Below are positions 1-61,762 of a stretch of 61,762 nucleotides of DNA, piece by piece. Both the position numbers and the translations under genes were made by a program. Origin of the DNA: Terriglobales bacterium (GTDB lineage Bacteria > Acidobacteriota > Terriglobia > Bryobacterales > Bryobacteraceae); the NCBI GenBank assembly GCA_027485675.1, contig JAIXQP010000029.1:1-61762 (forward strand), written 5' to 3'. Numbering within the stretch: the stretch's first letter is position 1; each line of letters begins with the position of its first letter. Below the pieces are notes generated by a model that saw only the letters and a list, made by a program, of their open reading frames with translations, made no database searches and was not told where the DNA came from.

Positions 1-15
1 CTAGTGGTCTGCTTC
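1..15. repeat. IS630 left terminal inverted repeat
   Basis: Reads CTAGTGGTCTGCTTC and matches 12 of 15 bases of the reverse complement of 1158-1172. It overlaps the transposase stop codon. Confidence 0.75.
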
Positions 16-1099
16 AAACAGTCTGTCGTTTATTCAGCGTGTCCTGGGCCCGCATGACTTTCGCCAGGATGTCCTGAGCTCTCGCTGTCCAGATGAAGGG
101 CTTGGGCTCTGCGTTGTGGTGGTCGACATATCCGTCGAGAGCCTCGATAAGTTCCAGGACACTACGGAAAACGCCTCGCTTTAGCCGGGTTTCTGTGAGG
201 TCCCGGAAGAATCGTTCGACCATGTTTAGCCACGAGGCGCTAGTCGGCGTGAAGTGTACATGGAAGCGCGGATGCCGTTTCAGCCAGCGTTGGACTTTGG
301 CGTGTTTGTGCGTGGCGTAGTTGTCAGCGATCAAATGGATCTGCCTATCCTGCGGAGTCGCCTCATCGATCAGACGCAGAAACTTCAACCATTCCTGGTG
401 CCGATGCCGCTGCTGGCAGAGGCTGATTACCCGGCCCGTCGCCGCGTCCATGGCCGCGAATAGCGTCGTGGTGCCGTAGCGTTTGTAGTCGTGGGTCATG
501 GTCTCGGCCCGGCCTCGCTTCAACGGCAGGCCCGGCTGAGTGCGGTCCAAGGCTTGCACTTGGCTCTTCTCGTCAACGCAGAGCACGATCGCGTGTTGCG
601 GAGGGCTCAGGTACAACTCGACGACGGCCTCGAGCTTCTCCGCAAACAAGGGGTCGTTGCTGATTTTGAAGGTCTCGGAGCGATGGGGCTTAAGTCCGTG
701 GGCCCGCCAGATGCGCAGAACGCTGGTGTCACTGATTCCCATCTGCTTCGCCATCCTGCGCGTGCTCCAGTGGGTGGCGTGGGCCGGCTTTTCAACAGTG
801 GTCAACCGAATGACTTCCGCTACCTTCTCCGGGGCAATCAAGGGCAGGCGACCGGGGCGGGGAGCGTCTTTCTCTAAGCCGGGGAGGCCTTTGGCGAGGA
901 ATCGCCAGCGCCAGCGAGCCGCCTTTTGAACAGAGATGGACAGAATTGCCGCAATCTCCAAGTTCTGTTTTCCCTCGGCAGCCAGCAGAACCACCCGGGC
1001 TCGTTCGGCGACGCGGACCTGAGACTTACGGCCATTTGCCCACGCCTCCAGCGTGGTTCGCTGTTCAGCGGAGAGTTCGATTGGCGGAGCAACGCGCAT
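14..1099 (-). CDS. IS630-family transposase
   Basis: This is a DDE transposase that cuts and pastes its element at TA dinucleotides. The N-terminal ~110 residues form helix-turn-helix segments of the type that bind the element ends. The catalytic triad reads as Asp176 in VDEKSQ, Asp259 in ADNYATH and Glu295 in NMVERFF, giving the D-35-E spacing typical of IS630. At 361 residues the length is normal and the frame is intact, so the element may be active. An upstream TTG at 1117 would add six residues. The ATG at 1099 (MRVAPP) matches the usual start of this family and was preferred. Confidence 0.93.
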   Translation of the reverse strand: MRVAPPIELSAEQRTTLEAWANGRKSQVRVAERARVVLLAAEGKQNLEIAAILSISVQKAARWRWRFLAKGLPGLEKDAPRPGRLPLIAPEKVAEVIRLTTVEKPAHATHWSTRRMAKQMGISDTSVLRIWRAHGLKPHRSETFKISNDPLFAEKLEAVVELYLSPPQHAIVLCVDEKSQVQALDRTQPGLPLKRGRAETMTHDYKRYGTTTLFAAMDAATGRVISLCQQRHRHQEWLKFLRLIDEATPQDRQIHLIADNYATHKHAKVQRWLKRHPRFHVHFTPTSASWLNMVERFFRDLTETRLKRGVFRSVLELIEALDGYVDHHNAEPKPFIWTARAQDILAKVMRAQDTLNKRQTV

Positions 1100-1157
1100 G
1101 AAAGTCCAGCACCTCAATTGTAGAGGCGTCGGAAATCGAATACTGGTTACAATTACC

Positions 1158-1172
1158 GAAGCACTACACTAG
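1158..1172. repeat. IS630 right terminal inverted repeat
   Basis: Reads GAAGCACTACACTAG, the inverted partner of bases 1-15. It lies about 60 bp upstream of the transposase start, so the promoter of the transposase probably lies between the two. Confidence 0.75.
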
Positions 1173-1231
1173 CAGCGATCGCCCTCTTGCCTCCCTGGTC
1201 TAAGTGCAAAAACCATCGATCTAAGGCAAAT

Positions 1232-2584
1232 TCAACCCAATAATGCCCGAACCACCTGCCCATGCACATCCGGCAGCGTCACATCCCGGCCCCCAAACCG
1301 GTAAGTCAGCTTCGTATGGTCCAGTCCCAGTAAATGCAGTACCGTCGCATGCAGATCATGCACCGTCATCACGTTCTCCACCGCATGGTTCCCAATCTCG
1401 TCCGTCGCCCCATAAATCAACCCCGCCTTCGTCCCGCCCCCCGCCATCCAGATCGTAAACCCAAACGGATGATGGTCCCGCCCGTCCCCGTTCCCCGTAT
1501 CCGGCGTCCGGCCAAACTCCCCCGCCCAAATCACCAGCGTCTCCTGTAACAACCCCCGCGACTTCAAATCTTTGATCAGCGCCGTCACCGCCTGGTCCGT
1601 CACCATCGCGTTCGTCTCGTGCCCCTCCCGCAACTTATCGTGCTGGTCCCAGGTGCCATTATTCCCGCCATACAAATTCGGCGGCGTAATCTCCACGAAC
1701 CGCACCCCCGCCTCCACCAACCGCCGCGCCCGCAAACACTGCAACCCATAAGCCTTCTTATGCGGATTCGCCGCGTCCAACCCGTACAGCTTCTTCGTCG
1801 CCTCGCTCTCTTTGTCTAAGTTCAAAACATCCGGCGCCAACGCCTGCATCCGGTAAGCCATCTCGAAGTTCGCAATCGCCGCCTCCACCGCGTCCGCCTG
1901 CCCCGTCGAAGCCAGAAACTCCCGGTCCTGCGCCCGCACCGCCGCCATCTTCGTCCCCTGCACCCCCGCCCCCGCCGGCACAATGTTATCCACCGGCACC
2001 CCCTCCGCCCGCACCCCCATCGCCTGATGCGTCGCCGGCAAAAACCCGTTCGAAAAGTTCTCTAACCCGCCCGGCGGATTGTCCCCGTGGTTCAGCAATA
2101 AGTAACCCGGCAGATTCTTGTTACTGCTCCCCAGTCCATAAGTGACCCACGAACCCAAACTCGGAAACCCGCCAAAGTTCCGCCCCGTATGCAGAAAGAT
2201 ATTCGCTCGCGCATGCAGCGGAAACTCGCTCTTCATCGAACGAATCACCGTCAACTCATCCGCCACCCCCGCAATATGCGGAAAAATCTCGCTCACCGGC
2301 AGCCCCGCCTGCCCATACTGCTTAAAGCTCCACGGCGACTTCAACCACTTCCGCTTCGGCCCCGCCACATAACTCTCCAGCACCGCCGGCTTCCCGTCCA
2401 GCTCCGCCAGCTTCGGCTTCGGGTCGAAGCTGTCCATATGCCCCACCCCGCCCGGCATGAAACAAAAAATCACGTTCTTCGCCCGCGGCGCAAAATGCGG
2501 CGCCCCCGCCAGCATCGACTCGCAAGCCAGATACCCAAACCCCGTCGACGCGCTCCGCAATAACTCTCGCCGGCTGATCCTCAT
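1232..2584 (-). CDS. DUF1501 family secreted protein
   Basis: A 450-residue protein of the DUF1501 family, which has the alkaline-phosphatase/sulfatase-like fold and no firmly known substrate. The N-terminus (SRRELL followed by a hydrophobic stretch) looks like a twin-arginine export signal. Family landmarks are GGVGHMDSFDPKP near residue 45 and, near the C-terminus, WAGEFGRTP followed by GRDHHP, where metal ligands sit in the fold. It starts 4 bp inside the end of the upstream PSD1 cytochrome gene (ATGA overlap), so the two are translationally coupled. DUF1501 and PSD1 proteins co-occur in Planctomycetes and Acidobacteria and are presumed to act together outside the cytoplasm. The function is not established. 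Confidence 0.9.
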   Translation of the reverse strand: MRISRRELLRSASTGFGYLACESMLAGAPHFAPRAKNVIFCFMPGGVGHMDSFDPKPKLAELDGKPAVLESYVAGPKRKWLKSPWSFKQYGQAGLPVSEIFPHIAGVADELTVIRSMKSEFPLHARANIFLHTGRNFGGFPSLGSWVTYGLGSSNKNLPGYLLLNHGDNPPGGLENFSNGFLPATHQAMGVRAEGVPVDNIVPAGAGVQGTKMAAVRAQDREFLASTGQADAVEAAIANFEMAYRMQALAPDVLNLDKESEATKKLYGLDAANPHKKAYGLQCLRARRLVEAGVRFVEITPPNLYGGNNGTWDQHDKLREGHETNAMVTDQAVTALIKDLKSRGLLQETLVIWAGEFGRTPDTGNGDGRDHHPFGFTIWMAGGGTKAGLIYGATDEIGNHAVENVMTVHDLHATVLHLLGLDHTKLTYRFGGRDVTLPDVHGQVVRALLG

Positions 2585-5500
2585 CGCAGGTACAAAAACT
2601 CCTTCAAGTTAAACAGCGTATGCGCCACGTCCGTCCAAACCGCCTCGCTCCCCAGTAAGTCCGCCGCCCCGTGCCGTTGCCCCATCTCCCCCACTAACTC
2701 CCGCCAGGCCCCCAACTCCGCCGCCGTCGCCGGCCGCCCCAACCCCGCCAGAAACATCCGCCCCACCCGCGCCTCCACCGCGTCGTCCTTCTGCGCCGTC
2801 AAAGCCCGCGCCCACACCTGCGCCTGGTCCAGCACAAACGGATCGTTCAACATCGCCAGCGCCTGCGGCGGCACGTTCGTCACGTCCCGGTTCCCCCGCG
2901 TCTGCAGCGGACTCGGAAAATCAAATATCTCCAAAAACCGCGGCCCCTCCATCCGCGTGATCTTCACATAAATGCTCCGCCGCCCATTCCCATCCAAAGG
3001 CCCCTGAAACAGCCGCCGATGCTCCTGCGGCTCTCCCCGGTGCGGCTGCACGCTCGGCCCGTACAGCGTCCCGTCCAACCGTCCCGACACCGCCAGCAGC
3101 GTATCCCGCACCGCCTCCGCCTCCAGCCGCCGCACCGGATAGTGGTGCAGCAACGCGTTCGCCGGATCCTTCGCCCGCGCCCCCGCCTCCGCCGTACTCC
3201 CCTGCTGAAACGCCGCCGTCGTCACCAACCGCCGCACCATCGCCTTTACTGACCAGCCCCCGCTCCCAAACTCCGCCGCCAGATAATCGAGCAGCTCCGG
3301 ATGCGAAGGCGCCGCCCCGTTCCGCCCGAAGTCATCGGTGCTCGCCACAATCCCCCGCCCAAACACATGGTGCCAAATCCGGTTCACCATCACCCGCGCC
3401 GTCAACGGATTCTCCGCGCTCGCCATCGCCTCCGCCAACTCCCGCCGCCCGCTCCCCTGCGGCCCCACGGCCTTCAACTGCTCCGGCATCAAACTCAAAA
3501 AATGCCGCGGCGCCACCGGCCCCGGACTCACCGCCGACCCCGCCAAAAAGATCGGATGGTCCTTCCCCGGATCGAAATCCCCCATCCCCGCCACCACCGT
3601 CGGCGCCGCCAATCCCGCCTCCGCCGCCCGGTACCGCTCCGTCAACTCCCGCAGCGCCGGCGTCAAGTCCCGCGCATTCGCCACCACCCCGTTCTCCACC
3701 AGCCACTGCAACCAAGTCACGTCCGCCGCCGTCGCCGTCCCCGCCCCCCAGGCCCGCACCGCCCGCTGCGCCCGTTCCGCGAACCGCTCCGCCGTCGGCG
3801 CCGCCCACAGCTCGCGCAAGTGCTCCAAACTCTCCTGCGGCGCCGCCTCCTCATCGTGGTAAACCACCCGCGTCACCCCGAAATACGACCGCCCGCTCCC
3901 GTCCAGCGTCTTTTTCAGCCGCCCCGGCCGGTCCGGAAACCGCGGATTATCCGTCCGCGTATTCAGCTCCAGATACACCGGAAACTTCCCCGCGTCTTTC
4001 GTTGAAACCCGCTCCCACCGCAGCCGCGGCGTCTCAATCAGGTCGTAGTCTTCCCCGATCACGCAGTGGTCCACAATCACGCGCCGCGCCGCAAACTTCC
4101 CGCCCATCACCTGCAAACTCACAAACTTCTTCCCCGCCGGCAGCAGCGGAGACCGCACCGACCCGTTCCACCGGTCGGTCACCAAATTCGTCACCAGGCC
4201 CGCCTGAAAGATCCCCTCCAAAGCCGCCTGCCCCTCCGTCGCCACGGCAAAATCGCCCGTCCGCGCCACTCCCGCCTGCAGCCCCAACCCCTCCGCGCTC
4301 CACCCCGCCGGCACCCCCTGCGTAAAGTCCGCCGCCGTCACAAACTTCTCCCGGTTAAACCGTTCCCGCGCCGCGGCCTCTTTCGCGTAGACCTCCCCCG
4401 AGTGCGCAAACACCGCCAACGGATCCGCCAGGTCCACCTTCTCTCGCTTCAGTAACTGGCTCCACCGGGACCCCTCCGCCGCACCTCCCAAAGCCGCCTG
4501 CAACTCCGCGCCCAACGTCCTGGTTCCCTCGAGCCAAGCCGAAGCCAACTCCTGCCGGATCGCCGTCTTCAACTCCGCCAATCCCGCCGGCGCCACCGCC
4601 CGCGTCTCCAACGTGCGAGCCACCGCCCGCGAGCTATTCAAGATCCCGTAAAGAGCGTAGTAATCCTCCGTCGGAATCGGGTCAATCTTATGGTCGTGGC
4701 ACCGCGCGCAGGAAACCGTCGCCCCCTGAAAGGCCTTGGTCAAAGTATCAATCTGGTTATCGACGACATCCGTCCGAATCTCCCGAAACTGGTTGCAGTT
4801 GTCATGGCCCATCTCCCCCATCCGATAGAAGGCTGTAGCCAACACCGACTCATTCCGCCCCTCCATCACGCGCGGCTGCCCCAGTAAGTCCCCCGCCACA
4901 TGCTCGCGAACAAACTGGTTATACGGAACATCGGCATTGAAAGCCCGAATCAAATAGTCCCGATACCGCCAAGCCCCCTGAATCTCATAGTTCCATTCGT
5001 ACCCGTAAGTCTCCGCAAACCGAACCACGTCCATCCAATGCCGGGCCCACCGTTCCCCGTACCGCGGCGAAGCCAGCAAAGCGTCCACATACCGCTCATA
5101 GGCTCCCGCCCCCCGGTCACTCAAAAACCGCTCCAATAACTCCGGCGCCGGCGGCAACCCGGTCACGACATAAGCCGCCCGCCGCGCCAGCACGCGCCGC
5201 TCGGCCGGCCCTGCCATGGTCAACCCCGCCGCCCCCCGCTTAGCGTCCAGAAATCGGTCCACCGGATGCGCCGCTTTCCCTGCCGGAGGCGCCACCCTCC
5301 GCACCGGTTGATACGCCCAATGCTCCCGCAACAACTTCTCATACAGCCCCGCCGCCGCCGGCTTCCCGCCCGCCGGCCAAACCATCCCCGCCCGAACCCA
5401 TTCCTCCAAAACGGCGATCTCCGCCTCCGGCAGTTTCTCGCCCATGGGCATCTTCGGTCCCAGGTGCTTCACCGCCCGGATGAGCAGGCTAGCCTCCGGC

Positions 5501-5706
5501 TGTCCCGGCACGGCTGCCGGGCCCTTCGTCCCGCCCCGGAGAATCGAATCCCGGCTATCGAGCCGCAGGGCCGCGAACTGTTTCTCCGCCCCATGGCACC
5601 CCTGGCACCGCGCCACCAGCACCGGCCGCACCTTCCGCTCGAAGAACTCCTCGCCCTCCGCCCCGCGCAAAAGGGACACGACCGCCAGCAACGCCAGAAT
5701 CCGCAT
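2581..5706 (-). CDS. PSD1/cytochrome c domain-containing protein (DUF1549, DUF1553)
   Basis: A large (1041-residue) secreted multidomain protein. It has a signal peptide (MRILALLAVVSLLRG), then a planctomycete-type cytochrome c domain with one CxxCH haem motif (CQGCH, residues 34-38). A DUF1549 region follows with a second CxxCH (CARCH, 333-337), then a carbohydrate-binding-like middle part, and DUF1553 at the C-terminus (NRIWHHVFGRGIV and similar signatures). The start at 5706 was chosen over an upstream in-frame start because the signal peptide begins there. It overlaps the following DUF1501 gene by 4 bp. Such proteins are thought to be periplasmic or outer-membrane haem proteins in polymer degradation, but no reaction has been proven. 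Confidence 0.9.
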   Translation of the reverse strand: MRILALLAVVSLLRGAEGEEFFERKVRPVLVARCQGCHGAEKQFAALRLDSRDSILRGGTKGPAAVPGQPEASLLIRAVKHLGPKMPMGEKLPEAEIAVLEEWVRAGMVWPAGGKPAAAGLYEKLLREHWAYQPVRRVAPPAGKAAHPVDRFLDAKRGAAGLTMAGPAERRVLARRAAYVVTGLPPAPELLERFLSDRGAGAYERYVDALLASPRYGERWARHWMDVVRFAETYGYEWNYEIQGAWRYRDYLIRAFNADVPYNQFVREHVAGDLLGQPRVMEGRNESVLATAFYRMGEMGHDNCNQFREIRTDVVDNQIDTLTKAFQGATVSCARCHDHKIDPIPTEDYYALYGILNSSRAVARTLETRAVAPAGLAELKTAIRQELASAWLEGTRTLGAELQAALGGAAEGSRWSQLLKREKVDLADPLAVFAHSGEVYAKEAAARERFNREKFVTAADFTQGVPAGWSAEGLGLQAGVARTGDFAVATEGQAALEGIFQAGLVTNLVTDRWNGSVRSPLLPAGKKFVSLQVMGGKFAARRVIVDHCVIGEDYDLIETPRLRWERVSTKDAGKFPVYLELNTRTDNPRFPDRPGRLKKTLDGSGRSYFGVTRVVYHDEEAAPQESLEHLRELWAAPTAERFAERAQRAVRAWGAGTATAADVTWLQWLVENGVVANARDLTPALRELTERYRAAEAGLAAPTVVAGMGDFDPGKDHPIFLAGSAVSPGPVAPRHFLSLMPEQLKAVGPQGSGRRELAEAMASAENPLTARVMVNRIWHHVFGRGIVASTDDFGRNGAAPSHPELLDYLAAEFGSGGWSVKAMVRRLVTTAAFQQGSTAEAGARAKDPANALLHHYPVRRLEAEAVRDTLLAVSGRLDGTLYGPSVQPHRGEPQEHRRLFQGPLDGNGRRSIYVKITRMEGPRFLEIFDFPSPLQTRGNRDVTNVPPQALAMLNDPFVLDQAQVWARALTAQKDDAVEARVGRMFLAGLGRPATAAELGAWRELVGEMGQRHGAADLLGSEAVWTDVAHTLFNLKEFLYLR

Positions 5707-5966
5707 CGTGCCTCGGATTCTATCAAACGCCCACCCAATGGCACGTCCGCCCAAGTGCCCATGGCAAGTTGGCGTTAGCCAGATTCAACACCCCGCAGGC
5801 ACGTACCCGAAGCCAAGGCACGCCAGAACTCAATCGATCAGCAAATCGCCAAACAGGCAGCGGCCCACCTGCTCGCCCGTGCCCCAACCCGCCTCGCTCT
5901 AACTATCGACTAGGCTACCTGCAAGTCCGGCCGCGACCACGGCCGATCCTAACCTTAGCTCCCGAA
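5707..5966. other. Intergenic region, nothing recognised
   Basis: About 260 bp between the start of the PSD1 gene and the end of the 56-residue ORF upstream of it. No ORF with a plausible start, RNA gene or strong hairpin was found. A short plus-strand open stretch ending near 5930 has no start codon in frame. The promoter of the PSD1/DUF1501 unit presumably lies near its right-hand side, but no clear -35/-10 pair could be picked. Confidence 0.4.
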
Positions 5967-6137
5967 TTAGGCCCAATCCTCCGGCTCAATCTGCCCAAAC
6001 TCCTCGTCCACTAACTGCTGGATCCGCACCGTCTCCTCATGCAGATGCGCCAGCTCCCCCGCGCAAGCCAACCATGGCCTCTCGCCCCGCTCGAGCCCAT
6101 CCTCTCCGTCCGCAATCTCTTTCTTCTTCTCCATCAT
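5967..6137 (-). CDS. Small acidic protein of 56 residues
   Basis: The frame opens with two consecutive ATG codons and ends at TAA. The 56-residue product is highly charged: MMEKKKE at the N-terminus, a predicted amphipathic helix (GELAHLHEETVRIQQLV) and an acidic tail EEFGQIEPEDWA. It starts 6 bp after the stop of the glycoside hydrolase on the same strand, so it could be cotranscribed. The composition is protein-like rather than random. The size and helix-plus-acidic-tail design are reminiscent of small antitoxins, but no toxin gene follows it. It is called from frame, spacing and composition only, and the function is unknown. Confidence 0.55.
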   Translation of the reverse strand: MMEKKKEIADGEDGLERGERPWLACAGELAHLHEETVRIQQLVDEEFGQIEPEDWA

Positions 6138-6143
6138 CGTGCC

Positions 6144-8210
6144 CTACGGCTCCCCCAACCACCGCCGCCAATACGCCTCCCCGTGCACCACCCGCGCCCG
6201 CTCGAGCAACTCCCGGTAAGGCTCATCCACAATACTCACTAACCCAATGTTATAGTTCTCCCCGTCCCGCGTCCGCCCCGTCAACGGCTGGTCCACCCAT
6301 TGAAACCAATGCGCCCCCACAAACGCCGGATGCGCTAACGCCGATCGCACATACTCCGCATACGCCGCCCCCCGCTCCTCCTGGCTCCCCGTCGCCACCA
6401 GCCCCGTATGCAGCATCCCCCGGTCCAACGCCCCAAAGTGGAACTCCCCAATCATCGCCGGCTTATCGAACGCGTTCAAAAACTCCCACCGCGCCGGCTC
6501 CACCCGCCGCTGGTAAATGTTGTAGGTCATCACGTCGCAGAACTCCGCGCACGCCGCCGCCACCTCACTCCCCGGCAACCCCGCAAACCGCGCGCCCAAA
6601 TACAAATGGTTCGGATCCAGCGCCCGCAACCGCTCCCGCACCACCCGGAAGTAAGTCCGCGCGTGCAGCCCCGCAAACGCCGCATAATCCCCCCGCCGCG
6701 CCTCGTTCATCGTCCCCGCCGCCGTCACCGCCGCAAAGCTCGCAAACGTCGTCCCCCACGCCTCGTTCAGCTTCCCAATCTCCCCATACTTCTCCCGCAG
6801 CATCCCCACCAGCGCCAAGTACGCCGCCGACCCCTGCGCCGCCTGCCCCAGCGCCCCCGCCGCCACCGCCGTATTCGTCCCCCAACTCAGCTCGTTATCC
6901 ACAAACCAGCCCAAGCAAAACGGATCCTCCCGGAACCGCTCCGCCTGCGCCCGCAAGCTATTCCCCACACTCGCCGCAAACCGCGAATCAAACGGATCAT
7001 GAATCGTGTTCCCGTTCCCCGTCGGAATCCGGTTATGCGTCCCCCCAATCCCCCCCGGGATCACATACGGCACCCCCCGCCCAAACAGCCGCTCGTCCGA
7101 CCAGTTCGCGATCGTATTAAACCCCCACGCCGGCAGCCGCGCCAGCGCCGTCTCCGCCCACCCCGCAAAGAAATCCGGCCCGTACCGCCGCTCCAAATTA
7201 GCCCCGTAGAAGTTCATCGCCTGCCCCTCCCGAATCGGCCCCTGCACCGCCCCCGTCACCCACGACGTATGCCGCCGCAAAGGATCCCCCTCCCCCGGCA
7301 GCCACTCGAACATCCCCTCCCGGCCCGTCGTAAACGTCGTATCCCCCGTCCGCACCCCGGTCGGCCCCAGCGAAAAGAATAGGGTTCCCTCCGGCGTCAC
7401 CAGCCACCATTTGCCTTCCACCTTCTCGGCGCGAAAGAAGCCTGTCGCCGCCAGCCGCGGCCCCTCCGGCCACCCGCCGAACCGGTCCCGGTCCGCCGGC
7501 GCCCCCTGCGCCTCGCGTTCCGTCCGCTCCGCCGCCAGCCGCTCCCCCAGCTCCTCCTCCGAACCCAGCTTCCCCGGCCACGTCCCCTGGCTGAACTGCC
7601 CAAATCGGTCCGCGATCCCGTCCAGCGACATTTGCGGCCGCAACCGGATATGGTCGACCATCAGCCGGACCTCTTTCTGCGGCGAGCTCAGAAAGATTTG
7701 AAATTGCACAATGTGGCCCAGGTCCAGCCGCCACGTCGGCGGGTTTTCGGTCATCACGGTGGTCCCCGGATAGGTCGGCAGCCCGCGCATCCCCCAGCTC
7801 ATCGGGCCATTTGTATCCAGCCGGAACGCGAAGGTTTGCGTCGTCCCCGGCGCCACGGTCCCCGCCGCCGTCCGGCAGTAGAGCACCCCATTGGCGCGCA
7901 GGTCGTCATCAATCCGGATCCGGAACGTCACCGGTTCCGTCCCCGGGTTGGTGATGTCCACGGCCAGTTCTCCTGCTTCCCTGAAGTCGAGCGGAGCCGC
8001 GGTCCGGAACAGCACCTGCGGCCAAGCCGCCGGCTGAAAGTCCACGCACAGGGCGTTCTCGCCCTCCGTCACACCGCTTTGGCAGATCGCCGCCCGCGCG
8101 TTCCCCGGCCGCACCGCCGCCATCTCCTCCGCCGATTCGAAGGGAAACAGGCTTTGGGCCCAACCGCCCCCCGCCAGCGCCAACGCCAACCCGAGAACTC
8201 TTGCCGTCAT
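6144..8210 (-). CDS. Secreted clan GH-A glycoside hydrolase (GH42/GH50-like)
   Basis: A 688-residue exported hydrolase with signal peptide MTARVLGLALALAGGGWAQ, followed by a beta-rich region of ~200 residues and a TIM-barrel domain. Catalytic candidates are Glu440 in FVDNELSWG (the Asn-Glu acid/base signature of clan GH-A) and Glu589 in MIGEFHFG (nucleophile). The arrangement resembles GH50 beta-agarases and GH42 beta-galactosidases. The exact substrate cannot be read from sequence, and a galactan-type polysaccharide is the best guess. An in-frame start 60 bases upstream (8270) was rejected because it would put a basic extension before the signal peptide. A small protein gene follows closely, and PSD1/DUF1501 proteins lie downstream on the same strand. 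Confidence 0.8.
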   Translation of the reverse strand: MTARVLGLALALAGGGWAQSLFPFESAEEMAAVRPGNARAAICQSGVTEGENALCVDFQPAAWPQVLFRTAAPLDFREAGELAVDITNPGTEPVTFRIRIDDDLRANGVLYCRTAAGTVAPGTTQTFAFRLDTNGPMSWGMRGLPTYPGTTVMTENPPTWRLDLGHIVQFQIFLSSPQKEVRLMVDHIRLRPQMSLDGIADRFGQFSQGTWPGKLGSEEELGERLAAERTEREAQGAPADRDRFGGWPEGPRLAATGFFRAEKVEGKWWLVTPEGTLFFSLGPTGVRTGDTTFTTGREGMFEWLPGEGDPLRRHTSWVTGAVQGPIREGQAMNFYGANLERRYGPDFFAGWAETALARLPAWGFNTIANWSDERLFGRGVPYVIPGGIGGTHNRIPTGNGNTIHDPFDSRFAASVGNSLRAQAERFREDPFCLGWFVDNELSWGTNTAVAAGALGQAAQGSAAYLALVGMLREKYGEIGKLNEAWGTTFASFAAVTAAGTMNEARRGDYAAFAGLHARTYFRVVRERLRALDPNHLYLGARFAGLPGSEVAAACAEFCDVMTYNIYQRRVEPARWEFLNAFDKPAMIGEFHFGALDRGMLHTGLVATGSQEERGAAYAEYVRSALAHPAFVGAHWFQWVDQPLTGRTRDGENYNIGLVSIVDEPYRELLERARVVHGEAYWRRWLGEP

Positions 8211-8272
8211 CGCCCTCAGTATACGGCGACGCCCCTTACAGCACCGCATCCAGCTTGCTCCGCAAGCCACCG

Positions 8273-8479
8273 CTACCGCCCGGGCTCAAGAAACTCACGG
8301 CCGGCCGCTTGGTCTTCCCGCTGAATCGCCGCTGCCACGTCGTCCGGCCCGAACGGCGGCGTTCCCGCCGGAACCTGGAACACCGGAAAACCATTCCACT
8401 CCTTCACGGGCATCCGCGCGGCAGCCCGTGCCCGAGCCGAATCGGGATCAACCGCTGCGATTTCCGGTGTGGTGCGCAT
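8273..8479 (-). CDS. Hypothetical small protein, doubtful
   Basis: A 68-residue frame starting MRTTPEIAAV and containing NGFPVFQVPAGTPPFGPDD before an acidic C-terminus. Composition is protein-like and it ends 62 bp before the glycoside hydrolase start on the same strand. The frame stays open upstream to a GTG at 8608, so the start is uncertain. No domain is recognised. It could be a remnant of a small antitoxin-like gene or chance coding in GC-rich DNA. Confidence 0.3.
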   Translation of the reverse strand: MRTTPEIAAVDPDSARARAAARMPVKEWNGFPVFQVPAGTPPFGPDDVAAAIQREDQAAGREFLEPGR

Positions 8480-8646
8480 CGCCCCAGTAGGATGCCGCAG
8501 CAAAGATTCGATGTCAACCAACCGCCGCCGCCCTCCCCTCGCAAACCCTCTTCCCAGCCCATTCCAGAAATTATCTCCCTTGTTTTCAACACGAACCAAC
8601 CACCCCACCCCCCCAATCCCTTGACGCGACCCCTATAGTGAAACCA

Positions 8647-8685
8647 GGAAAGCCCGCTGCGCCCATCCGGCCAGCGGGCTTTTCC
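8647..8685 (+). promoter_or_regulatory. Terminator-like hairpin in 5' leader
   Basis: The arm GGAAAGCCCGCTG (8647-8659) pairs with CAGCGGGCTTTTCC (8672-8685) around a 12-nt loop, with one unpaired T. A short T run lies in the right arm. The hairpin ends 24 bp before the ATG at 8710 and just before the ribosome binding site AAGGAG (8696-8701). This position suits an attenuator or mRNA-stabilising leader for the NAR-STGPRT gene better than an upstream gene's terminator, because no gene on this strand ends nearby. Confidence 0.6.
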
Positions 8686-8709
8686 ATTTCCAACCAAGGA
8701 GCCGCATCC

Positions 8710-9438
8710 ATGTCCACGCAACCCCCGGAATTCAACCGCAAAGCCTTCGTCGCCGAATGCCTCGCCACCCTCAGCCAAAAGCTCGCCGCCCAGGCCCCCG
8801 AGGGCGAAGCCACCCGGCGCCAACTCGCCAACCAACAAAACGCCCGCCAATCCACCGGGCCGCGGACCGCCGCCGGCAAAGCCGCCTCCAGCAAAAACCG
8901 CCTCGCCCATGGCCTCTGTTCCTCGGCGCTGCTCGTCGGCGACGAATCGCCGGACGATCTCGCCTCTCTCCGGACCGAGTTCTACCACGCCTACCAGCCC
9001 GCGACCCCGGAAGAACGCATTCTCACCGATCAACTCGTCGAAGCCCAGTGGCGCCTCAATCGCGCCCGCACCGTCGAAGCCAAAACCCAGGACTTCCTCA
9101 TCTTCCAGGCCTTCGAAAACCTGATCGACGACGGCGAGTCCATCCCGTTCTCGACCGGCCAAATGCATGCCGCCTCGCTCTTGCAGTCCGCCAACGAAGC
9201 GGCCTATCGCAACATCCAGCGTTACGTGGCCGCCATCGAACGCAGCCATCAACGGGCTCTCAAAAATCTCCACTACGCCCAGGAAAAGCGCCGGTCCTTG
9301 CCGCCGCCCCCGCCGGAAATCACGGAAACCAAGGTAAAAGCGGCCGCAGCCACCCAAGCGCTACCCGAAGTCGCCTACGTCCCGCCCACAGTGCCAGCCA
9401 CGGACCGCCAGGCCCCCGATTTCGTCAACCGGCCCTGA
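8710..9438 (+). CDS. NAR-STGPRT motif protein, function unknown
   Basis: A 242-residue cytoplasmic protein of a family that recurs many times in acidobacterial genomes. Its hallmark NARQSTGPRTAAGKAASSKN lies at about residues 44-63, followed by HGL. The remainder is mostly helical and charged, ending in a Pro/Ala-rich tail. The ATG at 8710 was chosen because AAGGAG lies 8 bp upstream. An in-frame ATG-less extension back to 8638 would run through the leader hairpin and is not credible. The STGPRT segment is basic and could bind nucleic acid, but no activity is known. Confidence 0.8.
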   Translation: MSTQPPEFNRKAFVAECLATLSQKLAAQAPEGEATRRQLANQQNARQSTGPRTAAGKAASSKNRLAHGLCSSALLVGDESPDDLASLRTEFYHAYQPATPEERILTDQLVEAQWRLNRARTVEAKTQDFLIFQAFENLIDDGESIPFSTGQMHAASLLQSANEAAYRNIQRYVAAIERSHQRALKNLHYAQEKRRSLPPPPPEITETKVKAAAATQALPEVAYVPPTVPATDRQAPDFVNRP

Positions 9439-9572
9439 ATTGGGTTCGAATCGAAAAAACCCGCCGCCGGCGAACCCGTCTCCGCTCTTTGAAAACCCGG
9501 CCGCCCATCCGGATCGCCCGAAGTGTGTCACCTTTCCCGAAACTCTGAATCCTAACCAGTAGGTAACAGGAT

Positions 9573-10553
9573 ATGACCACCCTCTCGTCCGCCGTACTTG
9601 CCCTTGCCTTCGCCGCCGGAGCCTCCGCCCAGCACATGGGCGGCCGCATGATGGGCCGCCTCCCGGAATCCGTTCCGTCCGAGGCGAACCCCCTCACCGA
9701 CGCCAAAATCAACCTCGGCCGCATGCTCTTCTATGAGCCCCGCCTCTCAAAAGGCAAGGACGTCTCCTGCAACTCCTGCCACGACCTCGCCAACTACGGT
9801 GTCGACGGCAAACGCTTCTCCACCGGCTTTGAAGGCCAACTCGGCGGCCGCAACTCCCCTTCCGTCTATCACGCCGCCGGCCATCTCGCCCAGTTCTGGG
9901 ACGGCCGCGCCGCCGACGTCGAAGAACAGGCCAAGGGCCCCGTCCTCAACCCCGTCGAAATGGCCATGGCCTCCCCCGCCGCGGTCGTCGCCACCCTCAA
10001 AGCGATTCCCGGCTACCGCGCCGCCTTCGCCCAAGCCTTCCCCGGCCAACCCGACCCCGTCACCTTCGACAACATGGCCCGCGCCATCGGCGCCTTCGAA
10101 CGCAAGCTCGTCACCCCCTCCCGGTGGGACCGCTTCCTCGCCGGCGACCAATCCGCCATCACCCAGGAAGAGATGTTCGGCCACCACGAGTTCATGCACG
10201 GCGGCTGCGCCACGTGTCACAACGGTCCCTACGTCGGCGGCAAGATGTTCCAAAAGCTCGGCGCCGAAAAGCCCTGGCCCGCCACGGACGACCTTGGCCG
10301 CATCGCCGTCACCAAAAACGCGGCCGACCGCATGGTCTTCAAGGTGCCCTCCCTCCGCAACGTCGAAAAGACCGGTCCCTACTTCCACAGCGGCCACATC
10401 AACCAGCTCGAAGAGGCCGTCCGCCTCATGGGCCGCCACCAGCTCGGCGCCGAACTCGAACCCCAACAGGTCTCCCGCATCGTCGCCTGGCTGAAGTCCC
10501 TCACCGGCGAAATCCCCCGCGAATACATCAAAGCCCCGCCGCTTCCCCAGTAA
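9573..10553 (+). CDS. Di-haem cytochrome c peroxidase (CcpA/MauG family)
   Basis: An exported 326-residue protein that would reduce hydrogen peroxide to water in the periplasm using electrons from small cytochromes, or act as a MauG-like oxidase. A signal peptide (residues 1-20, cleavage near AGASAQ) precedes two haem c motifs: CNSCH (66-70) and CATCH (212-216). Family signatures around them include LGRMLFYEPRLS and RNVEKTGPYFHSG. The length is typical. It stands alone: the gene upstream ends 134 bp before and the HU-like gene starts 131 bp after. Confidence 0.92.
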   Translation: MTTLSSAVLALAFAAGASAQHMGGRMMGRLPESVPSEANPLTDAKINLGRMLFYEPRLSKGKDVSCNSCHDLANYGVDGKRFSTGFEGQLGGRNSPSVYHAAGHLAQFWDGRAADVEEQAKGPVLNPVEMAMASPAAVVATLKAIPGYRAAFAQAFPGQPDPVTFDNMARAIGAFERKLVTPSRWDRFLAGDQSAITQEEMFGHHEFMHGGCATCHNGPYVGGKMFQKLGAEKPWPATDDLGRIAVTKNAADRMVFKVPSLRNVEKTGPYFHSGHINQLEEAVRLMGRHQLGAELEPQQVSRIVAWLKSLTGEIPREYIKAPPLPQ

Positions 10554-10684
10554 CGCCGCGGGCGTTCACAACCTATTGCGAAAAATCGCTTCCCCGCATC
10601 CGGCTGACGGCCAACGACTTAGCCGCCAGCCCCTCCGGGTCGCGATCCGGTTGCCGCTCTCGCCCCCCGTATCCTGGGCTTGTT

Positions 10685-10861
10685 ATGAACACTCCCGAAC
10701 TGCTGGCCCGAATTGCGGCGGCTACGGGTCGGCCGCCCGCCGTTGCGGCCGACCAACTGGATCAACTGGTCACCCGTCTCGTGACCAAACTCAGAAAAGG
10801 TAAACAGATCAAGGTGCCCGGACTAGGCATCATTCGCCGGGCTCCTGAGGAGCCGCAGTGA
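10685..10861 (+). CDS. Minimal HU/IHF-like DNA-binding protein
   Basis: A 58-residue protein starting MNTPELLARIAAATGRPPA. It follows the HU/IHF pattern: two N-terminal helices of the dimerisation core, then the turn KGKQIKVPGLGIIRR, which corresponds to the KVxLPGFGTF strand of HU. It stops there, so it lacks the DNA-clamping beta arms and C-terminal helix of a normal ~90-residue HU. Its stop overlaps the GTG start of the TIR gene (GTGA), indicating translational coupling. It probably pairs with the HU-like N-terminus of the TIR protein or with itself. The HU assignment rests on motif reading, not a search. Confidence 0.65.
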   Translation: MNTPELLARIAAATGRPPAVAADQLDQLVTRLVTKLRKGKQIKVPGLGIIRRAPEEPQ

Positions 10862-11412
10862 ATGGGCCCCTCGAGTCCGGTGTCGAGGACATCGTCGAAG
10901 TCCTCCGGCAATGTCTGGCCGAAGGCCTGAGCATCGATATCGAGTCCGTCGGCTCCTTGCGGGCCGATGGGTCCGGCCAAATTCGCTTTCGCGCCGCCCG
11001 CGGCAAACGGGTCTTTCTCGCCTACGCCATCGAAGATGTCGAAATCGTCGAAGCGCTCTACGACGCGCTCGAACAAGCCGGCTTCCATCCCTGGATGGAC
11101 CGGCGCAAACTGCTTCCCGGCCAAAATTGGCCCCAAGCCATCGATCGCGCCATCAGCATGGCCGATTTCTTCGTCCCCTGTTTTTCGCCAAATGCCGTCG
11201 GCCGGCCGGGCCGGTTCCACGCCGAACTGCGCTATGCCCTCGAACGGGCCGCGGAATGGCCGCTCGATTATCCCTTCGTCGTTCCCGTGCGGCTCCAGGA
11301 TTGCCGCTTACCCCGGCGAATTACCGCTCAATTGCAGTACATCGACTTTTTTCCGGATCCCAGTCGCGGTCTCGAAAAGCTGATCGACGCTATGAACCCA
11401 TCCGTTTCTTAA
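10858..11412 (+). CDS. HU-like / TIR domain fusion protein
   Basis: A 184-residue protein with two parts. Residues ~8-45 read like the second helix and beta-hairpin of HU (LRQCLAEGLSIDIESVGSL). Residues ~51-175 form a TIR domain: box 1 at VFLAYAIED, the loop PWMDRRKLLPGQNW, SPNAV, and the conserved Glu123 in HAELRYALERA, which corresponds to the catalytic glutamate of NAD-cleaving TIR domains. Bacterial TIR proteins commonly act as NADase or cyclic-nucleotide-making effectors in phage defence. The start is GTG, coupled to the HU-like gene. The last 23 bp overlap the convergent TPR gene. Confidence 0.8.
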   Translation: MNGPLESGVEDIVEVLRQCLAEGLSIDIESVGSLRADGSGQIRFRAARGKRVFLAYAIEDVEIVEALYDALEQAGFHPWMDRRKLLPGQNWPQAIDRAISMADFFVPCFSPNAVGRPGRFHAELRYALERAAEWPLDYPFVVPVRLQDCRLPRRITAQLQYIDFFPDPSRGLEKLIDAMNPSVS

Positions 11413-11785
11413 CCTCGGCGGCGTTTTTCGCCTCCGGTTCCAACTCCAAATACTTGGCGAAAGCTTCGCGCGCTCCCTTCTTGTCCTTCGAGCGTTCGAG
11501 GCACTCGCCAAGGCGTAACCACGCCTCCGCTAAGCCCGGATTCCAGCGCGTCGCCTCCCGAAACCGCATCGTCGCCGCCTTCCAACTGCTCTTCTTGGCG
11601 TAAAACAGGCCAATCTTCAGCTCCTTCTCCGCCTGCAGCGGATTAAAAGCGTACTCCTTCGTCCCCGTCAACGCCGTGTCTTCCTCGGGCGGCTCCTGCT
11701 CCTGCGGAGCGGACGTCGGCGCCTGCTGCGCCCAAAGTCCCGCCGCGGCGAACAAAGTCAACCAGAATACCCGTGCCACAATCAA
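11390..11785 (-). CDS. Secreted TPR-repeat protein
   Basis: A 131-residue exported protein with a signal peptide (VFWLTLFAAAGLWAQ), a low-complexity Pro/Glu linker and about two tetratricopeptide-like repeats from residue ~50 (WNPGLAEAWLRLGECLER, then GAREAFAKYLELEP). TPRs mediate protein-protein contacts and no partner is evident here. The start is TTG at 11785, with an in-frame GTG two codons later as alternative. Its 3' end overlaps the TIR gene by 23 bp tail-to-tail. It is divergent from uvrC across a ~20-bp gap that must hold both start regions. Confidence 0.7.
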   Translation of the reverse strand: MIVARVFWLTLFAAAGLWAQQAPTSAPQEQEPPEEDTALTGTKEYAFNPLQAEKELKIGLFYAKKSSWKAATMRFREATRWNPGLAEAWLRLGECLERSKDKKGAREAFAKYLELEPEAKNAAEVKKRMGS

Positions 11786-11805
11786 ATTATAACGCCCCGC
11801 GTTCT

Positions 11806-13626
11806 ATGAGTCTCCGCGAGAAAGTATCGCAGTTGCCGCTCCTCCCCGGCGTCTACCTCTACAAAAACGTCTTCGGCGAAATCATCTACGTCGGTAAAGC
11901 GAAAAACCTCCGCGCCCGCGTCCGCAACTACTTCTCCGACGATCGCCTCTCGGAAGCCAAAACCGGCACCCTCATCTCCGAAGCCGCCGACCTCGACTAC
12001 ATCGTCGTCGAAAACGAAAAAGAGGCCCTCGCCCTCGAAAACAACTTCATCAAGCAGCACAAACCCCGCTTCAACGTCCTCCTCAAGGACGACAAAACCT
12101 ACCCCTACATCAAGCTCACCAACGAACGCGTCCCCCGCGTCTTCGTCACCCGCCGCCTCCGCAAAGACGGCGCCTCCTACTTCGGCCCCTACTTCCCCGG
12201 CAACCTCGCCTATCGCCTCACCGACTTCATCCACCGCCAGTTCAAAATCCCCTCCTGCAAAATCGACTTCAACCGCAAACACTCCCACCCCTGCCTCCAG
12301 TACCATATCCGCCGCTGCCTCGGCCCCTGCGTCGAAGGCCTCGTCACCGCCCCCGAGTACGCCGAAGCCGTCCGCCAAACCCGCCTCTTCCTCGAAGGCC
12401 GCCTCAAAGACCTCGAATCCCACATCCGCCACCAGATCGCCGAAGCCGCCGAAGAGCTCAACTTCGAACGCGCCGCCCGCCTCCGCGACACCCTCGTCAC
12501 CATCGAGGAGATGGCCCAAACCCAAAAAATGGCCACCGCCTCCGGCGACGACATCGACATCTTCGCCTACTACGCCGAACCGCCCCTCATCGCCGTCAAC
12601 CTCTTCCACGTCCGCAACGGCCGCATCGTCGACCGCCGCGAATTCTACTGGGAAGACCGCTTCGACTTCGAAGCTCCCGAGTTCATGGCCGCCCTCATCA
12701 AGCAGGTCTACCTCGACCAGCGCTACGTCCCCGTCATCGTCCACGTACCCGACGACTTCGAAGACCGCGAAGCCCTCGCCGACCTCCTCAGCGAAAAACG
12801 CGGCCGCCGCGTCGAAATCCGCACCCCCCAGCGCGGCGAGAAAAAGGCCCTCCTCGACCTCGCCGAAACCAACGCCAAGCACTGCTTCGAAGCCCGCTTC
12901 CGCATCCTCAAACCCACCGCCAAGTCCATCGCCGACGCCCTCGAAGACTCCCTCAACCTCCCCTCACCCCCCAGCCGCATCGAGTGCTTCGACATCTCCC
13001 ACATCCAGGGCACCGATAAAGTCGCCTCCATGGTCGTCTGGGAGGACGGCAAGATGAAGAAGGCCGACTACCGCAAGTTCATCATCAAAACCGTCGTCGG
13101 CAACGACGACTTCGCCTCCATGCGCGAAGTCGTCACCCGCCGCTACTCCCGCCTCAAGGAGGAAGGAGCCAAGTTCCCCAGCGTCGTCCTCATCGACGGC
13201 GGCCTCGGCCAGCTCCACGCCGCCGCCGAAGCCCTCGAAGCCCTCGGCATTACCGACCAGACCATCGCCTCCATCGCCAAACGCGAAGAGATCATCTACG
13301 TCTACGGCCAGGAGGACGAGCCCGTCCGCCTCGACCGCCACAACCCCGTCCTGCACGTCATCCAAACCATCCGCGACGAAGCCCACCGCTTCGCCGTCAC
13401 CTTCCATCGCACCCGCCGCAACATCACCCGCATGCGCTCGGAGCTCCTCTCCGTCCCCGGCGTCGGCGAACGCACCGTCGAAAAGCTGCTCCAAACCATC
13501 GGCAGCCTCGAAGCCGTCAAGCTCTCCACCGAAGAGGCCCTCGCCCGCGAAGTCGGCCCCGCCGCCGCCCGCAAGATCTTCACCCACTTCCATGAACAAC
13601 CCTCATCTGCACCCGCTCCTCGCTGA
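11806..13626 (+). CDS. uvrC: Excinuclease ABC subunit C
   Basis: UvrC makes the 3' and 5' incisions flanking a UvrAB-bound DNA lesion in nucleotide excision repair. Domains in order: GIY-YIG nuclease (LPGVYLYKN and IIYVGKAKNLRARV, residues ~12-45), UVR motif that contacts UvrB (~205-240), RNase-H-like endonuclease domain (ECFDISHIQGTDKVAS onward) and a C-terminal helix-hairpin-helix pair (LLSVPGVGERTVEKLL). At 606 residues it has the usual length. The start at 11806 (MSLREKV) matches the family. The last 35 bp overlap the nitroreductase gene, so the two are probably cotranscribed. Confidence 0.97.
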   Translation: MSLREKVSQLPLLPGVYLYKNVFGEIIYVGKAKNLRARVRNYFSDDRLSEAKTGTLISEAADLDYIVVENEKEALALENNFIKQHKPRFNVLLKDDKTYPYIKLTNERVPRVFVTRRLRKDGASYFGPYFPGNLAYRLTDFIHRQFKIPSCKIDFNRKHSHPCLQYHIRRCLGPCVEGLVTAPEYAEAVRQTRLFLEGRLKDLESHIRHQIAEAAEELNFERAARLRDTLVTIEEMAQTQKMATASGDDIDIFAYYAEPPLIAVNLFHVRNGRIVDRREFYWEDRFDFEAPEFMAALIKQVYLDQRYVPVIVHVPDDFEDREALADLLSEKRGRRVEIRTPQRGEKKALLDLAETNAKHCFEARFRILKPTAKSIADALEDSLNLPSPPSRIECFDISHIQGTDKVASMVVWEDGKMKKADYRKFIIKTVVGNDDFASMREVVTRRYSRLKEEGAKFPSVVLIDGGLGQLHAAAEALEALGITDQTIASIAKREEIIYVYGQEDEPVRLDRHNPVLHVIQTIRDEAHRFAVTFHRTRRNITRMRSELLSVPGVGERTVEKLLQTIGSLEAVKLSTEEALAREVGPAAARKIFTHFHEQPSSAPAPR

Positions 13627-14155
13627 ACGCTGGAGCCCCCTCGCCTTCTCGCCGGAGCCCATCCCTCCGGACGTCCTTGAACTCCTCATGGAGGCCGCCC
13701 GCTGGGCCCCGTCCTGCTTCAACGAACAACCCTGGCGCTACCTCTACGCGACCATCGACGACGCCGAAGCCCACGCCCAGCTCTTGAGCTGCCTCGTCCC
13801 CGCCAACCAGGAATGGGCCAAGCACGCCCCCTTCCTCGCCATCTCTGTCGCCAAGCTCACCTTCACCCGCAACGGCAAGCCCAACTCCTACGGCTGGCAC
13901 GACGTCGGCCAGGCCACCATGTCCCTCGTCGCCGAAGCCACGGCCCACGGCCTCTTCGCCCACCAGATGGGCGGCATCCTCCCCGATCGCATCCGCGAAC
14001 TCTACGCCCTTCCCGAGGACTACGTCCCCGTCGCCGGCCTCGCCATCGGCCGCCTTGGCGACCCCGCCCAGCTCTCCCCGGCCCTCCAGGCCCGCGAAGC
14101 CAGCCCCCGCACGCGCCGCCCCATCGCCCACACGTTTCTCAAGAACGGCTTCTAA
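13592..14155 (+). CDS. Nitroreductase family protein
   Basis: A 187-residue flavoprotein of the nitroreductase fold, expected to use FMN and NAD(P)H to reduce nitro groups or quinones. FMN-contact signatures are RWSPLAFSPEPI near the N-terminus, ARWAPSCFNEQPWR around residues 35-48, and GLFAHQMGG around 126. The length is at the short end for the family. It begins inside the 3' end of uvrC (35-bp overlap). Its own 3' end is duplicated just downstream (see the repeat at 13977-14407), leaving the original gene intact. Confidence 0.88.
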   Translation: MNNPHLHPLLAERWSPLAFSPEPIPPDVLELLMEAARWAPSCFNEQPWRYLYATIDDAEAHAQLLSCLVPANQEWAKHAPFLAISVAKLTFTRNGKPNSYGWHDVGQATMSLVAEATAHGLFAHQMGGILPDRIRELYALPEDYVPVAGLAIGRLGDPAQLSPALQAREASPRTRRPIAHTFLKNGF

Positions 14156-14185
14156 TAGCCCCGCGCCAGCCGGTCTGCCAGCAGC
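13977..14185. repeat. Direct repeat, copy 1 (222-bp period)
   Basis: Covers the last ~180 bp of the nitroreductase gene plus ~30 bp past its stop. It matches 14199-14407 with only a few differences (for example CGCCATCGGC versus CGCCCTCGGC, and CGCCCACACG versus CGCCGACACG). Confidence 0.9.
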
Positions 14186-14198
14186 AGCCGCACCGTCT

Positions 14199-14377
14199 TC
14201 CTGCCCGATCGCATCCGCGAACTCTACGCCCTTCCCGAGGACTACGTCCCCGTCGCCGGCCTCGCCCTCGGCCGCCTTGGCGACCCCGCCCAGCTCTCTC
14301 CGGCTCTCCAGGCCCGCGAAGCCAGCCCCCGCACGCGCCGCCCCATCGCCGACACGTTTCTCAAGAACGGCTTCTAA
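14199..14377 (+). pseudogene. Duplicated 3' fragment of the nitroreductase gene
   Basis: Still readable in frame as the nitroreductase C-terminus (LPDRIRELYALPEDYVP through TFLKNGF and stop), but without start codon or N-terminal two thirds. It sits between the intact gene and the convergent phosphoesterase, whose stop codon lies within the repeat, so that gene's 3' terminus is supplied by copy 2. Confidence 0.85.
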
Positions 14378-14407
14378 TAGCCCCGCGCCAGCCGGTCTGC
14401 CAGCAGC
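14199..14407. repeat. Direct repeat, copy 2 (222-bp period)
   Basis: Second copy of 13977-14185. The 13-bp spacer between copies, together with the bases before it, reads GCAGCAGCCGCACCGTCTTC, which recurs at 14466-14485 inside the neighbouring phosphoesterase gene. The junction therefore came from recombination at CAGCAGC microhomology within that gene rather than a simple slip. Confidence 0.88.
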
Positions 14408-15114
14408 GGCGGCAGCCCGGCCTCCCGGATCTTCCGCTGCGCCGTCTCGAGATCATAGGAGACCCGCAGCAGCCGCACCGTCTTCATCTCCGAGTCGTAA
14501 ATCGCCCCGCCCGCCCGCCAGTCCCCGTCCCGCGGCTGCCCCGCCGAACCCGGATTCACCAGATACCGGTAGTCCGGCGAAAGCTGAAACGTATACTCGC
14601 TCTCGTCCGGAAACGGCGGGCCAATCAGAATCACCTTCCGCTGCTTCAACTGAAAGCCGCCCTGCAGATGCGTGTGGCCGAAGAACGTCAACTCCTGCGT
14701 CGCGGCCTCCATCGCCACCCGCACCTCCGGCCCCTCAATCACGTACTCGTCCTCGTCCCGCGGCGACCCATGCACCACCGCGTAGTCGTCCACCAGCACC
14801 GGCCCCTTCGGCAGCGCCTTCAACCACGCGAAGTTCTCCGCCGTCATCGCGTTCGCGGTCCAGATCGCCGCCCGCTTCGCCAGCGGATTGAAGTCTTCCA
14901 TCGAGTCCAGGCCCGTCGCCACCTTGTCGTGGTTGCCCCGGATCACCACCGCCGCGTTCTCCCGCACCCATTCGATCACCACGTTCGGATCCGCGCCGTA
15001 GCCCACCAGATCCCCGCAGCAGATCACGCGCTCGTACTCGCCGCTGGCCGCCTCCACCACGGCCGTCAGCCCCTCCAGGTTCGCGTGAATATCGCTGATG
15101 ATTAGGTCGCGCAC
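14374..15114 (-). CDS. Metallophosphoesterase (calcineurin-like)
   Basis: A 246-residue cytoplasmic phosphoesterase with all metal-binding motifs of the family: SDIHAN (residues 7-12), GDLVGYG, RGNHDK, VVHGSP and GHTH, expected to hold two metal ions such as Mn or Fe. The subfamily (YfcE/diadenosine-phosphatase-like, with the signature GDLVGYGADPN) is widespread and its physiological substrate varies. The start overlaps the end of the following membrane-bound phosphoesterase by 13 bp, so the two form an operon. Its last codons fall inside the 222-bp duplication described at 13977-14407. Confidence 0.9.
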   Translation of the reverse strand: MRDLIISDIHANLEGLTAVVEAASGEYERVICCGDLVGYGADPNVVIEWVRENAAVVIRGNHDKVATGLDSMEDFNPLAKRAAIWTANAMTAENFAWLKALPKGPVLVDDYAVVHGSPRDEDEYVIEGPEVRVAMEAATQELTFFGHTHLQGGFQLKQRKVILIGPPFPDESEYTFQLSPDYRYLVNPGSAGQPRDGDWRAGGAIYDSEMKTVRLLRVSYDLETAQRKIREAGLPPLLADRLARGY

Positions 15115-16232
15115 AGTTTGATCAAAGCCACTTCCGGCGGCGCTCCAATGCGCGCCGGCACACCCACCGTCCCAATGCCCCGCGTCACAAACAAGTGCGA
15201 CTTCCCTTCTTGATAGTGCCCATAAACATAAGGCGTAAAAAAGCGCGCGAAATTGACATGCTGATGAAGATACTCAACCGTCACCTGTCCGCCGTGCGTA
15301 TGGCCGGCCAGCATCAGATCCCAAGCCTGCGGCGCCGCCACCCGGAAAGCATCCGGGTTGTGCGAAAGCAGCAGGTTAAACGCCCCGCTCTGTTGCAGCC
15401 GCTTGCCGTCCGGCAGATAGTCGCCATGCATCTTTTGGTAATCCACCCCCGCCAGATTCAGCCGCGCCTGGCCAAACCGCAGTTCGCTGTTCTTCCCCCG
15501 CAAGAACCAAATGCCCCGGCGCGCCGCCTCCTCCGTGGCATACTCCTCGCACTGCGCGTAGATCTCATGATTGCCCAGGCAACCGTAAATCCCGGCGTCC
15601 GCCCGCAACTGCGCCAGCTCACTCAGGCAATCATCCAGCGAATCATGCGCCCCGGTAATCAGATCGCCCGTCACCACCGTCAAATGCGGCCGAAACTCAT
15701 TGGCCATCCTCACGGCGCCGGCCAGCGCCTGCCGGTCCAGGTAGATCCCGTAATGGATGTCGCTCACCTGCGCAATGCGCAATCCGTCCAGATCCTTCGG
15801 CAGTCCCTGAATACCCACGGAAACCTCAACCGGCCGGATGTCCCGGCGGCTGATAAACACCCCGTATCCCATCACCATCGCCGGCGCCGCCACCATGGCC
15901 CCCTGCGCCGCCTGCAGCAGCTTACGCCGCGAAGGATCCACCGGCCGGCGGAAGCTCCCCGCCAGCCACCCCATGAACGCCGTCCCGCACGAACACATTC
16001 CCCAGGCAATCGCGCAGCCGCGCGCCCAGCGAACCGCCTCGGTCATCTCCACCCGCTTCCACACCCATTGGATCTCGAACGCCAGCCCCACAATGCCCAC
16101 TAACGCGCTCAAGCCCAGCCCCAGCGCCCGCAACGCCGAACCCTTCCCTACCCGCAGCCACAACAACCAGTGGCAGACTACCACGATCGCCATTCCGACG
16201 AATTCCGGCAGATATTTGATCAGTACCCGCAA
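15102..16232 (-). CDS. Membrane-anchored metallophosphoesterase (YkuE-like)
   Basis: A 376-residue protein with three or four N-terminal membrane segments (residues ~8-130), a Ser-Arg-Arg-Lys-Leu-Leu stretch before the last one, and a C-terminal calcineurin-like domain. Metal ligands are visible in QVSDIHYG, VVTGDLI, CLGNHEIY, LLLSHNPD and LAGHTHGGQ. The family includes phosphodiesterases acting on lipid headgroups such as UDP-diacylglucosamine relatives. The catalytic part should face outside the cytoplasm if the topology reading is right. It is the first gene of a two-gene minus-strand operon and is divergent from the fumarylacetoacetase-family gene. Confidence 0.88.
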   Translation of the reverse strand: MRVLIKYLPEFVGMAIVVVCHWLLWLRVGKGSALRALGLGLSALVGIVGLAFEIQWVWKRVEMTEAVRWARGCAIAWGMCSCGTAFMGWLAGSFRRPVDPSRRKLLQAAQGAMVAAPAMVMGYGVFISRRDIRPVEVSVGIQGLPKDLDGLRIAQVSDIHYGIYLDRQALAGAVRMANEFRPHLTVVTGDLITGAHDSLDDCLSELAQLRADAGIYGCLGNHEIYAQCEEYATEEAARRGIWFLRGKNSELRFGQARLNLAGVDYQKMHGDYLPDGKRLQQSGAFNLLLSHNPDAFRVAAPQAWDLMLAGHTHGGQVTVEYLHQHVNFARFFTPYVYGHYQEGKSHLFVTRGIGTVGVPARIGAPPEVALIKLCAT

Positions 16233-16285
16233 TATTCCATCTTACTGCGCCCGGCCCACCCCGCATTGATACAATTTGGGAACCT

Positions 16286-17134
16286 ATGAAACTTCTGATG
16301 TTTGCGCGTCCCGGTGGCCAGCCTGAGCCGGGTGTCTCCGATGGCTCCACCATCACCGCTCTCTCCGGCGCCGGCTACGCCGATCTCCATGCTCTCATCG
16401 CCGATCCCGCCGGCCCCGCTACGGCCGCCGCCTACGCCGCCACGGCCACCGACAAGGTCGCCGAATCCGCCGTTAAGATCCTCGCGCCGCTCACCCGCCC
16501 CGAAAAGATCCTCTGCGTCGGCCTCAACTACCGGGACCATGCCATCGAGTCCAACATGGCCATCCCCACCGTCCCCACCATCTTCTCGAAGTTCAATAAC
16601 TGCATCATCGGCCCCGGCGACGAAATCGTCCTCCCCAAGGTCGCCCAAACCCCCGACTACGAAGCCGAGTTCGCCGTCGTCATCGGCAAAGCCGGCAAGA
16701 ACATCGCCGAAGCCGACTGGGAAGACCACATCTTCGGCTACATGAACCTCCACGACGTCTCCGCCCGCGATCTCCAACTCGCCACCTCCCAGTGGCTCAT
16801 GGGCAAGAGCATCGATACCTTCTGCCCCATCGGACCCTACATCGTCACCAAGGACGAAATCGCCGACCCCCACGCCCTGCCCATCAAGGCCACCATCAGC
16901 GGCGAAGTCCTCCAGGATTCAAACACCGCCGAACTCATCTTCAAGCTGCCCAAGCTCCTCAGCTACATCTCCCAGGTCATGACCCTGAAACCCGGCGACA
17001 TCATCACCACCGGCACCCCGGCCGGCGTCGGCTTCGCCCGCAAGCCCCAGCGTCTGCTCAAAGCCGGCGACGATTGCATCATCGAAGTGCAAGGTCTCGG
17101 CCAGTTGCGCAATCCTGTAGTGAGTGAAGCGTAG
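16286..17134 (+). CDS. Fumarylacetoacetate hydrolase family protein
   Basis: A 282-residue metal-dependent enzyme of the FAH fold, which cleaves or decarboxylates C-C bonds in beta-keto acids during aromatic or sugar acid catabolism. Signatures are EKILCVGLNYRDHAIE (~residues 73-88), the metal-ligand stretch TPDYEAEFAVVIGKAG, and DIITTGTPAGVGF near the C-terminus. The substrate cannot be told from sequence. The length fits. Its stop overlaps the GTG start of the following amidohydrolase by 11 bp. Confidence 0.92.
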   Translation: MKLLMFARPGGQPEPGVSDGSTITALSGAGYADLHALIADPAGPATAAAYAATATDKVAESAVKILAPLTRPEKILCVGLNYRDHAIESNMAIPTVPTIFSKFNNCIIGPGDEIVLPKVAQTPDYEAEFAVVIGKAGKNIAEADWEDHIFGYMNLHDVSARDLQLATSQWLMGKSIDTFCPIGPYIVTKDEIADPHALPIKATISGEVLQDSNTAELIFKLPKLLSYISQVMTLKPGDIITTGTPAGVGFARKPQRLLKAGDDCIIEVQGLGQLRNPVVSEA

Positions 17135-18923
17135 CCTAGGCATTCTCCTGCTCTGCGCCGGCCTCCTTCCGGCGCAGAGCGTCCTGATTCAGAACGCAAC
17201 CGTCATCGACGGCACCGGCGCGCCCCCGCGTCAGGTCGATGTCCTGGTCTCGAACGGCCGCATCGTCGCCGTCGGCCCGAATCTCCCCGCCCCGAACTCG
17301 ACGCGCCTCGACGCCCGCGGCAAAACTCTCCTCCCCGGCCTCTTCGATCTCCATACCCACGTCCAAGCGGCCACCGTCAGCGGCTCCGGCCAGGATTGGG
17401 GCAAGAATCTCAAAGCCTACCTCCTCAGCGGCGTCACCACCGTCGCCGACTTCGGCACCTACGGCGAAACCTTCTCGACCGTCCGCAAACTCACCGCCTC
17501 CGGCGCCTGGCCCGCCCCCCGACTCCATCTCGCCAGCCGCATCACCACCCCCGGCGGCCACGGCCTCGAAATCGGCCGCGGCGAAATCTTCACCCAGGAA
17601 GTCCTCACCGCCCGCGAAGGCCGCGCCGCCGTGCGCCGCGCCCTCCCCAATCGCCCCGACGTCATCAAGGTCTTCTCCGATGGCTGGCGCTACGGCACCT
17701 CCGCCGACCTCACCAGCATGGAAGAAGGCACCCTCCGCGCCATCGTCGAAGAGGCCCACAAAGCCAGTCTCCCCGTCCTCACCCACACCGTCACCGTCGA
17801 CAAAGGCAAACTCGCCGCCGCCGCTGGCGTCGACGCCATCATGCACGGCATGCAGGACAAGCCCTTCGACGCCGAACTCATCGCCAAAATGAAGGCCGGC
17901 AACACCGCCTACGGCCCCACCTCGGCCGTCTACGAACCCCGCACCCCCGTCCTCGACGCCCTCCTCGAAAAGGTTCTCGATACCGTCTCCCTCCAAGCCT
18001 TCAAGGGCCGCCCCGCCTTCGCCCAGCCCTCCGCTCTCCGCATCCGCAAGTACGAGATTCTCAAGGCCAACACCAAAGCCCTCTACGACGCCGGCATCCC
18101 CATCGTCAGCGGCACCGACGCCGGCATCTCCGGCACCCACCACGGCTGGGCCACCCTCCGCGAAATCACGCTCCTCGCAAGCTCCGGCCTCCCCCCCGTC
18201 GAAGCCATCAAAGCCGCCACTCTCAATTCCGCCCGCGTCCTCCGCGTCGACAAGGAACGCGGCTCCATCGAACCCGGCAAAGCCGCCGACCTCCTCCTCA
18301 TCGATGGCGCCCCCCACACCGACATCAACGACATCCAGAAAGTCCACCGCGTCTGGCTCAATGGCGTCGAGCAGGATCTCCCCAAGCTCGCCGCCGCCCT
18401 CGCCGCCCCCGGCCCCACGCCCCTTCCCGCCATCCCGGCCCCGGCCCTCCTCGACGATTTCAACCGCGTCGACGGCCGCAGCCGCCTCGACACCCGCTGG
18501 ATCAACACCTACGAAGGCGGCCCCGATCTCTCCCGCGCCCTCTTCCAGCGCATCGGCCGCGCCGCCGGCAACTTCGCCCTTGCCATCCAGGCCCAGATGT
18601 CCGAGTCTTCGAAACCCCGCGTTCACATGACCCTGCCGCTCCGGCCCGGTGGCATCGAGCCCATGGACCTCACCGCCTCGAAGGCCATCGAGTTCGAAGC
18701 CCGCGGCGACAGCCTCGCCTATAACGTAATCGTCTCCCGCCGTGGCAAACCCGATCCAGTTACAGCTCCGTTTACTCCCGGACCCGGCTGGAAGAAATTC
18801 CGAATTCCTCTCTCCGCGCTGGATTGCCCCTGTGCGGAAGCCACCGCCATTACCTTTGTAATCAGCCGCCCCGCCGGAGTTCGCACCTGGCTCGAACTCG
18901 ACAATATTAAGTTAGTTCGATAA
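17124..18923 (+). CDS. Secreted amidohydrolase with C-terminal CIA30/galactose-binding-like domain
   Basis: A 599-residue protein with signal peptide (GILLLCAGLLPAQ). An imidazolonepropionase-like amidohydrolase domain (~20-415) carries the metal motif DLHTHV, a further His in LTHTV, HGMQ and the Asp in SGTDAGISG. The C-terminal ~160 residues form a beta-sandwich (DDFNR at ~435 to LELDNIKLV) resembling CIA30 or carbohydrate-binding modules. Dipeptidases and cyclic-amide hydrolases share this fold and the substrate is unknown. The GTG start overlaps the FAH-family gene, so both are cotranscribed. The stop is 31 bp before a TonB receptor gene, which may be in the same unit. Confidence 0.85.
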   Translation: MKRSLGILLLCAGLLPAQSVLIQNATVIDGTGAPPRQVDVLVSNGRIVAVGPNLPAPNSTRLDARGKTLLPGLFDLHTHVQAATVSGSGQDWGKNLKAYLLSGVTTVADFGTYGETFSTVRKLTASGAWPAPRLHLASRITTPGGHGLEIGRGEIFTQEVLTAREGRAAVRRALPNRPDVIKVFSDGWRYGTSADLTSMEEGTLRAIVEEAHKASLPVLTHTVTVDKGKLAAAAGVDAIMHGMQDKPFDAELIAKMKAGNTAYGPTSAVYEPRTPVLDALLEKVLDTVSLQAFKGRPAFAQPSALRIRKYEILKANTKALYDAGIPIVSGTDAGISGTHHGWATLREITLLASSGLPPVEAIKAATLNSARVLRVDKERGSIEPGKAADLLLIDGAPHTDINDIQKVHRVWLNGVEQDLPKLAAALAAPGPTPLPAIPAPALLDDFNRVDGRSRLDTRWINTYEGGPDLSRALFQRIGRAAGNFALAIQAQMSESSKPRVHMTLPLRPGGIEPMDLTASKAIEFEARGDSLAYNVIVSRRGKPDPVTAPFTPGPGWKKFRIPLSALDCPCAEATAITFVISRPAGVRTWLELDNIKLVR

Positions 18924-18924
18924 C

Positions 18925-18955
18925 TGCGTCTCGCGCATCTAAGCGAAGAGACGCA
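18925..18955 (+). promoter_or_regulatory. Hairpin overlapping a start codon
   Basis: TGCGTCTC (18925-18932) is a perfect inverted repeat of GAGACGCA (18948-18955) with a 15-nt loop. The right arm includes the purine-rich ribosome binding region (GAAGAG) and the A of the TonB receptor ATG. The structure fills the gap between two genes and could limit translation of the receptor or end part of the upstream transcript. Confidence 0.45.
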
Positions 18956-21312
18956 TGCGCCTATTTTTTCTTCTGTTGTGCTCCCTGCCCCTCGTCGCTC
19001 AGGACACCACCGGTGTCGGCGGCCTGATTGGCACCGTAACGGACGCCAAGGGGCAGCCCGCCCCCCAGACCAAAGTCTGCATCGTGGACTCCTCCCGATG
19101 CACCACCTCCGATGAGCGCGGACTCTTCCGCTTCCCCGACCTCCGTCCCGGCGACTATCAGCTCGACATCACCGCCCCCGGCCAGCCGCCCATCCGCAGC
19201 TCCGTCGTCTCCGTCCGCGCCGGTCTTGAAGGCAAGGTCGAAGTCACTCTCGCCGCCGCCGGCGCCGTGCAGCAGACGATGACCGTCACCGAATCCGTCT
19301 TCGTCGCCCCCGAAGAGATCAAAAGCTCGAGCTACGTCATCCAGGCCGAAGAGCTCTTCAAGGTCGCCGGCGCCCGCCAGGACGTCTCCCGCTATGTCCA
19401 ACTCCTCCCCGGCGTCGCCCTGGGCGCCAACGACTTCCGCAACGACATCATCGTCCGCGGCGGCAGCCCCCTTGAAAACCTCTTCATCGTCGACAACATC
19501 GAAATCCCCAACATCAACGCCTTCGCCAACTTCGCCTCCGCCGGCGGCACCACCAGCATCCTCGACGCCCAGTTGATCCGCGACGTCACCTTCCTCACCG
19601 GCGGCCAGCCCGCTCCGTTCATCAACCGCACCTCCAGCGTCCTCCAGGTCGCCCAGACCGAAGGCGCCCGCGACAAGTTCCGCGGCCGCGTCACGGTCGG
19701 CGACCCGGGCATCGGTGGCATCGTCGAAGGCCCCATCAACAAGGGCAAGGGCTCCTGGATCGTCTCCGCCCGCCGCAGCTATCTCGACCTGTTCACCAAG
19801 GACATCGGCATCGGCGGCGTCCCCATTCTCTACACCTATAACGCCAAGGTCCTCTACGACCTCACCCCGCGCGACCGCATCTGGGGCGTCTCCATCTCCG
19901 GCTCCGACGATATCCGGCTCGGCGCCCGCGAATTGACCGAGCGCCCCGATAACTTCGACGAAGAGGAGGTCAACAACCTCGACATCCGCTACGGCGGCTG
20001 GCGCAGCGCCAACGGCTTCAACTGGCAGCGCCTCTACGGCTCCCGCGGCGTCGGCCTGCTCGGCTTCTCCCACTCGGAGGCCCGCGTCGACCAGTCCGTC
20101 CGCGACCTCATCCGCAACGGTATCCCCCCGCCCACCGCCAACATCGCCGACCTCATCGCCGGCAGCCCGCTCATCTATGGCGAGAAGTCGAGCGAAGGCG
20201 AAACCACGCTGAAGTACGACTACACCGGCTACGTCCCCATGCTCGATAAGCTGCAACTCGGCGGCAGCTTCAAGCTCTTCCGCGTGAACTACAACTCGCG
20301 TGCCCCCTTCGGCTCCGACAGCCCGTACAGCACCGTCCGCGACATCAACCCCTTCGACATCCGCCAGAGCTTCAACGCCCGCCAATCCAGCGCCTACCTC
20401 CAAAGCAGCCGCAATCTCAACAGCCGCTGGAATCTCACCTGGGGCGGCCGCGTGGACAACTACCAGTTCATCGGCCAAACCCGCTTCAGCCCCCGCGCCG
20501 GACTCAGCTACCGCATTACCGACAAGCTCTCCTGGCGCGCCAGCTTCGGCACCTACTACCAGCAGCCCCAGTTCCTCTTCCTGGCGGCCTTCCCGCAGAA
20601 CCGCGACCTGACGCCCTTCCGCTCCCAGCACTACGTCACCGGCTTCACCTACATCCCGAACGCGTCTCTGCGCTTCACGGTCGAGGCGTATCAGAAGGAC
20701 TACAAGGACTACCCGGTTTCGACCCAGTTCCCGGCCCTGTCCCTGGCCAGCGTCGGCGATACCTTCCAAATCCGCGATACGCTCTTCCCGCTCACCGCCG
20801 CCGGCCGCGGCCGCTCCCGCGGCATCGAGTTCTTCGCCGAAAAGAAGTGGGGCGCCCGCTGGTTCGGCAACGCCAACGTCTCCATCAGCCGGGCGACGCA
20901 AGCCGGCCTCGATGGCATCCAGCGCCCGTCCACCTACGACTTCCCGGTGATCTTCAACTCGGTCGGCGGCTACCGCCTCAACAAGAAGTGGGAGTTCTCC
21001 GCCCGCACCACCGTCACCTCGGGCCGCCCCTTTACGCCCTTTGACACAGTGCTTTCGACGCAGCAGCGCCGCGGCATCTTTGACCTTACCCGTGTCAACG
21101 ACCTCCGCGTCCCGGCCTACGTCCGCATCGACGTCCGCGTCGATCGCACCTTCACCTTCCGCGATAAGCCGCTGCTTGTCTTCCTCGGCGCGCAGAACGT
21201 CATCAACCGCGAGAACATCTCCGGCTTCCAATGGGCCCGGCGCGCCAACCGTCCGGTGGCCAATGAGCAGTTAGGGCTCTTCCCGATCATTGGCCTGAAC
21301 TGGATCTTCTAA
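18955..21312 (+). CDS. TonB-dependent receptor with carboxypeptidase-regulatory-like domain
   Basis: An outer-membrane active transporter of 785 residues. A signal peptide (MRLFFLLLCSLPLVAQ) is followed by a carboxypeptidase-regulatory-like beta-sandwich (~20-105, GLIGTVTDAKGQPAP), a plug domain (~115-260, with DIIVRGGSPLENLFIVDNIEIP) and a beta-barrel ending in a terminal Phe (GLNWIF). This SusC-like layout is the common acidobacterial receptor type for oligosaccharides or other large ligands. The ligand is unknown. It lies 31 bp after the secreted amidohydrolase, which may process the same substrate. Confidence 0.92.
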   Translation: MRLFFLLLCSLPLVAQDTTGVGGLIGTVTDAKGQPAPQTKVCIVDSSRCTTSDERGLFRFPDLRPGDYQLDITAPGQPPIRSSVVSVRAGLEGKVEVTLAAAGAVQQTMTVTESVFVAPEEIKSSSYVIQAEELFKVAGARQDVSRYVQLLPGVALGANDFRNDIIVRGGSPLENLFIVDNIEIPNINAFANFASAGGTTSILDAQLIRDVTFLTGGQPAPFINRTSSVLQVAQTEGARDKFRGRVTVGDPGIGGIVEGPINKGKGSWIVSARRSYLDLFTKDIGIGGVPILYTYNAKVLYDLTPRDRIWGVSISGSDDIRLGARELTERPDNFDEEEVNNLDIRYGGWRSANGFNWQRLYGSRGVGLLGFSHSEARVDQSVRDLIRNGIPPPTANIADLIAGSPLIYGEKSSEGETTLKYDYTGYVPMLDKLQLGGSFKLFRVNYNSRAPFGSDSPYSTVRDINPFDIRQSFNARQSSAYLQSSRNLNSRWNLTWGGRVDNYQFIGQTRFSPRAGLSYRITDKLSWRASFGTYYQQPQFLFLAAFPQNRDLTPFRSQHYVTGFTYIPNASLRFTVEAYQKDYKDYPVSTQFPALSLASVGDTFQIRDTLFPLTAAGRGRSRGIEFFAEKKWGARWFGNANVSISRATQAGLDGIQRPSTYDFPVIFNSVGGYRLNKKWEFSARTTVTSGRPFTPFDTVLSTQQRRGIFDLTRVNDLRVPAYVRIDVRVDRTFTFRDKPLLVFLGAQNVINRENISGFQWARRANRPVANEQLGLFPIIGLNWIF

Positions 21313-21316
21313 CCGC

Positions 21317-22225
21317 CTACGCCCGCGGCGCCCGCAGCCACTTGTTACAGAACGCCATCGCCTGCGCCCAAGCATCACACGCAGCGGTGGCGTTGTAGTT
21401 TGCCCCCGTATCATTCACGAAAGCGTGGCCCACGCCCTCGTACACGCTAAAGCCAAACCGCTTCTGCCGCGCCAGCAGTTCCGTCAACACCGGCGCCATC
21501 CGCGCCGTCAGCGCCCGGTCCCGGTCGGCATAGATCGCCAGCACCGGCGCCTGAATCTGCTGGATCAGCTCCACCGCCGGAGGCGCCCCGTAGAACGGCA
21601 CCGCTACGGCCAGCTCCGGGAGATACACGGCCAGGTCCCAAACGTTCTGTCCCCCGGCGCAGAACCCGGTCGCCCCAATCCGGTCGAACTCGCACAGCGG
21701 CGAGAACTTCAGGTAATCGAGCGCGGCGATCAGGTCGCTCCGCCGCTGGTCCGGCGTCGTCCGGCCGTACGCCGCCGTCTGCTGCGTCGGCTCCGGAAAC
21801 GCCTGCACGCCGCCCTGCCGGCTCAGCAGGTCCGGCGCAATGGCCACGAATCCCGCCCGCGCCGCCCGCCGGCAAACGTCCTTGATGTGCTCCACCAATC
21901 CCCGGTTCTCGTGGATGACGATCAGCCCCGGCTGCGGACCCTCCATGTTCCGCGGATGCGCGAAATGCGCAAAGATCCGGGACTCCGGTCCCGCGAACTC
22001 AATGTCCCGCGCCACGATATCCGGCGCGTCAATCGGCACCCGGACTCCCGCCGGACAAGCCGAAGGCGCCTGCGCCTGCAGTTCGGAGAAGCCGCCGAGC
22101 GCCGCCAGGGCCGCCGCCGGACTTCCCAACATCTTCGTTACTCGCGCCACCAACTCCCGGCGGTTAAACGCGCCGTCGACGTAAAGGTGGACTAGCTCAT
22201 GAATCGGGTCATTGTTATCGTGCAT
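21317..22225 (-). CDS. Dienelactone hydrolase family protein
   Basis: A 302-residue alpha/beta hydrolase. Catalytic residues fit dienelactone hydrolase: nucleophile Cys189 in GATGFCAGG, an Asp in YADRDRAL, the His in GVGHAFVN, and the family glutamate in VIHENRGLVEH (Glu106). The N-terminus contains NRREL followed by a long hydrophobic stretch, which looks like a twin-arginine signal preceded by a 20-residue leader, so export is likely. The ATG at 22225 has AGGAT upstream. A longer in-frame start at 22291 would overlap the divergent PSD1 gene. The substrate could be a dienelactone or an unrelated ester. Confidence 0.88.
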   Translation of the reverse strand: MHDNNDPIHELVHLYVDGAFNRRELVARVTKMLGSPAAALAALGGFSELQAQAPSACPAGVRVPIDAPDIVARDIEFAGPESRIFAHFAHPRNMEGPQPGLIVIHENRGLVEHIKDVCRRAARAGFVAIAPDLLSRQGGVQAFPEPTQQTAAYGRTTPDQRRSDLIAALDYLKFSPLCEFDRIGATGFCAGGQNVWDLAVYLPELAVAVPFYGAPPAVELIQQIQAPVLAIYADRDRALTARMAPVLTELLARQKRFGFSVYEGVGHAFVNDTGANYNATAACDAWAQAMAFCNKWLRAPRA

Positions 22226-22289
22226 GTTGCCATCCTGAGGCAACGGATGCGCGAAAGCTACCGCCGGGATATGATTTTTACAACTTGTC

Positions 22290-24623
<2,334 letters not shown>

Positions 24624-24633
24624 GGTGACTCCC

Positions 24634-25980
24634 ATGAATCTGCCCCGCCGCCAACTCCTCCGTTCTCTGTTCGGCGCCTCCGCGCTGATGCCCGCCGTCG
24701 TGCAGAATCTGCTGGCCGAAGATCCGCTCGCCCCCAGGCAGCCCCACTTCCCCGGCAAGGCCAAACGCGTCATCTTCCTCTACATGACCGGCGGCGTCTC
24801 CCACGTCGACACCTTCGATCCGAAACCCGCCCTCGTCAAAGCCGCCGCCGAAAAGAAGACCTACGGCAAGAAGGGAAGCATCATGCTGCCCTCCACCTGG
24901 GGCTCTAAACGGTACGGCCAGTGCGGCACCGAAGTCAGCGACCTCTTCCCCGAAATGGCCGGCATCGTCGATGACCTCTGCGTCATCCGCTCCCTGCAGA
25001 ACGATCACAACGACCACTTCCAGGCCACCATGGGCATGCACACCGGCTCCGTCACGGTGAAGCGCCCGTCGATCGGCTCCTGGGTCAGCTACGGCCTCGG
25101 CACGGAGAACAAGAACCTCCCCAGCTTCATCGCTCTCGCCCCCGTGCTGCCCTACGCCGGCGCCCAGGTCTGGTCTTCGGATTTCCTCCCCGGCGCCCAC
25201 TCCGGCACCCGCATCGTCGGTGGTCCGCAGCCGGTGGCCGACCTCGCCCGCCGCGCCCCCAGCGAGAAGATCCAGTCGCTCGAACTCGACCTGCTCGCCC
25301 GCCTCAACAAACAGCATCAAGCCGCCCGGCCCGGCGACCCCGCGCTGGCCGCGCGCCTGAAGAGCTTTGAAACCGCCTTTGGCATGCAAAGCGAAATGCC
25401 CGAGGTCTTCGACTTCTCGAAGGAAACGGACGCGACCATGCAGCTCTACGGTCTCGAACGCGGCCAGACCAAGGGCTTCGGCTGGCAATGTCTCGTGGCC
25501 CGGCGCCTCGCCGAACGCGGCGTCCGCTTCATCGAACTCATCGATACCGGTTCTTCGAACAACTGGGACGTCCACGGCGAAATCAATAACATGATTCCGC
25601 TCGCGAAGAACGTCGATAAGCCCATCGCCGGCTTGATCAAGGATCTGAAGTCCCGCGGCATGTTGGACGATACGCTCGTCGTCTGGACCACCGAGTTCGG
25701 CCGCACTCCGTGGGGCGGTCCGCCGCACGGCCGCGAGCACTACAACAAGGTCTTCTCCTCCTGGCTCGCCGGCGCTGGCGTGAAGCCGGGGATGGTGTAT
25801 GGCAAGTCGGACGAACTCGGCATCGAAGTCACGGAGAACCCGGTGCACGTCCACGATTTCCACGCGACCATCCTGCACTGCCTGGGCTTCGACCACACCC
25901 GGCTCACCTACCGGCACGCCGGACGCGATTTCCGGTTGACCGATGTGCACGGGAATGTCGTCAAAGCAATTCTTGCCTAA
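24634..25980 (+). CDS. DUF1501 family secreted protein, second copy
   Basis: A 448-residue DUF1501 protein. The N-terminus (PRRQLLRSLFGASALMP) resembles a twin-arginine signal. Landmarks are GGVSHVDTFDPKP near residue 50 and WTTEFGRTPWGG followed by GREHYN near 360, corresponding to GRDHHP in the first copy. ATG 24634 was chosen because AAGGTG (24622-24627) is properly spaced. A GTG at 24625 is the alternative. It is translated right after its PSD1 partner. Confidence 0.92.
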   Translation: MNLPRRQLLRSLFGASALMPAVVQNLLAEDPLAPRQPHFPGKAKRVIFLYMTGGVSHVDTFDPKPALVKAAAEKKTYGKKGSIMLPSTWGSKRYGQCGTEVSDLFPEMAGIVDDLCVIRSLQNDHNDHFQATMGMHTGSVTVKRPSIGSWVSYGLGTENKNLPSFIALAPVLPYAGAQVWSSDFLPGAHSGTRIVGGPQPVADLARRAPSEKIQSLELDLLARLNKQHQAARPGDPALAARLKSFETAFGMQSEMPEVFDFSKETDATMQLYGLERGQTKGFGWQCLVARRLAERGVRFIELIDTGSSNNWDVHGEINNMIPLAKNVDKPIAGLIKDLKSRGMLDDTLVVWTTEFGRTPWGGPPHGREHYNKVFSSWLAGAGVKPGMVYGKSDELGIEVTENPVHVHDFHATILHCLGFDHTRLTYRHAGRDFRLTDVHGNVVKAILA

Positions 25981-26047
25981 CGATTGAAAATTTAGCCGGT
26001 GGATTTCGCTCTTCCTTTAGCGCAACCTGCGCCAGGAAGTTTCTCCT

Positions 26048-27112
26048 ATGCGATTCGCGATCTGCCTGCTGGCCGCTCTCCCTCTGTCCGCTGCCTGGAA
26101 CTATAGCGTGATCTCCGGGGCCACCAACGGCGCCATTGCCTCCCGGACGCTGGGCGGCGTCGAATCGACCTATGTCGCCTATCGCGACGCCTCCGGATCG
26201 CTCGGCCTCGCCCGGCTGATCGGGAACACGATTTGGCCGCAGACCATTTGGGTGGGAGCCAACCCCTCCCGCACCTTCATCAACGTCAGTTCGACCGGCA
26301 CGATTCTCGTGACCTTCTGGAGCGGTGGGCAGTTCCGTTTCGCCGTTAGCACTGGGCCTGGAATTGGGAACTGCGGGCCAGGCAACGATTGGCAATGTGG
26401 CGACGTGCTGCTGCCGGGAAGTGTAACGGGAACCGAAGTAGAACGCGTCGTGGGCGATGTCGATAGCATCAGCCGGGCCCATTTTCTCTATGCTCTCCGC
26501 CCCACCAACGTCACGCGGGTGCAGCCGGGTCTCTACTATGTGTCCCGTTCCGTCTACGGCTACTGGTCACAGCCAGTGCGGGCCTACGGCTCCAACACCT
26601 GGAGCCCCACCGGATTCACCGTCAGCTCCAGCGCGACGACCTTCGGCACGTTCACCGCGCATCAGAGCAGCGGTGGCGCGGTCACCGGCACAGTTCTAGG
26701 CGGCGGCGTAACGAACGTCCTCAACCTCCCGAACAGCAACAGCGCCACCTATGCAGCGATGGATCCCCACGAAGTCAACCCATCTTCCTACTGTACCGCC
26801 GGCCCGTCGGTGCAGCTCCTGCGCCGCATGCAAAACGGCGCCTGGGGCGCGGTCTACCCCATCTCCGCCGCACCGGCCGCAACCTGCGCCGTTGTGGTCC
26901 GGCCAAGTAGCGGCACCCCAATCGTGGCGTATCCCAATCCGCAAGGCAGCATTGAAATCGCCTGGAAGCTTTCCTGGAGCGGAGCATTGACCTCCGAGAC
27001 CGTGGACGCTTCCGCCGTATTCTCCACCCCGCAAGTGGTGCACAACGATGCGTCGAAACTGTACGTCCTCTACGACGGTAACGGCTTCCTGAAGCTCGCC
27101 CGCGAACAGTGA
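26048..27112 (+). CDS. Secreted protein of unknown function
   Basis: A 354-residue protein with a clear signal peptide (MRFAICLLAALPLSAAW). The mature part is rich in Gly, Ser, Thr and Val with several Cys residues and no charged-helix regions, suggesting a beta-propeller or beta-sandwich exported protein. Repeating phrases such as YVAYRDASGSLGLARL and the closing LYVLYDGNGFLKLAR hint at propeller-like repeats, but no family was recognised. The 5' context has AGGAAG about 10 bp before the ATG. It is followed by the decayed BACON gene, also secreted. Confidence 0.75.
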   Translation: MRFAICLLAALPLSAAWNYSVISGATNGAIASRTLGGVESTYVAYRDASGSLGLARLIGNTIWPQTIWVGANPSRTFINVSSTGTILVTFWSGGQFRFAVSTGPGIGNCGPGNDWQCGDVLLPGSVTGTEVERVVGDVDSISRAHFLYALRPTNVTRVQPGLYYVSRSVYGYWSQPVRAYGSNTWSPTGFTVSSSATTFGTFTAHQSSGGAVTGTVLGGGVTNVLNLPNSNSATYAAMDPHEVNPSSYCTAGPSVQLLRRMQNGAWGAVYPISAAPAATCAVVVRPSSGTPIVAYPNPQGSIEIAWKLSWSGALTSETVDASAVFSTPQVVHNDASKLYVLYDGNGFLKLAREQ

Positions 27113-27168
27113 AGTTACATTTGTGCGACTAACTGAGAATCCTGCCGCGGCCCACGCACCAACTGGAT

Positions 27169-28331
27169 ATGTTCCGGTTGTTGCTGTTGCTGTCCGCCTT
27201 CGCGGGAGCGCTCCTATCTTCTGACTCGTACGGGAAGATCCCCCTCTCCTTCGCTCCCTCCGTGGCCCCCGGGCGCCATCTCCGCCCGGGGCCACGGTTA
27301 CTCGTTCGCACTCACCGCCCATATCGCCGAACTGCGCTCCCCCGCCGGTGGGTCGGGGACGGGGCCTGGTACAGTGAGCTACACCGTCGATCCGAACCCC
27401 AGCGCCACCCCGCGCAGTGCGATCATCAACGGTCTGATGGCGCCCGGTCTCATTGCCCAGGATGGCAACGCGTGTACCTATTCGGAGTCGCCGCCCCGCC
27501 CGCAGCGACCAGCCTTGGCTCGAAATCGCCGGCGTCTTTGAGCGGGGCAGCGGATACCTGGAGTTCACCCTGGCGAACAACCCCCTGCTCGCCGATCGAA
27601 CGGCCCGGGTCCAGATCGGCGGCCAGACAATTCTCCTCGTGCAAAGCGGCCAATACTCGCCCGTTCTCTCCATCGCCGATCCCACTCCGGCCAGCGGCTC
27701 CGGCGTCAGCCGGATCTTCACCGTTGACGTGAACGACGAGGAAGGCGACCTCGACGTCGTGAACATCCTGATCAACTCCAGCCTCGATGCACGAGGCGCC
27801 GGTAACCTCGCCAACTCCCAATGCTCCGTCGACACCCGCTACTCGAGTCTCAACGGCCATAGCACGGGAGCCGTGCTCGGCCTGCTGCTGAACTTCTCGC
27901 CCTCCATCTCCAGCGCGCCGCAGGTGGTCTCCCTGTCGCCCGGCCGGACGAACAACCCGCAAACCACCCTTGAACTCGTCGTCTCCGATCCCGATGGCGT
28001 GGCGGACCTGAACGTCTTGAACCTGCTCGTTAACAGTGGCCTCGACGCCCGCGACGCCTGCTACCTGGCTTACGTCTATCCCACCAATTCGCTCTACCTG
28101 GTGCCCGACTCGGGCGAAGGCCTCTTCCCCGCCGGGATCGTCGAAAACCGCCAGTGCCGCATCCTGCCGCCCGGCGCGACGGCCACCACGGAAAACGGCC
28201 GGCTGAAGCTGCGCGTACCCCTGGAGTTCAAGTCCAGCCTGGTGCCCAACCGCATTGTGTATGGCGCCGTCCGGGATGCCAGAGGCAATAACTCCGGCTG
28301 GCAGGCCGTCGGCACCATCACCGAGCCTTAG
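27169..28331 (+). pseudogene. Decayed BACON-domain secreted protein gene
   Basis: The reading frame changes twice. A signal peptide (MFRLLLLLSAFAGALLSS) is in one frame. At about 27270 the coding sense moves to a second frame (GHGYSFALTAHIAEL through TVSYTVDPNPSATPRSA to NACTYSE). Near 27490 it moves to a third, running to 28331 (WLEIAGVFERGSGYLEF, RTARVQIGGQTILLVQSG). The first two segments look like BACON domains lacking their middles. The third continues into two copies of a Leu-Asn-Asp-Ala-Arg module, the first shortened (LDARGAGNLANSQC) and the second complete (LDARDACYLAYVYPTNSLYL). Repeated internal deletions explain the pattern. Sequencing error is possible but would need several events. 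Confidence 0.65.
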
Positions 28332-30924
28332 CCGGCGGCGCCGTTTGGCGCAACTCCGCGGCCCAGGCGGCCACCTGCGCCGGCCAGCGGCCGCCCCCCG
28401 CGTCGGCCGGGTCCAGCGCCACGGCCTCGGCGGCTCGCGCTTCGGCGCGGGGAATCAGCGCCAGCGCCTCGGCGCGCCGGCCGGTGCGCGCGAGCTGCCG
28501 CCCCAACGCCACATAGGCGCGCAGCGCCCACGTGCGTGCGCCGAGATTCTTGGCATCCATCGCGGCCAAGCTCTCTCCCACCTGCAAGCCGCGCCGCAGA
28601 TAGCGCTCCGCGCCGGCGTTGTCCCCCAGTTCGCCCAGCCGCGCCGCCAGCCGGAGACAGAGGTCGATCTGTTGCCGGCCCACCCCGCTGTTCGCCGGGT
28701 CCTCCCGCACAATCTCTTCCATGGCTGCCAACGATTCTTGCAGCAAATCCACCGCCCTTCGATCCGTTGGCGCCATCGCGCTGGCGTAACGCATCCGCGC
28801 CATCGCCCAATCCGTCCGCGTACTCCGCTTACCCGGTTCGCGCTGCCGCAGCCACTCGACCGGTTCGAGCATTTTGCCGTAGTAGGCGATGGCCTTGTCC
28901 CGGTCGCCCAGGCTATGCGGAAAGCCCCAGTGCAGATCGCCCAGCGCGGCATTCGCCAGCATCAGCGAACGGCGCGCCGGGGCGCTGTTGGGCTGCGCGG
29001 CCACTAACCGCTCCCGCAGCGCCAACGCCTGTTCGGCGTAGGGCCGGGCTGCTTGCGTCTCCCGCGCGTTGAAGTGCGCCGCTACGGCAGCGGCGTAGGC
29101 GTTGGCCGCCTCCTCCTGTAGCGCCGCATCGTCCGGGTTCTGCCGCAGCAGCGGCTCCAGCAGGGCGATGGGCTTCCGCACCAGACTCAGGTCCACCTGG
29201 GTGCGCCCGGCGATGTCGCGGTTGAACTGGACATAGGCTCGCGCCAGCCGGAGGGTCAGTAGGCGGTCCGCCGGGTTGGCGGCCACCGCTTTCTCCATTA
29301 CGGCAATGCCGCTCTGCGTCCGTTCCACCGCTAAAGCCGAACGGCCTGACCGGACGTCAATCTCCGCTAGCGCGGCGTAGACCGCCGCGAGCTCCCCCGC
29401 AATGGCGGCGTCCGCCGGCCGCCGGGCGTTCAGCGGCGCCAGGATTGCGAGCGCCTTCTGATAGCTATCCTGGCCCGCGGCCCGCTGCTCCAGGCTCGAC
29501 CCCAGAACGTTGGCTTGAATCGTCCCGGTGCGCGCGTACCCGGCGGCGATCTCCAGTTGCAGCGACTCGTCGCCCCCGGCTTCCGCCGATAGGCCGTTCA
29601 GATAGGTGAGCGCGGTTTGCACCACTACCTGCTGGGCGTCCACCGATGCCGGCAGCGCCTGAATCGCCCCCTGTACGTCATAGAGCAGCGCCCGGGCAAT
29701 GCCGCGCACCTGGGTGAAGCGGCGCTCGGCCAGCCGGGCCTGATACGTGGTGGCGGCCACGCCGGCCAACAGCGCCAGCACGGCCAACGCGACGGCGGAA
29801 GAGGCCAGCTGGTTGCGGTGCAGGAAGCGGCCTATCCGGTACGCCGGGCTATCGGCGCGCGCGCGGATCGGCCGCGATTCCAGGTGCGCCCGCAGATCGT
29901 CGGCCAGCGCGGCCACCGATTGGTACCGGCGCTCCGGATCCTTCTGCGTGGCGGTCGCGATGATCACGTCGAGGTCGCCGCGCAGCCGCTCCGCGCCGGG
30001 CAGGCTGCTGGCCAGGGGTAGTTCCACTTCACAGATCGCGCGCTGCAGCGCCGCCAGCGACGTCGCCTCCACGGGCTGCGCCCGGCGCCGCGTCAGCATC
30101 TCAAACAGCAGAAGCCCAAGCTGATAGATGTCCGTCCGCGTGGTCACCGCGCGGCCGAGAATCTGTTCGGGCGCCGTGTAACTCGGCGTGCCCGGGCCGA
30201 TGGCGGTCTGCGTCTGCGCCTCCTCGAGATCGAGCAATTTCGCAATGCCAAAGTCGATGAGTTTGGGGTTGCCGCGGTCGTCCACCAGCACGTTCCCCGG
30301 CTTCAGGTCGCGGTGAACAATCAGGTTCTGATGGGCGTACTCCACCGCCGCGCAGATCTTCAAGAACAGTTCGCAAGCGGCGCGCAGGCTGGGGTTCGCA
30401 CGGGCCAGGTAGCGGTCGAGCGGTTCGCCCTCACAATACTCGGTGACGAAGTAGGGCAGCCCTTCACTCGTCGATCCGCCATCGATCAGCCGGGCGATGT
30501 GCGGATGTTCGAGGCCGGCCAGAATGCGCCGCTCCTGCCGGAACCGCTCGAGCAGCGGCTGCGAGAACGGCGCGAGGGTCGAGATCTTCAAGGCCACCCG
30601 CTGCGCGAAGTCGCCCTCCCGGGCGGCCTCAAAAACGATGCTCATCCCGCCGCGCCCAATCTCGCGGATGAGCCGGTAGGAGCCGATCACCCTGCCGGCC
30701 CACTCGGGCGGCGCGCCTTCGTCGCCGGCGGCGGTTCGGGCCAGGCCCGTAATGGCGCTGGCCAGTTGGTCCTGGGACCGGGCGTCGTTGCGCAGCAGCT
30801 CCTCTAGTTCCGTGCGCAAGGCCGGATCATTCACGCCGTCCAGAAGCGCTGCCCGGGCGGGCCCGTCGAGACCCACCGCCTCCGTGAAGAGCTGTTCGAG
30901 TTGGGCAAACCGTTCCGGCGTCAT
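28318..30924 (-). CDS. Ser/Thr protein kinase with C-terminal TPR-like region
   Basis: An 868-residue Hanks-type kinase. An N-terminal ~75 residues resemble a sigma-linked helical segment. The kinase domain (~80-350) has the Gly loop REIGRGGMSIVFEA, catalytic Lys113, the HRDLKPGNVLVDD loop and DFGIAKLL. A transmembrane helix (SAVALAVLALLAGVAATTY) comes next, then an extracytoplasmic helical repeat region of ~450 residues resembling TPRs. The start overlaps the ECF sigma gene by ATGA (30921-30924), the standard acidobacterial sigma/kinase pair. It probably phosphorylates that sigma factor or a shared partner. The 3' end overlaps the BACON pseudogene by 14 bp. The start at 30924 was preferred over a longer in-frame extension. 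Confidence 0.92.
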   Translation of the reverse strand: MTPERFAQLEQLFTEAVGLDGPARAALLDGVNDPALRTELEELLRNDARSQDQLASAITGLARTAAGDEGAPPEWAGRVIGSYRLIREIGRGGMSIVFEAAREGDFAQRVALKISTLAPFSQPLLERFRQERRILAGLEHPHIARLIDGGSTSEGLPYFVTEYCEGEPLDRYLARANPSLRAACELFLKICAAVEYAHQNLIVHRDLKPGNVLVDDRGNPKLIDFGIAKLLDLEEAQTQTAIGPGTPSYTAPEQILGRAVTTRTDIYQLGLLLFEMLTRRRAQPVEATSLAALQRAICEVELPLASSLPGAERLRGDLDVIIATATQKDPERRYQSVAALADDLRAHLESRPIRARADSPAYRIGRFLHRNQLASSAVALAVLALLAGVAATTYQARLAERRFTQVRGIARALLYDVQGAIQALPASVDAQQVVVQTALTYLNGLSAEAGGDESLQLEIAAGYARTGTIQANVLGSSLEQRAAGQDSYQKALAILAPLNARRPADAAIAGELAAVYAALAEIDVRSGRSALAVERTQSGIAVMEKAVAANPADRLLTLRLARAYVQFNRDIAGRTQVDLSLVRKPIALLEPLLRQNPDDAALQEEAANAYAAAVAAHFNARETQAARPYAEQALALRERLVAAQPNSAPARRSLMLANAALGDLHWGFPHSLGDRDKAIAYYGKMLEPVEWLRQREPGKRSTRTDWAMARMRYASAMAPTDRRAVDLLQESLAAMEEIVREDPANSGVGRQQIDLCLRLAARLGELGDNAGAERYLRRGLQVGESLAAMDAKNLGARTWALRAYVALGRQLARTGRRAEALALIPRAEARAAEAVALDPADAGGGRWPAQVAAWAAELRQTAPPAKAR

Positions 30925-31523
30925 GACTCTTCCGGGAGCGGCACGGAGACAGCGGAGTTCAACCACGCCTTGGCCATGCGCAGCTCGCGGTTCACCGTGG
31001 CGGTGGAGATGCCCAGCGATTCGCCAATCTCCGATTGCGTCAAGCCGCCGAAGAAGTGCAGCTCAATGATGCTGGCCATGCGCCGATGGAACTCCTCCAG
31101 TTTGCCGAGGGCTTGATGGATGATCAGGAAGCGGCTGGCGCGTTCGACCGCCGTTTCGTCGGCGGCGTCGAGCTCGTCCGACACCGGCACGTGCGCCATC
31201 CCGCCCCCGCGTTTCGCCGCGTGCACCCGGCGGGCATGGTCCACCAGGATCTGCCGCATCAGCTTGGCGACCAAGGCATGGAGTTCGTTCCGGCTGGCGA
31301 AACCCTGCGGGCGCAGGCGGGCGAGCGCCAAATAGGCTTCGTGCACCAGCGCCGTGGGCTGCAGCACGTGGCCGGAATCCTCCCGGTAAAAATGCGCCTG
31401 CGCCATGCGCCGCCACTGCGGATACAGGGCATCCGCGAGCAGAGGCAAGACCGAGGCATCACCGCTGGCCCAGCGGTTCAGCATCCCTGTCACTTCGCCT
31501 TGGGGCTCCCCGGTCGGATCCAT
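30921..31523 (-). CDS. ECF-type RNA polymerase sigma factor
   Basis: A 200-residue sigma-70 family protein. Region 2 (LQPTALVHEAYLALARL through LMRQILVDHARRVHAAK) and region 4 with its helix-turn-helix (LTQSEIGESLGISTATVNRELRMAKAWL) are intact. This is the type with a conserved PTALVHEAYL motif that is abundant in Acidobacteria and Planctomycetes and usually controlled by a partner kinase. Here the kinase gene overlaps by 4 bp downstream. It is divergent from a small secreted protein gene, and the 45-bp gap must carry both promoters. Confidence 0.93.
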   Translation of the reverse strand: MDPTGEPQGEVTGMLNRWASGDASVLPLLADALYPQWRRMAQAHFYREDSGHVLQPTALVHEAYLALARLRPQGFASRNELHALVAKLMRQILVDHARRVHAAKRGGGMAHVPVSDELDAADETAVERASRFLIIHQALGKLEEFHRRMASIIELHFFGGLTQSEIGESLGISTATVNRELRMAKAWLNSAVSVPLPEES

Positions 31524-31567
31524 AATGTCATCTCAGAATACCGAAATCGGATATGCTTAGGTCCGCT

Positions 31568-31921
31568 ATGCATCGCCTCTTGCTGAGTCTTGCTCTCGCC
31601 TCGCTCTCCGCCTTCGCCGCTGACATCGCCGGTAACTGGAAAGCCACCGCCGAAGGCCCCAACGGCGCCATGTCCCGCACCTTCTCTTTCAAAGTGGAGG
31701 GCGCCAAGCTCACCGGCGAAACCGTCAGCTCCCTGGTGGGCAAATCGGCAATCGAGAACGGGAAAGTTGACGGGGACTCCATCTCCTTCGTCATCAACGT
31801 GAAGTTTCAAGGCAACGAGATGCAGGTGAACTACAAGGGCAAGCTGGCCGGCGACACCCTGAACCTCACCGCCGAAACCCCGCAAGGCGAAATCGCCTGG
31901 GTCGCCAAACGCGGGTCCTGA
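31568..31921 (+). CDS. Small secreted beta-rich protein
   Basis: A 117-residue protein with signal peptide (HRLLLSLALASLSAFAAD). The mature part alternates Gly, Thr and hydrophobic residues (IAGNWKATAEG, FKVEGAKLTGETV, GKVDGDSISFVINVKF, GKLAGDTLNLTAE). This is a lipocalin-like or beta-barrel repeat pattern common in acidobacterial exported proteins of unknown role. The ATG at 31568 was chosen because an upstream ATG (31553) adds five residues with no benefit. It is divergent from the sigma factor gene. Confidence 0.75.
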   Translation: MHRLLLSLALASLSAFAADIAGNWKATAEGPNGAMSRTFSFKVEGAKLTGETVSSLVGKSAIENGKVDGDSISFVINVKFQGNEMQVNYKGKLAGDTLNLTAETPQGEIAWVAKRGS

Positions 31922-31927
31922 CCGGCC

Positions 31928-34321
31928 TTAGAAATAGAACCGCAGCCGCGCGCCCACGGTCCGCGGCTGCACCACGCGCGTACCCACAAAGGCCGATTGG
32001 AAGTTGAACAACGCGGTCTGGTTGCCGAGGTTCAGCACCTGCACGTTGAAGTCCCACTGCCGGCGGTCGTTGCGGATGCGTTCATAGCCGGCCACGACAT
32101 CGACGATGGTCCGGGGCTTGGTCCGCGGCGGGTCGCTGAGCAGGTTCACGTAGGGCAGCAGGTCGGCGTAGTCCGGGTCCTCCCGCACCACATCCGGGTC
32201 TGCGCCGCCGGTCACCAGGCCGCTATCGTGGCGCAGCGAGACGGTCGAATAGAAACCCCGGCGGTGGGTGTAGTTCACCACGCTTTGCAGGCTCAGCCTC
32301 TGGTCGTGGTCGATGACGAAGGGCCCTTCGTTCAGCAGGGTGACGTTGCCGTTGCCGATGTAGAGGCCGCCGACAAAGGGCGGCGTCGAAATCGCCCGGG
32401 CGTGCGTCGCGGCCAGGCTGCCGGAGAGCCCCTTCCACGGCGTCATCACGAGGCGGCTCTCCACCGAGTTCACCCGGATGGCCAGCAACTGCAGCGGGAA
32501 GACGATGGGCGTATTGAAGAAGTTGTTCACGTCCTGCTGGTTCCGCGCGTTCTTGTGATAGAACGACGAGTTCACGCTGAACCGCCGGCCGAGCGACTGC
32601 TGAAAGCCCACCTCCATCAGGTTCTGCCGCTCCGGGCTGATGCGCTGTACGCCGGTGGCTTCGCGGATGGCCGGATCGACGAGCACCTGCGCCTTCTCCG
32701 AGCTCGACACGAGCAGGTTCTCGTTCTGCGGCGTCTGCATCAGCCGGTTATACGAGGCCCGGAAGACCGTTCCCGTGCGCTTCAGGTGATAGGAGGCGCC
32801 GACCCGCGGCTGCCACATCGTCTGGTCGACGAGAAACCGGTAGACGTCGTAGCGGAGGCCGAGTGAAACCTGAAAATCGCCCAGCTTGATGGAGTCCTGC
32901 ACATGGCCGGTGTAGAAGCCGCCCGTCGCGCGCTCCGAGAAGTTGAACAGGCGCCCGCCCCGCGAAAGATCGAACGGCACGAGCGTCGCCACATACTCTT
33001 CGCTGTCCGGATGGTTGAATTGGGGATCCGTAATGCCGAACGAAAACTGCTCGCGCAGAGGAATCCGCTGCAGGTCCACGCCGCCGCGAATGTTATGGCG
33101 GCCGCGCACGGTGGCGTAGCGATGGGTCAGGGCCACAGTGGTCAGCCGCCGCTCCTGCGCGGCGGTCACGGGCGTATCGCCGGCGCTCGGCAGCAGGTTT
33201 GACGTGGAGGTCCGGACCGAATAGTTCATCTCGTAGGTCGAAGCAGCATCGATCGTCCGGACCCAGTTGAAGGCCGTCGAAAAGTCGCCGAGCTCCTGCC
33301 GCTGATTCATGCCGTTGGCGTGTTGGCTCCGCAGGTTCGCCAGTTGAAACGGGGCGCGGCCCGTCAGGAAGTTCACCCGGAAAATGTCCCGGTCGCTGGC
33401 CTGATAGTCGAGCCGGAGAAAGCCGCGCGTCGAGTTGCCACCGTTGTGCAGGTTGTCGAGGGAGACGGAATCGAGATAACGGTTGGACTTCATCGTGTTC
33501 ACGAGACCCGAATAGCCGAAGCGGTTGCTCTTGCCGGCGAACTGCGTCACCTGGCCGAGCGTGTCGTATCCGGCCGCGCTCACGGCGGTGCTGCCGGTGA
33601 AGCGCCGGTCGGCGCCCAAGCCCGATTTCGTGTTCACGTTAACGACCGCCGCGATCTTGGCGCCGTATTCGGCGGGAATGTTGCCCGTGAAGATCTCCAC
33701 GTTCTGCACGATGTTCGGGTCCACGGCGTTGGCGAAGGCGCCGGTCAACTGGTCCGTGATCGGCATGCCGTCGATGATGAACGACATCTGCGTATGGGCA
33801 CCGCGCGGATGGATGGACCCGTTGGCGTTCTGCGCGAAGCCGGGGAAGGTCTGCACGACGGCCTCAAGGCCACGGTTGGCCACGGAAAGCGCCAGGCGCT
33901 CGATCTCTTTCTGATTGATCTGCCCCCGCGTGCCGGTGTCTTCGGGCGTCACCAGGCTCAGCGTTTCAAACGCGGAGACGGTGGTGGAGGTCTCCGCCGT
34001 CATCAGCCGCAGCCGGATGGTCACCACCTGCGCGGCGGCGTTCGAGAACGTAATCGTCTGTTCGTGAATCTGAAAGCCGGCGGCCCTAACGGAGAGTTCG
34101 TAGGTCCGCAGCGGAATGCTCAGCAGTTGAAAGCTGCCATCCGCGCGGGTCTCGACCGTCTGCTCAAAACCCGTCAAGGCGTTGCGCAGGAGCACCCGCG
34201 CGCCGCCCACGCCGGCGCCGGAAGGGTCGGTGACGGAGCCGCTTACCGAAGCGGTCGTCTGACTCCAGAGCAAGCCAACGCAAGCCAATACCGCCCCCAG
34301 GGCGAGTCGAATGGAATACAC
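31928..34321 (-). CDS. TonB-dependent receptor with carboxypeptidase-regulatory-like domain, second
   Basis: A 797-residue outer-membrane transporter. It has a signal peptide (~1-20), a carboxypeptidase-regulatory-like domain (ASVSGSVTDPSGAGV at ~25-110), a plug domain (RGAHTQMSFIIDGMPITDQ, GNIPAEYGAKIAAVVNV) and a barrel ending FYF. The ligand is unknown. Upstream in the same direction is a small membrane protein with a His/Cys-containing loop, which may belong to the same unit. Codon choice is more relaxed than in the C-ending-codon genes before 26000. Confidence 0.92.
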   Translation of the reverse strand: MYSIRLALGAVLACVGLLWSQTTASVSGSVTDPSGAGVGGARVLLRNALTGFEQTVETRADGSFQLLSIPLRTYELSVRAAGFQIHEQTITFSNAAAQVVTIRLRLMTAETSTTVSAFETLSLVTPEDTGTRGQINQKEIERLALSVANRGLEAVVQTFPGFAQNANGSIHPRGAHTQMSFIIDGMPITDQLTGAFANAVDPNIVQNVEIFTGNIPAEYGAKIAAVVNVNTKSGLGADRRFTGSTAVSAAGYDTLGQVTQFAGKSNRFGYSGLVNTMKSNRYLDSVSLDNLHNGGNSTRGFLRLDYQASDRDIFRVNFLTGRAPFQLANLRSQHANGMNQRQELGDFSTAFNWVRTIDAASTYEMNYSVRTSTSNLLPSAGDTPVTAAQERRLTTVALTHRYATVRGRHNIRGGVDLQRIPLREQFSFGITDPQFNHPDSEEYVATLVPFDLSRGGRLFNFSERATGGFYTGHVQDSIKLGDFQVSLGLRYDVYRFLVDQTMWQPRVGASYHLKRTGTVFRASYNRLMQTPQNENLLVSSSEKAQVLVDPAIREATGVQRISPERQNLMEVGFQQSLGRRFSVNSSFYHKNARNQQDVNNFFNTPIVFPLQLLAIRVNSVESRLVMTPWKGLSGSLAATHARAISTPPFVGGLYIGNGNVTLLNEGPFVIDHDQRLSLQSVVNYTHRRGFYSTVSLRHDSGLVTGGADPDVVREDPDYADLLPYVNLLSDPPRTKPRTIVDVVAGYERIRNDRRQWDFNVQVLNLGNQTALFNFQSAFVGTRVVQPRTVGARLRFYF

Positions 34322-34369
34322 AAAGTCCTCTCTTTCGGTCTCAGGTTGCAGGGAAAATGCCGCGGCAAC

Positions 34370-34648
34370 TTAGAAAGAGGGAGGACCTCGGCCCGCCAGG
34401 GGCGCTACGGTTGCAAAATCGGGCCTGAGGACTCTTTCGGTCTCCACGCCGGCCAGCCGAACCAGCACGGCGAGGGCGACGGCTATCACTACAGCCGCTT
34501 CCGCCACCGCTTCGTCGATGTTATTGAGCGAACAGCGATACGGGTTTCCGGCGTCGTGCTGATGCAGCGGCGTATAGATCGCCACGGCAAAGAACGACAG
34601 GAGCAGCGCGGTGAAAAGTGCAGCGAACCGCGACCGCGTTAAACTCAT
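34370..34648 (-). CDS. Small membrane protein with His/Cys loop
   Basis: A 92-residue protein with two membrane segments (~8-25 and ~48-65). Between them is a loop with YTPLHQHDAGNPYRCSL, whose His, His, Asp and Cys could bind a metal. DUF2946-like proteins have a similar layout and often sit next to metal-related TonB receptors. The TonB receptor starts 48 bp downstream, so cotranscription is likely. Whether the receptor handles copper, iron or something else is not decided by sequence. Confidence 0.6.
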   Translation of the reverse strand: MSLTRSRFAALFTALLLSFFAVAIYTPLHQHDAGNPYRCSLNNIDEAVAEAAVVIAVALAVLVRLAGVETERVLRPDFATVAPLAGRGPPSF

Positions 34649-34652
34649 GCCC

Positions 34653-35267
34653 TTAGTGTAACGCAGGCTCCGGGATCGACTCGCGGTTCATCATGACGTC
34701 CTGCAAGTCGGACCAGCCGCAGTTCCCGCTGTTTTTGACAAACGTGATGGTTTCCACGGGAAAACTGCGCGGACCGGTATACTCGGCCCACCGTTTCCGG
34801 CACAACTCGAGACCCATCGCAAACTGCTCCGGCGTCAACTCCTGCCCCAGAGTAATATGCGGATGGTAGGCGAACGGTTCGGCGTAGGCTAAGGCGTCCC
34901 CGTTCAGCTCATCGTGCATGGCTGTCAGCTGCTCCCGCCCGGCGGCGAGATCGAGGTAAATCACGTTGGTCACCGGGAAGATGCAGATCTCCCCTAAGAC
35001 GACGTCGAAGGCCGGGTGGTGTCCGGCGACGCTGGCGACCTTTTCCATGGCGCCTGCCTGATCGCCCGCCAGCTTCCGGGGGGGCAACAGCGAGACGTGG
35101 GACCGCAGGCGGCACGTCGGAACAATTTCCTGGCGCAACGAGTAGAGAAAGTCCCCCAACTCGCCATTGATATAAGCCACCAAGGCGTAAACCGAATCGG
35201 GAGGACGTTGCCCGTTTCCGTTACCGTTCACTGCTCCCACAGGATGGGGTCCCGACGAGGGCTCCAT
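34653..35267 (-). CDS. 2'-5' RNA ligase / 2H phosphoesterase family protein
   Basis: A 204-residue cytoplasmic protein with the two HxT/S motifs that define 2H phosphoesterases: H57-V-S59 in RSHVSLLPP and H137-I-T139 in HPHITLGQ. Such enzymes open 2',3'-cyclic phosphates or act on RNA ends. The first ~22 residues (Asn/Gly/Pro-rich) are low complexity. It starts 6 bp after the 98-residue ORF on the same strand, and with the patatin gene forms a minus-strand series 36284 to 34653. Confidence 0.85.
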   Translation of the reverse strand: MEPSSGPHPVGAVNGNGNGQRPPDSVYALVAYINGELGDFLYSLRQEIVPTCRLRSHVSLLPPRKLAGDQAGAMEKVASVAGHHPAFDVVLGEICIFPVTNVIYLDLAAGREQLTAMHDELNGDALAYAEPFAYHPHITLGQELTPEQFAMGLELCRKRWAEYTGPRSFPVETITFVKNSGNCGWSDLQDVMMNRESIPEPALH

Positions 35268-35273
35268 AGATAC

Positions 35274-35570
35274 TTACATCTTAACTGGAATCGCGGGCGC
35301 TTGCTCGGGCACTACCCACTTGGCTTCTTCAAAGCCGATGTACTTGTACAGGCGAATCTCGCCCAACTCGTTCTCGAGAATGTCACCCACCTGTAACGCG
35401 GCGTCGGTTCCCTTCAACTGTTCCCAGGCTTCGTACGGGTTGCCAGCGTCGATACTGCCCGCTTCCTCATAGTCCTTCAGCTTCACAAGCGTTACGCCGC
35501 TCGTGTGCGGAGCCCAGCGGAAGTTCTGCCGGGGCGAATCCTTCATCCGCAAAATGCGATACGTTGGCAT
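35274..35570 (-). CDS. Conserved acidobacterial-type protein, function unknown
   Basis: A 98-residue soluble protein starting MPTYRILRMKDSPRQNFRW, with further regular alternation (GVTLVKLKDYEEAG, LQVGDILENELGEIRLYKYIG). This suggests a small beta-barrel or winged fold. It sits between the 2H phosphoesterase and the patatin gene on the same strand. No domain assignment is possible. The frame, composition and tight spacing make it a real gene. Confidence 0.75.
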   Translation of the reverse strand: MPTYRILRMKDSPRQNFRWAPHTSGVTLVKLKDYEEAGSIDAGNPYEAWEQLKGTDAALQVGDILENELGEIRLYKYIGFEEAKWVVPEQAPAIPVKM

Positions 35571-35579
35571 ACCCCTCGA

Positions 35580-36284
35580 TTATCGCGCAGCCGCTTCGCC
35601 CAGCGCGATCCACCGCTCCATGTTCCCCCGGTCCCAGACGGCCGAGTGCCGCAGCGGGCCCAGCCGGGCCGGCGGCTGAATGCGCCGGACGTGCGGCCCA
35701 TCCGGGCGCTTCCGCCGCCCCACGCCCCACCACCACGGCAGGTGCGTCCAGGCGTCGATCGCCACGATCTCCGTCGCTCCCCACTCTTCGGCCACCCACA
35801 CCGGACAAGCGGCGCGCAGACCGCCGTCGAACGACAGGCCGCCTTCGAGGCGCTTGGCCGGCAGCAGCCCCGGCACGGCGCAGGAGGCGAGCAGGTGGTC
35901 CACGGTCACAGCGGCATCCCAATAGACCCGGTTCTCGAACCGGAACCCCTCGCAGACCGTGACGCCGAGTGGCAGCGCCGGGGTGTACTTCGCCGTCACC
36001 CGCTGCAGCAGCGCTTCGAGTCCGGCCGTGTCCAGAATGCCGTCGCCGAGATAGCGGGGCCAGCGCAGACGGGGCGCGGCCTCCACCTGCTCGTCGAGGG
36101 TCAGCCAGAAGCGGCAGAGCAGTTCCGGGTCCACGTGGCTGGCGATGGTCCAAGCGTTGAGCGCCCCGGCGGAGGCGCCGATGACAACGTCCGGCTGAAA
36201 CCGGCCCGCGAGCGCGCGCCAAGCTCCGGCCTGGAACGCCGCGAACATGCCTCCCCCGCTCAATACCAACGCTCGCTTCGGCAT
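35580..36284 (-). CDS. Patatin-like phospholipase
   Basis: A 234-residue lipase of the patatin fold with a Ser-Asp dyad: nucleophile Ser38 in the elbow GASAG (36-40) and Asp153 in SFDGG. The oxyanion-hole glycines are in LVLSGGGMFAAFQAG. Such proteins hydrolyse acyl chains from phospholipids or glycolipids. No signal peptide is visible, so it is probably cytoplasmic. It heads the minus-strand series with the 98-residue protein and the 2H phosphoesterase, and is divergent from the gene at 36317. Confidence 0.9.
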   Translation of the reverse strand: MPKRALVLSGGGMFAAFQAGAWRALAGRFQPDVVIGASAGALNAWTIASHVDPELLCRFWLTLDEQVEAAPRLRWPRYLGDGILDTAGLEALLQRVTAKYTPALPLGVTVCEGFRFENRVYWDAAVTVDHLLASCAVPGLLPAKRLEGGLSFDGGLRAACPVWVAEEWGATEIVAIDAWTHLPWWWGVGRRKRPDGPHVRRIQPPARLGPLRHSAVWDRGNMERWIALGEAAAR

Positions 36285-36316
36285 CTGCTACCAGTCTGAC
36301 GGATCGCAAGGCGATA

Positions 36317-36694
36317 ATGGTTCGGATGTCTCCCGAAGCAGAGATCGCCGCCATTCTCGCCTCCGGCTCCGGCGCGCGGGCGCTGCTCGCCGCTTCGCAA
36401 CTGCCCCCCGGCGTCCGCACCGGGCTCTGGCTCCGCTGCGGCTTCTGGGAGGAAGCTCACAACGTCGCGCAGGACCTCCATACCCCCACCGGCAGCTACT
36501 GGCACGCCATTATCCATCGGGATGAACCGGACGAGTTCAACGCCGGCTACTGGTTCCGCCGCATCGGCTCCCACCCCGTACTGCTCCAGATGGCCAGCCG
36601 TTGGGATACCGCCGCCTTCACCCACGCCTCCCCCGCGCAACGCCAACGCGAGGCCCAACTGCTGCTCGATTTCTGCATCGCGAATCGCGAATAA
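36317..36694 (+). CDS. Conserved hypothetical protein
   Basis: A 125-residue soluble protein with signature GVRTGLWLRCGFWEEAHNVAQ and TGSYWHAIIHRDEPDEFNAGYW. The Trp/His/Asp richness of the middle suggests a metal or nucleotide site, but no family with known function is recognised. An ATG at 36326 (MSPEAE) is an equally good start. It is followed by an alcohol dehydrogenase gene after ~10 bp and probably cotranscribed with it. Confidence 0.7.
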   Translation: MVRMSPEAEIAAILASGSGARALLAASQLPPGVRTGLWLRCGFWEEAHNVAQDLHTPTGSYWHAIIHRDEPDEFNAGYWFRRIGSHPVLLQMASRWDTAAFTHASPAQRQREAQLLLDFCIANRE

Positions 36695-36704
36695 GGACCG
36701 GACC

Positions 36705-37805
36705 ATGAAATCCATCACCGCCGCCGTGTTGACGGCCTACGAACAACCCCTCGAAATTCGCCAGTATCCGGCGCTGACCGCCGCCGGGCCCGGCGAGTGC
36801 GTCGTCCGGATCGAAATGGCCGGCATCTGCGGCACCGACGTCCATCTCTGGCTGGGGCAGCTGCCGATCCCGTTGCCCGTCATCATGGGGCATGAGACCG
36901 TTGGCCGCATCGAACTGCTCGGCGAGGGCCTGCACAAGGACTTCCGCGGCGAGACGCTCGCCGTGGGCGACCGGGTGGTCTGGGCGAGCTCCATCACCTG
37001 CGGCGAGTGCTACTACTGCCGGGTGGTCCGGCAGCCCACCCGCTGCGTGAACCGGAAAGCCTACGGCATCAGCTACTGCTGCGACATCGACCCGCATCTG
37101 CGCGGCGGCTACGCCGAGCAGATCCATCTGCGGGCCGGCACGTCGCTGTTTAAGATTCCGGACGCGGTGCCGACGGAGGCCGTGGTCGGCTCCGGCTGCG
37201 CCCTGATGACCGCCATTCATGGCCTGGAACGCTGCCCGGTTTCCTGGGGCGATTCGGTGGTGGTGCAGGGCACCGGTCCGGTGGGCCTGGCCGCGATCGC
37301 CGTGGCCAAGCAGAGCGGCGCGGGCAAGATTATCGCCATTGGCGGCCCCGCGCATCGCATCGCCATGGCGCAGGCCTTCGGGGCGGATGTCGTCGTGGAT
37401 ATTGCGGCCGTCCCGACCCCGGAAGCGCGCCGCGAATTGGTGCTGGCGGAGACGGGCGGCTTCGGCGCCGATCTGGTGGTGGAGTGCGTGGGCTATCCCG
37501 GCGCGGTGAATGAGGGGATTGAACTGCCCCGCGATGGCGGCAAATATCTCGTTCTCGGCCAGTACGCCAATGCCGGGAATATCTCCTTCAACCCGCACAT
37601 CATCACCCGCAAACAGCTGACGATTTTCGGCAGTTGGGCGTTTGAGGCGCGGCACGTTGATAAAGCCCTGCGCATGCTCGAAATCCCTCACTGGCAACAT
37701 CTTTTTGCCGAAGAGATAACCGCACGCTTTCCTCTCGAGGAAGCGAACACGGCTCTCGATACCGTGCGTAACTGGCGGGCCGGGAAGACCGTACTCATTC
37801 CATGA
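36705..37805 (+). CDS. Zinc-dependent alcohol dehydrogenase family protein
   Basis: A 366-residue MDR-type dehydrogenase. Catalytic zinc ligands are Cys42 (AGICGTDVH) and His63-Glu64 (MGHETVG). The structural zinc site is Cys99, Cys102, Cys105 and Cys114 (TCGECYYCR...RC). The nucleotide-binding turn is VVVQGTGPVGLAAI. The substrate is an alcohol or polyol (threonine/sorbitol dehydrogenase-like). ATG 36705 follows AAGGA at 36693. Its stop shares ATGA with the HlyD-type adaptor gene. Confidence 0.92.
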   Translation: MKSITAAVLTAYEQPLEIRQYPALTAAGPGECVVRIEMAGICGTDVHLWLGQLPIPLPVIMGHETVGRIELLGEGLHKDFRGETLAVGDRVVWASSITCGECYYCRVVRQPTRCVNRKAYGISYCCDIDPHLRGGYAEQIHLRAGTSLFKIPDAVPTEAVVGSGCALMTAIHGLERCPVSWGDSVVVQGTGPVGLAAIAVAKQSGAGKIIAIGGPAHRIAMAQAFGADVVVDIAAVPTPEARRELVLAETGGFGADLVVECVGYPGAVNEGIELPRDGGKYLVLGQYANAGNISFNPHIITRKQLTIFGSWAFEARHVDKALRMLEIPHWQHLFAEEITARFPLEEANTALDTVRNWRAGKTVLIP

Positions 37806-39025
37806 AAATGATTCTGGCTCTAGTTGCTTTGGTGGTGTTGGCAGCGGTCGGTTGGCTTGTGTTCTCGTTGCGGAACGCACCGCCCGAGGTCCGCTTTACC
37901 GCCGCGAAAGCGGAGAATCTGGTGGATACGCTGAATACGAACGGCAAGGTGGAGCCTTTGTCGTGGATCGCGGTCCGGGCGGAACGCAGCGGCCGTTTGG
38001 CGGATGTACGGGTGCAGAAGGGCAGCGTCGTCACTGCCGGGGCCATCATTGCGACGCTCGAGAATCTCGAACTGCAGCGTTCGCTGCAGGCCGCCGAAGC
38101 GCGCTTCACGCAGGTGGAAGGCGAAGCCCAAAACGTGTTGCAAGGGGGCACCTCGGCGCTGCGCTCGGACTTAAGCGCGGCCATGTCCCGCCTCCGGGTG
38201 GAGATTACGAACGCCGAGTCCGAACTGGCGGCGACGGAACGCCTGGTGACCCGCCAAGCGGCGACGCCGCAGGAAGCCGGCCTCCTGCGCGGCCGGGTCA
38301 ACCTGTTGAAGGAGCAAATGCGCGGTCTTGAGGAGCGACTGGAGTCGCTCGTTTCTCCCGGCGATCGCAAAGCCGCCGAGGCCCGGATCAAAGAGGCGCA
38401 GGCCGCGGTGGCCATCGCCAAGGGGAAGGTCGAAGAGGGCAATCTGCGATCGCCGATCGACGGCATGGTGTATCAGATCGACCTGCGGCCCGGCGCCATT
38501 CTGAATCCGGGCGACCTGATCGCCAACGTCGGCAAGGTCGATTCAATGCAGGTCAACGTCTATGTGGATGAGCCCGAACTGGGCCGCGTTGCGCTCGGCC
38601 AACCCGTCACCGTCACGTGGGACGCCCGGCCGGGTAAGGAGTGGAAGGGCGAAGTGGAGAAACTGCCATTGCAGATAGTTCCGCTCGGCAGCCGCCAGGT
38701 GGGCGAAGTGCTGGTGACCATTGGCAATCCGAATAACGATCTGCCGCCCGGCGCCAATGTGAACATCGCCATCCGCAGCCGCACGGCGCCCAACGCCACC
38801 ACGATTCCCAAAGAGGCCCTGCGCCGGGAAAATGGCGTGACCGGAGTCTTCGTGCTCGAGCAGGACAAGGTCGTCTGGCGGCCGGTGGAAACCGGGATCT
38901 CCAACGTCACCCGCATCCAGGTGAAGCGCGGCCTCAAGCCCGGCGACCGGGTCGCCCTGGCCACCGACCAGCCCCTGCGCGACGGATCGTCCGTTAAGGC
39001 AACCGACGGAGACGCTGCACCCTAA
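37802..39025 (+). CDS. HlyD/RND-type periplasmic adaptor protein
   Basis: A 407-residue membrane-fusion protein. It has an N-terminal membrane anchor (MILALVALVVLAAVGWLVFSL), a barrel-sandwich hybrid split by a coiled-coil hairpin (~80-205), and beta-barrel and membrane-proximal domains (SPIDGMVYQIDLRPGAILNPGDLI, LPPGANVNIAIRS). Adaptors of this kind link inner-membrane pumps (MacB or RND) to outer-membrane channels, yet no pump gene follows: the next gene runs in the opposite direction. It overlaps the dehydrogenase by 4 bp. Its last 32 bp overlap the convergent gene. Confidence 0.88.
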   Translation: MKMILALVALVVLAAVGWLVFSLRNAPPEVRFTAAKAENLVDTLNTNGKVEPLSWIAVRAERSGRLADVRVQKGSVVTAGAIIATLENLELQRSLQAAEARFTQVEGEAQNVLQGGTSALRSDLSAAMSRLRVEITNAESELAATERLVTRQAATPQEAGLLRGRVNLLKEQMRGLEERLESLVSPGDRKAAEARIKEAQAAVAIAKGKVEEGNLRSPIDGMVYQIDLRPGAILNPGDLIANVGKVDSMQVNVYVDEPELGRVALGQPVTVTWDARPGKEWKGEVEKLPLQIVPLGSRQVGEVLVTIGNPNNDLPPGANVNIAIRSRTAPNATTIPKEALRRENGVTGVFVLEQDKVVWRPVETGISNVTRIQVKRGLKPGDRVALATDQPLRDGSSVKATDGDAAP

Positions 39026-39959
39026 TCCCGTCCGGCGCCTCCCAGGCGGCAACCACCCCGTCGCCGGCCGCCAGGCTCAGAAACCCGCCGGGACCCATCG
39101 ACTCGCCATCCAGGATCACCTCCCCGGCCCGCGTCCAGCCGAACACCGGCTTGCCCGCCGGGTCAATGGCCAACGCCGGATCCTTGCCTTCGCCCAACTC
39201 GGCGCCGGAGTAGATCTTCCCCTCCCGCCGCCAAACCGTCACCGGTCCCGCCGGACCCACGGCCAAGCCGCCGCCGTCCATCGGGCAGGCGTTGAGCTTC
39301 CAGGTGCCTTTACCCTGCTTGGCGGCCGTAAAGGTCAGACCACGGTCGGCCGAGGTGGCCAGGTACAGATCCCGCGCTCCGCCCAGCCAGTTCCGAAACA
39401 TCACATGAATCCGCCCCCGCGCGTCAATCGCCACCGAGGGATGGCAGCACTCGCAAACGTTGCCGTCCGGCGAGGCGTACACCAACCGGTTGGCGGACCA
39501 ACTGTCGCCCCCATCGGTCGACAACGCGCCATACACCTTCATCCCCGGCGTACGGAGATCGAGCCAGGCCGCGAAGATCTCCCCTTTCGGGCCGATCGCC
39601 ATGCCGTGTAACCCTTCCCGCGCGGACTTCGGGACGTCGTTGATCACCGCCCCTTCACTCCACCGGCGGCCGCCATCCGCCGAATTCCAGGCGACCAGCA
39701 TCCCGTCGGTAATGGCGCTGACGACGATGCGCCGGCCCTTCACGACGACGCGCGGGCCGCGATGCCGCCCCACCATAAAGGCCGCTCCGGCGATGCCGTA
39801 GGGAGCGGCAAACGAATCGCCGCCGTCGGTGGAGACCGCGGCATAGAGGGTCTTGCCGTCGCTGTAGGCGAGAGCGACCGTGGCGCCGTCGGCGGCCAAC
39901 TGCGGCTGTTTTCCGCCGGGAATCAGTGGCAGAACCGCGAGGGCGAGGAGAGCAAGCAT
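38994..39959 (-). CDS. Secreted BNR/sialidase-like beta-propeller protein
   Basis: A 321-residue protein with a hydrophobic N-terminus (MLALLALAVLPLIPGG, signal peptide) and four Asp-box repeats: STDGGDSFAAP, SADGGRRWSEG, STDGGDSWSAN and SADRGLTFTAA. The repeats mark a sialidase-type propeller. A Cys-rich loop (NVCECCHPSV) precedes the third sheet. The arginine triad of true sialidases is not evident, so a glycan-binding or other role is open. It overlaps the adaptor gene tail-to-tail by 32 bp. Confidence 0.8.
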   Translation of the reverse strand: MLALLALAVLPLIPGGKQPQLAADGATVALAYSDGKTLYAAVSTDGGDSFAAPYGIAGAAFMVGRHRGPRVVVKGRRIVVSAITDGMLVAWNSADGGRRWSEGAVINDVPKSAREGLHGMAIGPKGEIFAAWLDLRTPGMKVYGALSTDGGDSWSANRLVYASPDGNVCECCHPSVAIDARGRIHVMFRNWLGGARDLYLATSADRGLTFTAAKQGKGTWKLNACPMDGGGLAVGPAGPVTVWRREGKIYSGAELGEGKDPALAIDPAGKPVFGWTRAGEVILDGESMGPGGFLSLAAGDGVVAAWEAPDGIRVQRLRRLP

Positions 39960-39968
39960 GGCCCCAGT

Positions 39969-40667
39969 TTACGCGAGGTCGAACAACAGCAGATCGGTTT
40001 CGGCCGTGGCCGTTATGGTCAGCGCGGTCTCTTCGGCGATCGCCGCCCCGTCGCCGGTCTCCAGTTTCTGGCCGTTCAATTCCACGGAGCCGGCGCCAAT
40101 CTGCACCCACGCATAGCGCCCCGCGGCCAACTCATAGCGGACCGTATCGCCAGGCGCGAGCTTGCTGACGAACACCTTCGCATCGGCCGCAATGGGGCTC
40201 GAACCGTTCTCGCCGGTTGGCGAAGCCACCACGCGCAGTTGGCCCGCAATCTCGGCGGGCGGGATCCGCAGATCCTCGTGCCGGGGCGCGATCCCGAGCT
40301 CGTTCGGCTCAATCCAGATCTGCAGCAGGTGCAGCGGCTCGGTGGAGGAGGCATTGAACTCGCTGTGCATCACGCCCCGGCCGGCGCTCATCCGCTGCAC
40401 ATCGCCGGCGTAAAGCGTGGAGCGGCCGCCGGTGGAGTCTTCGTGGGCGAGCGCGCCCGAAAGCACCCAGGTGATGATCTCCATGTCCCGATGGCCGTGC
40501 CGCCCGAAGCCGCTGCCGGGCGAAACGGTATCGTCGTTGATCACGCGCAGGCTGCGAAAGCCCATGTGGCGGGGATCGTAATACTGGCCGAACGAGAAGG
40601 AGTGCTTGGCATTCAGCCAGCCGATGCGAGTGGCGCCGCGCTCGGCGGCGGGTCTTACGGTAATCAT
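39969..40667 (-). CDS. Pirin family protein
   Basis: A 232-residue bicupin. The N-terminal cupin has the metal-binding histidines in GFGRHGHRDMEIITW and GRGVMHSEF. Members include quercetin 2,3-dioxygenase-like enzymes and redox-sensitive cofactors. The MarR regulator gene sits immediately upstream on the same strand, with an 18-bp perfect palindrome between the two, so this gene is a likely target of that regulator. Confidence 0.92.
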   Translation of the reverse strand: MITVRPAAERGATRIGWLNAKHSFSFGQYYDPRHMGFRSLRVINDDTVSPGSGFGRHGHRDMEIITWVLSGALAHEDSTGGRSTLYAGDVQRMSAGRGVMHSEFNASSTEPLHLLQIWIEPNELGIAPRHEDLRIPPAEIAGQLRVVASPTGENGSSPIAADAKVFVSKLAPGDTVRYELAAGRYAWVQIGAGSVELNGQKLETGDGAAIAEETALTITATAETDLLLFDLA

Positions 40668-40684
40668 AGTGAACCTCCTGAGGA

Positions 40685-40702
40685 TAGTCGTTATAACGAC
40701 TA
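40685..40702. promoter_or_regulatory. Perfect 18-bp palindrome, probable MarR operator
   Basis: The sequence TAGTCGTTATAACGACTA is a perfect inverted repeat with the TTATAA core typical of MarR sites. It lies 17 bp upstream of the pirin start and 12 bp beyond the end of the marR-type gene. A repressor bound here would block transcription of pirin. Confidence 0.75.
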
Positions 40703-40713
40703 AATCACGACCC

Positions 40714-41136
40714 TTATGAGATGCCGAGCCGGCCCAAAAGATTCACCAGCCGTTCGAGTTGGGCGGGCGTCAAACCGCCCATGGCCCCTTCCGCCGCGGC
40801 GGTCACGGGAGCGTCCAATTGCGCGAGCAGGGCGAGGCCGGCGCGCGTAATCTGCGCCGTCACCACGCGCCGGTCCGCCGCCGAGCGGCTCCGTTTCACC
40901 CAGCCTTGCTTTTCCAGGCGATCGAGGAGGCGGGTCATGTCCGCGTCCCGGTGGATCATATCGCCGGCGATCTCGCCGCAGGGCCGGCCGTCCGCTCCGG
41001 CCCCGCGCAAGATCCGCAGTACGTTGTACTGCGTGTGCGTTAATCCATAGGGCTTCAACGCCGCTTCCACTCCGGTCATCAGACGGCCCGCCGTCCGTTG
41101 CAGTTGGAGAAACGCCGCTTCCGCCGCTGAGTACAT
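40714..41136 (-). CDS. MarR family transcriptional regulator
   Basis: A 140-residue winged helix-turn-helix regulator. Recognition elements are CGEIAGDMIHRDADMTRLLDRLEKQ and the wing RSRSAADRRVV. MarR dimers bind near-palindromic sites and release DNA on binding phenolic ligands or oxidation. The likely target is the palindrome at 40685-40702 in front of pirin. The gene starts 14 bp after the PEP-CTERM gene on the same strand. Confidence 0.93.
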   Translation of the reverse strand: MYSAAEAAFLQLQRTAGRLMTGVEAALKPYGLTHTQYNVLRILRGAGADGRPCGEIAGDMIHRDADMTRLLDRLEKQGWVKRSRSAADRRVVTAQITRAGLALLAQLDAPVTAAAEGAMGGLTPAQLERLVNLLGRLGIS

Positions 41137-41149
41137 TACCCCAGGATAG

Positions 41150-41869
41150 TCACTGCGCGCGGCGGCGGCGCCACGCGGCCAAACCCAACAGCACCGCGCC
41201 GGTCAGACCGAGGGTGGCAGGTTCGGGGATGTTGCTGGCCGTAACGGCGAAGTTGTTCACCGTGAGGGACGGGTCGAGGGAGACCGACGGGACCAGCCTG
41301 CCGGTGAGCACGATCGCCCCGAAGCTGAGGGTGTTGGGGCCGTCGGCGAGACTGAGAGTGACTTGGTTGGTGGGGACATCGAGCTGGCAGACCGCATCGC
41401 AGGGTTCGATGATGTTGATGCACTTGAGGCCCACGCAAGGTTCGGTCGGCGGATACCGGGCGTCCAGAATCTGCGGGACGCCGTTGAAGATATAGAACAG
41501 CGCGCCGGTGGCGTTGGGTTCAAAGCTGCCGGCCCAATTGAAGCTGAGGGTGGCGCCGGAGGGGGCGGAGAAGCCGCTGAGCATCACGGCGGAACCTTCA
41601 CCCGGCACGAAGAATTCGGCGTCGAATGAGCCGCTCAGATTGTTGTTGAGGTAGGCCGCCAGGACGTCAAAGTCCACCGAGCCACTGCCGGGGGTGGCGG
41701 CGAATACGGAGTTGGTGGTGACGTTGGCGTTGCCGCAGGAAGTAGCCGAGCCGCCGGTCACGCCGGGGATCGGAAAGACGGAGTAGGTATTGCCGGTGCA
41801 GGTGGTGACGCCGGCAAAGACCGAGGTGGTAAGTACGAAGAAAGCGCTAAGGAGAGGGAGTTTTGCCAT
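41150..41869 (-). CDS. PEP-CTERM sorting domain protein
   Basis: A 239-residue exported protein. It has a signal peptide (MAKLPLLSAFFVLTTSVFAG), a Gly/Ser/Thr-rich beta domain with a few Cys residues, and the C-terminal sorting signal IPEPATLGLTGAVLLGLAAW followed by an Arg cluster. This tail is recognised by exosortase. No exosortase gene is in this window, so it acts from elsewhere. The start at 41869 is preferred to an upstream GTG/ATG because the signal peptide begins there. Confidence 0.88.
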   Translation of the reverse strand: MAKLPLLSAFFVLTTSVFAGVTTCTGNTYSVFPIPGVTGGSATSCGNANVTTNSVFAATPGSGSVDFDVLAAYLNNNLSGSFDAEFFVPGEGSAVMLSGFSAPSGATLSFNWAGSFEPNATGALFYIFNGVPQILDARYPPTEPCVGLKCINIIEPCDAVCQLDVPTNQVTLSLADGPNTLSFGAIVLTGRLVPSVSLDPSLTVNNFAVTASNIPEPATLGLTGAVLLGLAAWRRRRAQ

Positions 41870-41912
41870 AAGCGATTTAGTGTAGTACTTTCGTACGCAT
41901 TGCGATAGGGCC

Positions 41913-43067
41913 CTACGGGACGATGGCACTATTGACCATTTGCATATAAGCGTATTTGGCTTCCGCGGGTGCGCCCGTCAATTGGGTCAGGAAGACGCCG
42001 ACCGTCTGGCGCGCGGGATCCACCCAGCCGTGCGTTGAAAAGGCTCCTCCGTGGCCGTAGGTTCCGCGCGAGAGCAGATGCACCTCGCCGCGCGGGTCGT
42101 CGATCACCTCCCAGGTCAATCCGAACGCCGTATTGGGCATGTGGCCGGCGCGGAGATCGTTGGTCTGCTTGCTGCTCATCAACCGGATGGAGGCTTGGGA
42201 GAGAATGCGCCGGTCTCCGCTGAGAAGGGCCTGGTAGAACTTGGCGAGGTCCTCGGCCGTCGAGTACATTCCAAACTCCGGCGCCGGGTAAATCGCCCGC
42301 GGCCGGGCGGCGGCGGAGAGGCCGCCGAGAATGGTGTCGTCGGCGCGTTCGAGTCCGGTGGCGGTCTTCTTGTATACGATGGCCAGCCGGTCCTTCTTCG
42401 TCTCCGGAAGGAAGAAGTGGCTGTCCTTCATGCCGAGCGGCTCGAAGATCCGCGTCGCGACGAACTTTTCGTAGGGCATGCCGCCGGCGACTTCGATGAT
42501 CCGGCCGAGCGTGGCGATGCCGGCGTTCGAGTAGCTCCAGCGCGAGCCGGGCTCGAAGTCCAGGGGCTGCTGGGAGAAGACAAGGACGGCGTCGGCGAGG
42601 GTGCGGTCCAGCTTGGTATACAACTCGGCCAAGCCCGGGGGCGGGGCGCTGGGGAGGCCGCTGGTATGGGTCATCAGGTCATGAATCGTGATGGGCCGGG
42701 CCGGTTTCTTCAGCGCGCCGTCGACCTTCAGCATCTGGCCGCGGAATTCGGGCAGGTGCTTTTCGACCGGATCGCTGACGGAGAGCCGGCCGGCTTCGGC
42801 GAGCATGAGAATGGCCGTGCCGGTGAAGGGCTTGGTCATGGACATGATCTGGAAGATGGAGTCCTTGCGCATGGGCTTTTTGTTTTCGATGTCCTGCCAG
42901 CCGACGGCTTCGAAGTGGACGAGTTCGCCCTTTTCCTGGAAGAGGGTGACGGTGCCGGCGATGCGCTGTTGCTCGGCCAACTCCTTCATGCGGCCGGCAA
43001 TCTTGGCCAATTGGGAGGAATCGGCGGCCCAGCTGAGGCTCGCGAGGAGGAAAACGAGAAGACGCAT
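41913..43067 (-). CDS. Serine beta-lactamase-like hydrolase (class C fold)
   Basis: A 384-residue exported protein with signal peptide (MRLLVFLLASLSWAAD). Active-site motifs of the serine beta-lactamase/DD-peptidase family are Ser76-Met-Thr-Lys79 (SxxK), YSN in WSYSNAGIATL, and GHGGA in place of KTG. Members include esterases and D-amino-acid peptidases, so hydrolysis of esters or peptides is more likely than antibiotic resistance. The gene is separated from the defence-like region on its right by ~110 bp. Confidence 0.9.
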   Translation of the reverse strand: MRLLVFLLASLSWAADSSQLAKIAGRMKELAEQQRIAGTVTLFQEKGELVHFEAVGWQDIENKKPMRKDSIFQIMSMTKPFTGTAILMLAEAGRLSVSDPVEKHLPEFRGQMLKVDGALKKPARPITIHDLMTHTSGLPSAPPPGLAELYTKLDRTLADAVLVFSQQPLDFEPGSRWSYSNAGIATLGRIIEVAGGMPYEKFVATRIFEPLGMKDSHFFLPETKKDRLAIVYKKTATGLERADDTILGGLSAAARPRAIYPAPEFGMYSTAEDLAKFYQALLSGDRRILSQASIRLMSSKQTNDLRAGHMPNTAFGLTWEVIDDPRGEVHLLSRGTYGHGGAFSTHGWVDPARQTVGVFLTQLTGAPAEAKYAYMQMVNSAIVP

Positions 43068-43177
43068 GACCGACGAGTATATCGTTCGTCCGGGCGCCCG
43101 GTAGAATGTGAAAACTTCAGATTTTTTTGACCAGAAGTCCGGCTTTGATTCGCTTCCAGATTTTAGGGAGGTAACGG
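43068..43177. promoter_or_regulatory. Divergent promoter region of the sigma/NACHT unit
   Basis: This 110-bp gap separates the leftward serine hydrolase gene from the rightward sigma-like gene. An AT-rich run (AACTTCAGATTTTTTTGACC, around 43110-43131) stands out. A very strong ribosome binding site AGGGAGGT (43165-43172) precedes the ATG at 43178 by 5 bp. No clear -35/-10 pair or operator could be fixed. Confidence 0.45.
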
Positions 43178-44044
43178 ATGGGATTTATTGAGGACCTGCA
43201 ATGGCTCGTTCCGGCGGACGCCATGTTTCGTGAGGCGCTTCATCAGTGCGCCCGCGAGATCTGGTTTGCCGAGCCGCGCGGACGGGTGGAGGAGTCGGCG
43301 AAAATTCTGACGGGGCGTGTGATGAAGTGCCTTGACCCGGTGGAGGCGATGGCTGATGGGATGGACGCGTGGATCCTGGGGGTGGTGGCGAGGAACAATG
43401 GTCGGGGACAGAAGCCGCTACCTCCGCCAAGCTGCGGTTTCTCAGGGCTCGCACCGGAGACGGCGGCAGGTCTCGCGGCGGCGCAGGCGGCGTACCGTAC
43501 CGGTCTGGCGCTGAGGGTCGATCTGCTGGAGATGGGGGATCCGGAGCTGACGGAATGGATGCAACGGAATCTGCGCAAGGCTCCCTCCAAGTCCAAGGAC
43601 AAGTTGCGCGCAAAGTTTGGCCGCTTTAGCGATCTGATCGACGACGCGGTGTCTGAGGTGGTCGTGAAGCTCTATGTGGCACTCACTAATGGCATGGTCG
43701 TGGCGAGTTGGAAGGAACTGGACGCCAAGCTGGTTGCGTGGGCCACCAACTGGTTGAAGGACGAAGCCCGCAGGCGACGTCTCGTTCCGCTGGATGAGCA
43801 GGTGGCCAACCGTTACGGGGAGGCGCCGCGATGGGACGCTGAGCTTGATCTGCAAAAGCTCATTGAAATGCTGGATACTGCCCGGCTGCGGGATGCCTTG
43901 CGCCGTCGCTTGGAGGGTGACAAGCCGTGCTCGATTCGCGAGGACATGCAACTCAGCGAGGCGGAATGGAAGCGATGCCGCAAAGCGTTCGCGAAGTTAC
44001 GAGACTCCCTGGGTGGAGACGATATCAGTGGGAAGGAGAAGTAA
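43178..44044 (+). CDS. Sigma-70-like protein of an unusual NACHT-linked unit
   Basis: A 288-residue soluble protein. Its middle (~residues 150-210) reads like sigma region 2: LIDDAVSEVVVKLYVALTN followed by LDAKLVAWATNWLKDEARRRRLVPLDE, the helices that contact core polymerase and the -10 element. The C-terminus (~230-280) has charged helices that could serve as region 4. The N-terminal ~130 residues match nothing recognised. It is longer than a normal ECF sigma. The next gene codes for a zinc-finger anti-sigma-like protein, then comes a NACHT NTPase, which suggests a regulatory pair driving the unit. The role is inferred. Confidence 0.6.
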   Translation: MGFIEDLQWLVPADAMFREALHQCAREIWFAEPRGRVEESAKILTGRVMKCLDPVEAMADGMDAWILGVVARNNGRGQKPLPPPSCGFSGLAPETAAGLAAAQAAYRTGLALRVDLLEMGDPELTEWMQRNLRKAPSKSKDKLRAKFGRFSDLIDDAVSEVVVKLYVALTNGMVVASWKELDAKLVAWATNWLKDEARRRRLVPLDEQVANRYGEAPRWDAELDLQKLIEMLDTARLRDALRRRLEGDKPCSIREDMQLSEAEWKRCRKAFAKLRDSLGGDDISGKEK

Positions 44045-44045
44045 G

Positions 44046-44642
44046 ATGAACGGGAAACCGCAACTGCACGTGGTCAAGGCGGCGGAATGCCCGTCCGACG
44101 CGAGGATTGTTCGAGGCTTGGCTGTCGGCTGGCCCGAAGAGCAAAAGGAGCATGTCAGATCGTGCGATCACTGCCAGGAGAGAATTCTCGAGGCGTGGGG
44201 TGGGGCGGGGCCGCAGCCGGTCATTGAGCGGCAGTACCGACGCGAGCCGGAGGCCAGCCTGTATGGCAAGGCGATCCGCCGATTCTGGAAGCAAGACAAG
44301 AGTTGGGGGTCGATCCAGTTGCGTTTGGCGGCGGCGGAAGAGCACAAGCCGTTGGAGGCGGCCGATGTCCGGGACTGGCAGGGACGCCCGGTGGAACTGG
44401 TTCTCCAGCAGGTCATGGCCGGAGTTTTGGATGTCTTCGTCTTTGGTGAGAAGCTACCCGATCAACTCATTGTCCAACTCAGTTCTTCCTCCGTTAGCGA
44501 TGATATCGTTGAAGTTCCGGTGGTGGCAGGGCCTGTGTTTTCGGGACGGGTGAGGCTGTCGGGTGTGGTGCCGGAGAAGGAGGAAGCAAAGGTAGTGGGC
44601 TGGTTGGCGGAGGGAACGCTGCAGTGGACGATAGCCGAATAG
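44046..44642 (+). CDS. Zinc-finger anti-sigma-like protein
   Basis: A 198-residue protein. Near the N-terminus, His36-x3-Cys40-x2-Cys43 (HVRSCDHC) fits the zinc-binding anti-sigma (ZAS) signature. The rest is helical up to ~120 and then beta-rich (LIVQLSSSSVSDDIVEVPVV, GRVRLSGVVPEKEEAKV), without a membrane segment. The ATG (44046) is one base after the upstream stop, and the 3' end overlaps the NACHT gene by 19 bp, so translation is coupled. It probably binds the sigma-like protein and transmits a signal from the NTPase. This is inference from motif and position. Confidence 0.65.
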   Translation: MNGKPQLHVVKAAECPSDARIVRGLAVGWPEEQKEHVRSCDHCQERILEAWGGAGPQPVIERQYRREPEASLYGKAIRRFWKQDKSWGSIQLRLAAAEEHKPLEAADVRDWQGRPVELVLQQVMAGVLDVFVFGEKLPDQLIVQLSSSSVSDDIVEVPVVAGPVFSGRVRLSGVVPEKEEAKVVGWLAEGTLQWTIAE

Positions 44643-47600
44643 CCGGGCAACTTCCCGAACAACTGCGGTTTGGATTGCCTACCGGGCCGGGCGATCGGTT
44701 CTGGGTCGACTCGCGGCCACTCCTCCAGAAAGGCGGCCCCGGCCAGGAGATGGACTGGGAGCGATGGTATGAGGGCCTTCTGGGGCTAACTGCTGGGGAT
44801 CTGCTCAACCTGTTGTACAAAGGCAACGACCCGCAACGCATTCTCTCCAACCTGAAGACCGCTGCCGATACCGCCAGGCTGGTCCGGGATGCCCCGGATG
44901 GGTTGCCGGGCGAGCTGACGCCGCTCGAAGCGGAATGGTGCCGCCTCTGGCGGGGCGAAAAGCCCGGGGGGCAGCAGGTTCAAGTTCGGGTCATCGCGCT
45001 CATCGGCAGCAAGGCGATCGAGGTCACCCTTCATCTTTGGCAGGTGGAGGGTCCTCCGGAGATCCATTGCCTGCCCGCCTACTGTTTGGCCCCCTACGGA
45101 GCGGAACTGCATGAAGGGATGACGGCTCTGGCGGCCTGCTCCCTTTTGGGACTGGCGGGGACCGTGTTTTGGGCGGTGACGGTGGGAGGCTTGACGGCGC
45201 CGAACGTGGAGGGAAGATCGTTCACCGGGGCGGCCGCGGTGGGAATTCGGCTGTTGCAACGGAAGGAAACCGCTGATCCGCAGTGCGCCGTCGTGGGCCG
45301 ATATGAACCGGAAGTGGGTTGGGGTCCGCTGGAGACGGATCATGCCAAAGGAGAGCACTGGCTGAAGGGAGCGGCGGAACGGCGGGTGATTGTAGCTCGG
45401 CGGCCGCCCGAAGCAGCGGGGAGGGGGTGGGTGGCGTGCCGCAGTTTGGAAGAAGCGGTAGAGCGGACGAGTTCGGCTGGCGGGCTGTCCGACTATCTGA
45501 AGTGGATCGTCGAGCAGACCAAGATGGTCGGGTCTAATAAGGATCGGGATGACATCCGGGCGCGAATGCCGCTGGAGTCGGCCTACGTTTCGCTTTCGGC
45601 CACGAAGTATCTGCCGGAAGAACATATTGCCAGAGAAGCCAAGACGCAGCAGGGGATCGAACGAGGGGGTTACTGGGAGCGTGATTGGGATCAGCGGAAT
45701 TGGGGTAAAGAAGACGATCTGGAAAGCGTCATTGCGCAAAATCCTCTTGTCCTGATTCTGGGCGATCCCGGATCCGGCAAGACCACACTGTGCCGCTACG
45801 CCGCACTGGTCCATGCGCGCACGGCTCTGAAGTCCGGCGTGGGGCAAGTCGTTCCCGGCGGGAACGACGGAGGAACCACGGGAACGGCCAGGGTTCCCGT
45901 TCTGGTCCGGCTCTCCGCTTTCGAGGACTGGAACCGCAAGTATCACCGGGGTTTGAGCGCATACATCTGGCAGTGCTCTAGCTTCGAACCTGTCGCAAAC
46001 CGTCGAGCTCTGGACCAGAAACGTTGGGCGAAACTCTACCAGTCACAGGAAGAAAGAGGCCAAGTGCTTTTTCTCTTCGATGGACTGGATGAGATCGCCG
46101 ATCTCGAGAGACGTATTGATATTCGCGGTCAATTGCAAAATTTCCTTCGGAAGCACGTTGGCGAAGGGCGCAACCGGGCCATCGTCACCAGTCGCATCGC
46201 CGGCTACGGCCAAGCCCCCCTGATTGTGAATGGACTTACCGAGTTTCGCGTCCGGCCGATGAAACCTGCGCAGGTTCAGGCATTCCTGCAGGCGTGGGCG
46301 GATACGGATGGCGAGGAGGGGCTCCACGCTCGCCTGACGCAAGAGATCTTGGAGGGGAGGTGCCGGGGCTTGGAGGCCTTATGCGAAACTCCCCTGCTGC
46401 TGCACATGGTCGCCAGCGAGGTTAAGGTCTCCGGGAGACTGCCAAACACGCGAGCGCAACTCTACGATGCCGTGGTTCGACGGGCCATCGGCCGGCGGAT
46501 GAGCGACTCGCCGGAGCGGGTGAGCGGCAAGCCGGAGCGGGTGATGGCCGTTCTGGCCGATGTGGGCTTCGGGATGCTGCGCGACTATTCGGCGGGCACC
46601 ATGACATGGGAGCAGTTTCGCGCGGCGGTGGGGGAGAGTCTTGAACGACGCTTTGGTGAGTATCACGCGGAGGCCATGGCCGGGCAACTGCTCGCGCACT
46701 CTGGTCTGCTGCATGCGCGCGGCCAGGGCCGGGTCGCCTTTGTACACCTCACCTTTCAAGAGTTCTTTGCTGGCTTGCACCTGTTGATTCGAGCCTCGGG
46801 GGCACTCACCAGTCTTGACCAGCCTGAGGCCCAACCCATTCATGACCGGCTGGGCGATCCGCGGTGGGCGATAGCCACTGGGTTCGCGCTCACCATGCCG
46901 CCCGTGCTGGGTTGGCCGGACCGGCGATACGAGGACTTCTTGCTGCGGGTGCTCCGTCATGACCAGGACTTCCCTTTTGCCTATCTGAAACTGGCGAGCA
47001 ACCTGACTGACCTGGGGAAGTCCCAGCCGGAGCTCTTTGACCTTCTCTTCGAGCGGTCGCTGGCGATTCTGGAACTGGGTGCAGGTTCCGGTTTAGTCAA
47101 ATCGGCGCGACGGGTGTTGCAAGCCCTGGTGGATTCCCAACGTACCCGCTTTGTTGCGCTGGCGCGGGCCGAACTCCGGAAAGGGGAGGCTACCGCGATA
47201 GCGCTGGCGCAGCAATTGCCCGAACTTGCGTTTGCTTCACAGGAATTAGTTGAGGCCTTGTCCGTCGCTGCCCAGCGAGATACGGAGGCGACCGGGTGGC
47301 ACTACCAACGGGCGTTGCAGAGGATGTTGAGTGAGGCGGAGCGCGGCATGCTGTTGGGAACAGAAAATGCTGTCGCCAGCGTCGCGCTTTCGCTGCCGCT
47401 TGTAAGGGCCGGAATGTCTCATCCTGGCTGGCTCGAATTCCTGAAAGGGAACGACAAGATTCAGCGCTTCCTAATCGCCGTTTATGGCGGACTAGCTGAC
47501 TTGGGCTTCGGTACACTGCTCGCCGAAAGGCGCCAACTCTACCGGAGATTCCGCGACGGCGATGGGGAGGCCAAGGAGCGAGTGGATCAGTCGATCGAAC

Positions 47601-50600
47601 CAATTCGGGAAAAGCTGGAACTGGTTGCCCCCGAGTTCCGCTGGGAATGGATCGTTCGGGATTCGCCCCTGTCCTCCCACGTGCAAGCACTGTTGGCGAG
47701 CGGCGCCAGCGAGTTGGAATGGCTGAATCAACTCGAAGCGCTCTGGAAGAAGAACTTCAACCAAAGGCAGGATCTGCGTGGCCGGGAACTTCTGATCGAT
47801 CTGGCGATCGGGCTGACGGCCTGTGGTGAAGAGGGCCGGCTTGGGGAGTTGCCCAGGGACCTGACGGCCGCGGTTCGGGAGCGGCTTGGCGGAACCATCG
47901 AAATGCTGCGCGAGGCCTACCTGCGCGCGATTCCGGCGGGCCGGGCGTTCGGATTCCCCGAGACCAATACGCTGCTGGAGGAACTGGCGAAGGCGGGGTC
48001 TGATCCGGATGAGGGGGCGGCCATCGTGGAGTCGCTCCTCATCCTGCAACGCCGCATGGGAGGTCCACCGATCGATACCTGCGGGCTGCCCGGGGATAAA
48101 GACGGAATTCGGTGGCGGCTTCCCGCCTGGGAATGGAGTACGCGCCACTACCCCACCACGACCGATCCCCGCATGGGAACAGCAGTGCTCTTGGATAAGA
48201 ATCTGAATCAGATTGCCCCGAGCGGCGACTTCCTGGCGCAGGCTCTGGCCCACCGGTTCGACGATCCGGAGTCGCCGGAGCCCTTAGAAGCGGACTTTCC
48301 GTTTGCCGTCGCGGAAGCCCTGCTCGAATTGGTGAACAAGGATCAGTTGCTTTTCGTGGGGATTTTTCCGCGCCTCTGGGAGCACTTCAGCGCGGATCCC
48401 GAATGGCGGACTCTACTGCTAGCGACCTGGCGGTTTGCCCGGCGGCGCGACAGCACGATACCAAAGGACGCGCTGTCGGACACCTCCGTTTGGGCGGAAG
48501 CCGCATCCAGCGAGCGGCCCCCATCGTGGCCGCCCACGAAGGGTGATCGATTTGACGATTATCGGCGAGCCCGGTTCGGCCAATTCTGCGCCACCCATGA
48601 GTTGCGATCCGAGAGCCGGGTTGCCCCGGCGCAAGACAGCATCGATCTTTGGCGCCTGCTGTTTCCGGTAGCATTGCGGACGCGCTTCGCCGGGCCCACG
48701 CTCTATGCTCTCGGCGCTTTTCTTGATGGGTGGGAGCCGAGGTTCGGAAGAGATGCGTTGCGTATGGCAGTGGAAGTTATCTGGCACAATCCGTACGATG
48801 AGATCCAACGCCCGGGGATCTTCGCGGCGTTGCGTAAGGAGCGGGCCGCATACTGGCAACTCCTGGTGCCTGCACTGTGCAAAGCCGGCGATTCGTGGTG
48901 GGTCGCTCGCCAGCTTCGGCGGGTTCGGCTTCGGCTGGAAGGGGCGCCAGAAGCCATCGATACCTTCGAACGGATTACCGCTGGCTGGGATCAGCGCAGG
49001 TCCGCATGGGCCAACCGCCGTGATGGCAGGGTTCTGGGGCCGATTGACGCCCTGCCCGCCGTCGTCCGTGCCTGCGCCAATCTACTGGACATGCAGGACC
49101 GCTTACGAGAGCCCGGCCGGCGCCTTGCCTTTCGTGTGCCGGAGTCATCCTTGGTCCTGGATGCCGAACAAATCAGTGCGATTCGGAGGGAGTGGCAGAA
49201 GGGACATCATGATGAGGTCTTGGCCGTCCTGCGGCAATGCCAAGAAGTGGCGCCGCAAAGCCTCCCGGCTCTACGGGCCTGTTGGAGCGAACTGACCGGA
49301 CGAGCTCGCCAACTCGCCGGCCTGTTGCTCTTGGCCGCAGGTGACTGGAATCCTGAGCGAACCGAAGACGCACTGGAGCTTTTCGAGTCGGGAGACGAAC
49401 GGGAAAGGCTACTCGCGGAGCTGGTTCTGACCGCGTACGCCGGGGCGGAAAGATTAAATCGAAACTACGAACTCGATGTTTCGCTGGTCGGCGAGCCGAC
49501 CCTTCAGTTCTTGTGGGAGGTCCGCAGTCCCCAAGACGGCGGTAAATGGTCGTATCGCACCAAGCAGACGGTAAGGTGGCTGATTGGTCGCCTCTGCTTG
49601 GATAGCCCGGATATGGCGCACCAACTCCTCAAAAAGGGTTTCGGCGGGCTAAGTAGGATAGAGAAAATCAGCGTTGGTACTTGGTTCTACTTCGAGAGTG
49701 TATTGCGCCCAAAGTCGAGTGCGCCCCAGGAGACCCAGATCATTGTCCGAATTCTCGCGCGGATGGCCGAGAGTGGCGGCCGAGAGAGTTGCCTGTTTGC
49801 TGCGGATGCCTGCGGACTGCTGGCTGCTAGGATCTGCGACGGCAAAGAGGTAGGCGAGGCCATCAAGGCGATCGGATACCTGGCCGACGCCGAGAAGGAT
49901 TGGCCGGAACTCATCGCGCTTCGCGAGCCTTGCCAAGCCGCCGGTGAGGCTGCCGAGGTCGAGTTCTGGCGCGCGGTCGGGCGGCTGGGCCACCGTGGGG
50001 CAAATTTCGAAGACTTGCCGCCGCTTGCGGAAGGCGTGGGCCCCTCCGTGCGTCGCGCCATGCTCGCTGCCCGGTTGCGCTGCTTTCCAGGGTCGGTTTC
50101 GAATTCCGAGTTCGAAGATTGGGAGCTGATGCTCGAATGGACCGCTGGGTATCTCATTAATGATGAAGCCTTGCTGGCAATCGCCAAGGCACTGATACAA
50201 GGCGAAAGCTGCGTCGTGGAAGCACGAATCCGGCGCTTGGTCGAAGAAATCGAGAACACCGAGGAGCAACTCGATGATCCGGACGACCCGCTCCTGCCGG
50301 TGCTCCGAGTGCTCTCCCTCGTGGTCACCCAGTTGCCGGAGATGGTTTTGAAGGCGATCGGCGGAGGCCAGGAAGCGTGGATCGACCGCATGGCGCTGCT
50401 CGGCGAGCGCGGCTACGCGTATCCCGTCCGCCAAAGTGCGGGAACCCTGTTGGGCTACCTCGGCATCTGCCGGCCAACTACGGTGAAGGCATGGCGCAGC
50501 CTGTTCTGCGACGTAGCGCTCGTCGCCGACCGCGCCATCGAAGCGGTCGAACAGATCCGGACGATTGACCCGGAAGCCGTCGAACCGCTGCTGGAGATCA

Positions 50601-50884
50601 TTCGCACCGGGCCGCCGGCCAGCGTTGTCGCGATGGGTCGCCTGACGCTTCGCTTGGCCCGTAGCAAGAACTTCGACATGAGCCAGCGCTCCATCGTGCC
50701 GCGGCTGGTAGCCACCCTCGACCAACGCCGGCGAATGAGCCGCCAGGAGATGGTCTATCAAAGGCCCGACTTCGTCCACCAGGCCAGCCGCCAGATTGTT
50801 CCCGTCGCGAAGGGACTGCTCTCCGGCCAGTTAGGCGAGCTGCTGGCGGCCATCTACACCGATAGCCAGGAGAATACCCGCTAG
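44624..50884 (+). CDS. Lon-like protease / NACHT NTPase, STAND family
   Basis: A 2086-residue protein with GTG start and GAGGG upstream. Residues ~120-270 resemble a Lon S16 protease domain: Ser199 in EGRSFTGAAAVGI and Lys242 in HAKGEHWLKGA lie 43 residues apart, the spacing of Ser679 and Lys722 in E. coli Lon, and a VIV strand follows Lys as in Lon. Residues ~370-560 are a NACHT domain with Walker A GDPGSGKTT (380-388) and Walker B LFLFDGLDEI (482-491). The remaining ~1400 residues are predicted helical repeats, a plausible ligand sensor. NACHT STAND proteins detect phage components and activate an N-terminal effector. The stop overlaps the convergent ATPase gene by CTAG. Confidence 0.82.
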   Translation: MDDSRIAGQLPEQLRFGLPTGPGDRFWVDSRPLLQKGGPGQEMDWERWYEGLLGLTAGDLLNLLYKGNDPQRILSNLKTAADTARLVRDAPDGLPGELTPLEAEWCRLWRGEKPGGQQVQVRVIALIGSKAIEVTLHLWQVEGPPEIHCLPAYCLAPYGAELHEGMTALAACSLLGLAGTVFWAVTVGGLTAPNVEGRSFTGAAAVGIRLLQRKETADPQCAVVGRYEPEVGWGPLETDHAKGEHWLKGAAERRVIVARRPPEAAGRGWVACRSLEEAVERTSSAGGLSDYLKWIVEQTKMVGSNKDRDDIRARMPLESAYVSLSATKYLPEEHIAREAKTQQGIERGGYWERDWDQRNWGKEDDLESVIAQNPLVLILGDPGSGKTTLCRYAALVHARTALKSGVGQVVPGGNDGGTTGTARVPVLVRLSAFEDWNRKYHRGLSAYIWQCSSFEPVANRRALDQKRWAKLYQSQEERGQVLFLFDGLDEIADLERRIDIRGQLQNFLRKHVGEGRNRAIVTSRIAGYGQAPLIVNGLTEFRVRPMKPAQVQAFLQAWADTDGEEGLHARLTQEILEGRCRGLEALCETPLLLHMVASEVKVSGRLPNTRAQLYDAVVRRAIGRRMSDSPERVSGKPERVMAVLADVGFGMLRDYSAGTMTWEQFRAAVGESLERRFGEYHAEAMAGQLLAHSGLLHARGQGRVAFVHLTFQEFFAGLHLLIRASGALTSLDQPEAQPIHDRLGDPRWAIATGFALTMPPVLGWPDRRYEDFLLRVLRHDQDFPFAYLKLASNLTDLGKSQPELFDLLFERSLAILELGAGSGLVKSARRVLQALVDSQRTRFVALARAELRKGEATAIALAQQLPELAFASQELVEALSVAAQRDTEATGWHYQRALQRMLSEAERGMLLGTENAVASVALSLPLVRAGMSHPGWLEFLKGNDKIQRFLIAVYGGLADLGFGTLLAERRQLYRRFRDGDGEAKERVDQSIEPIREKLELVAPEFRWEWIVRDSPLSSHVQALLASGASELEWLNQLEALWKKNFNQRQDLRGRELLIDLAIGLTACGEEGRLGELPRDLTAAVRERLGGTIEMLREAYLRAIPAGRAFGFPETNTLLEELAKAGSDPDEGAAIVESLLILQRRMGGPPIDTCGLPGDKDGIRWRLPAWEWSTRHYPTTTDPRMGTAVLLDKNLNQIAPSGDFLAQALAHRFDDPESPEPLEADFPFAVAEALLELVNKDQLLFVGIFPRLWEHFSADPEWRTLLLATWRFARRRDSTIPKDALSDTSVWAEAASSERPPSWPPTKGDRFDDYRRARFGQFCATHELRSESRVAPAQDSIDLWRLLFPVALRTRFAGPTLYALGAFLDGWEPRFGRDALRMAVEVIWHNPYDEIQRPGIFAALRKERAAYWQLLVPALCKAGDSWWVARQLRRVRLRLEGAPEAIDTFERITAGWDQRRSAWANRRDGRVLGPIDALPAVVRACANLLDMQDRLREPGRRLAFRVPESSLVLDAEQISAIRREWQKGHHDEVLAVLRQCQEVAPQSLPALRACWSELTGRARQLAGLLLLAAGDWNPERTEDALELFESGDERERLLAELVLTAYAGAERLNRNYELDVSLVGEPTLQFLWEVRSPQDGGKWSYRTKQTVRWLIGRLCLDSPDMAHQLLKKGFGGLSRIEKISVGTWFYFESVLRPKSSAPQETQIIVRILARMAESGGRESCLFAADACGLLAARICDGKEVGEAIKAIGYLADAEKDWPELIALREPCQAAGEAAEVEFWRAVGRLGHRGANFEDLPPLAEGVGPSVRRAMLAARLRCFPGSVSNSEFEDWELMLEWTAGYLINDEALLAIAKALIQGESCVVEARIRRLVEEIENTEEQLDDPDDPLLPVLRVLSLVVTQLPEMVLKAIGGGQEAWIDRMALLGERGYAYPVRQSAGTLLGYLGICRPTTVKAWRSLFCDVALVADRAIEAVEQIRTIDPEAVEPLLEIIRTGPPASVVAMGRLTLRLARSKNFDMSQRSIVPRLVATLDQRRRMSRQEMVYQRPDFVHQASRQIVPVAKGLLSGQLGELLAAIYTDSQENTR

Positions 50885-52389
50885 GGGAGCGGGCCCAGCG
50901 GGACCCTGGTCCGTCCCCACTTGCCGTCCGCGAGCAAATAGAAGGCTTCGCCCACGTCTAACGATGACGCTCCCCGCAAGTCGCACACGTGCGGCCAATT
51001 CGGCAAGGCCGGGGGCGGTAACAGCGCACTCAACGTCCCGTTGGTCGACGCCTCGGTCGAGCGAAAGAACAGTTTCGTCCCGCAGTTGGCCAGGATGATC
51101 CGCAACACGGCCTCGGCCTGGTCCTCCCCGCCATGCTGGCGCATCAGCCGGTAAAGGAGTGATGCCGTCGACTGGGTCGCCAGCACCGCTCCGGCCCGGT
51201 ACGCCCGGCCCACGTCCAGAAAATGCGCCTCGGAAGCTTTCGGCGCACTGTGAAAGAAGCGTTGGGCTTCGTCGCAGATGTAGGCCACCCCTCGGATGGG
51301 CGACTTGCCGGAAAGGGACAGCCGGAAGAAGACCGACTTCAGCGCCCGGCCAATTGTCTCCTCCGTCTCCTTTTCATGCACCCCGCCGGCCGGCGCGTAC
51401 AGCACCGCGTGACCTTCCGCGATCAGCCGCGCCAACGACAAGGTACGCTCCGGGGGCGGCGGCTCGTAGGGACTTAGCCACAGACAACTCGTCAATGCCG
51501 GATCCACAAGATGCAGGCTAATGCTCTGGTAGACGATCACCAGACTGGTCGCTGTGTTTTCGGCGAGATGTTCGAGCGACTGCAGACAAGTCGTTAAGCT
51601 CCGGGGCACACCCGCCGCGGCGCACCGTTCGAGGTAGGTCGATACCAGTCCGTTTCGTCCTCCCGCGTGCGAGCCGCAGGCGGCCATGAACCGGACATGG
51701 ACCTGGAATGGATCGGCCGGGTCGAACGCCGGCAACTCGTCCTGGTGGCTGATCAGTCCTTCGCGCAACGCCTGGTGCCGGATCCCTTCCCAAAAGGAAT
51801 GGATTCCTCCCGGGCTTTGCTTGGACAGGAACTTGTCCACCGCGATAAAGCCGGTCGCCGTATGCTTGCAGGTCTCTGACCAGAACGGATCCCGGCCTCC
51901 CGCTTCGTGCGCGGCATAATCGCTTAAGCCGAAGAGCGCTTCGGCCGCCGTACTCGCGTCCAGATTGTCGAGGTCCATCCCTTCGAACAGATGGACATAC
52001 CGGTTGTGTCCGGGGCCGAAGTGGTAGAGTTCGCGGTCCTGGCACCTCACCGCCTCCGCTTCGGCGGTCTCGGCGAGCTCCTGTTTCGGATCCACGATCA
52101 TGACGGCGTGCCGCAAGTGGCTGACGGCCGGAAGTGGATCGTTCGACGGCCGGTTAGCCTGGCTCCATGTCAGGGCTGACCGCTCCGGATACCGAAGCGA
52201 TGCGCGCAACAGCGGCCGGATACAAGACTCAGTTTTGCCGCTGCCGGAGCCGCCGATCGAAAACGTGTGGCGGGCGAACTCCACTGCCGGCAGTTGCTCC
52301 CGGCCGAAATTGCGAAATTCCGGAACCAGAAGTGGAGGGTCATAAGGCGCGTAGGGGCGCGGTGTAGTTTCCTGCTGTTTGGGGGGCAT
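50881..52389 (-). CDS. VirD4/TraG-like ATPase without transfer genes
   Basis: A 502-residue protein with the motifs of type IV coupling ATPases: Walker A SIGGSGSGKTE (Lys52), Walker B VAYICDEAQRF (~375) and sensor AVLATQSTASLL (~400). No N-terminal membrane segments are present, unlike VirD4. No relaxase or type IV secretion gene lies nearby. It is the last gene of a minus-strand unit and starts 4 bp after the ClpP-like gene. Soluble TraG-like ATPases occur in defence islands, and pumping of DNA or protein is a guess. It ends 4 bp into the NACHT gene. Confidence 0.8.
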   Translation of the reverse strand: MPPKQQETTPRPYAPYDPPLLVPEFRNFGREQLPAVEFARHTFSIGGSGSGKTESCIRPLLRASLRYPERSALTWSQANRPSNDPLPAVSHLRHAVMIVDPKQELAETAEAEAVRCQDRELYHFGPGHNRYVHLFEGMDLDNLDASTAAEALFGLSDYAAHEAGGRDPFWSETCKHTATGFIAVDKFLSKQSPGGIHSFWEGIRHQALREGLISHQDELPAFDPADPFQVHVRFMAACGSHAGGRNGLVSTYLERCAAAGVPRSLTTCLQSLEHLAENTATSLVIVYQSISLHLVDPALTSCLWLSPYEPPPPERTLSLARLIAEGHAVLYAPAGGVHEKETEETIGRALKSVFFRLSLSGKSPIRGVAYICDEAQRFFHSAPKASEAHFLDVGRAYRAGAVLATQSTASLLYRLMRQHGGEDQAEAVLRIILANCGTKLFFRSTEASTNGTLSALLPPPALPNWPHVCDLRGASSLDVGEAFYLLADGKWGRTRVPLGPLP

Positions 52390-52393
52390 GGAT

Positions 52394-53125
52394 CTAGAAA
52401 ACTCCTTCGAGATGGGGATGGGGGCCAGTCAGAACGGCGTCGACAAGCCGCAGTTCCAGCGCCTCGGCTGCGGTGATTGGCGCGTCCCGGCGGAACAGTT
52501 CGACGTAGGTCGCCTCCGTGAGGGCCCCCGGGGGCAAGGGAGGCCTCGGGGAGTGGAGAGGCGCGCCGGAGTTAACCGCCAGCGAGAGGGGCGCGATGTC
52601 CATCGCGGCCGGATGGGCCGGCTCGCCGGCGTCGGAGAGGACCGGACTCACGCCCGCCGCACGGGCGGCGAGCAGCCGCGGGTATCGCGCCGTGAACCGG
52701 ATGGCCTCCGCCTGCAGCAAAGGCAGGTGCTCGGCCAGAAGCAAGGTGTCTTTGGGAATCAGGTGCCGCGAGTTATGAAACAGAAGGCTGACGTTCCCGA
52801 TGGCGAAACGCTGCCCGGGGTCGCCGAGGGAGACGAGCAGCGCCGCGGCGCTGTGGGCACGGTGGAGTGCGGATGTCGAAACCATCACGCCGCGCTGCCG
52901 GGCGTGATGAAGAAACGTTTCGAGCATCTCTACCGCGGCCAGATCTCCTCCCGCCGAGTTGGTGACGTGCAGGTGTAGTCTTTCGTAGCGATAGTACGCC
53001 AGCGCCTGCGCTACGTCCGGCAAGACCTGTTGGATATTGGGGGCGGACAGGTCCCCGTCGAAGAGGACGACGCAACGCTCCGCGTGCAGGCGAAGACGCA
53101 CTTGGCTTTTGGATTCTTCAGGCAT
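52394..53125 (-). CDS. ClpP-like serine protease
   Basis: A 243-residue protein of the crotonase/ClpP fold. Elements match ClpP: NSAGGD (as NSPGGS, residues 56-61), the catalytic serine elbow RAHSAAALLV with Ser92, and His117 in LLFHNS. The 25-residue Ser-His spacing equals that of ClpP (Ser97/His122 in E. coli numbering). The C-terminal ~90 residues are an extension with Pro-rich linker not found in housekeeping ClpP, and no ClpX/ClpA partner is here. It may use the neighbouring ATPase as its unfoldase. The position between the M50 and ATPase genes suggests a dedicated complex. Confidence 0.8.
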   Translation of the reverse strand: MPEESKSQVRLRLHAERCVVLFDGDLSAPNIQQVLPDVAQALAYYRYERLHLHVTNSAGGDLAAVEMLETFLHHARQRGVMVSTSALHRAHSAAALLVSLGDPGQRFAIGNVSLLFHNSRHLIPKDTLLLAEHLPLLQAEAIRFTARYPRLLAARAAGVSPVLSDAGEPAHPAAMDIAPLSLAVNSGAPLHSPRPPLPPGALTEATYVELFRRDAPITAAEALELRLVDAVLTGPHPHLEGVF

Positions 53126-53140
53126 CTTCCTGGGAGCGAA

Positions 53141-53788
53141 TCAGAACAGGAAATCTGACAAGAGCCAGAGCACATTCACCGCGATAATCAAGGCGGCCCC
53201 ACATTGTGACCATGCCCGCGACCACCACCGTTCGTCGATGAATCGCGGCGCCGCTCGCTGCAGCGCACGCCCTGGCTCTTCCAACAGAACTCCGCCGTCG
53301 AGGGTCGGGAGAGGCAACAGATTGAACACCCCGACGCCCAGGTTGAAATCGGCGAACAGGTGCAGGCTGGCCATGATCCCCTGCTGATAGGCATCTGCAG
53401 CGAGCTGCACCAACGCCAGAGGGCCACAGCAGGATCCCCCCAGACTTCCTGGGTCTGGGACGAGGGCATACAACACGCCTGCCAGCGCCAGATTTGCGGC
53501 AGGCCCCGCCAAAGCTACGCTGACCCGCTGTACCGCCGTCGACCTGGGACCCCGGCGGTAGTAGACATAACCCATGAGCGGGAAAAGTTGAAAGTGCCAG
53601 AAGGACTCCTGCCAACGCATCCGGAAGAAGGAGGGGCCCACCCCGATCACGACGCGCGGGGCCGAAAATCCTAACCCGCGCGCGCAAGCCCAGTGCGCGG
53701 CCTCATGCACCAACACGACGCCGAACAGGAGCACCCAGGCCAAAATCAGGGAAAGATAGCAGTCGCGAACCCAATCGTCAGGCCGCAT
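53141..53788 (-). CDS. M50 site-2 protease family protein
   Basis: A 215-residue multi-pass membrane metalloprotease. Zinc ligands are His28 and His32 of HEAAH in the first membrane helix and the Asp in NLLPLPTLDGG (the NPDG-like motif). Members cut transmembrane helices, classically of anti-sigma factors, in regulated intramembrane proteolysis. The start ATG at 53788 overlaps the GNAT stop by 11 bp; a TTG further upstream is less likely. It is the second gene of the four-gene unit. Confidence 0.85.
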   Translation of the reverse strand: MRPDDWVRDCYLSLILAWVLLFGVVLVHEAAHWACARGLGFSAPRVVIGVGPSFFRMRWQESFWHFQLFPLMGYVYYRRGPRSTAVQRVSVALAGPAANLALAGVLYALVPDPGSLGGSCCGPLALVQLAADAYQQGIMASLHLFADFNLGVGVFNLLPLPTLDGGVLLEEPGRALQRAAPRFIDERWWSRAWSQCGAALIIAVNVLWLLSDFLF

Positions 53789-54347
53789 GGTGGGCCGCCT
53801 TGGCAACTTGGGTCTGGGGTTCGCCCGGCAAACAGCGGAAGAACACGATCTGCGGCCCCGTCAAGGGATGATCGAACACGCGCGTGCAGGGAACCCAGCC
53901 GAGTCGCTGATACAGCGGCCGCAGGTCGGGCCGGGAATGGCAGACGCCGATCGTCAGGTTGAATCGGCGGCCGATTCGATACGCCTCGGCCAGCATGGCG
54001 GGAAAAATCGTCCGGCCGCGGTCCACTTCACTGACGACACACCGCGAGACGTAGCCAAACTCGTGCTCGCGCAGAATCGACTTCAGAAACCCAGGCAAAG
54101 TCGCGCGCAACCAAGGCGGCAACCGATTCACGTCCAGCCGCAATGCTCCAGCCAACTCGGGACCTCGATGAACCACGAGGTGCATGCTGTCCCGGTCAGC
54201 CGGATCGATGAGGCTTCGTTGGGCGATGGCGTGCGCCGGAGCGGGCAAGCCACACCCTGCAATCAGGTGTTCAAAACGGAAACGGCCGACCTCCTCGATA
54301 ACATCCGGGTGGTTGGTCCAACGCATGGTGACGGGTGGTTGTTCCAT
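53778..54347 (-). CDS. GNAT / N-acyl-amino-acid-synthase-like acyltransferase
   Basis: A 189-residue protein (MEQPPVTMRWT start). The fold pattern, FRFEHLIAGCGL at the front and GYVSRCVVSEVDRGRTIFPAMLAEAYRIGRRF then LYQRLGWVPCTR at the back, is that of the GNAT branch containing autoinducer and N-acyl-tyrosine synthases. Such enzymes attach an acyl chain to an amino acid or make an acyl signal. GAGGAG lies upstream of the ATG at 54347, which was preferred over a TTG/ATG extension to 54653 that would run through the divergent promoter. First gene of the minus-strand unit. Confidence 0.75.
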   Translation of the reverse strand: MEQPPVTMRWTNHPDVIEEVGRFRFEHLIAGCGLPAPAHAIAQRSLIDPADRDSMHLVVHRGPELAGALRLDVNRLPPWLRATLPGFLKSILREHEFGYVSRCVVSEVDRGRTIFPAMLAEAYRIGRRFNLTIGVCHSRPDLRPLYQRLGWVPCTRVFDHPLTGPQIVFFRCLPGEPQTQVAKAAHHAA

Positions 54348-54468
54348 GATGTGCTCCTCTTCCTGAAGGAGCGATTCCGGCCCATCGTTCTGACCGAAAA
54401 GTTTTCTCGCTCCCGGCGGAAAAGCCGCGCCGGATTCGCTGCCATTGCAGCAAGGAGAGAAAGCGACG
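54348..54468. promoter_or_regulatory. Divergent promoter region between GNAT and membrane-protein genes
   Basis: A 121-bp gap with start codons on both sides. GAGGAG (minus strand) and AAGGAG (54452-54457, plus strand) serve the two genes. The gap must carry promoters for both directions. No obvious operator was seen. Confidence 0.5.
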
Positions 54469-56088
54469 ATGAAGATCTGGTTCCGTATCTTGACGCCGGT
54501 GGTTCTGCTGAGCGGCGTGGTCACGTATGGAGTGTGGGCGGAGAGCGTCACTGCGGCTGCGGGAGGCGCGGCCCTGCTCATTCTGTATGGTGCTATGGGT
54601 TGGAGGACCGCCGTGGCCGCGAGGAGACAACTCCCTGGTCCCCGCGTGTTCACTCTCTATGACCGGCGGGGCCGCCGCGCGTTGCGGCTGGAACTCGCCA
54701 GCTTGCAGCCACAAGCGACGAAGCGGCCGCGACCTCTCAGCGGGGGCATTTTGCAGAGCATCTGGTCGGAATTGGCCGGCCTAGGTCCGGAGGCCAAGGC
54801 ATACGAGCATCCCGAGATGCTCAAGTTTCTGCATCACGCTGAATATGGCGAATTCATCCTGGAACGCCTGGCCGCGTTACACCGCATTACCCCGGCCGTA
54901 CGAGCGGCCCTGGAATCGATGAGCGTCGGACAGTTCAAAGAGTTCGCCGAATCCCTCCATCTTGCGAAGGAGGCGGGCGGCGCGGGCTGGAGCCACATGG
55001 CCGCGGAGGTTGCCGCCTTGGCGAACGGCGCCGAGGTGGGCGACAGTGCCGATGGGATTGCCGAGGCGTTCCATGTTCCCGATGTTATCGTTTCCCCCCT
55101 CAGTGCGACCCTCACGGTGCTGAAGTACACGACGCTGGCCAGCGAAGGCATGCACCCGGGGCGGGCGACCACCTACGCGGCCGCCGAAATCACGGCCCGC
55201 ACCATTGGAACCACAGTTTTCGCGAAGGTGGGCGCGGCGATAGGCACCGTTCTCGCCGGGCCCTTCGGTACCGTATTCGGAATGATCGTCGGCGGATGGG
55301 CCGGCTCGCGGGGCGGCAAGGAGGCCGCCAACGTGGTCAAGCGGTCGGTGGGACTCGACCCCGCCCGGCGCGAGTTCCAACTGAAAAAGCGCGCGTTGGA
55401 GCAGCGTTTGCGACAGGAGGAGGCGGAGCGCCAACCGGAACTCGACCGGATTTACGCCTCCCAGCAACAGACTTACTTGGGCTGGCAGCGCCAAGCCTGG
55501 AAGGAACAAATCGGCTCCCTATCCCACCTGCAAGACCGTTGGTTGCAAGCCGCCTGGGAGTTCCTCGAAACGCTGCCGGAACGATTGAATGACGCGGCGC
55601 TGAACATTGCGCGGGAGCATCTGGTTACCGCTCCGGCCTTTGGCCGCCAGTTCGGCTGGTCAGTTGGGTGTGTGCCGGCCGTGGCGGAGCGCTTGGCGCA
55701 CCTCTGGCTCAGTGATGCCCGCCGGCGGCTCGACGCTGTGCAGGAACGTGCCGCCACCGCGCTCGCCGAAGCCCGAGCGGAACGCAATCCAGCCGCAGGC
55801 CTCCTGCTGGTACAGCGTGTGCTGGCGTCGGTCGAACTGGAGGATGCGAGCATCGGACAAGCGATCGATTCGCTGAAGAACGAGGAGCGGGCGGTCCGTG
55901 CTGCCGCGGAAACCCAGCTCCGGCAGCATCACGAAGTCCTGTTGCGATTGCAGGCCAAGGCCCGCCATGCCTATCTCGAAGCCTGCACTCCCATCCTGTG
56001 TGAGATCGCCCAAGCGGTCGAGTGGGAGCGGGAAGAGGCTGAGCGCGCCAAAGCGAGACTGGATCTGGAAGAACGGGCCTGTGCTTAG
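54469..56088 (+). CDS. Membrane protein with glycine-zipper segment and coiled coil
   Basis: A 539-residue protein. Two membrane helices lie at ~5-45. A helical cytoplasmic part follows, then a Gly-rich hydrophobic stretch at ~245-285 (GAAIGTVLAGPFGTVFGMIV and GGWAGSRGG) with glycine-zipper spacing as in pore-forming or membrane-inserting segments. The C-terminal ~240 residues are charged coiled coil. The ATG has AAGGAG upstream. It is divergent from the GNAT/M50/ClpP/ATPase unit and may be its membrane effector or the substrate of the M50 protease. No known family was recognised. Confidence 0.75.
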   Translation: MKIWFRILTPVVLLSGVVTYGVWAESVTAAAGGAALLILYGAMGWRTAVAARRQLPGPRVFTLYDRRGRRALRLELASLQPQATKRPRPLSGGILQSIWSELAGLGPEAKAYEHPEMLKFLHHAEYGEFILERLAALHRITPAVRAALESMSVGQFKEFAESLHLAKEAGGAGWSHMAAEVAALANGAEVGDSADGIAEAFHVPDVIVSPLSATLTVLKYTTLASEGMHPGRATTYAAAEITARTIGTTVFAKVGAAIGTVLAGPFGTVFGMIVGGWAGSRGGKEAANVVKRSVGLDPARREFQLKKRALEQRLRQEEAERQPELDRIYASQQQTYLGWQRQAWKEQIGSLSHLQDRWLQAAWEFLETLPERLNDAALNIAREHLVTAPAFGRQFGWSVGCVPAVAERLAHLWLSDARRRLDAVQERAATALAEARAERNPAAGLLLVQRVLASVELEDASIGQAIDSLKNEERAVRAAAETQLRQHHEVLLRLQAKARHAYLEACTPILCEIAQAVEWEREEAERAKARLDLEERACA

Positions 56089-56143
56089 CCCAGCTCCCCC
56101 CCCCTTTCCGCCGTGTGACGGAAGTGTTACTGTCGCGATCACT
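56089..56143. other. Intergenic gap
   Basis: 55 bp between the membrane-protein gene and the EF-G gene, with a C-rich run and a weak 5-bp hairpin (TTCCG...CGGAA). No convincing terminator was seen. Confidence 0.3.
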
Positions 56144-58243
56144 ATGAAGGTTTACTCAGGAACTGAACTGCGCAACGTAGCACTGGTCGGCCACCTGCAC
56201 GCCGGCAAAACCCAACTCGCCGCCGCCCTCCTCTATACCGCCGGAGCCCTGAATCGCCTCACCAAGGTGGATGACGGCGCCGCCCCCACCGACTTCGACG
56301 ACGAAGAACGCGCCCGCAAACTGTCTATCCAGGCCGCCCTCGCCGTACTCGAATGGAATAAACACAAAATCAACCTTCTCGACACCCCCGGGTTCCCCAT
56401 GTTCCTCCACGAAACCCAGGGGGCCCTGGTCGCGGCCGACTCCGCTCTGGTCGTCGTCGACGGGGTGGCCGGCGTAGAGGTGCAAACCGAAAAGACCTGG
56501 AATCTCTGCGCCGCCCGCCAACTCCCCTGCGCCTTCTTCGTGAACAAATTGGATCGTGACCGCGCCTCCTTCCCCGACGCCCTCGCCAGCATCCACAAGT
56601 CCTTCGGCCGGAACGCCGTTCCGATTCATCTCCCCATCGGCGAGGAGCGGGAGTTCTCCGGCGTCATCGACCTCATCACCATGAAGGCCTACTCCTGCCG
56701 CGCCGATGGGGATGGCCGGGGCCGGGAGATCCCGATTCCGCCCTATCTTTCGAGCGAGGCCAAGGCCGCCCACGAAGTCCTCGTCGAAATGGTCGCCGAA
56801 GGCAATGACGAACTTCTCGATGAGTTTTTTCGCGAAGGCACCCTGCCCATTCCCCATATCGTCGATGGCCTCCGCCAAGCCTTCCGCGAACGGCGGCTCT
56901 TCCCGGTTCTGGCCGGGTCGGCGCTGCACAATATCGCCACCGCCAAACTCCTCGACTTCCTGGTAGAGATCGCCCCGGCGCCCGTCGAGCAGGCCCCTAC
57001 CGCCGGCCATTGGGAGGACCGGCCCGTCAGCCGCCAGGTCAGCGACCAGGAACCGGTCTCTCTGTTCGTCTTCAAGACCTTTGCCGACCCGTTCGCCGGC
57101 CGCATCTCCTACTTCCGGGTCGTTTCCGGCGTCTTGAAGGCCGACATGCACCTCCTGAACGGGCACAACCAGGCCGATGAACGCCTCTCCGCCTTCGGCG
57201 CTCCCCTCGGCAAGACGATCAACCCACTGCCAGAGCTCCACGCCGGCGACTTGGGCGCCGTTGCGAAACTCAAGGAGACCCTCACCGGACACACCCTGTT
57301 TGAAAAGGCACACCCGATCGTCTATCCACCCGTGGCCTTTCCGGAGCCCTCGATCGCCTACGCCATCGAAGCCAAGTCCCGCAACGATGAAGACAAGATT
57401 GGCGTCGCCATGCACAAGATCATGGAGGAGGACCCCTGTCTCCGCTTCGACCGCGACCCCCAAACCAAGGAGTTCCTCCTCCACGGCAACGGCCAGAGCC
57501 ACATCGACGTCACCGTCGCCAAACTGCAGCACCGGTATCACATCAACGTCGTTCTGCATGCACCGAAAGTGCCCTACCGGGAAACCATCCGGACCCAGGC
57601 CGCGGTGCAGGGCCGACATAAGAAACAAACCGGCGGCCACGGCCAGTTCGGCGATTGCTGGGTCCGCTTTGAAGCTTTGCCGCGCGGGTCCGGCTTTTCG
57701 TTCGCCAATGAAACGTTTGGCGGCTCGGTGCCCCGCCAGTATATCCCGGCGATTGAGAAGGGCATTGTGGAAGCGGCCTCCCGCGGCCCGTTGGCCGGAT
57801 ATCCGCTGGTTGATTTCAAGGCTGTCGTCTATGACGGGTCGTATCACGACGTGGATAGCTCGGAGATGGCCTTCAAGCAGGCGGCCCGCAAAGCCTTTCG
57901 GGCGGCTATGGAGGTGGCCAAGCCGGCCCTGCTCGAACCGCTGATGCGCGTGGAGATTCAGGCGCCCATCGACTACGCCGGCGACCTGATCTCCGATTGC
58001 AATGGACGCCGGGGCCGCGTTACCGGGATGGAGACGCGCGACTCGATCCAGATCATCCGGGCGCTCGTCCCTATGGCCGAAATGCTCACCTATCAAAACG
58101 ACCTGACGGCGAAAACGCAGGGCCGCGGATCGTACTCGATGGAGTTCGACCACTACGACTTTCTGCCCGCCGCGCAGGCCGAAAAAATCGTCGCCGCGGC
58201 CCGTGCCGCCGGCGCTCACACGCATGATGACGAAGTCGACTAA
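56144..58243 (+). CDS. fusA: Translation elongation factor G paralogue (EF-G-like)
   Basis: A 699-residue GTPase that resembles EF-G, which moves tRNA and mRNA on the ribosome. G motifs are GHLHAGKT (16-23), DTPG (80-83) and NKLD (134-137). Domains II-V follow to the C-terminus, with the EF-G signature GGHGQFGDCWVRFE. The first motif (GHLHAGKT where main EF-G has GHIDAGKT) and the overall type suit the second EF-G class, which may work in recycling or stress. Gene symbol is at family level only. It stands alone on its strand. Confidence 0.88.
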   Translation: MKVYSGTELRNVALVGHLHAGKTQLAAALLYTAGALNRLTKVDDGAAPTDFDDEERARKLSIQAALAVLEWNKHKINLLDTPGFPMFLHETQGALVAADSALVVVDGVAGVEVQTEKTWNLCAARQLPCAFFVNKLDRDRASFPDALASIHKSFGRNAVPIHLPIGEEREFSGVIDLITMKAYSCRADGDGRGREIPIPPYLSSEAKAAHEVLVEMVAEGNDELLDEFFREGTLPIPHIVDGLRQAFRERRLFPVLAGSALHNIATAKLLDFLVEIAPAPVEQAPTAGHWEDRPVSRQVSDQEPVSLFVFKTFADPFAGRISYFRVVSGVLKADMHLLNGHNQADERLSAFGAPLGKTINPLPELHAGDLGAVAKLKETLTGHTLFEKAHPIVYPPVAFPEPSIAYAIEAKSRNDEDKIGVAMHKIMEEDPCLRFDRDPQTKEFLLHGNGQSHIDVTVAKLQHRYHINVVLHAPKVPYRETIRTQAAVQGRHKKQTGGHGQFGDCWVRFEALPRGSGFSFANETFGGSVPRQYIPAIEKGIVEAASRGPLAGYPLVDFKAVVYDGSYHDVDSSEMAFKQAARKAFRAAMEVAKPALLEPLMRVEIQAPIDYAGDLISDCNGRRGRVTGMETRDSIQIIRALVPMAEMLTYQNDLTAKTQGRGSYSMEFDHYDFLPAAQAEKIVAAARAAGAHTHDDEVD

Positions 58244-58384
58244 TGTTTAGTACTATTTTTGCCGATCTAAAGTACTAGGGATGGTGGGTTGCCCACCCGA
58301 TTCCAAAAATAGTAGAGTAATGGGGTTGCCATGTAGCCCTTATTCCAACTGCAGGATGGAGCCAGACTCCGGTATGGATAATCA
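58244..58384 (+). promoter_or_regulatory. Structured 141-nt leader upstream of the transglycosylase
   Basis: TACTATTTTTG (58251-58261) is a perfect 11-bp inverted repeat of CAAAAATAGTA (58304-58314). Inside its 42-nt loop sits a small hairpin GGTGGG-TTG-CCCACC (58283-58297). Further stems (GGAG/CTCC near 58355) follow. Nested stem-loops in front of a cell-wall enzyme gene suggest a riboswitch or leader element. No known consensus (cyclic-di-GMP, cyclic-di-AMP) could be matched by eye. Confidence 0.5.
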
Positions 58385-60052
58385 ATGAGCTTCTTTCAAA
58401 AGATGCTTTCCGCCAGCGCCTTGGCCTGGGCTATGAGCCTGCCCGCAGTTTACGCGCAGCCACTCTCGTTCGCCGCCCACGCTGCCTCCACCGAAGCTGA
58501 CGACGGCAAAGCTCCCGATGTTTCGGCCGGGGTAGTCCCTACCGTGGTGCCTCCCTTGGTCAATCAGCCGTTTCCGGCGAAGCCCACTCGGAAAGACGAG
58601 CGGATGAGCCGGGCGGAGGGGATGTTTGAGGAAGGACGCAAGCTCTATCAGACGGGCAATATCGCGGAGGCGCGCAAGCTGTTCGACGAAGCGCTCGATC
58701 TGGTTTTGAATTCCAAGGCCGATCCGGTGGATCGCGCTCATTTTGATAAGCGGTTTGAGGAGTTGGTCGCCAAGATTCACCGGCTGGACGTCGCGGGCCT
58801 CGGGGCCGGAGCCGCCATGGATGAGACCAATTTCGACAAGGCGCCCATTGACGACATCCTGAGCCTCACTTTCCCCATTGATCCTAAGATCAAGCCGATG
58901 GTTCGCGACGAAGTGGCTGCTACGGTGAGCCAACTGCCGCTTGAAGCCACCGACGCCGTCCTTTCTTTCATCAACTACTTCTCGGGTGAGCGGGGCCGGG
59001 GTACGATCCGCGCCGGGCTGCGCCGCGCCGGCAAGTATAAAGCAATGATCTCCCGGATCCTCGATGAAGAGGGCATTCCCCAGGAGTTTATCTTCCTCGC
59101 GCAGGCCGAGTCCGGCTTCCTGCCCCGCGCCGTCAGCTATATGAGCGCCGGAGGCATGTGGCAGTTCGTGCGTGGCCGTGGGGCGGAGTATGGCCTTCGC
59201 CAGGACACCTACGTCGATGAGCGGTTCGATCCGGAATTGGCCACCCGCGCCGCCGCCCGCCATCTGAGGGATCTGTACCATCAGTTCGGCGACTGGTATC
59301 TGGCGATCGCCGCCTACAACTGCGGGCCGGGCAACGTGGATCGCGCCGTCGAAAAGACCGGCTATGCCGATGTTTGGCAACTGCGCAGCCGCGGCGTCCT
59401 GCCGCTCGAGACCTCGAACTACGTGCCCATCATTTTGGCCATGACCATCATGTCCAAGAATCCAAAGAACTACGGCCTCGACGACATTATTTACGAAGAG
59501 CCCTTGCAGTACGACACCGTGGAGCTGACCGCGATGACGAGTCTCGCGTTGGTCGCCGACCTGACCGGCCAACCCGTCTCCGCGATCAAGGAACTCAATC
59601 CGGCTCTGCTCAAGGACGTGGCCCCGGCCGGCTACCGCCTTCATGTGCCGAAGGGCACCCTGGTCAACCTCATGTCCGGCCTGGAACTGGTGCCGGAAGA
59701 GAAGCGGTTGGCTTGGCGCGTCCACCGGAGCGAACCCGGGGAAGACCTCACCGCCGTCGCGCGGAAGTTCGGAGCTTCGCCCGCTTCGCTGCTGGCCATC
59801 AACTCGGGCCTGAAGGAAGATCTGGACGCCGGCTCGCTGGTGGTGGTGCCCGCGGCGCCCGCCCCGGCGCCTCGAGTTGTGACCGCCTCGCGCGGCCGGA
59901 TCTCGAAGTACGGCCGCGGTAAAGCGCCGGTTCGCACCGCGGTGCGGACCACCCGGGTAACCACGGTCAAAACGGCTTCCAAACCCGCTGCCAAAGTTCC
60001 TGTCCGGAAGGCTGCCACAACCGTGGCGGCAAATCGTTCTCGCCGTGGGTAG
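58385..60052 (+). CDS. Membrane-bound lytic murein transglycosylase (MltD-like)
   Basis: A 555-residue exported enzyme that cleaves peptidoglycan glycan strands. It has a signal peptide (SALAWAMSLPAVYAQ), a TPR-like helical stretch (~75-110), and a goose-lysozyme-type SLT domain (~195-350) with catalytic Glu242 in LAQAESGFLP and the signatures AGGMWQF and AAYNCGPGNV. A C-terminal LysM-like part (~440-495) binds glycan. It ends with a long Ala/Lys/Arg/Val-rich basic tail. An upstream structured leader may control it. Confidence 0.9.
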   Translation: MSFFQKMLSASALAWAMSLPAVYAQPLSFAAHAASTEADDGKAPDVSAGVVPTVVPPLVNQPFPAKPTRKDERMSRAEGMFEEGRKLYQTGNIAEARKLFDEALDLVLNSKADPVDRAHFDKRFEELVAKIHRLDVAGLGAGAAMDETNFDKAPIDDILSLTFPIDPKIKPMVRDEVAATVSQLPLEATDAVLSFINYFSGERGRGTIRAGLRRAGKYKAMISRILDEEGIPQEFIFLAQAESGFLPRAVSYMSAGGMWQFVRGRGAEYGLRQDTYVDERFDPELATRAAARHLRDLYHQFGDWYLAIAAYNCGPGNVDRAVEKTGYADVWQLRSRGVLPLETSNYVPIILAMTIMSKNPKNYGLDDIIYEEPLQYDTVELTAMTSLALVADLTGQPVSAIKELNPALLKDVAPAGYRLHVPKGTLVNLMSGLELVPEEKRLAWRVHRSEPGEDLTAVARKFGASPASLLAINSGLKEDLDAGSLVVVPAAPAPAPRVVTASRGRISKYGRGKAPVRTAVRTTRVTTVKTASKPAAKVPVRKAATTVAANRSRRG

Positions 60053-60100
60053 TTTCGGGGTATCATTCGTTTTTACCTGTCTGCGAGGATGGAAAGACGA

Positions 60101-60649
60101 ATGAACCAGCCAACCGTGTGGTTGCAACCCCTTAAGGACGACGAGTTTTCAGATCTGGCCCTCGACGACCAGTACGTGGAACTCGCCTCCGAGCTGCGCG
60201 AGTACGCCGATGACGATGAAGACGACGAACTGACCGAGTTCGAACGCCGGGAAATCGCCATCCCGTTGGCGCCTCCGCCCCCGCCGCGCCCGGTGCTTCG
60301 CCCGCGGCAGTTGCCCGAAGATTTCTATCTGTCCGAGCCCGATCCTCCGGCACCGCCTCCCGTGGTGCTCGCCCCGGGTCAGCTGCCGCCCCGCCGGAAA
60401 CCAGTACCGCCTCCGCCTCCGGTGAAAGCGGCCAGCAAAAAGAGCGCCCCGGCGAAGAAGGCGCCCGCGGCCAAGACCCCGGCGCCTCCAGCCAAGACCA
60501 CGGCCAAGCCAACGGCGGCTCCAGCCAAGGCCGCGCCGGCTCCAGCAAAGACCGCGGCGAAAAAGACTCCACCACCGGCCAAAAAGGCCGCGGCACCCGC
60601 GAAAAAGGCCGCGCCGGCCAAAAAAGCCGCTCCGGCCAAGAAAAAGTAG
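60101..60649 (+). CDS. Acidic N-terminus, Pro/Ala/Lys-rich histone-H1-like tail protein
   Basis: A 182-residue protein. Residues 1-70 are acidic (DDEFSDLALDDQYVELA, DDDEDDELTEFERR). A Pro-rich linker and a ~90-residue tail of PAKK/AAPAKK-type repeats follow. The tail is like those of bacterial histone H1-like proteins and AlgP and is expected to bind DNA or RNA. The low complexity could inflate gene calls, but the start region, AGGATGGAAAG upstream and the neat ending before a terminator make it real. Function unknown. Confidence 0.7.
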   Translation: MNQPTVWLQPLKDDEFSDLALDDQYVELASELREYADDDEDDELTEFERREIAIPLAPPPPPRPVLRPRQLPEDFYLSEPDPPAPPPVVLAPGQLPPRRKPVPPPPPVKAASKKSAPAKKAPAAKTPAPPAKTTAKPTAAPAKAAPAPAKTAAKKTPPPAKKAAAPAKKAAPAKKAAPAKKK

Positions 60650-60663
60650 CCCCCAAACGCAAT

Positions 60664-60691
60664 GCGGGGCGGGAATCGCTTCCCACCCCGC
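60664..60691. terminator. Bidirectional terminator
   Basis: GCGGGGCGGGAA (60664-60675) pairs with TTCCCACCCCGC (60680-60691) with one mismatch around a TCGC tetraloop. It sits between the stops of two convergent genes (60649 and 60710), so it can end transcription in both directions. No long T run follows on either strand. Confidence 0.75.
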
Positions 60692-60709
60692 TCGTTCTCG
60701 TTTCCGGGC

Positions 60710-60940
60710 CTATTCCGCCGGTTGCTTCACGGCCTTGCGGCACCGCTGAAACAGTTCAAGGAGCGCTTCGGCCTGCTCCTCCGGTGTCTTCACGGTGGAT
60801 GCCTTCCCCGTGAATCCGGCGTTCGCCGTGGTTTTCCCGTAGCCGGTGGTCACGGTGATGAATTTCATCAGTTCCAGGGCCACCTGATCCGAGTCGTTCT
60901 TCTCCGGCTTGGCCACTTCTTTCTCTTTTTCGTCTGCCAT
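60710..60940 (-). CDS. Small conserved protein, function unknown
   Basis: A 76-residue soluble protein starting MADEKEKEVAKPEK with a charged N-terminus, then ALELMKFITVTTGYGKTTANAG and TPEEQAEALLELFQRC. The compact, helical C-terminal half resembles small acidobacterial proteins of unknown role. It is convergent with the Lys-rich-tail gene and divergent from the HipA-like gene. AT-rich bases at 60950-60980 (GATAATTC) may hold promoters. Confidence 0.7.
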   Translation of the reverse strand: MADEKEKEVAKPEKNDSDQVALELMKFITVTTGYGKTTANAGFTGKASTVKTPEEQAEALLELFQRCRKAVKQPAE

Positions 60941-60989
60941 ATCCTATGGGTCCTCCGCGTTTGGGATAATTCTCTAGTTTAGAGCAGAA

Positions 60990-61762
60990 TGCCAATCCAG
61001 GCTCGCCGATTCCTTCGTCGCATGCGCGGCGGGGCCCAAGCCCACCTCCTTGAAGCTGATGACGGCCGCTGTTACGTCGTCAAGTTTCTCGAGAACCCGC
61101 AGCATCGCCGCATCCTCGTCAACGAGTGGATGGCCGGCGGCATCCTGCCTTATCTCGGCATCGCCTGCCCGGAAACCCGGCTCATCGAGCTCTCCCCGGG
61201 CTTTCTCCGCGACAACCCTGAAATCGCGATCCAGCTCGGCTCCACCCGCCGCGAAATCCTCCCGGGCTGGCACTTCGGCTCGCTCTTTCCGGGCAATCCG
61301 ATGACCCAGGCGATCTACGACTTCATCCCGGATTCGTTACTTCCCAAAGTCGCGAATCGGCCCGACTTCCTCGGCGTCCTCGTCTTCGACAAATGGTGCG
61401 CTAACGCCGATTCGCGCCAGTCGATTTTCTTCCGCGCCCGTCTCGGCGACTGGCTCGCCAATCCGGAGTCGCCTCTCAAGGTCGGCTTCGTCGCCCAGAT
61501 GATCGACCACGGCTACATCTTCAACGGGCCCCACTGGGAGTTTATCGACTCCCCGCTCCAGGGCCTCTACTTCCGCCACGACGTCTACCGCTCCGTCCAG
61601 TCGATCGCCGCGTTTGAGCGGTGGCTCGACCTCGTCCGCCACTTCCCGGACGAAATCCTCGACCAGACGGCCAGCCAGATCCCTCCCTCGTGGCTCCCCG
61701 GCGACGAGCACGATCGCCTGGAAGAGCTGTTGCTCGCCCTGCAGCGCCGCCGCGGCCGTGTC
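60990..61762 (+). CDS. HipA-like kinase-fold protein, 3' truncated by window end
   Basis: An open frame from ATG 60990 with no stop before the window ends, 257 codons. The start (MPIQARRFLRRMRGGAQAHL) and the segments CYVVKFLENPQHRRILVNEW, YLGIACPETRLIEL and LVFDKWCANADSRQ match the HipA-type Ser/Thr kinase fold (HipA_2-like), with the KFxxN-type nucleotide loop and the catalytic-loop-like DKWCANAD. Toxin HipA phosphorylates glutamyl-tRNA synthetase; short HipA-like proteins without HipB also occur and their role is unclear. No HipB-like regulator is upstream here. Confidence 0.65.

What the first reader, a model, noticed from the sequence alone, without database searches (positions are those of the whole stretch)
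50881..54347. Four-gene unit: GNAT, M50 protease, ClpP-like protease, VirD4-like ATPase
Seen: start/stop overlaps or gaps of at most 16 bp, intact catalytic motifs for HExxH/DG, ClpP Ser92/His117 and Walker A/B. Neither a relaxase nor Clp unfoldase is near. Inference: the soluble ATPase may feed the ClpP-like chamber, and the M50 enzyme may release a membrane-held regulator.
Basis: partly seen in the sequence, partly recalled or inferred. Interest (0 to 1): 0.85.

Follow-up and report, generated by a model that had tools for sequence, protein, structure and literature searches.

The report
ATPase paired with ClpP-like protease
Two neighbouring genes, one for a motor protein related to DNA-transfer pumps and one for a protein-cutting enzyme related to ClpP, turn out to travel together as a rare pair in distant bacteria, once in the middle of an anti-virus gene island, so they may form a new kind of bacterial defence machine.

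Summary
The four-gene unit is a local assembly; the conserved unit is two genes: the ClpP-like peptidase (52394-53125) and the VirD4/TraG-like ATPase (50881-52389). Four more ATPase + ClpP-like pairs were found in three genomes of a betaproteobacterial family. In each, the partner was found unprompted. An ATPase profile over 399 genomes gave no lone strong ATPase. Of 84 ORFs around the five pairs, only these two families are shared. M50 and GNAT are not: a sister genome keeps a lone M50 at the same site, another has neither M50 nor insert. The peptidases keep Ser/His/Asp (5 of 5), lack the N-terminal segment of housekeeping ClpP, and have a His-Asp spacing of 97-117 instead of 49-50. The ATPases have no transmembrane segment (0 of 5). 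One pair lies on an integrase island between type II CBASS genes and BREX genes. Best reading: a two-gene defence module, an ATPase controlling a protease effector. The function is inferred, not shown. Six paper searches aimed at the pair found no report.

The parts
50881..52389 (-). VirD4/TraG-like soluble ATPase, 502 aa; core gene 1 of the conserved pair
52231..52254 (-). Walker A GGSGSGKT (ATPase residues 46-53)
   Evidence: sequence
51268..51285 (-). Walker B AYICDE (ATPase residues 369-374)
   Evidence: sequence
52394..53125 (-). ClpP-like (S14) peptidase, 243 aa; core gene 2 of the conserved pair
52850..52852 (-). catalytic Ser92
   Evidence: aligned with housekeeping ClpP
52775..52777 (-). 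catalytic His117
52484..52486 (-). catalytic Asp214
   Evidence: Asp in 5 of 5 ATPase-linked members
53141..53788 (-). M50-type (site-2 protease-like) membrane peptidase, 215 aa, no PDZ match; local gene, not part of the conserved pair
53778..54347 (-). FeeM-like GNAT acyltransferase, 189 aa; local gene, no homologue in 18 congeners
43096..56098 (.). about 13 kb present here and absent between the serine hydrolase gene and the EF-G gene of congener G001 (G017 has only an M50 gene there)
44624..50884 (+). NACHT STAND protein, 2086 aa, convergent; its stop overlaps the ATPase stop by 4 bp; neighbour, not part of the pair

Best explanation
A two-gene mobile module: a soluble ATPase of the VirD4/TraG (FtsK-HerA superfamily, recalled) kind and a dedicated ClpP-family serine peptidase. 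The ATPase is related to the coupling proteins of mobilizable plasmids but has no membrane anchor and no relaxase of their kind nearby. It most likely forms a ring that recognises or moves along invading DNA (or a phage-made structure) and thereby switches on the peptidase, which cuts proteins and stops the infection, in the manner of HerA-plus-effector defence pairs. In the window the pair is joined in one operon with an M50 gene and a GNAT gene, beside a NACHT gene. Shown: the pairing, its conservation across two distant lineages, intact active-site motifs, absence of a membrane segment, patchy distribution, and one defence-island setting. Inferred: ring formation, physical complex, DNA as trigger, abortive infection.
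For: Pair conserved at 27-30% ATPase identity to the window protein: five loci, 5 of 5 adjacent. Partner found unprompted in four: L048 was found by its ATPase, L054, L069 and L070 by their ClpP. In 399 genomes of one family the ClpP profile gave four strong loci (two were already in the profile, two new: L069, L070), all with the ATPase; an ATPase profile built from all five gave no further strong ATPase. Only these two families are shared among 84 ORFs, pair genes included. Triad 5 of 5. Transmembrane segment 0 of 5, against 4 of 4 outgroup coupling proteins, two of these near-identical. Relaxase or ClpX match in 0 of 208 ORFs of the five neighbourhoods. Patchiness: window pair absent from 100 relatives and inside an insertion relative to G001; L054 near an integrase and a YhaV toxin gene. 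Defence setting: L069 lies on an integrase/AlpA island between cyclase, E1-E2, JAB and SAVED-HNH genes (type II CBASS) and BrxL, PglX, BrxC, BrxB, BrxA genes. The window pair abuts a NACHT gene weakly like antiphage EruA. Model: DUF4297-HerA (abstract of PMC11291478).
Against: A clear defence island in only 1 of 5 loci. L048 shows no recognised defence gene in the part scanned; in L070 one neighbour has only a weak ZorA match (16 bits, E 0.0009); L054 neighbours were not run against PADLOC. The PADLOC mad8 match of the ATPases is not evidence: ordinary coupling proteins match mad8 equally. Pfam also gives the L069 and L070 ATPases a DEAD-helicase match over cut-off in the P-loop region, so the ATPase placement rests partly on weak matches. 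A lone ClpP-like cousin exists (L071). No activity, interaction or structure was tested; both models failed. Gene order differs (ClpP first in the window, ATPase first in the other four), and the window ATPase lacks the 150-200 residues that precede Walker A in the others.
Confidence: 0.5

Rival explanations
1. An energy-dependent protease with a non-AAA+ motor: the VirD4-like ATPase ring unfolds proteins and threads them into the ClpP-like chamber.
For: Consistent pairing; ClpP-family match with full triad; soluble ATPase; coupling proteins handle protein-DNA substrates (recalled).
Against: The N-terminal segment that in housekeeping ClpP forms the axial gate loops (role recalled) is missing in 5 of 5, and the region between His and Asp is 47-68 residues longer. 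Known ClpP partners are AAA+ proteins (recalled). No usable structure model.
Confidence: 0.2
2. A mobile-element function: a relaxase-less relic or accessory of conjugation or mobilization, in which the peptidase processes or destroys coupling or entry proteins (entry exclusion or anti-conjugation).
For: Nearest outside relatives of the ATPase are coupling proteins of relaxase-bearing elements; integrases near two of the loci.
Against: No match to four relaxases of two kinds in 208 ORFs of the five neighbourhoods, while all four outgroup coupling proteins have one nearby (other relaxase kinds not tested); no membrane segment; four ClpP-like and four ATPase queries found no such pair among 72,556 plasmids: seven queries had no match and P0007 had ten weak hits, coupling proteins by annotation, three of the ten inspected.
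Confidence: 0.12
3. A local four-gene stress or regulatory proteolysis operon in which M50, GNAT, ATPase and ClpP-like act together.
For: Tight operon, one overlap and gaps of 15 and 4 bp.
Against: M50 and GNAT absent from the other four loci; M50 alone in G017 at the same site, none in G001.
Confidence: 0.08
4. Chance neighbours of unrelated function.
For: None found.
Against: Five loci, 5 of 5 adjacent, partner unprompted in four.
Confidence: 0.01

Closest known systems
HerA-effector two-gene defence systems (DUF4297-HerA, PMC11291478, abstract and section list seen; HerA-SIR2, recalled)
   Same: Two adjacent genes, a pumping-type ATPase plus a catalytic effector; defence-island setting in one locus
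   Different: No HerA (DUF87) match over cut-off: none for the window ATPase, sub-cut-off for L069; effector is a ClpP-family peptidase, not a nuclease or NADase
ClpP with ClpX/ClpA (housekeeping Clp protease)
   Same: ClpP-family match and Ser/His/Asp triad with the same Ser-His spacing of 25
   Different: No AAA+ partner next door; N-terminal segment missing; His-Asp spacing 97-117 against 49-50; separate branch of the tree
Type IV coupling proteins (plasmid pRA2, an Aquicella plasmid, a Xanthomonas citri plasmid, genome G942)
   Same: Related ATPase; 68-71 bits with the family profile
   Different: Members score 583-901 bits (they also built the profile); no membrane segment, no relaxase of their kind nearby, linked instead to a ClpP-like gene
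RseP/site-2 proteases (M50)
   Same: HExxH and DG motifs; best RseP-model stretch is the C-terminal part
   Different: 215 aa, no PDZ match; local gene not tied to the pair

Membership tests
ClpP / peptidase family S14 | Pfam CLP_protease match over the curated cut-off | tested here: met
   28.8, 42.5, 23.4, 47.3, 32.6 bits against 20.2 for the five members
ClpP / peptidase family S14 | Ser-His-Asp triad | tested here: met
   5 of 5
ClpP / peptidase family S14 | N-terminal segment VPMVxEQ..RGERxYDIYSRLL (axial loops; role recalled) | tested here: not met
   absent in 5 of 5 ATPase-linked members, present in 7 of 7 housekeeping ClpPs aligned
ClpP / peptidase family S14 | tetradecameric barrel | not testable with these tools
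   structure model failed
Clp protease complex | AAA+ unfoldase partner encoded with it | tested here: not met
   no ClpX match in 208 ORFs of the five neighbourhoods; neighbour is a VirD4/TraG-like ATPase
Type IV coupling protein (VirD4/TraG) | nucleotide-binding domain of the T4CP kind | tested here: inconclusive
   window ATPase below Pfam cut-offs; L069 member over T4SS-DNA_transf cut-off, 28.2 against 20.1; L069 and L070 also over the DEAD cut-off
Type IV coupling protein (VirD4/TraG) | N-terminal transmembrane domain (usual; a class without it exists, PMC7431656 passages) | tested here: not met
   0 of 5 over hydropathy 1.6, against 4 of 4 outgroup coupling proteins
Type IV coupling protein (VirD4/TraG) | relaxase encoded nearby | tested here: not met
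   0 of 208 ORFs match four relaxases of two kinds at E 0.01, positive control found all four; other relaxase kinds not tested
HerA-effector defence system | two adjacent genes, pumping ATPase plus effector enzyme | tested here: met
   5 of 5 loci
HerA-effector defence system | HerA (DUF87) domain | tested here: not met
   no match for the window ATPase; sub-cut-off for L069
HerA-effector defence system | protects against phage | not testable with these tools
   needs plaque assays

The most novel reading that the evidence does not exclude
The pair is a compartmental protease driven, gated or targeted by a DNA-pump-type (non-AAA+) ATPase, used for defence: either a new class of energy-dependent protease or a DNA-triggered protease, for which no precedent turned up in my paper searches.
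Probability: 0.35. Interest if true: 0.93.

Novelty: new variant of a known kind. Interest (0 to 1): 0.78.

Why it matters
Energy-dependent proteases are known with AAA+ motors (recalled). A ClpP-family peptidase bound by gene order, in two distant lineages, to a DNA-translocase-type ATPase would either break that rule or add a proteolytic effector to the ATPase-effector defence pairs, whose effectors that I know of are nucleases and NAD-degrading enzymes (recalled, and PMC11291478 abstract). The pair is small, two genes, with obvious dead mutants, so it can be tested directly.

Tried and rejected
Single-sequence scans found nothing: P0002 in genome contigs, P0001 and P0002 in viral contigs. 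Scans of viral contigs with alignments A1, A4, A5, A6, A7 and one DNA pattern also found nothing. Phage records: no match for P0002 or P0007. The three weak ClpP hits among Acidobacteriota (L004-L006) are housekeeping tig-clpP-clpX-lon loci. Of the ten weaker ClpP rows, four were fetched (L071-L074): three are housekeeping clpP; L071 is a lone 406-aa ClpP-like protein with Glu at the Asp place and no ATPase beside it, which is against strict pairing of every ClpP-like protein. Six were not inspected; their matches cover only residues 50-118, in open frames of 208-229 aa.

PADLOC mad8 similarity was considered as a defence link and dropped after the coupling-protein control. NACHT relatives in G019 and G017 lie in other surroundings, so the NACHT gene is taken as a neighbour. 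Structure models were not searched further because their confidence was too low. PDB profile hits of the ATPases to RNA helicases are confined to the P-loop region and were set aside. The ATPase search in 399 genomes scored only the three best candidates per genome, and its four strong loci were rows of the profile itself; weak lone ATPases could be missed. Its one weak hit, G942, is a coupling protein with a relaxase nearby.

Papers: PMC12419801 (one passage), PMC7824862 (two passages), PMC11291478 (abstract and section list), PMC7431656 (abstract and passages); the others in search listings only. Six searches were aimed at the pair; in two of them only part of the matching papers was listed (15 of 702, none of the listed holding ClpP-like; 10 of 47). 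Searches were on MADS and HerA. The library misses most subscription journals.
Full report
Observation. The four ORFs lie at 50881-54347 on the minus strand, in the order GNAT, M50, ClpP-like, ATPase. GNAT and M50 overlap by 11 bp; the next gaps are 15 and 4 bp. The catalytic motifs are intact. The genome has a separate housekeeping clpP on contig C39. From the surrounding gene content I take the organism to be an acidobacterium; no tool named it.

Local history. In congener G001 the EF-G gene lies directly beside the serine hydrolase gene that borders the region on the left. In G017 only an M50 gene (57% identical, same orientation) lies between them. In G016 and G009 the EF-G gene itself is missing from that place. 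The window therefore carries about 13 kb (43096-56098) that G001 lacks. M50 of this type is in 2 of 61 genomes, the GNAT in 1 of 19 of the genus, the ATPase in 1 of 101 relatives and 1 of 396 genomes of the phylum. The ClpP query matched 4 of 101 relatives, but the three beside the window's own are housekeeping clpP. So M50 can live alone at that site, and the four genes do not travel as one. Whether the other genes were added around M50 or lost from an ancestor of G017 is open.

Relatives elsewhere. The next gene there is ClpP-like. The same genome (G492) has a second, diverged pair near a tyrosine integrase, a YhaV toxin gene and, by eye, IS66-type transposase genes. A ClpP-family profile run on 399 genomes of that family gave matches in 13 genomes, 14 places. 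Four places were strong (E 6.6e-40 to 9.5e-144): two in G492, which were rows of the profile, and one each in G1070 and G990, which were not. All four have the ATPase beside them. Of the ten weaker rows, four were read: three are housekeeping clpP, and L071 is a lone ClpP-like protein with Glu in place of Asp. An ATPase profile built from all five pairs, run on the 399-genome sample of the same family, gave the same four places and one weak hit (E 1.3e-12), a coupling protein with a relaxase nearby; the four are found by construction, and the information is that no lone strong ATPase appeared. In an order-wide sample of 399 genomes only G492 had the family. Plasmid, phage and viral collections gave no pair.

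What is conserved. Of 84 ORFs around the five pairs (pair genes included, E 0.01), only the ATPase and ClpP-like families are shared between loci. In the window the order is ClpP then ATPase; in the other four it is ATPase then ClpP. The five ClpP-like proteins keep Ser, His and Asp with the Ser-His spacing of true ClpP (25). They lack the N-terminal segment present in 7 of 7 housekeeping ClpPs aligned, and have His-Asp spacings of 97, 112, 117, 106 and 114 against 49-50. In the tree they are separated from housekeeping ClpP by a well supported branch (100/99), the lone L071 falling between with weak support. The five ATPases have no hydrophobic segment over the threshold (maxima 1.01-1.53), while four coupling proteins do (1.86-3.16); two of the four are near-identical. 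They score 583-901 bits with their own profile, against 68-71 for coupling proteins, partly because the profile was built from them, and form one side of a fully supported branch. The window ATPase lacks the 150-200 residues that precede Walker A in the other four. No relaxase of two kinds and no ClpX matched any of 208 ORFs from the five neighbourhoods, while the same queries found the relaxases of the control elements.

Setting. The L069 pair lies on an island with an integrase and AlpA gene, between a cyclase, E1-E2, JAB and SAVED-HNH endonuclease set (type II CBASS) and BrxL, PglX, BrxC, BrxB and BrxA (BREX). The window pair is followed by a convergent NACHT gene whose stop codon overlaps that of the ATPase; the protein weakly matches the antiphage EruA model (33.6 bits against a cut-off of 1000). 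L048 shows no recognised defence gene in the part scanned, L070 only a weak ZorA match of a coiled-coil neighbour (16 bits), and L054 has a toxin-antitoxin gene but its neighbours were not run against PADLOC. Thus the defence setting is clear for one of five and suggestive for the window.

Mechanism. Two adjacent genes for a pumping-type ATPase and a hydrolase, patchy and rare, once in the middle of a defence island, look most like ATPase-effector defence pairs such as DUF4297-HerA, where a hexameric ATPase and an effector activate each other in a large complex (abstract of PMC11291478). I infer that the ATPase gates or targets the peptidase. The alternative, in which the ATPase unfolds proteins into a ClpP chamber, is possible; the missing N-terminal segment and enlarged His-Asp region argue against a docking like that of ClpX. 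Neither is shown. Both structure predictions failed.

Known or new. By sequence the peptidase is an S14/ClpP-family member that lacks one feature of ClpP proper (the N-terminal segment). The ATPase is kin to type IV coupling proteins but does not meet the relaxase-neighbour and membrane tests; a class of coupling proteins without membrane domain exists (PMC7431656). No dedicated family for either protein turned up in Pfam and PADLOC for the proteins scanned from the five loci or in NCBIfam for the window, and the PADLOC mad8 similarity is shared with ordinary coupling proteins. Six paper searches aimed at the pair found no description of it (two lists were partial). I rate it a new variant of the ATPase-effector kind, with a categorically new reading (a protease driven or triggered by a DNA-pump ATPase) not excluded.

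Noticed in passing
window 43178-50884: A 288-aa gene and a 198-aa gene (cysteine-histidine motif SCDHC), both without Pfam match, precede the 2086-aa NACHT gene and form a separate convergent unit with it; by eye they recall sigma/anti-sigma partners.
   Followed up: partly
window 50881-50884: The stop codons of the convergent NACHT and ATPase genes overlap within the palindrome CTAG.
   Followed up: no
L071 8413-9633: A lone 406-aa ClpP-like protein with a His-Asp region of 263 residues and Glu in place of the catalytic Asp, beside a transposase-like ORF and urease-like genes (by eye).
   Followed up: partly
L048 14704-16110: Peptidase M41 (FtsH protease) domain without an AAA+ domain match, encoded about 2.5 kb beyond the ClpP-like gene.
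   Followed up: partly
L048 7314-9260: 648-aa protein with a C-terminal sigma-70 region 4-like helix-turn-helix (below cut-off), divergent from the ATPase-ClpP pair.
   Followed up: partly
window 54469-56088: 539-aa protein with a glycine-rich hydrophobic stretch, divergent from the GNAT gene; no family over cut-off.
   Followed up: partly
L032 4739-5386: In congener G017 a lone M50 gene occupies the site where the window has its 13 kb insertion.
   Followed up: yes
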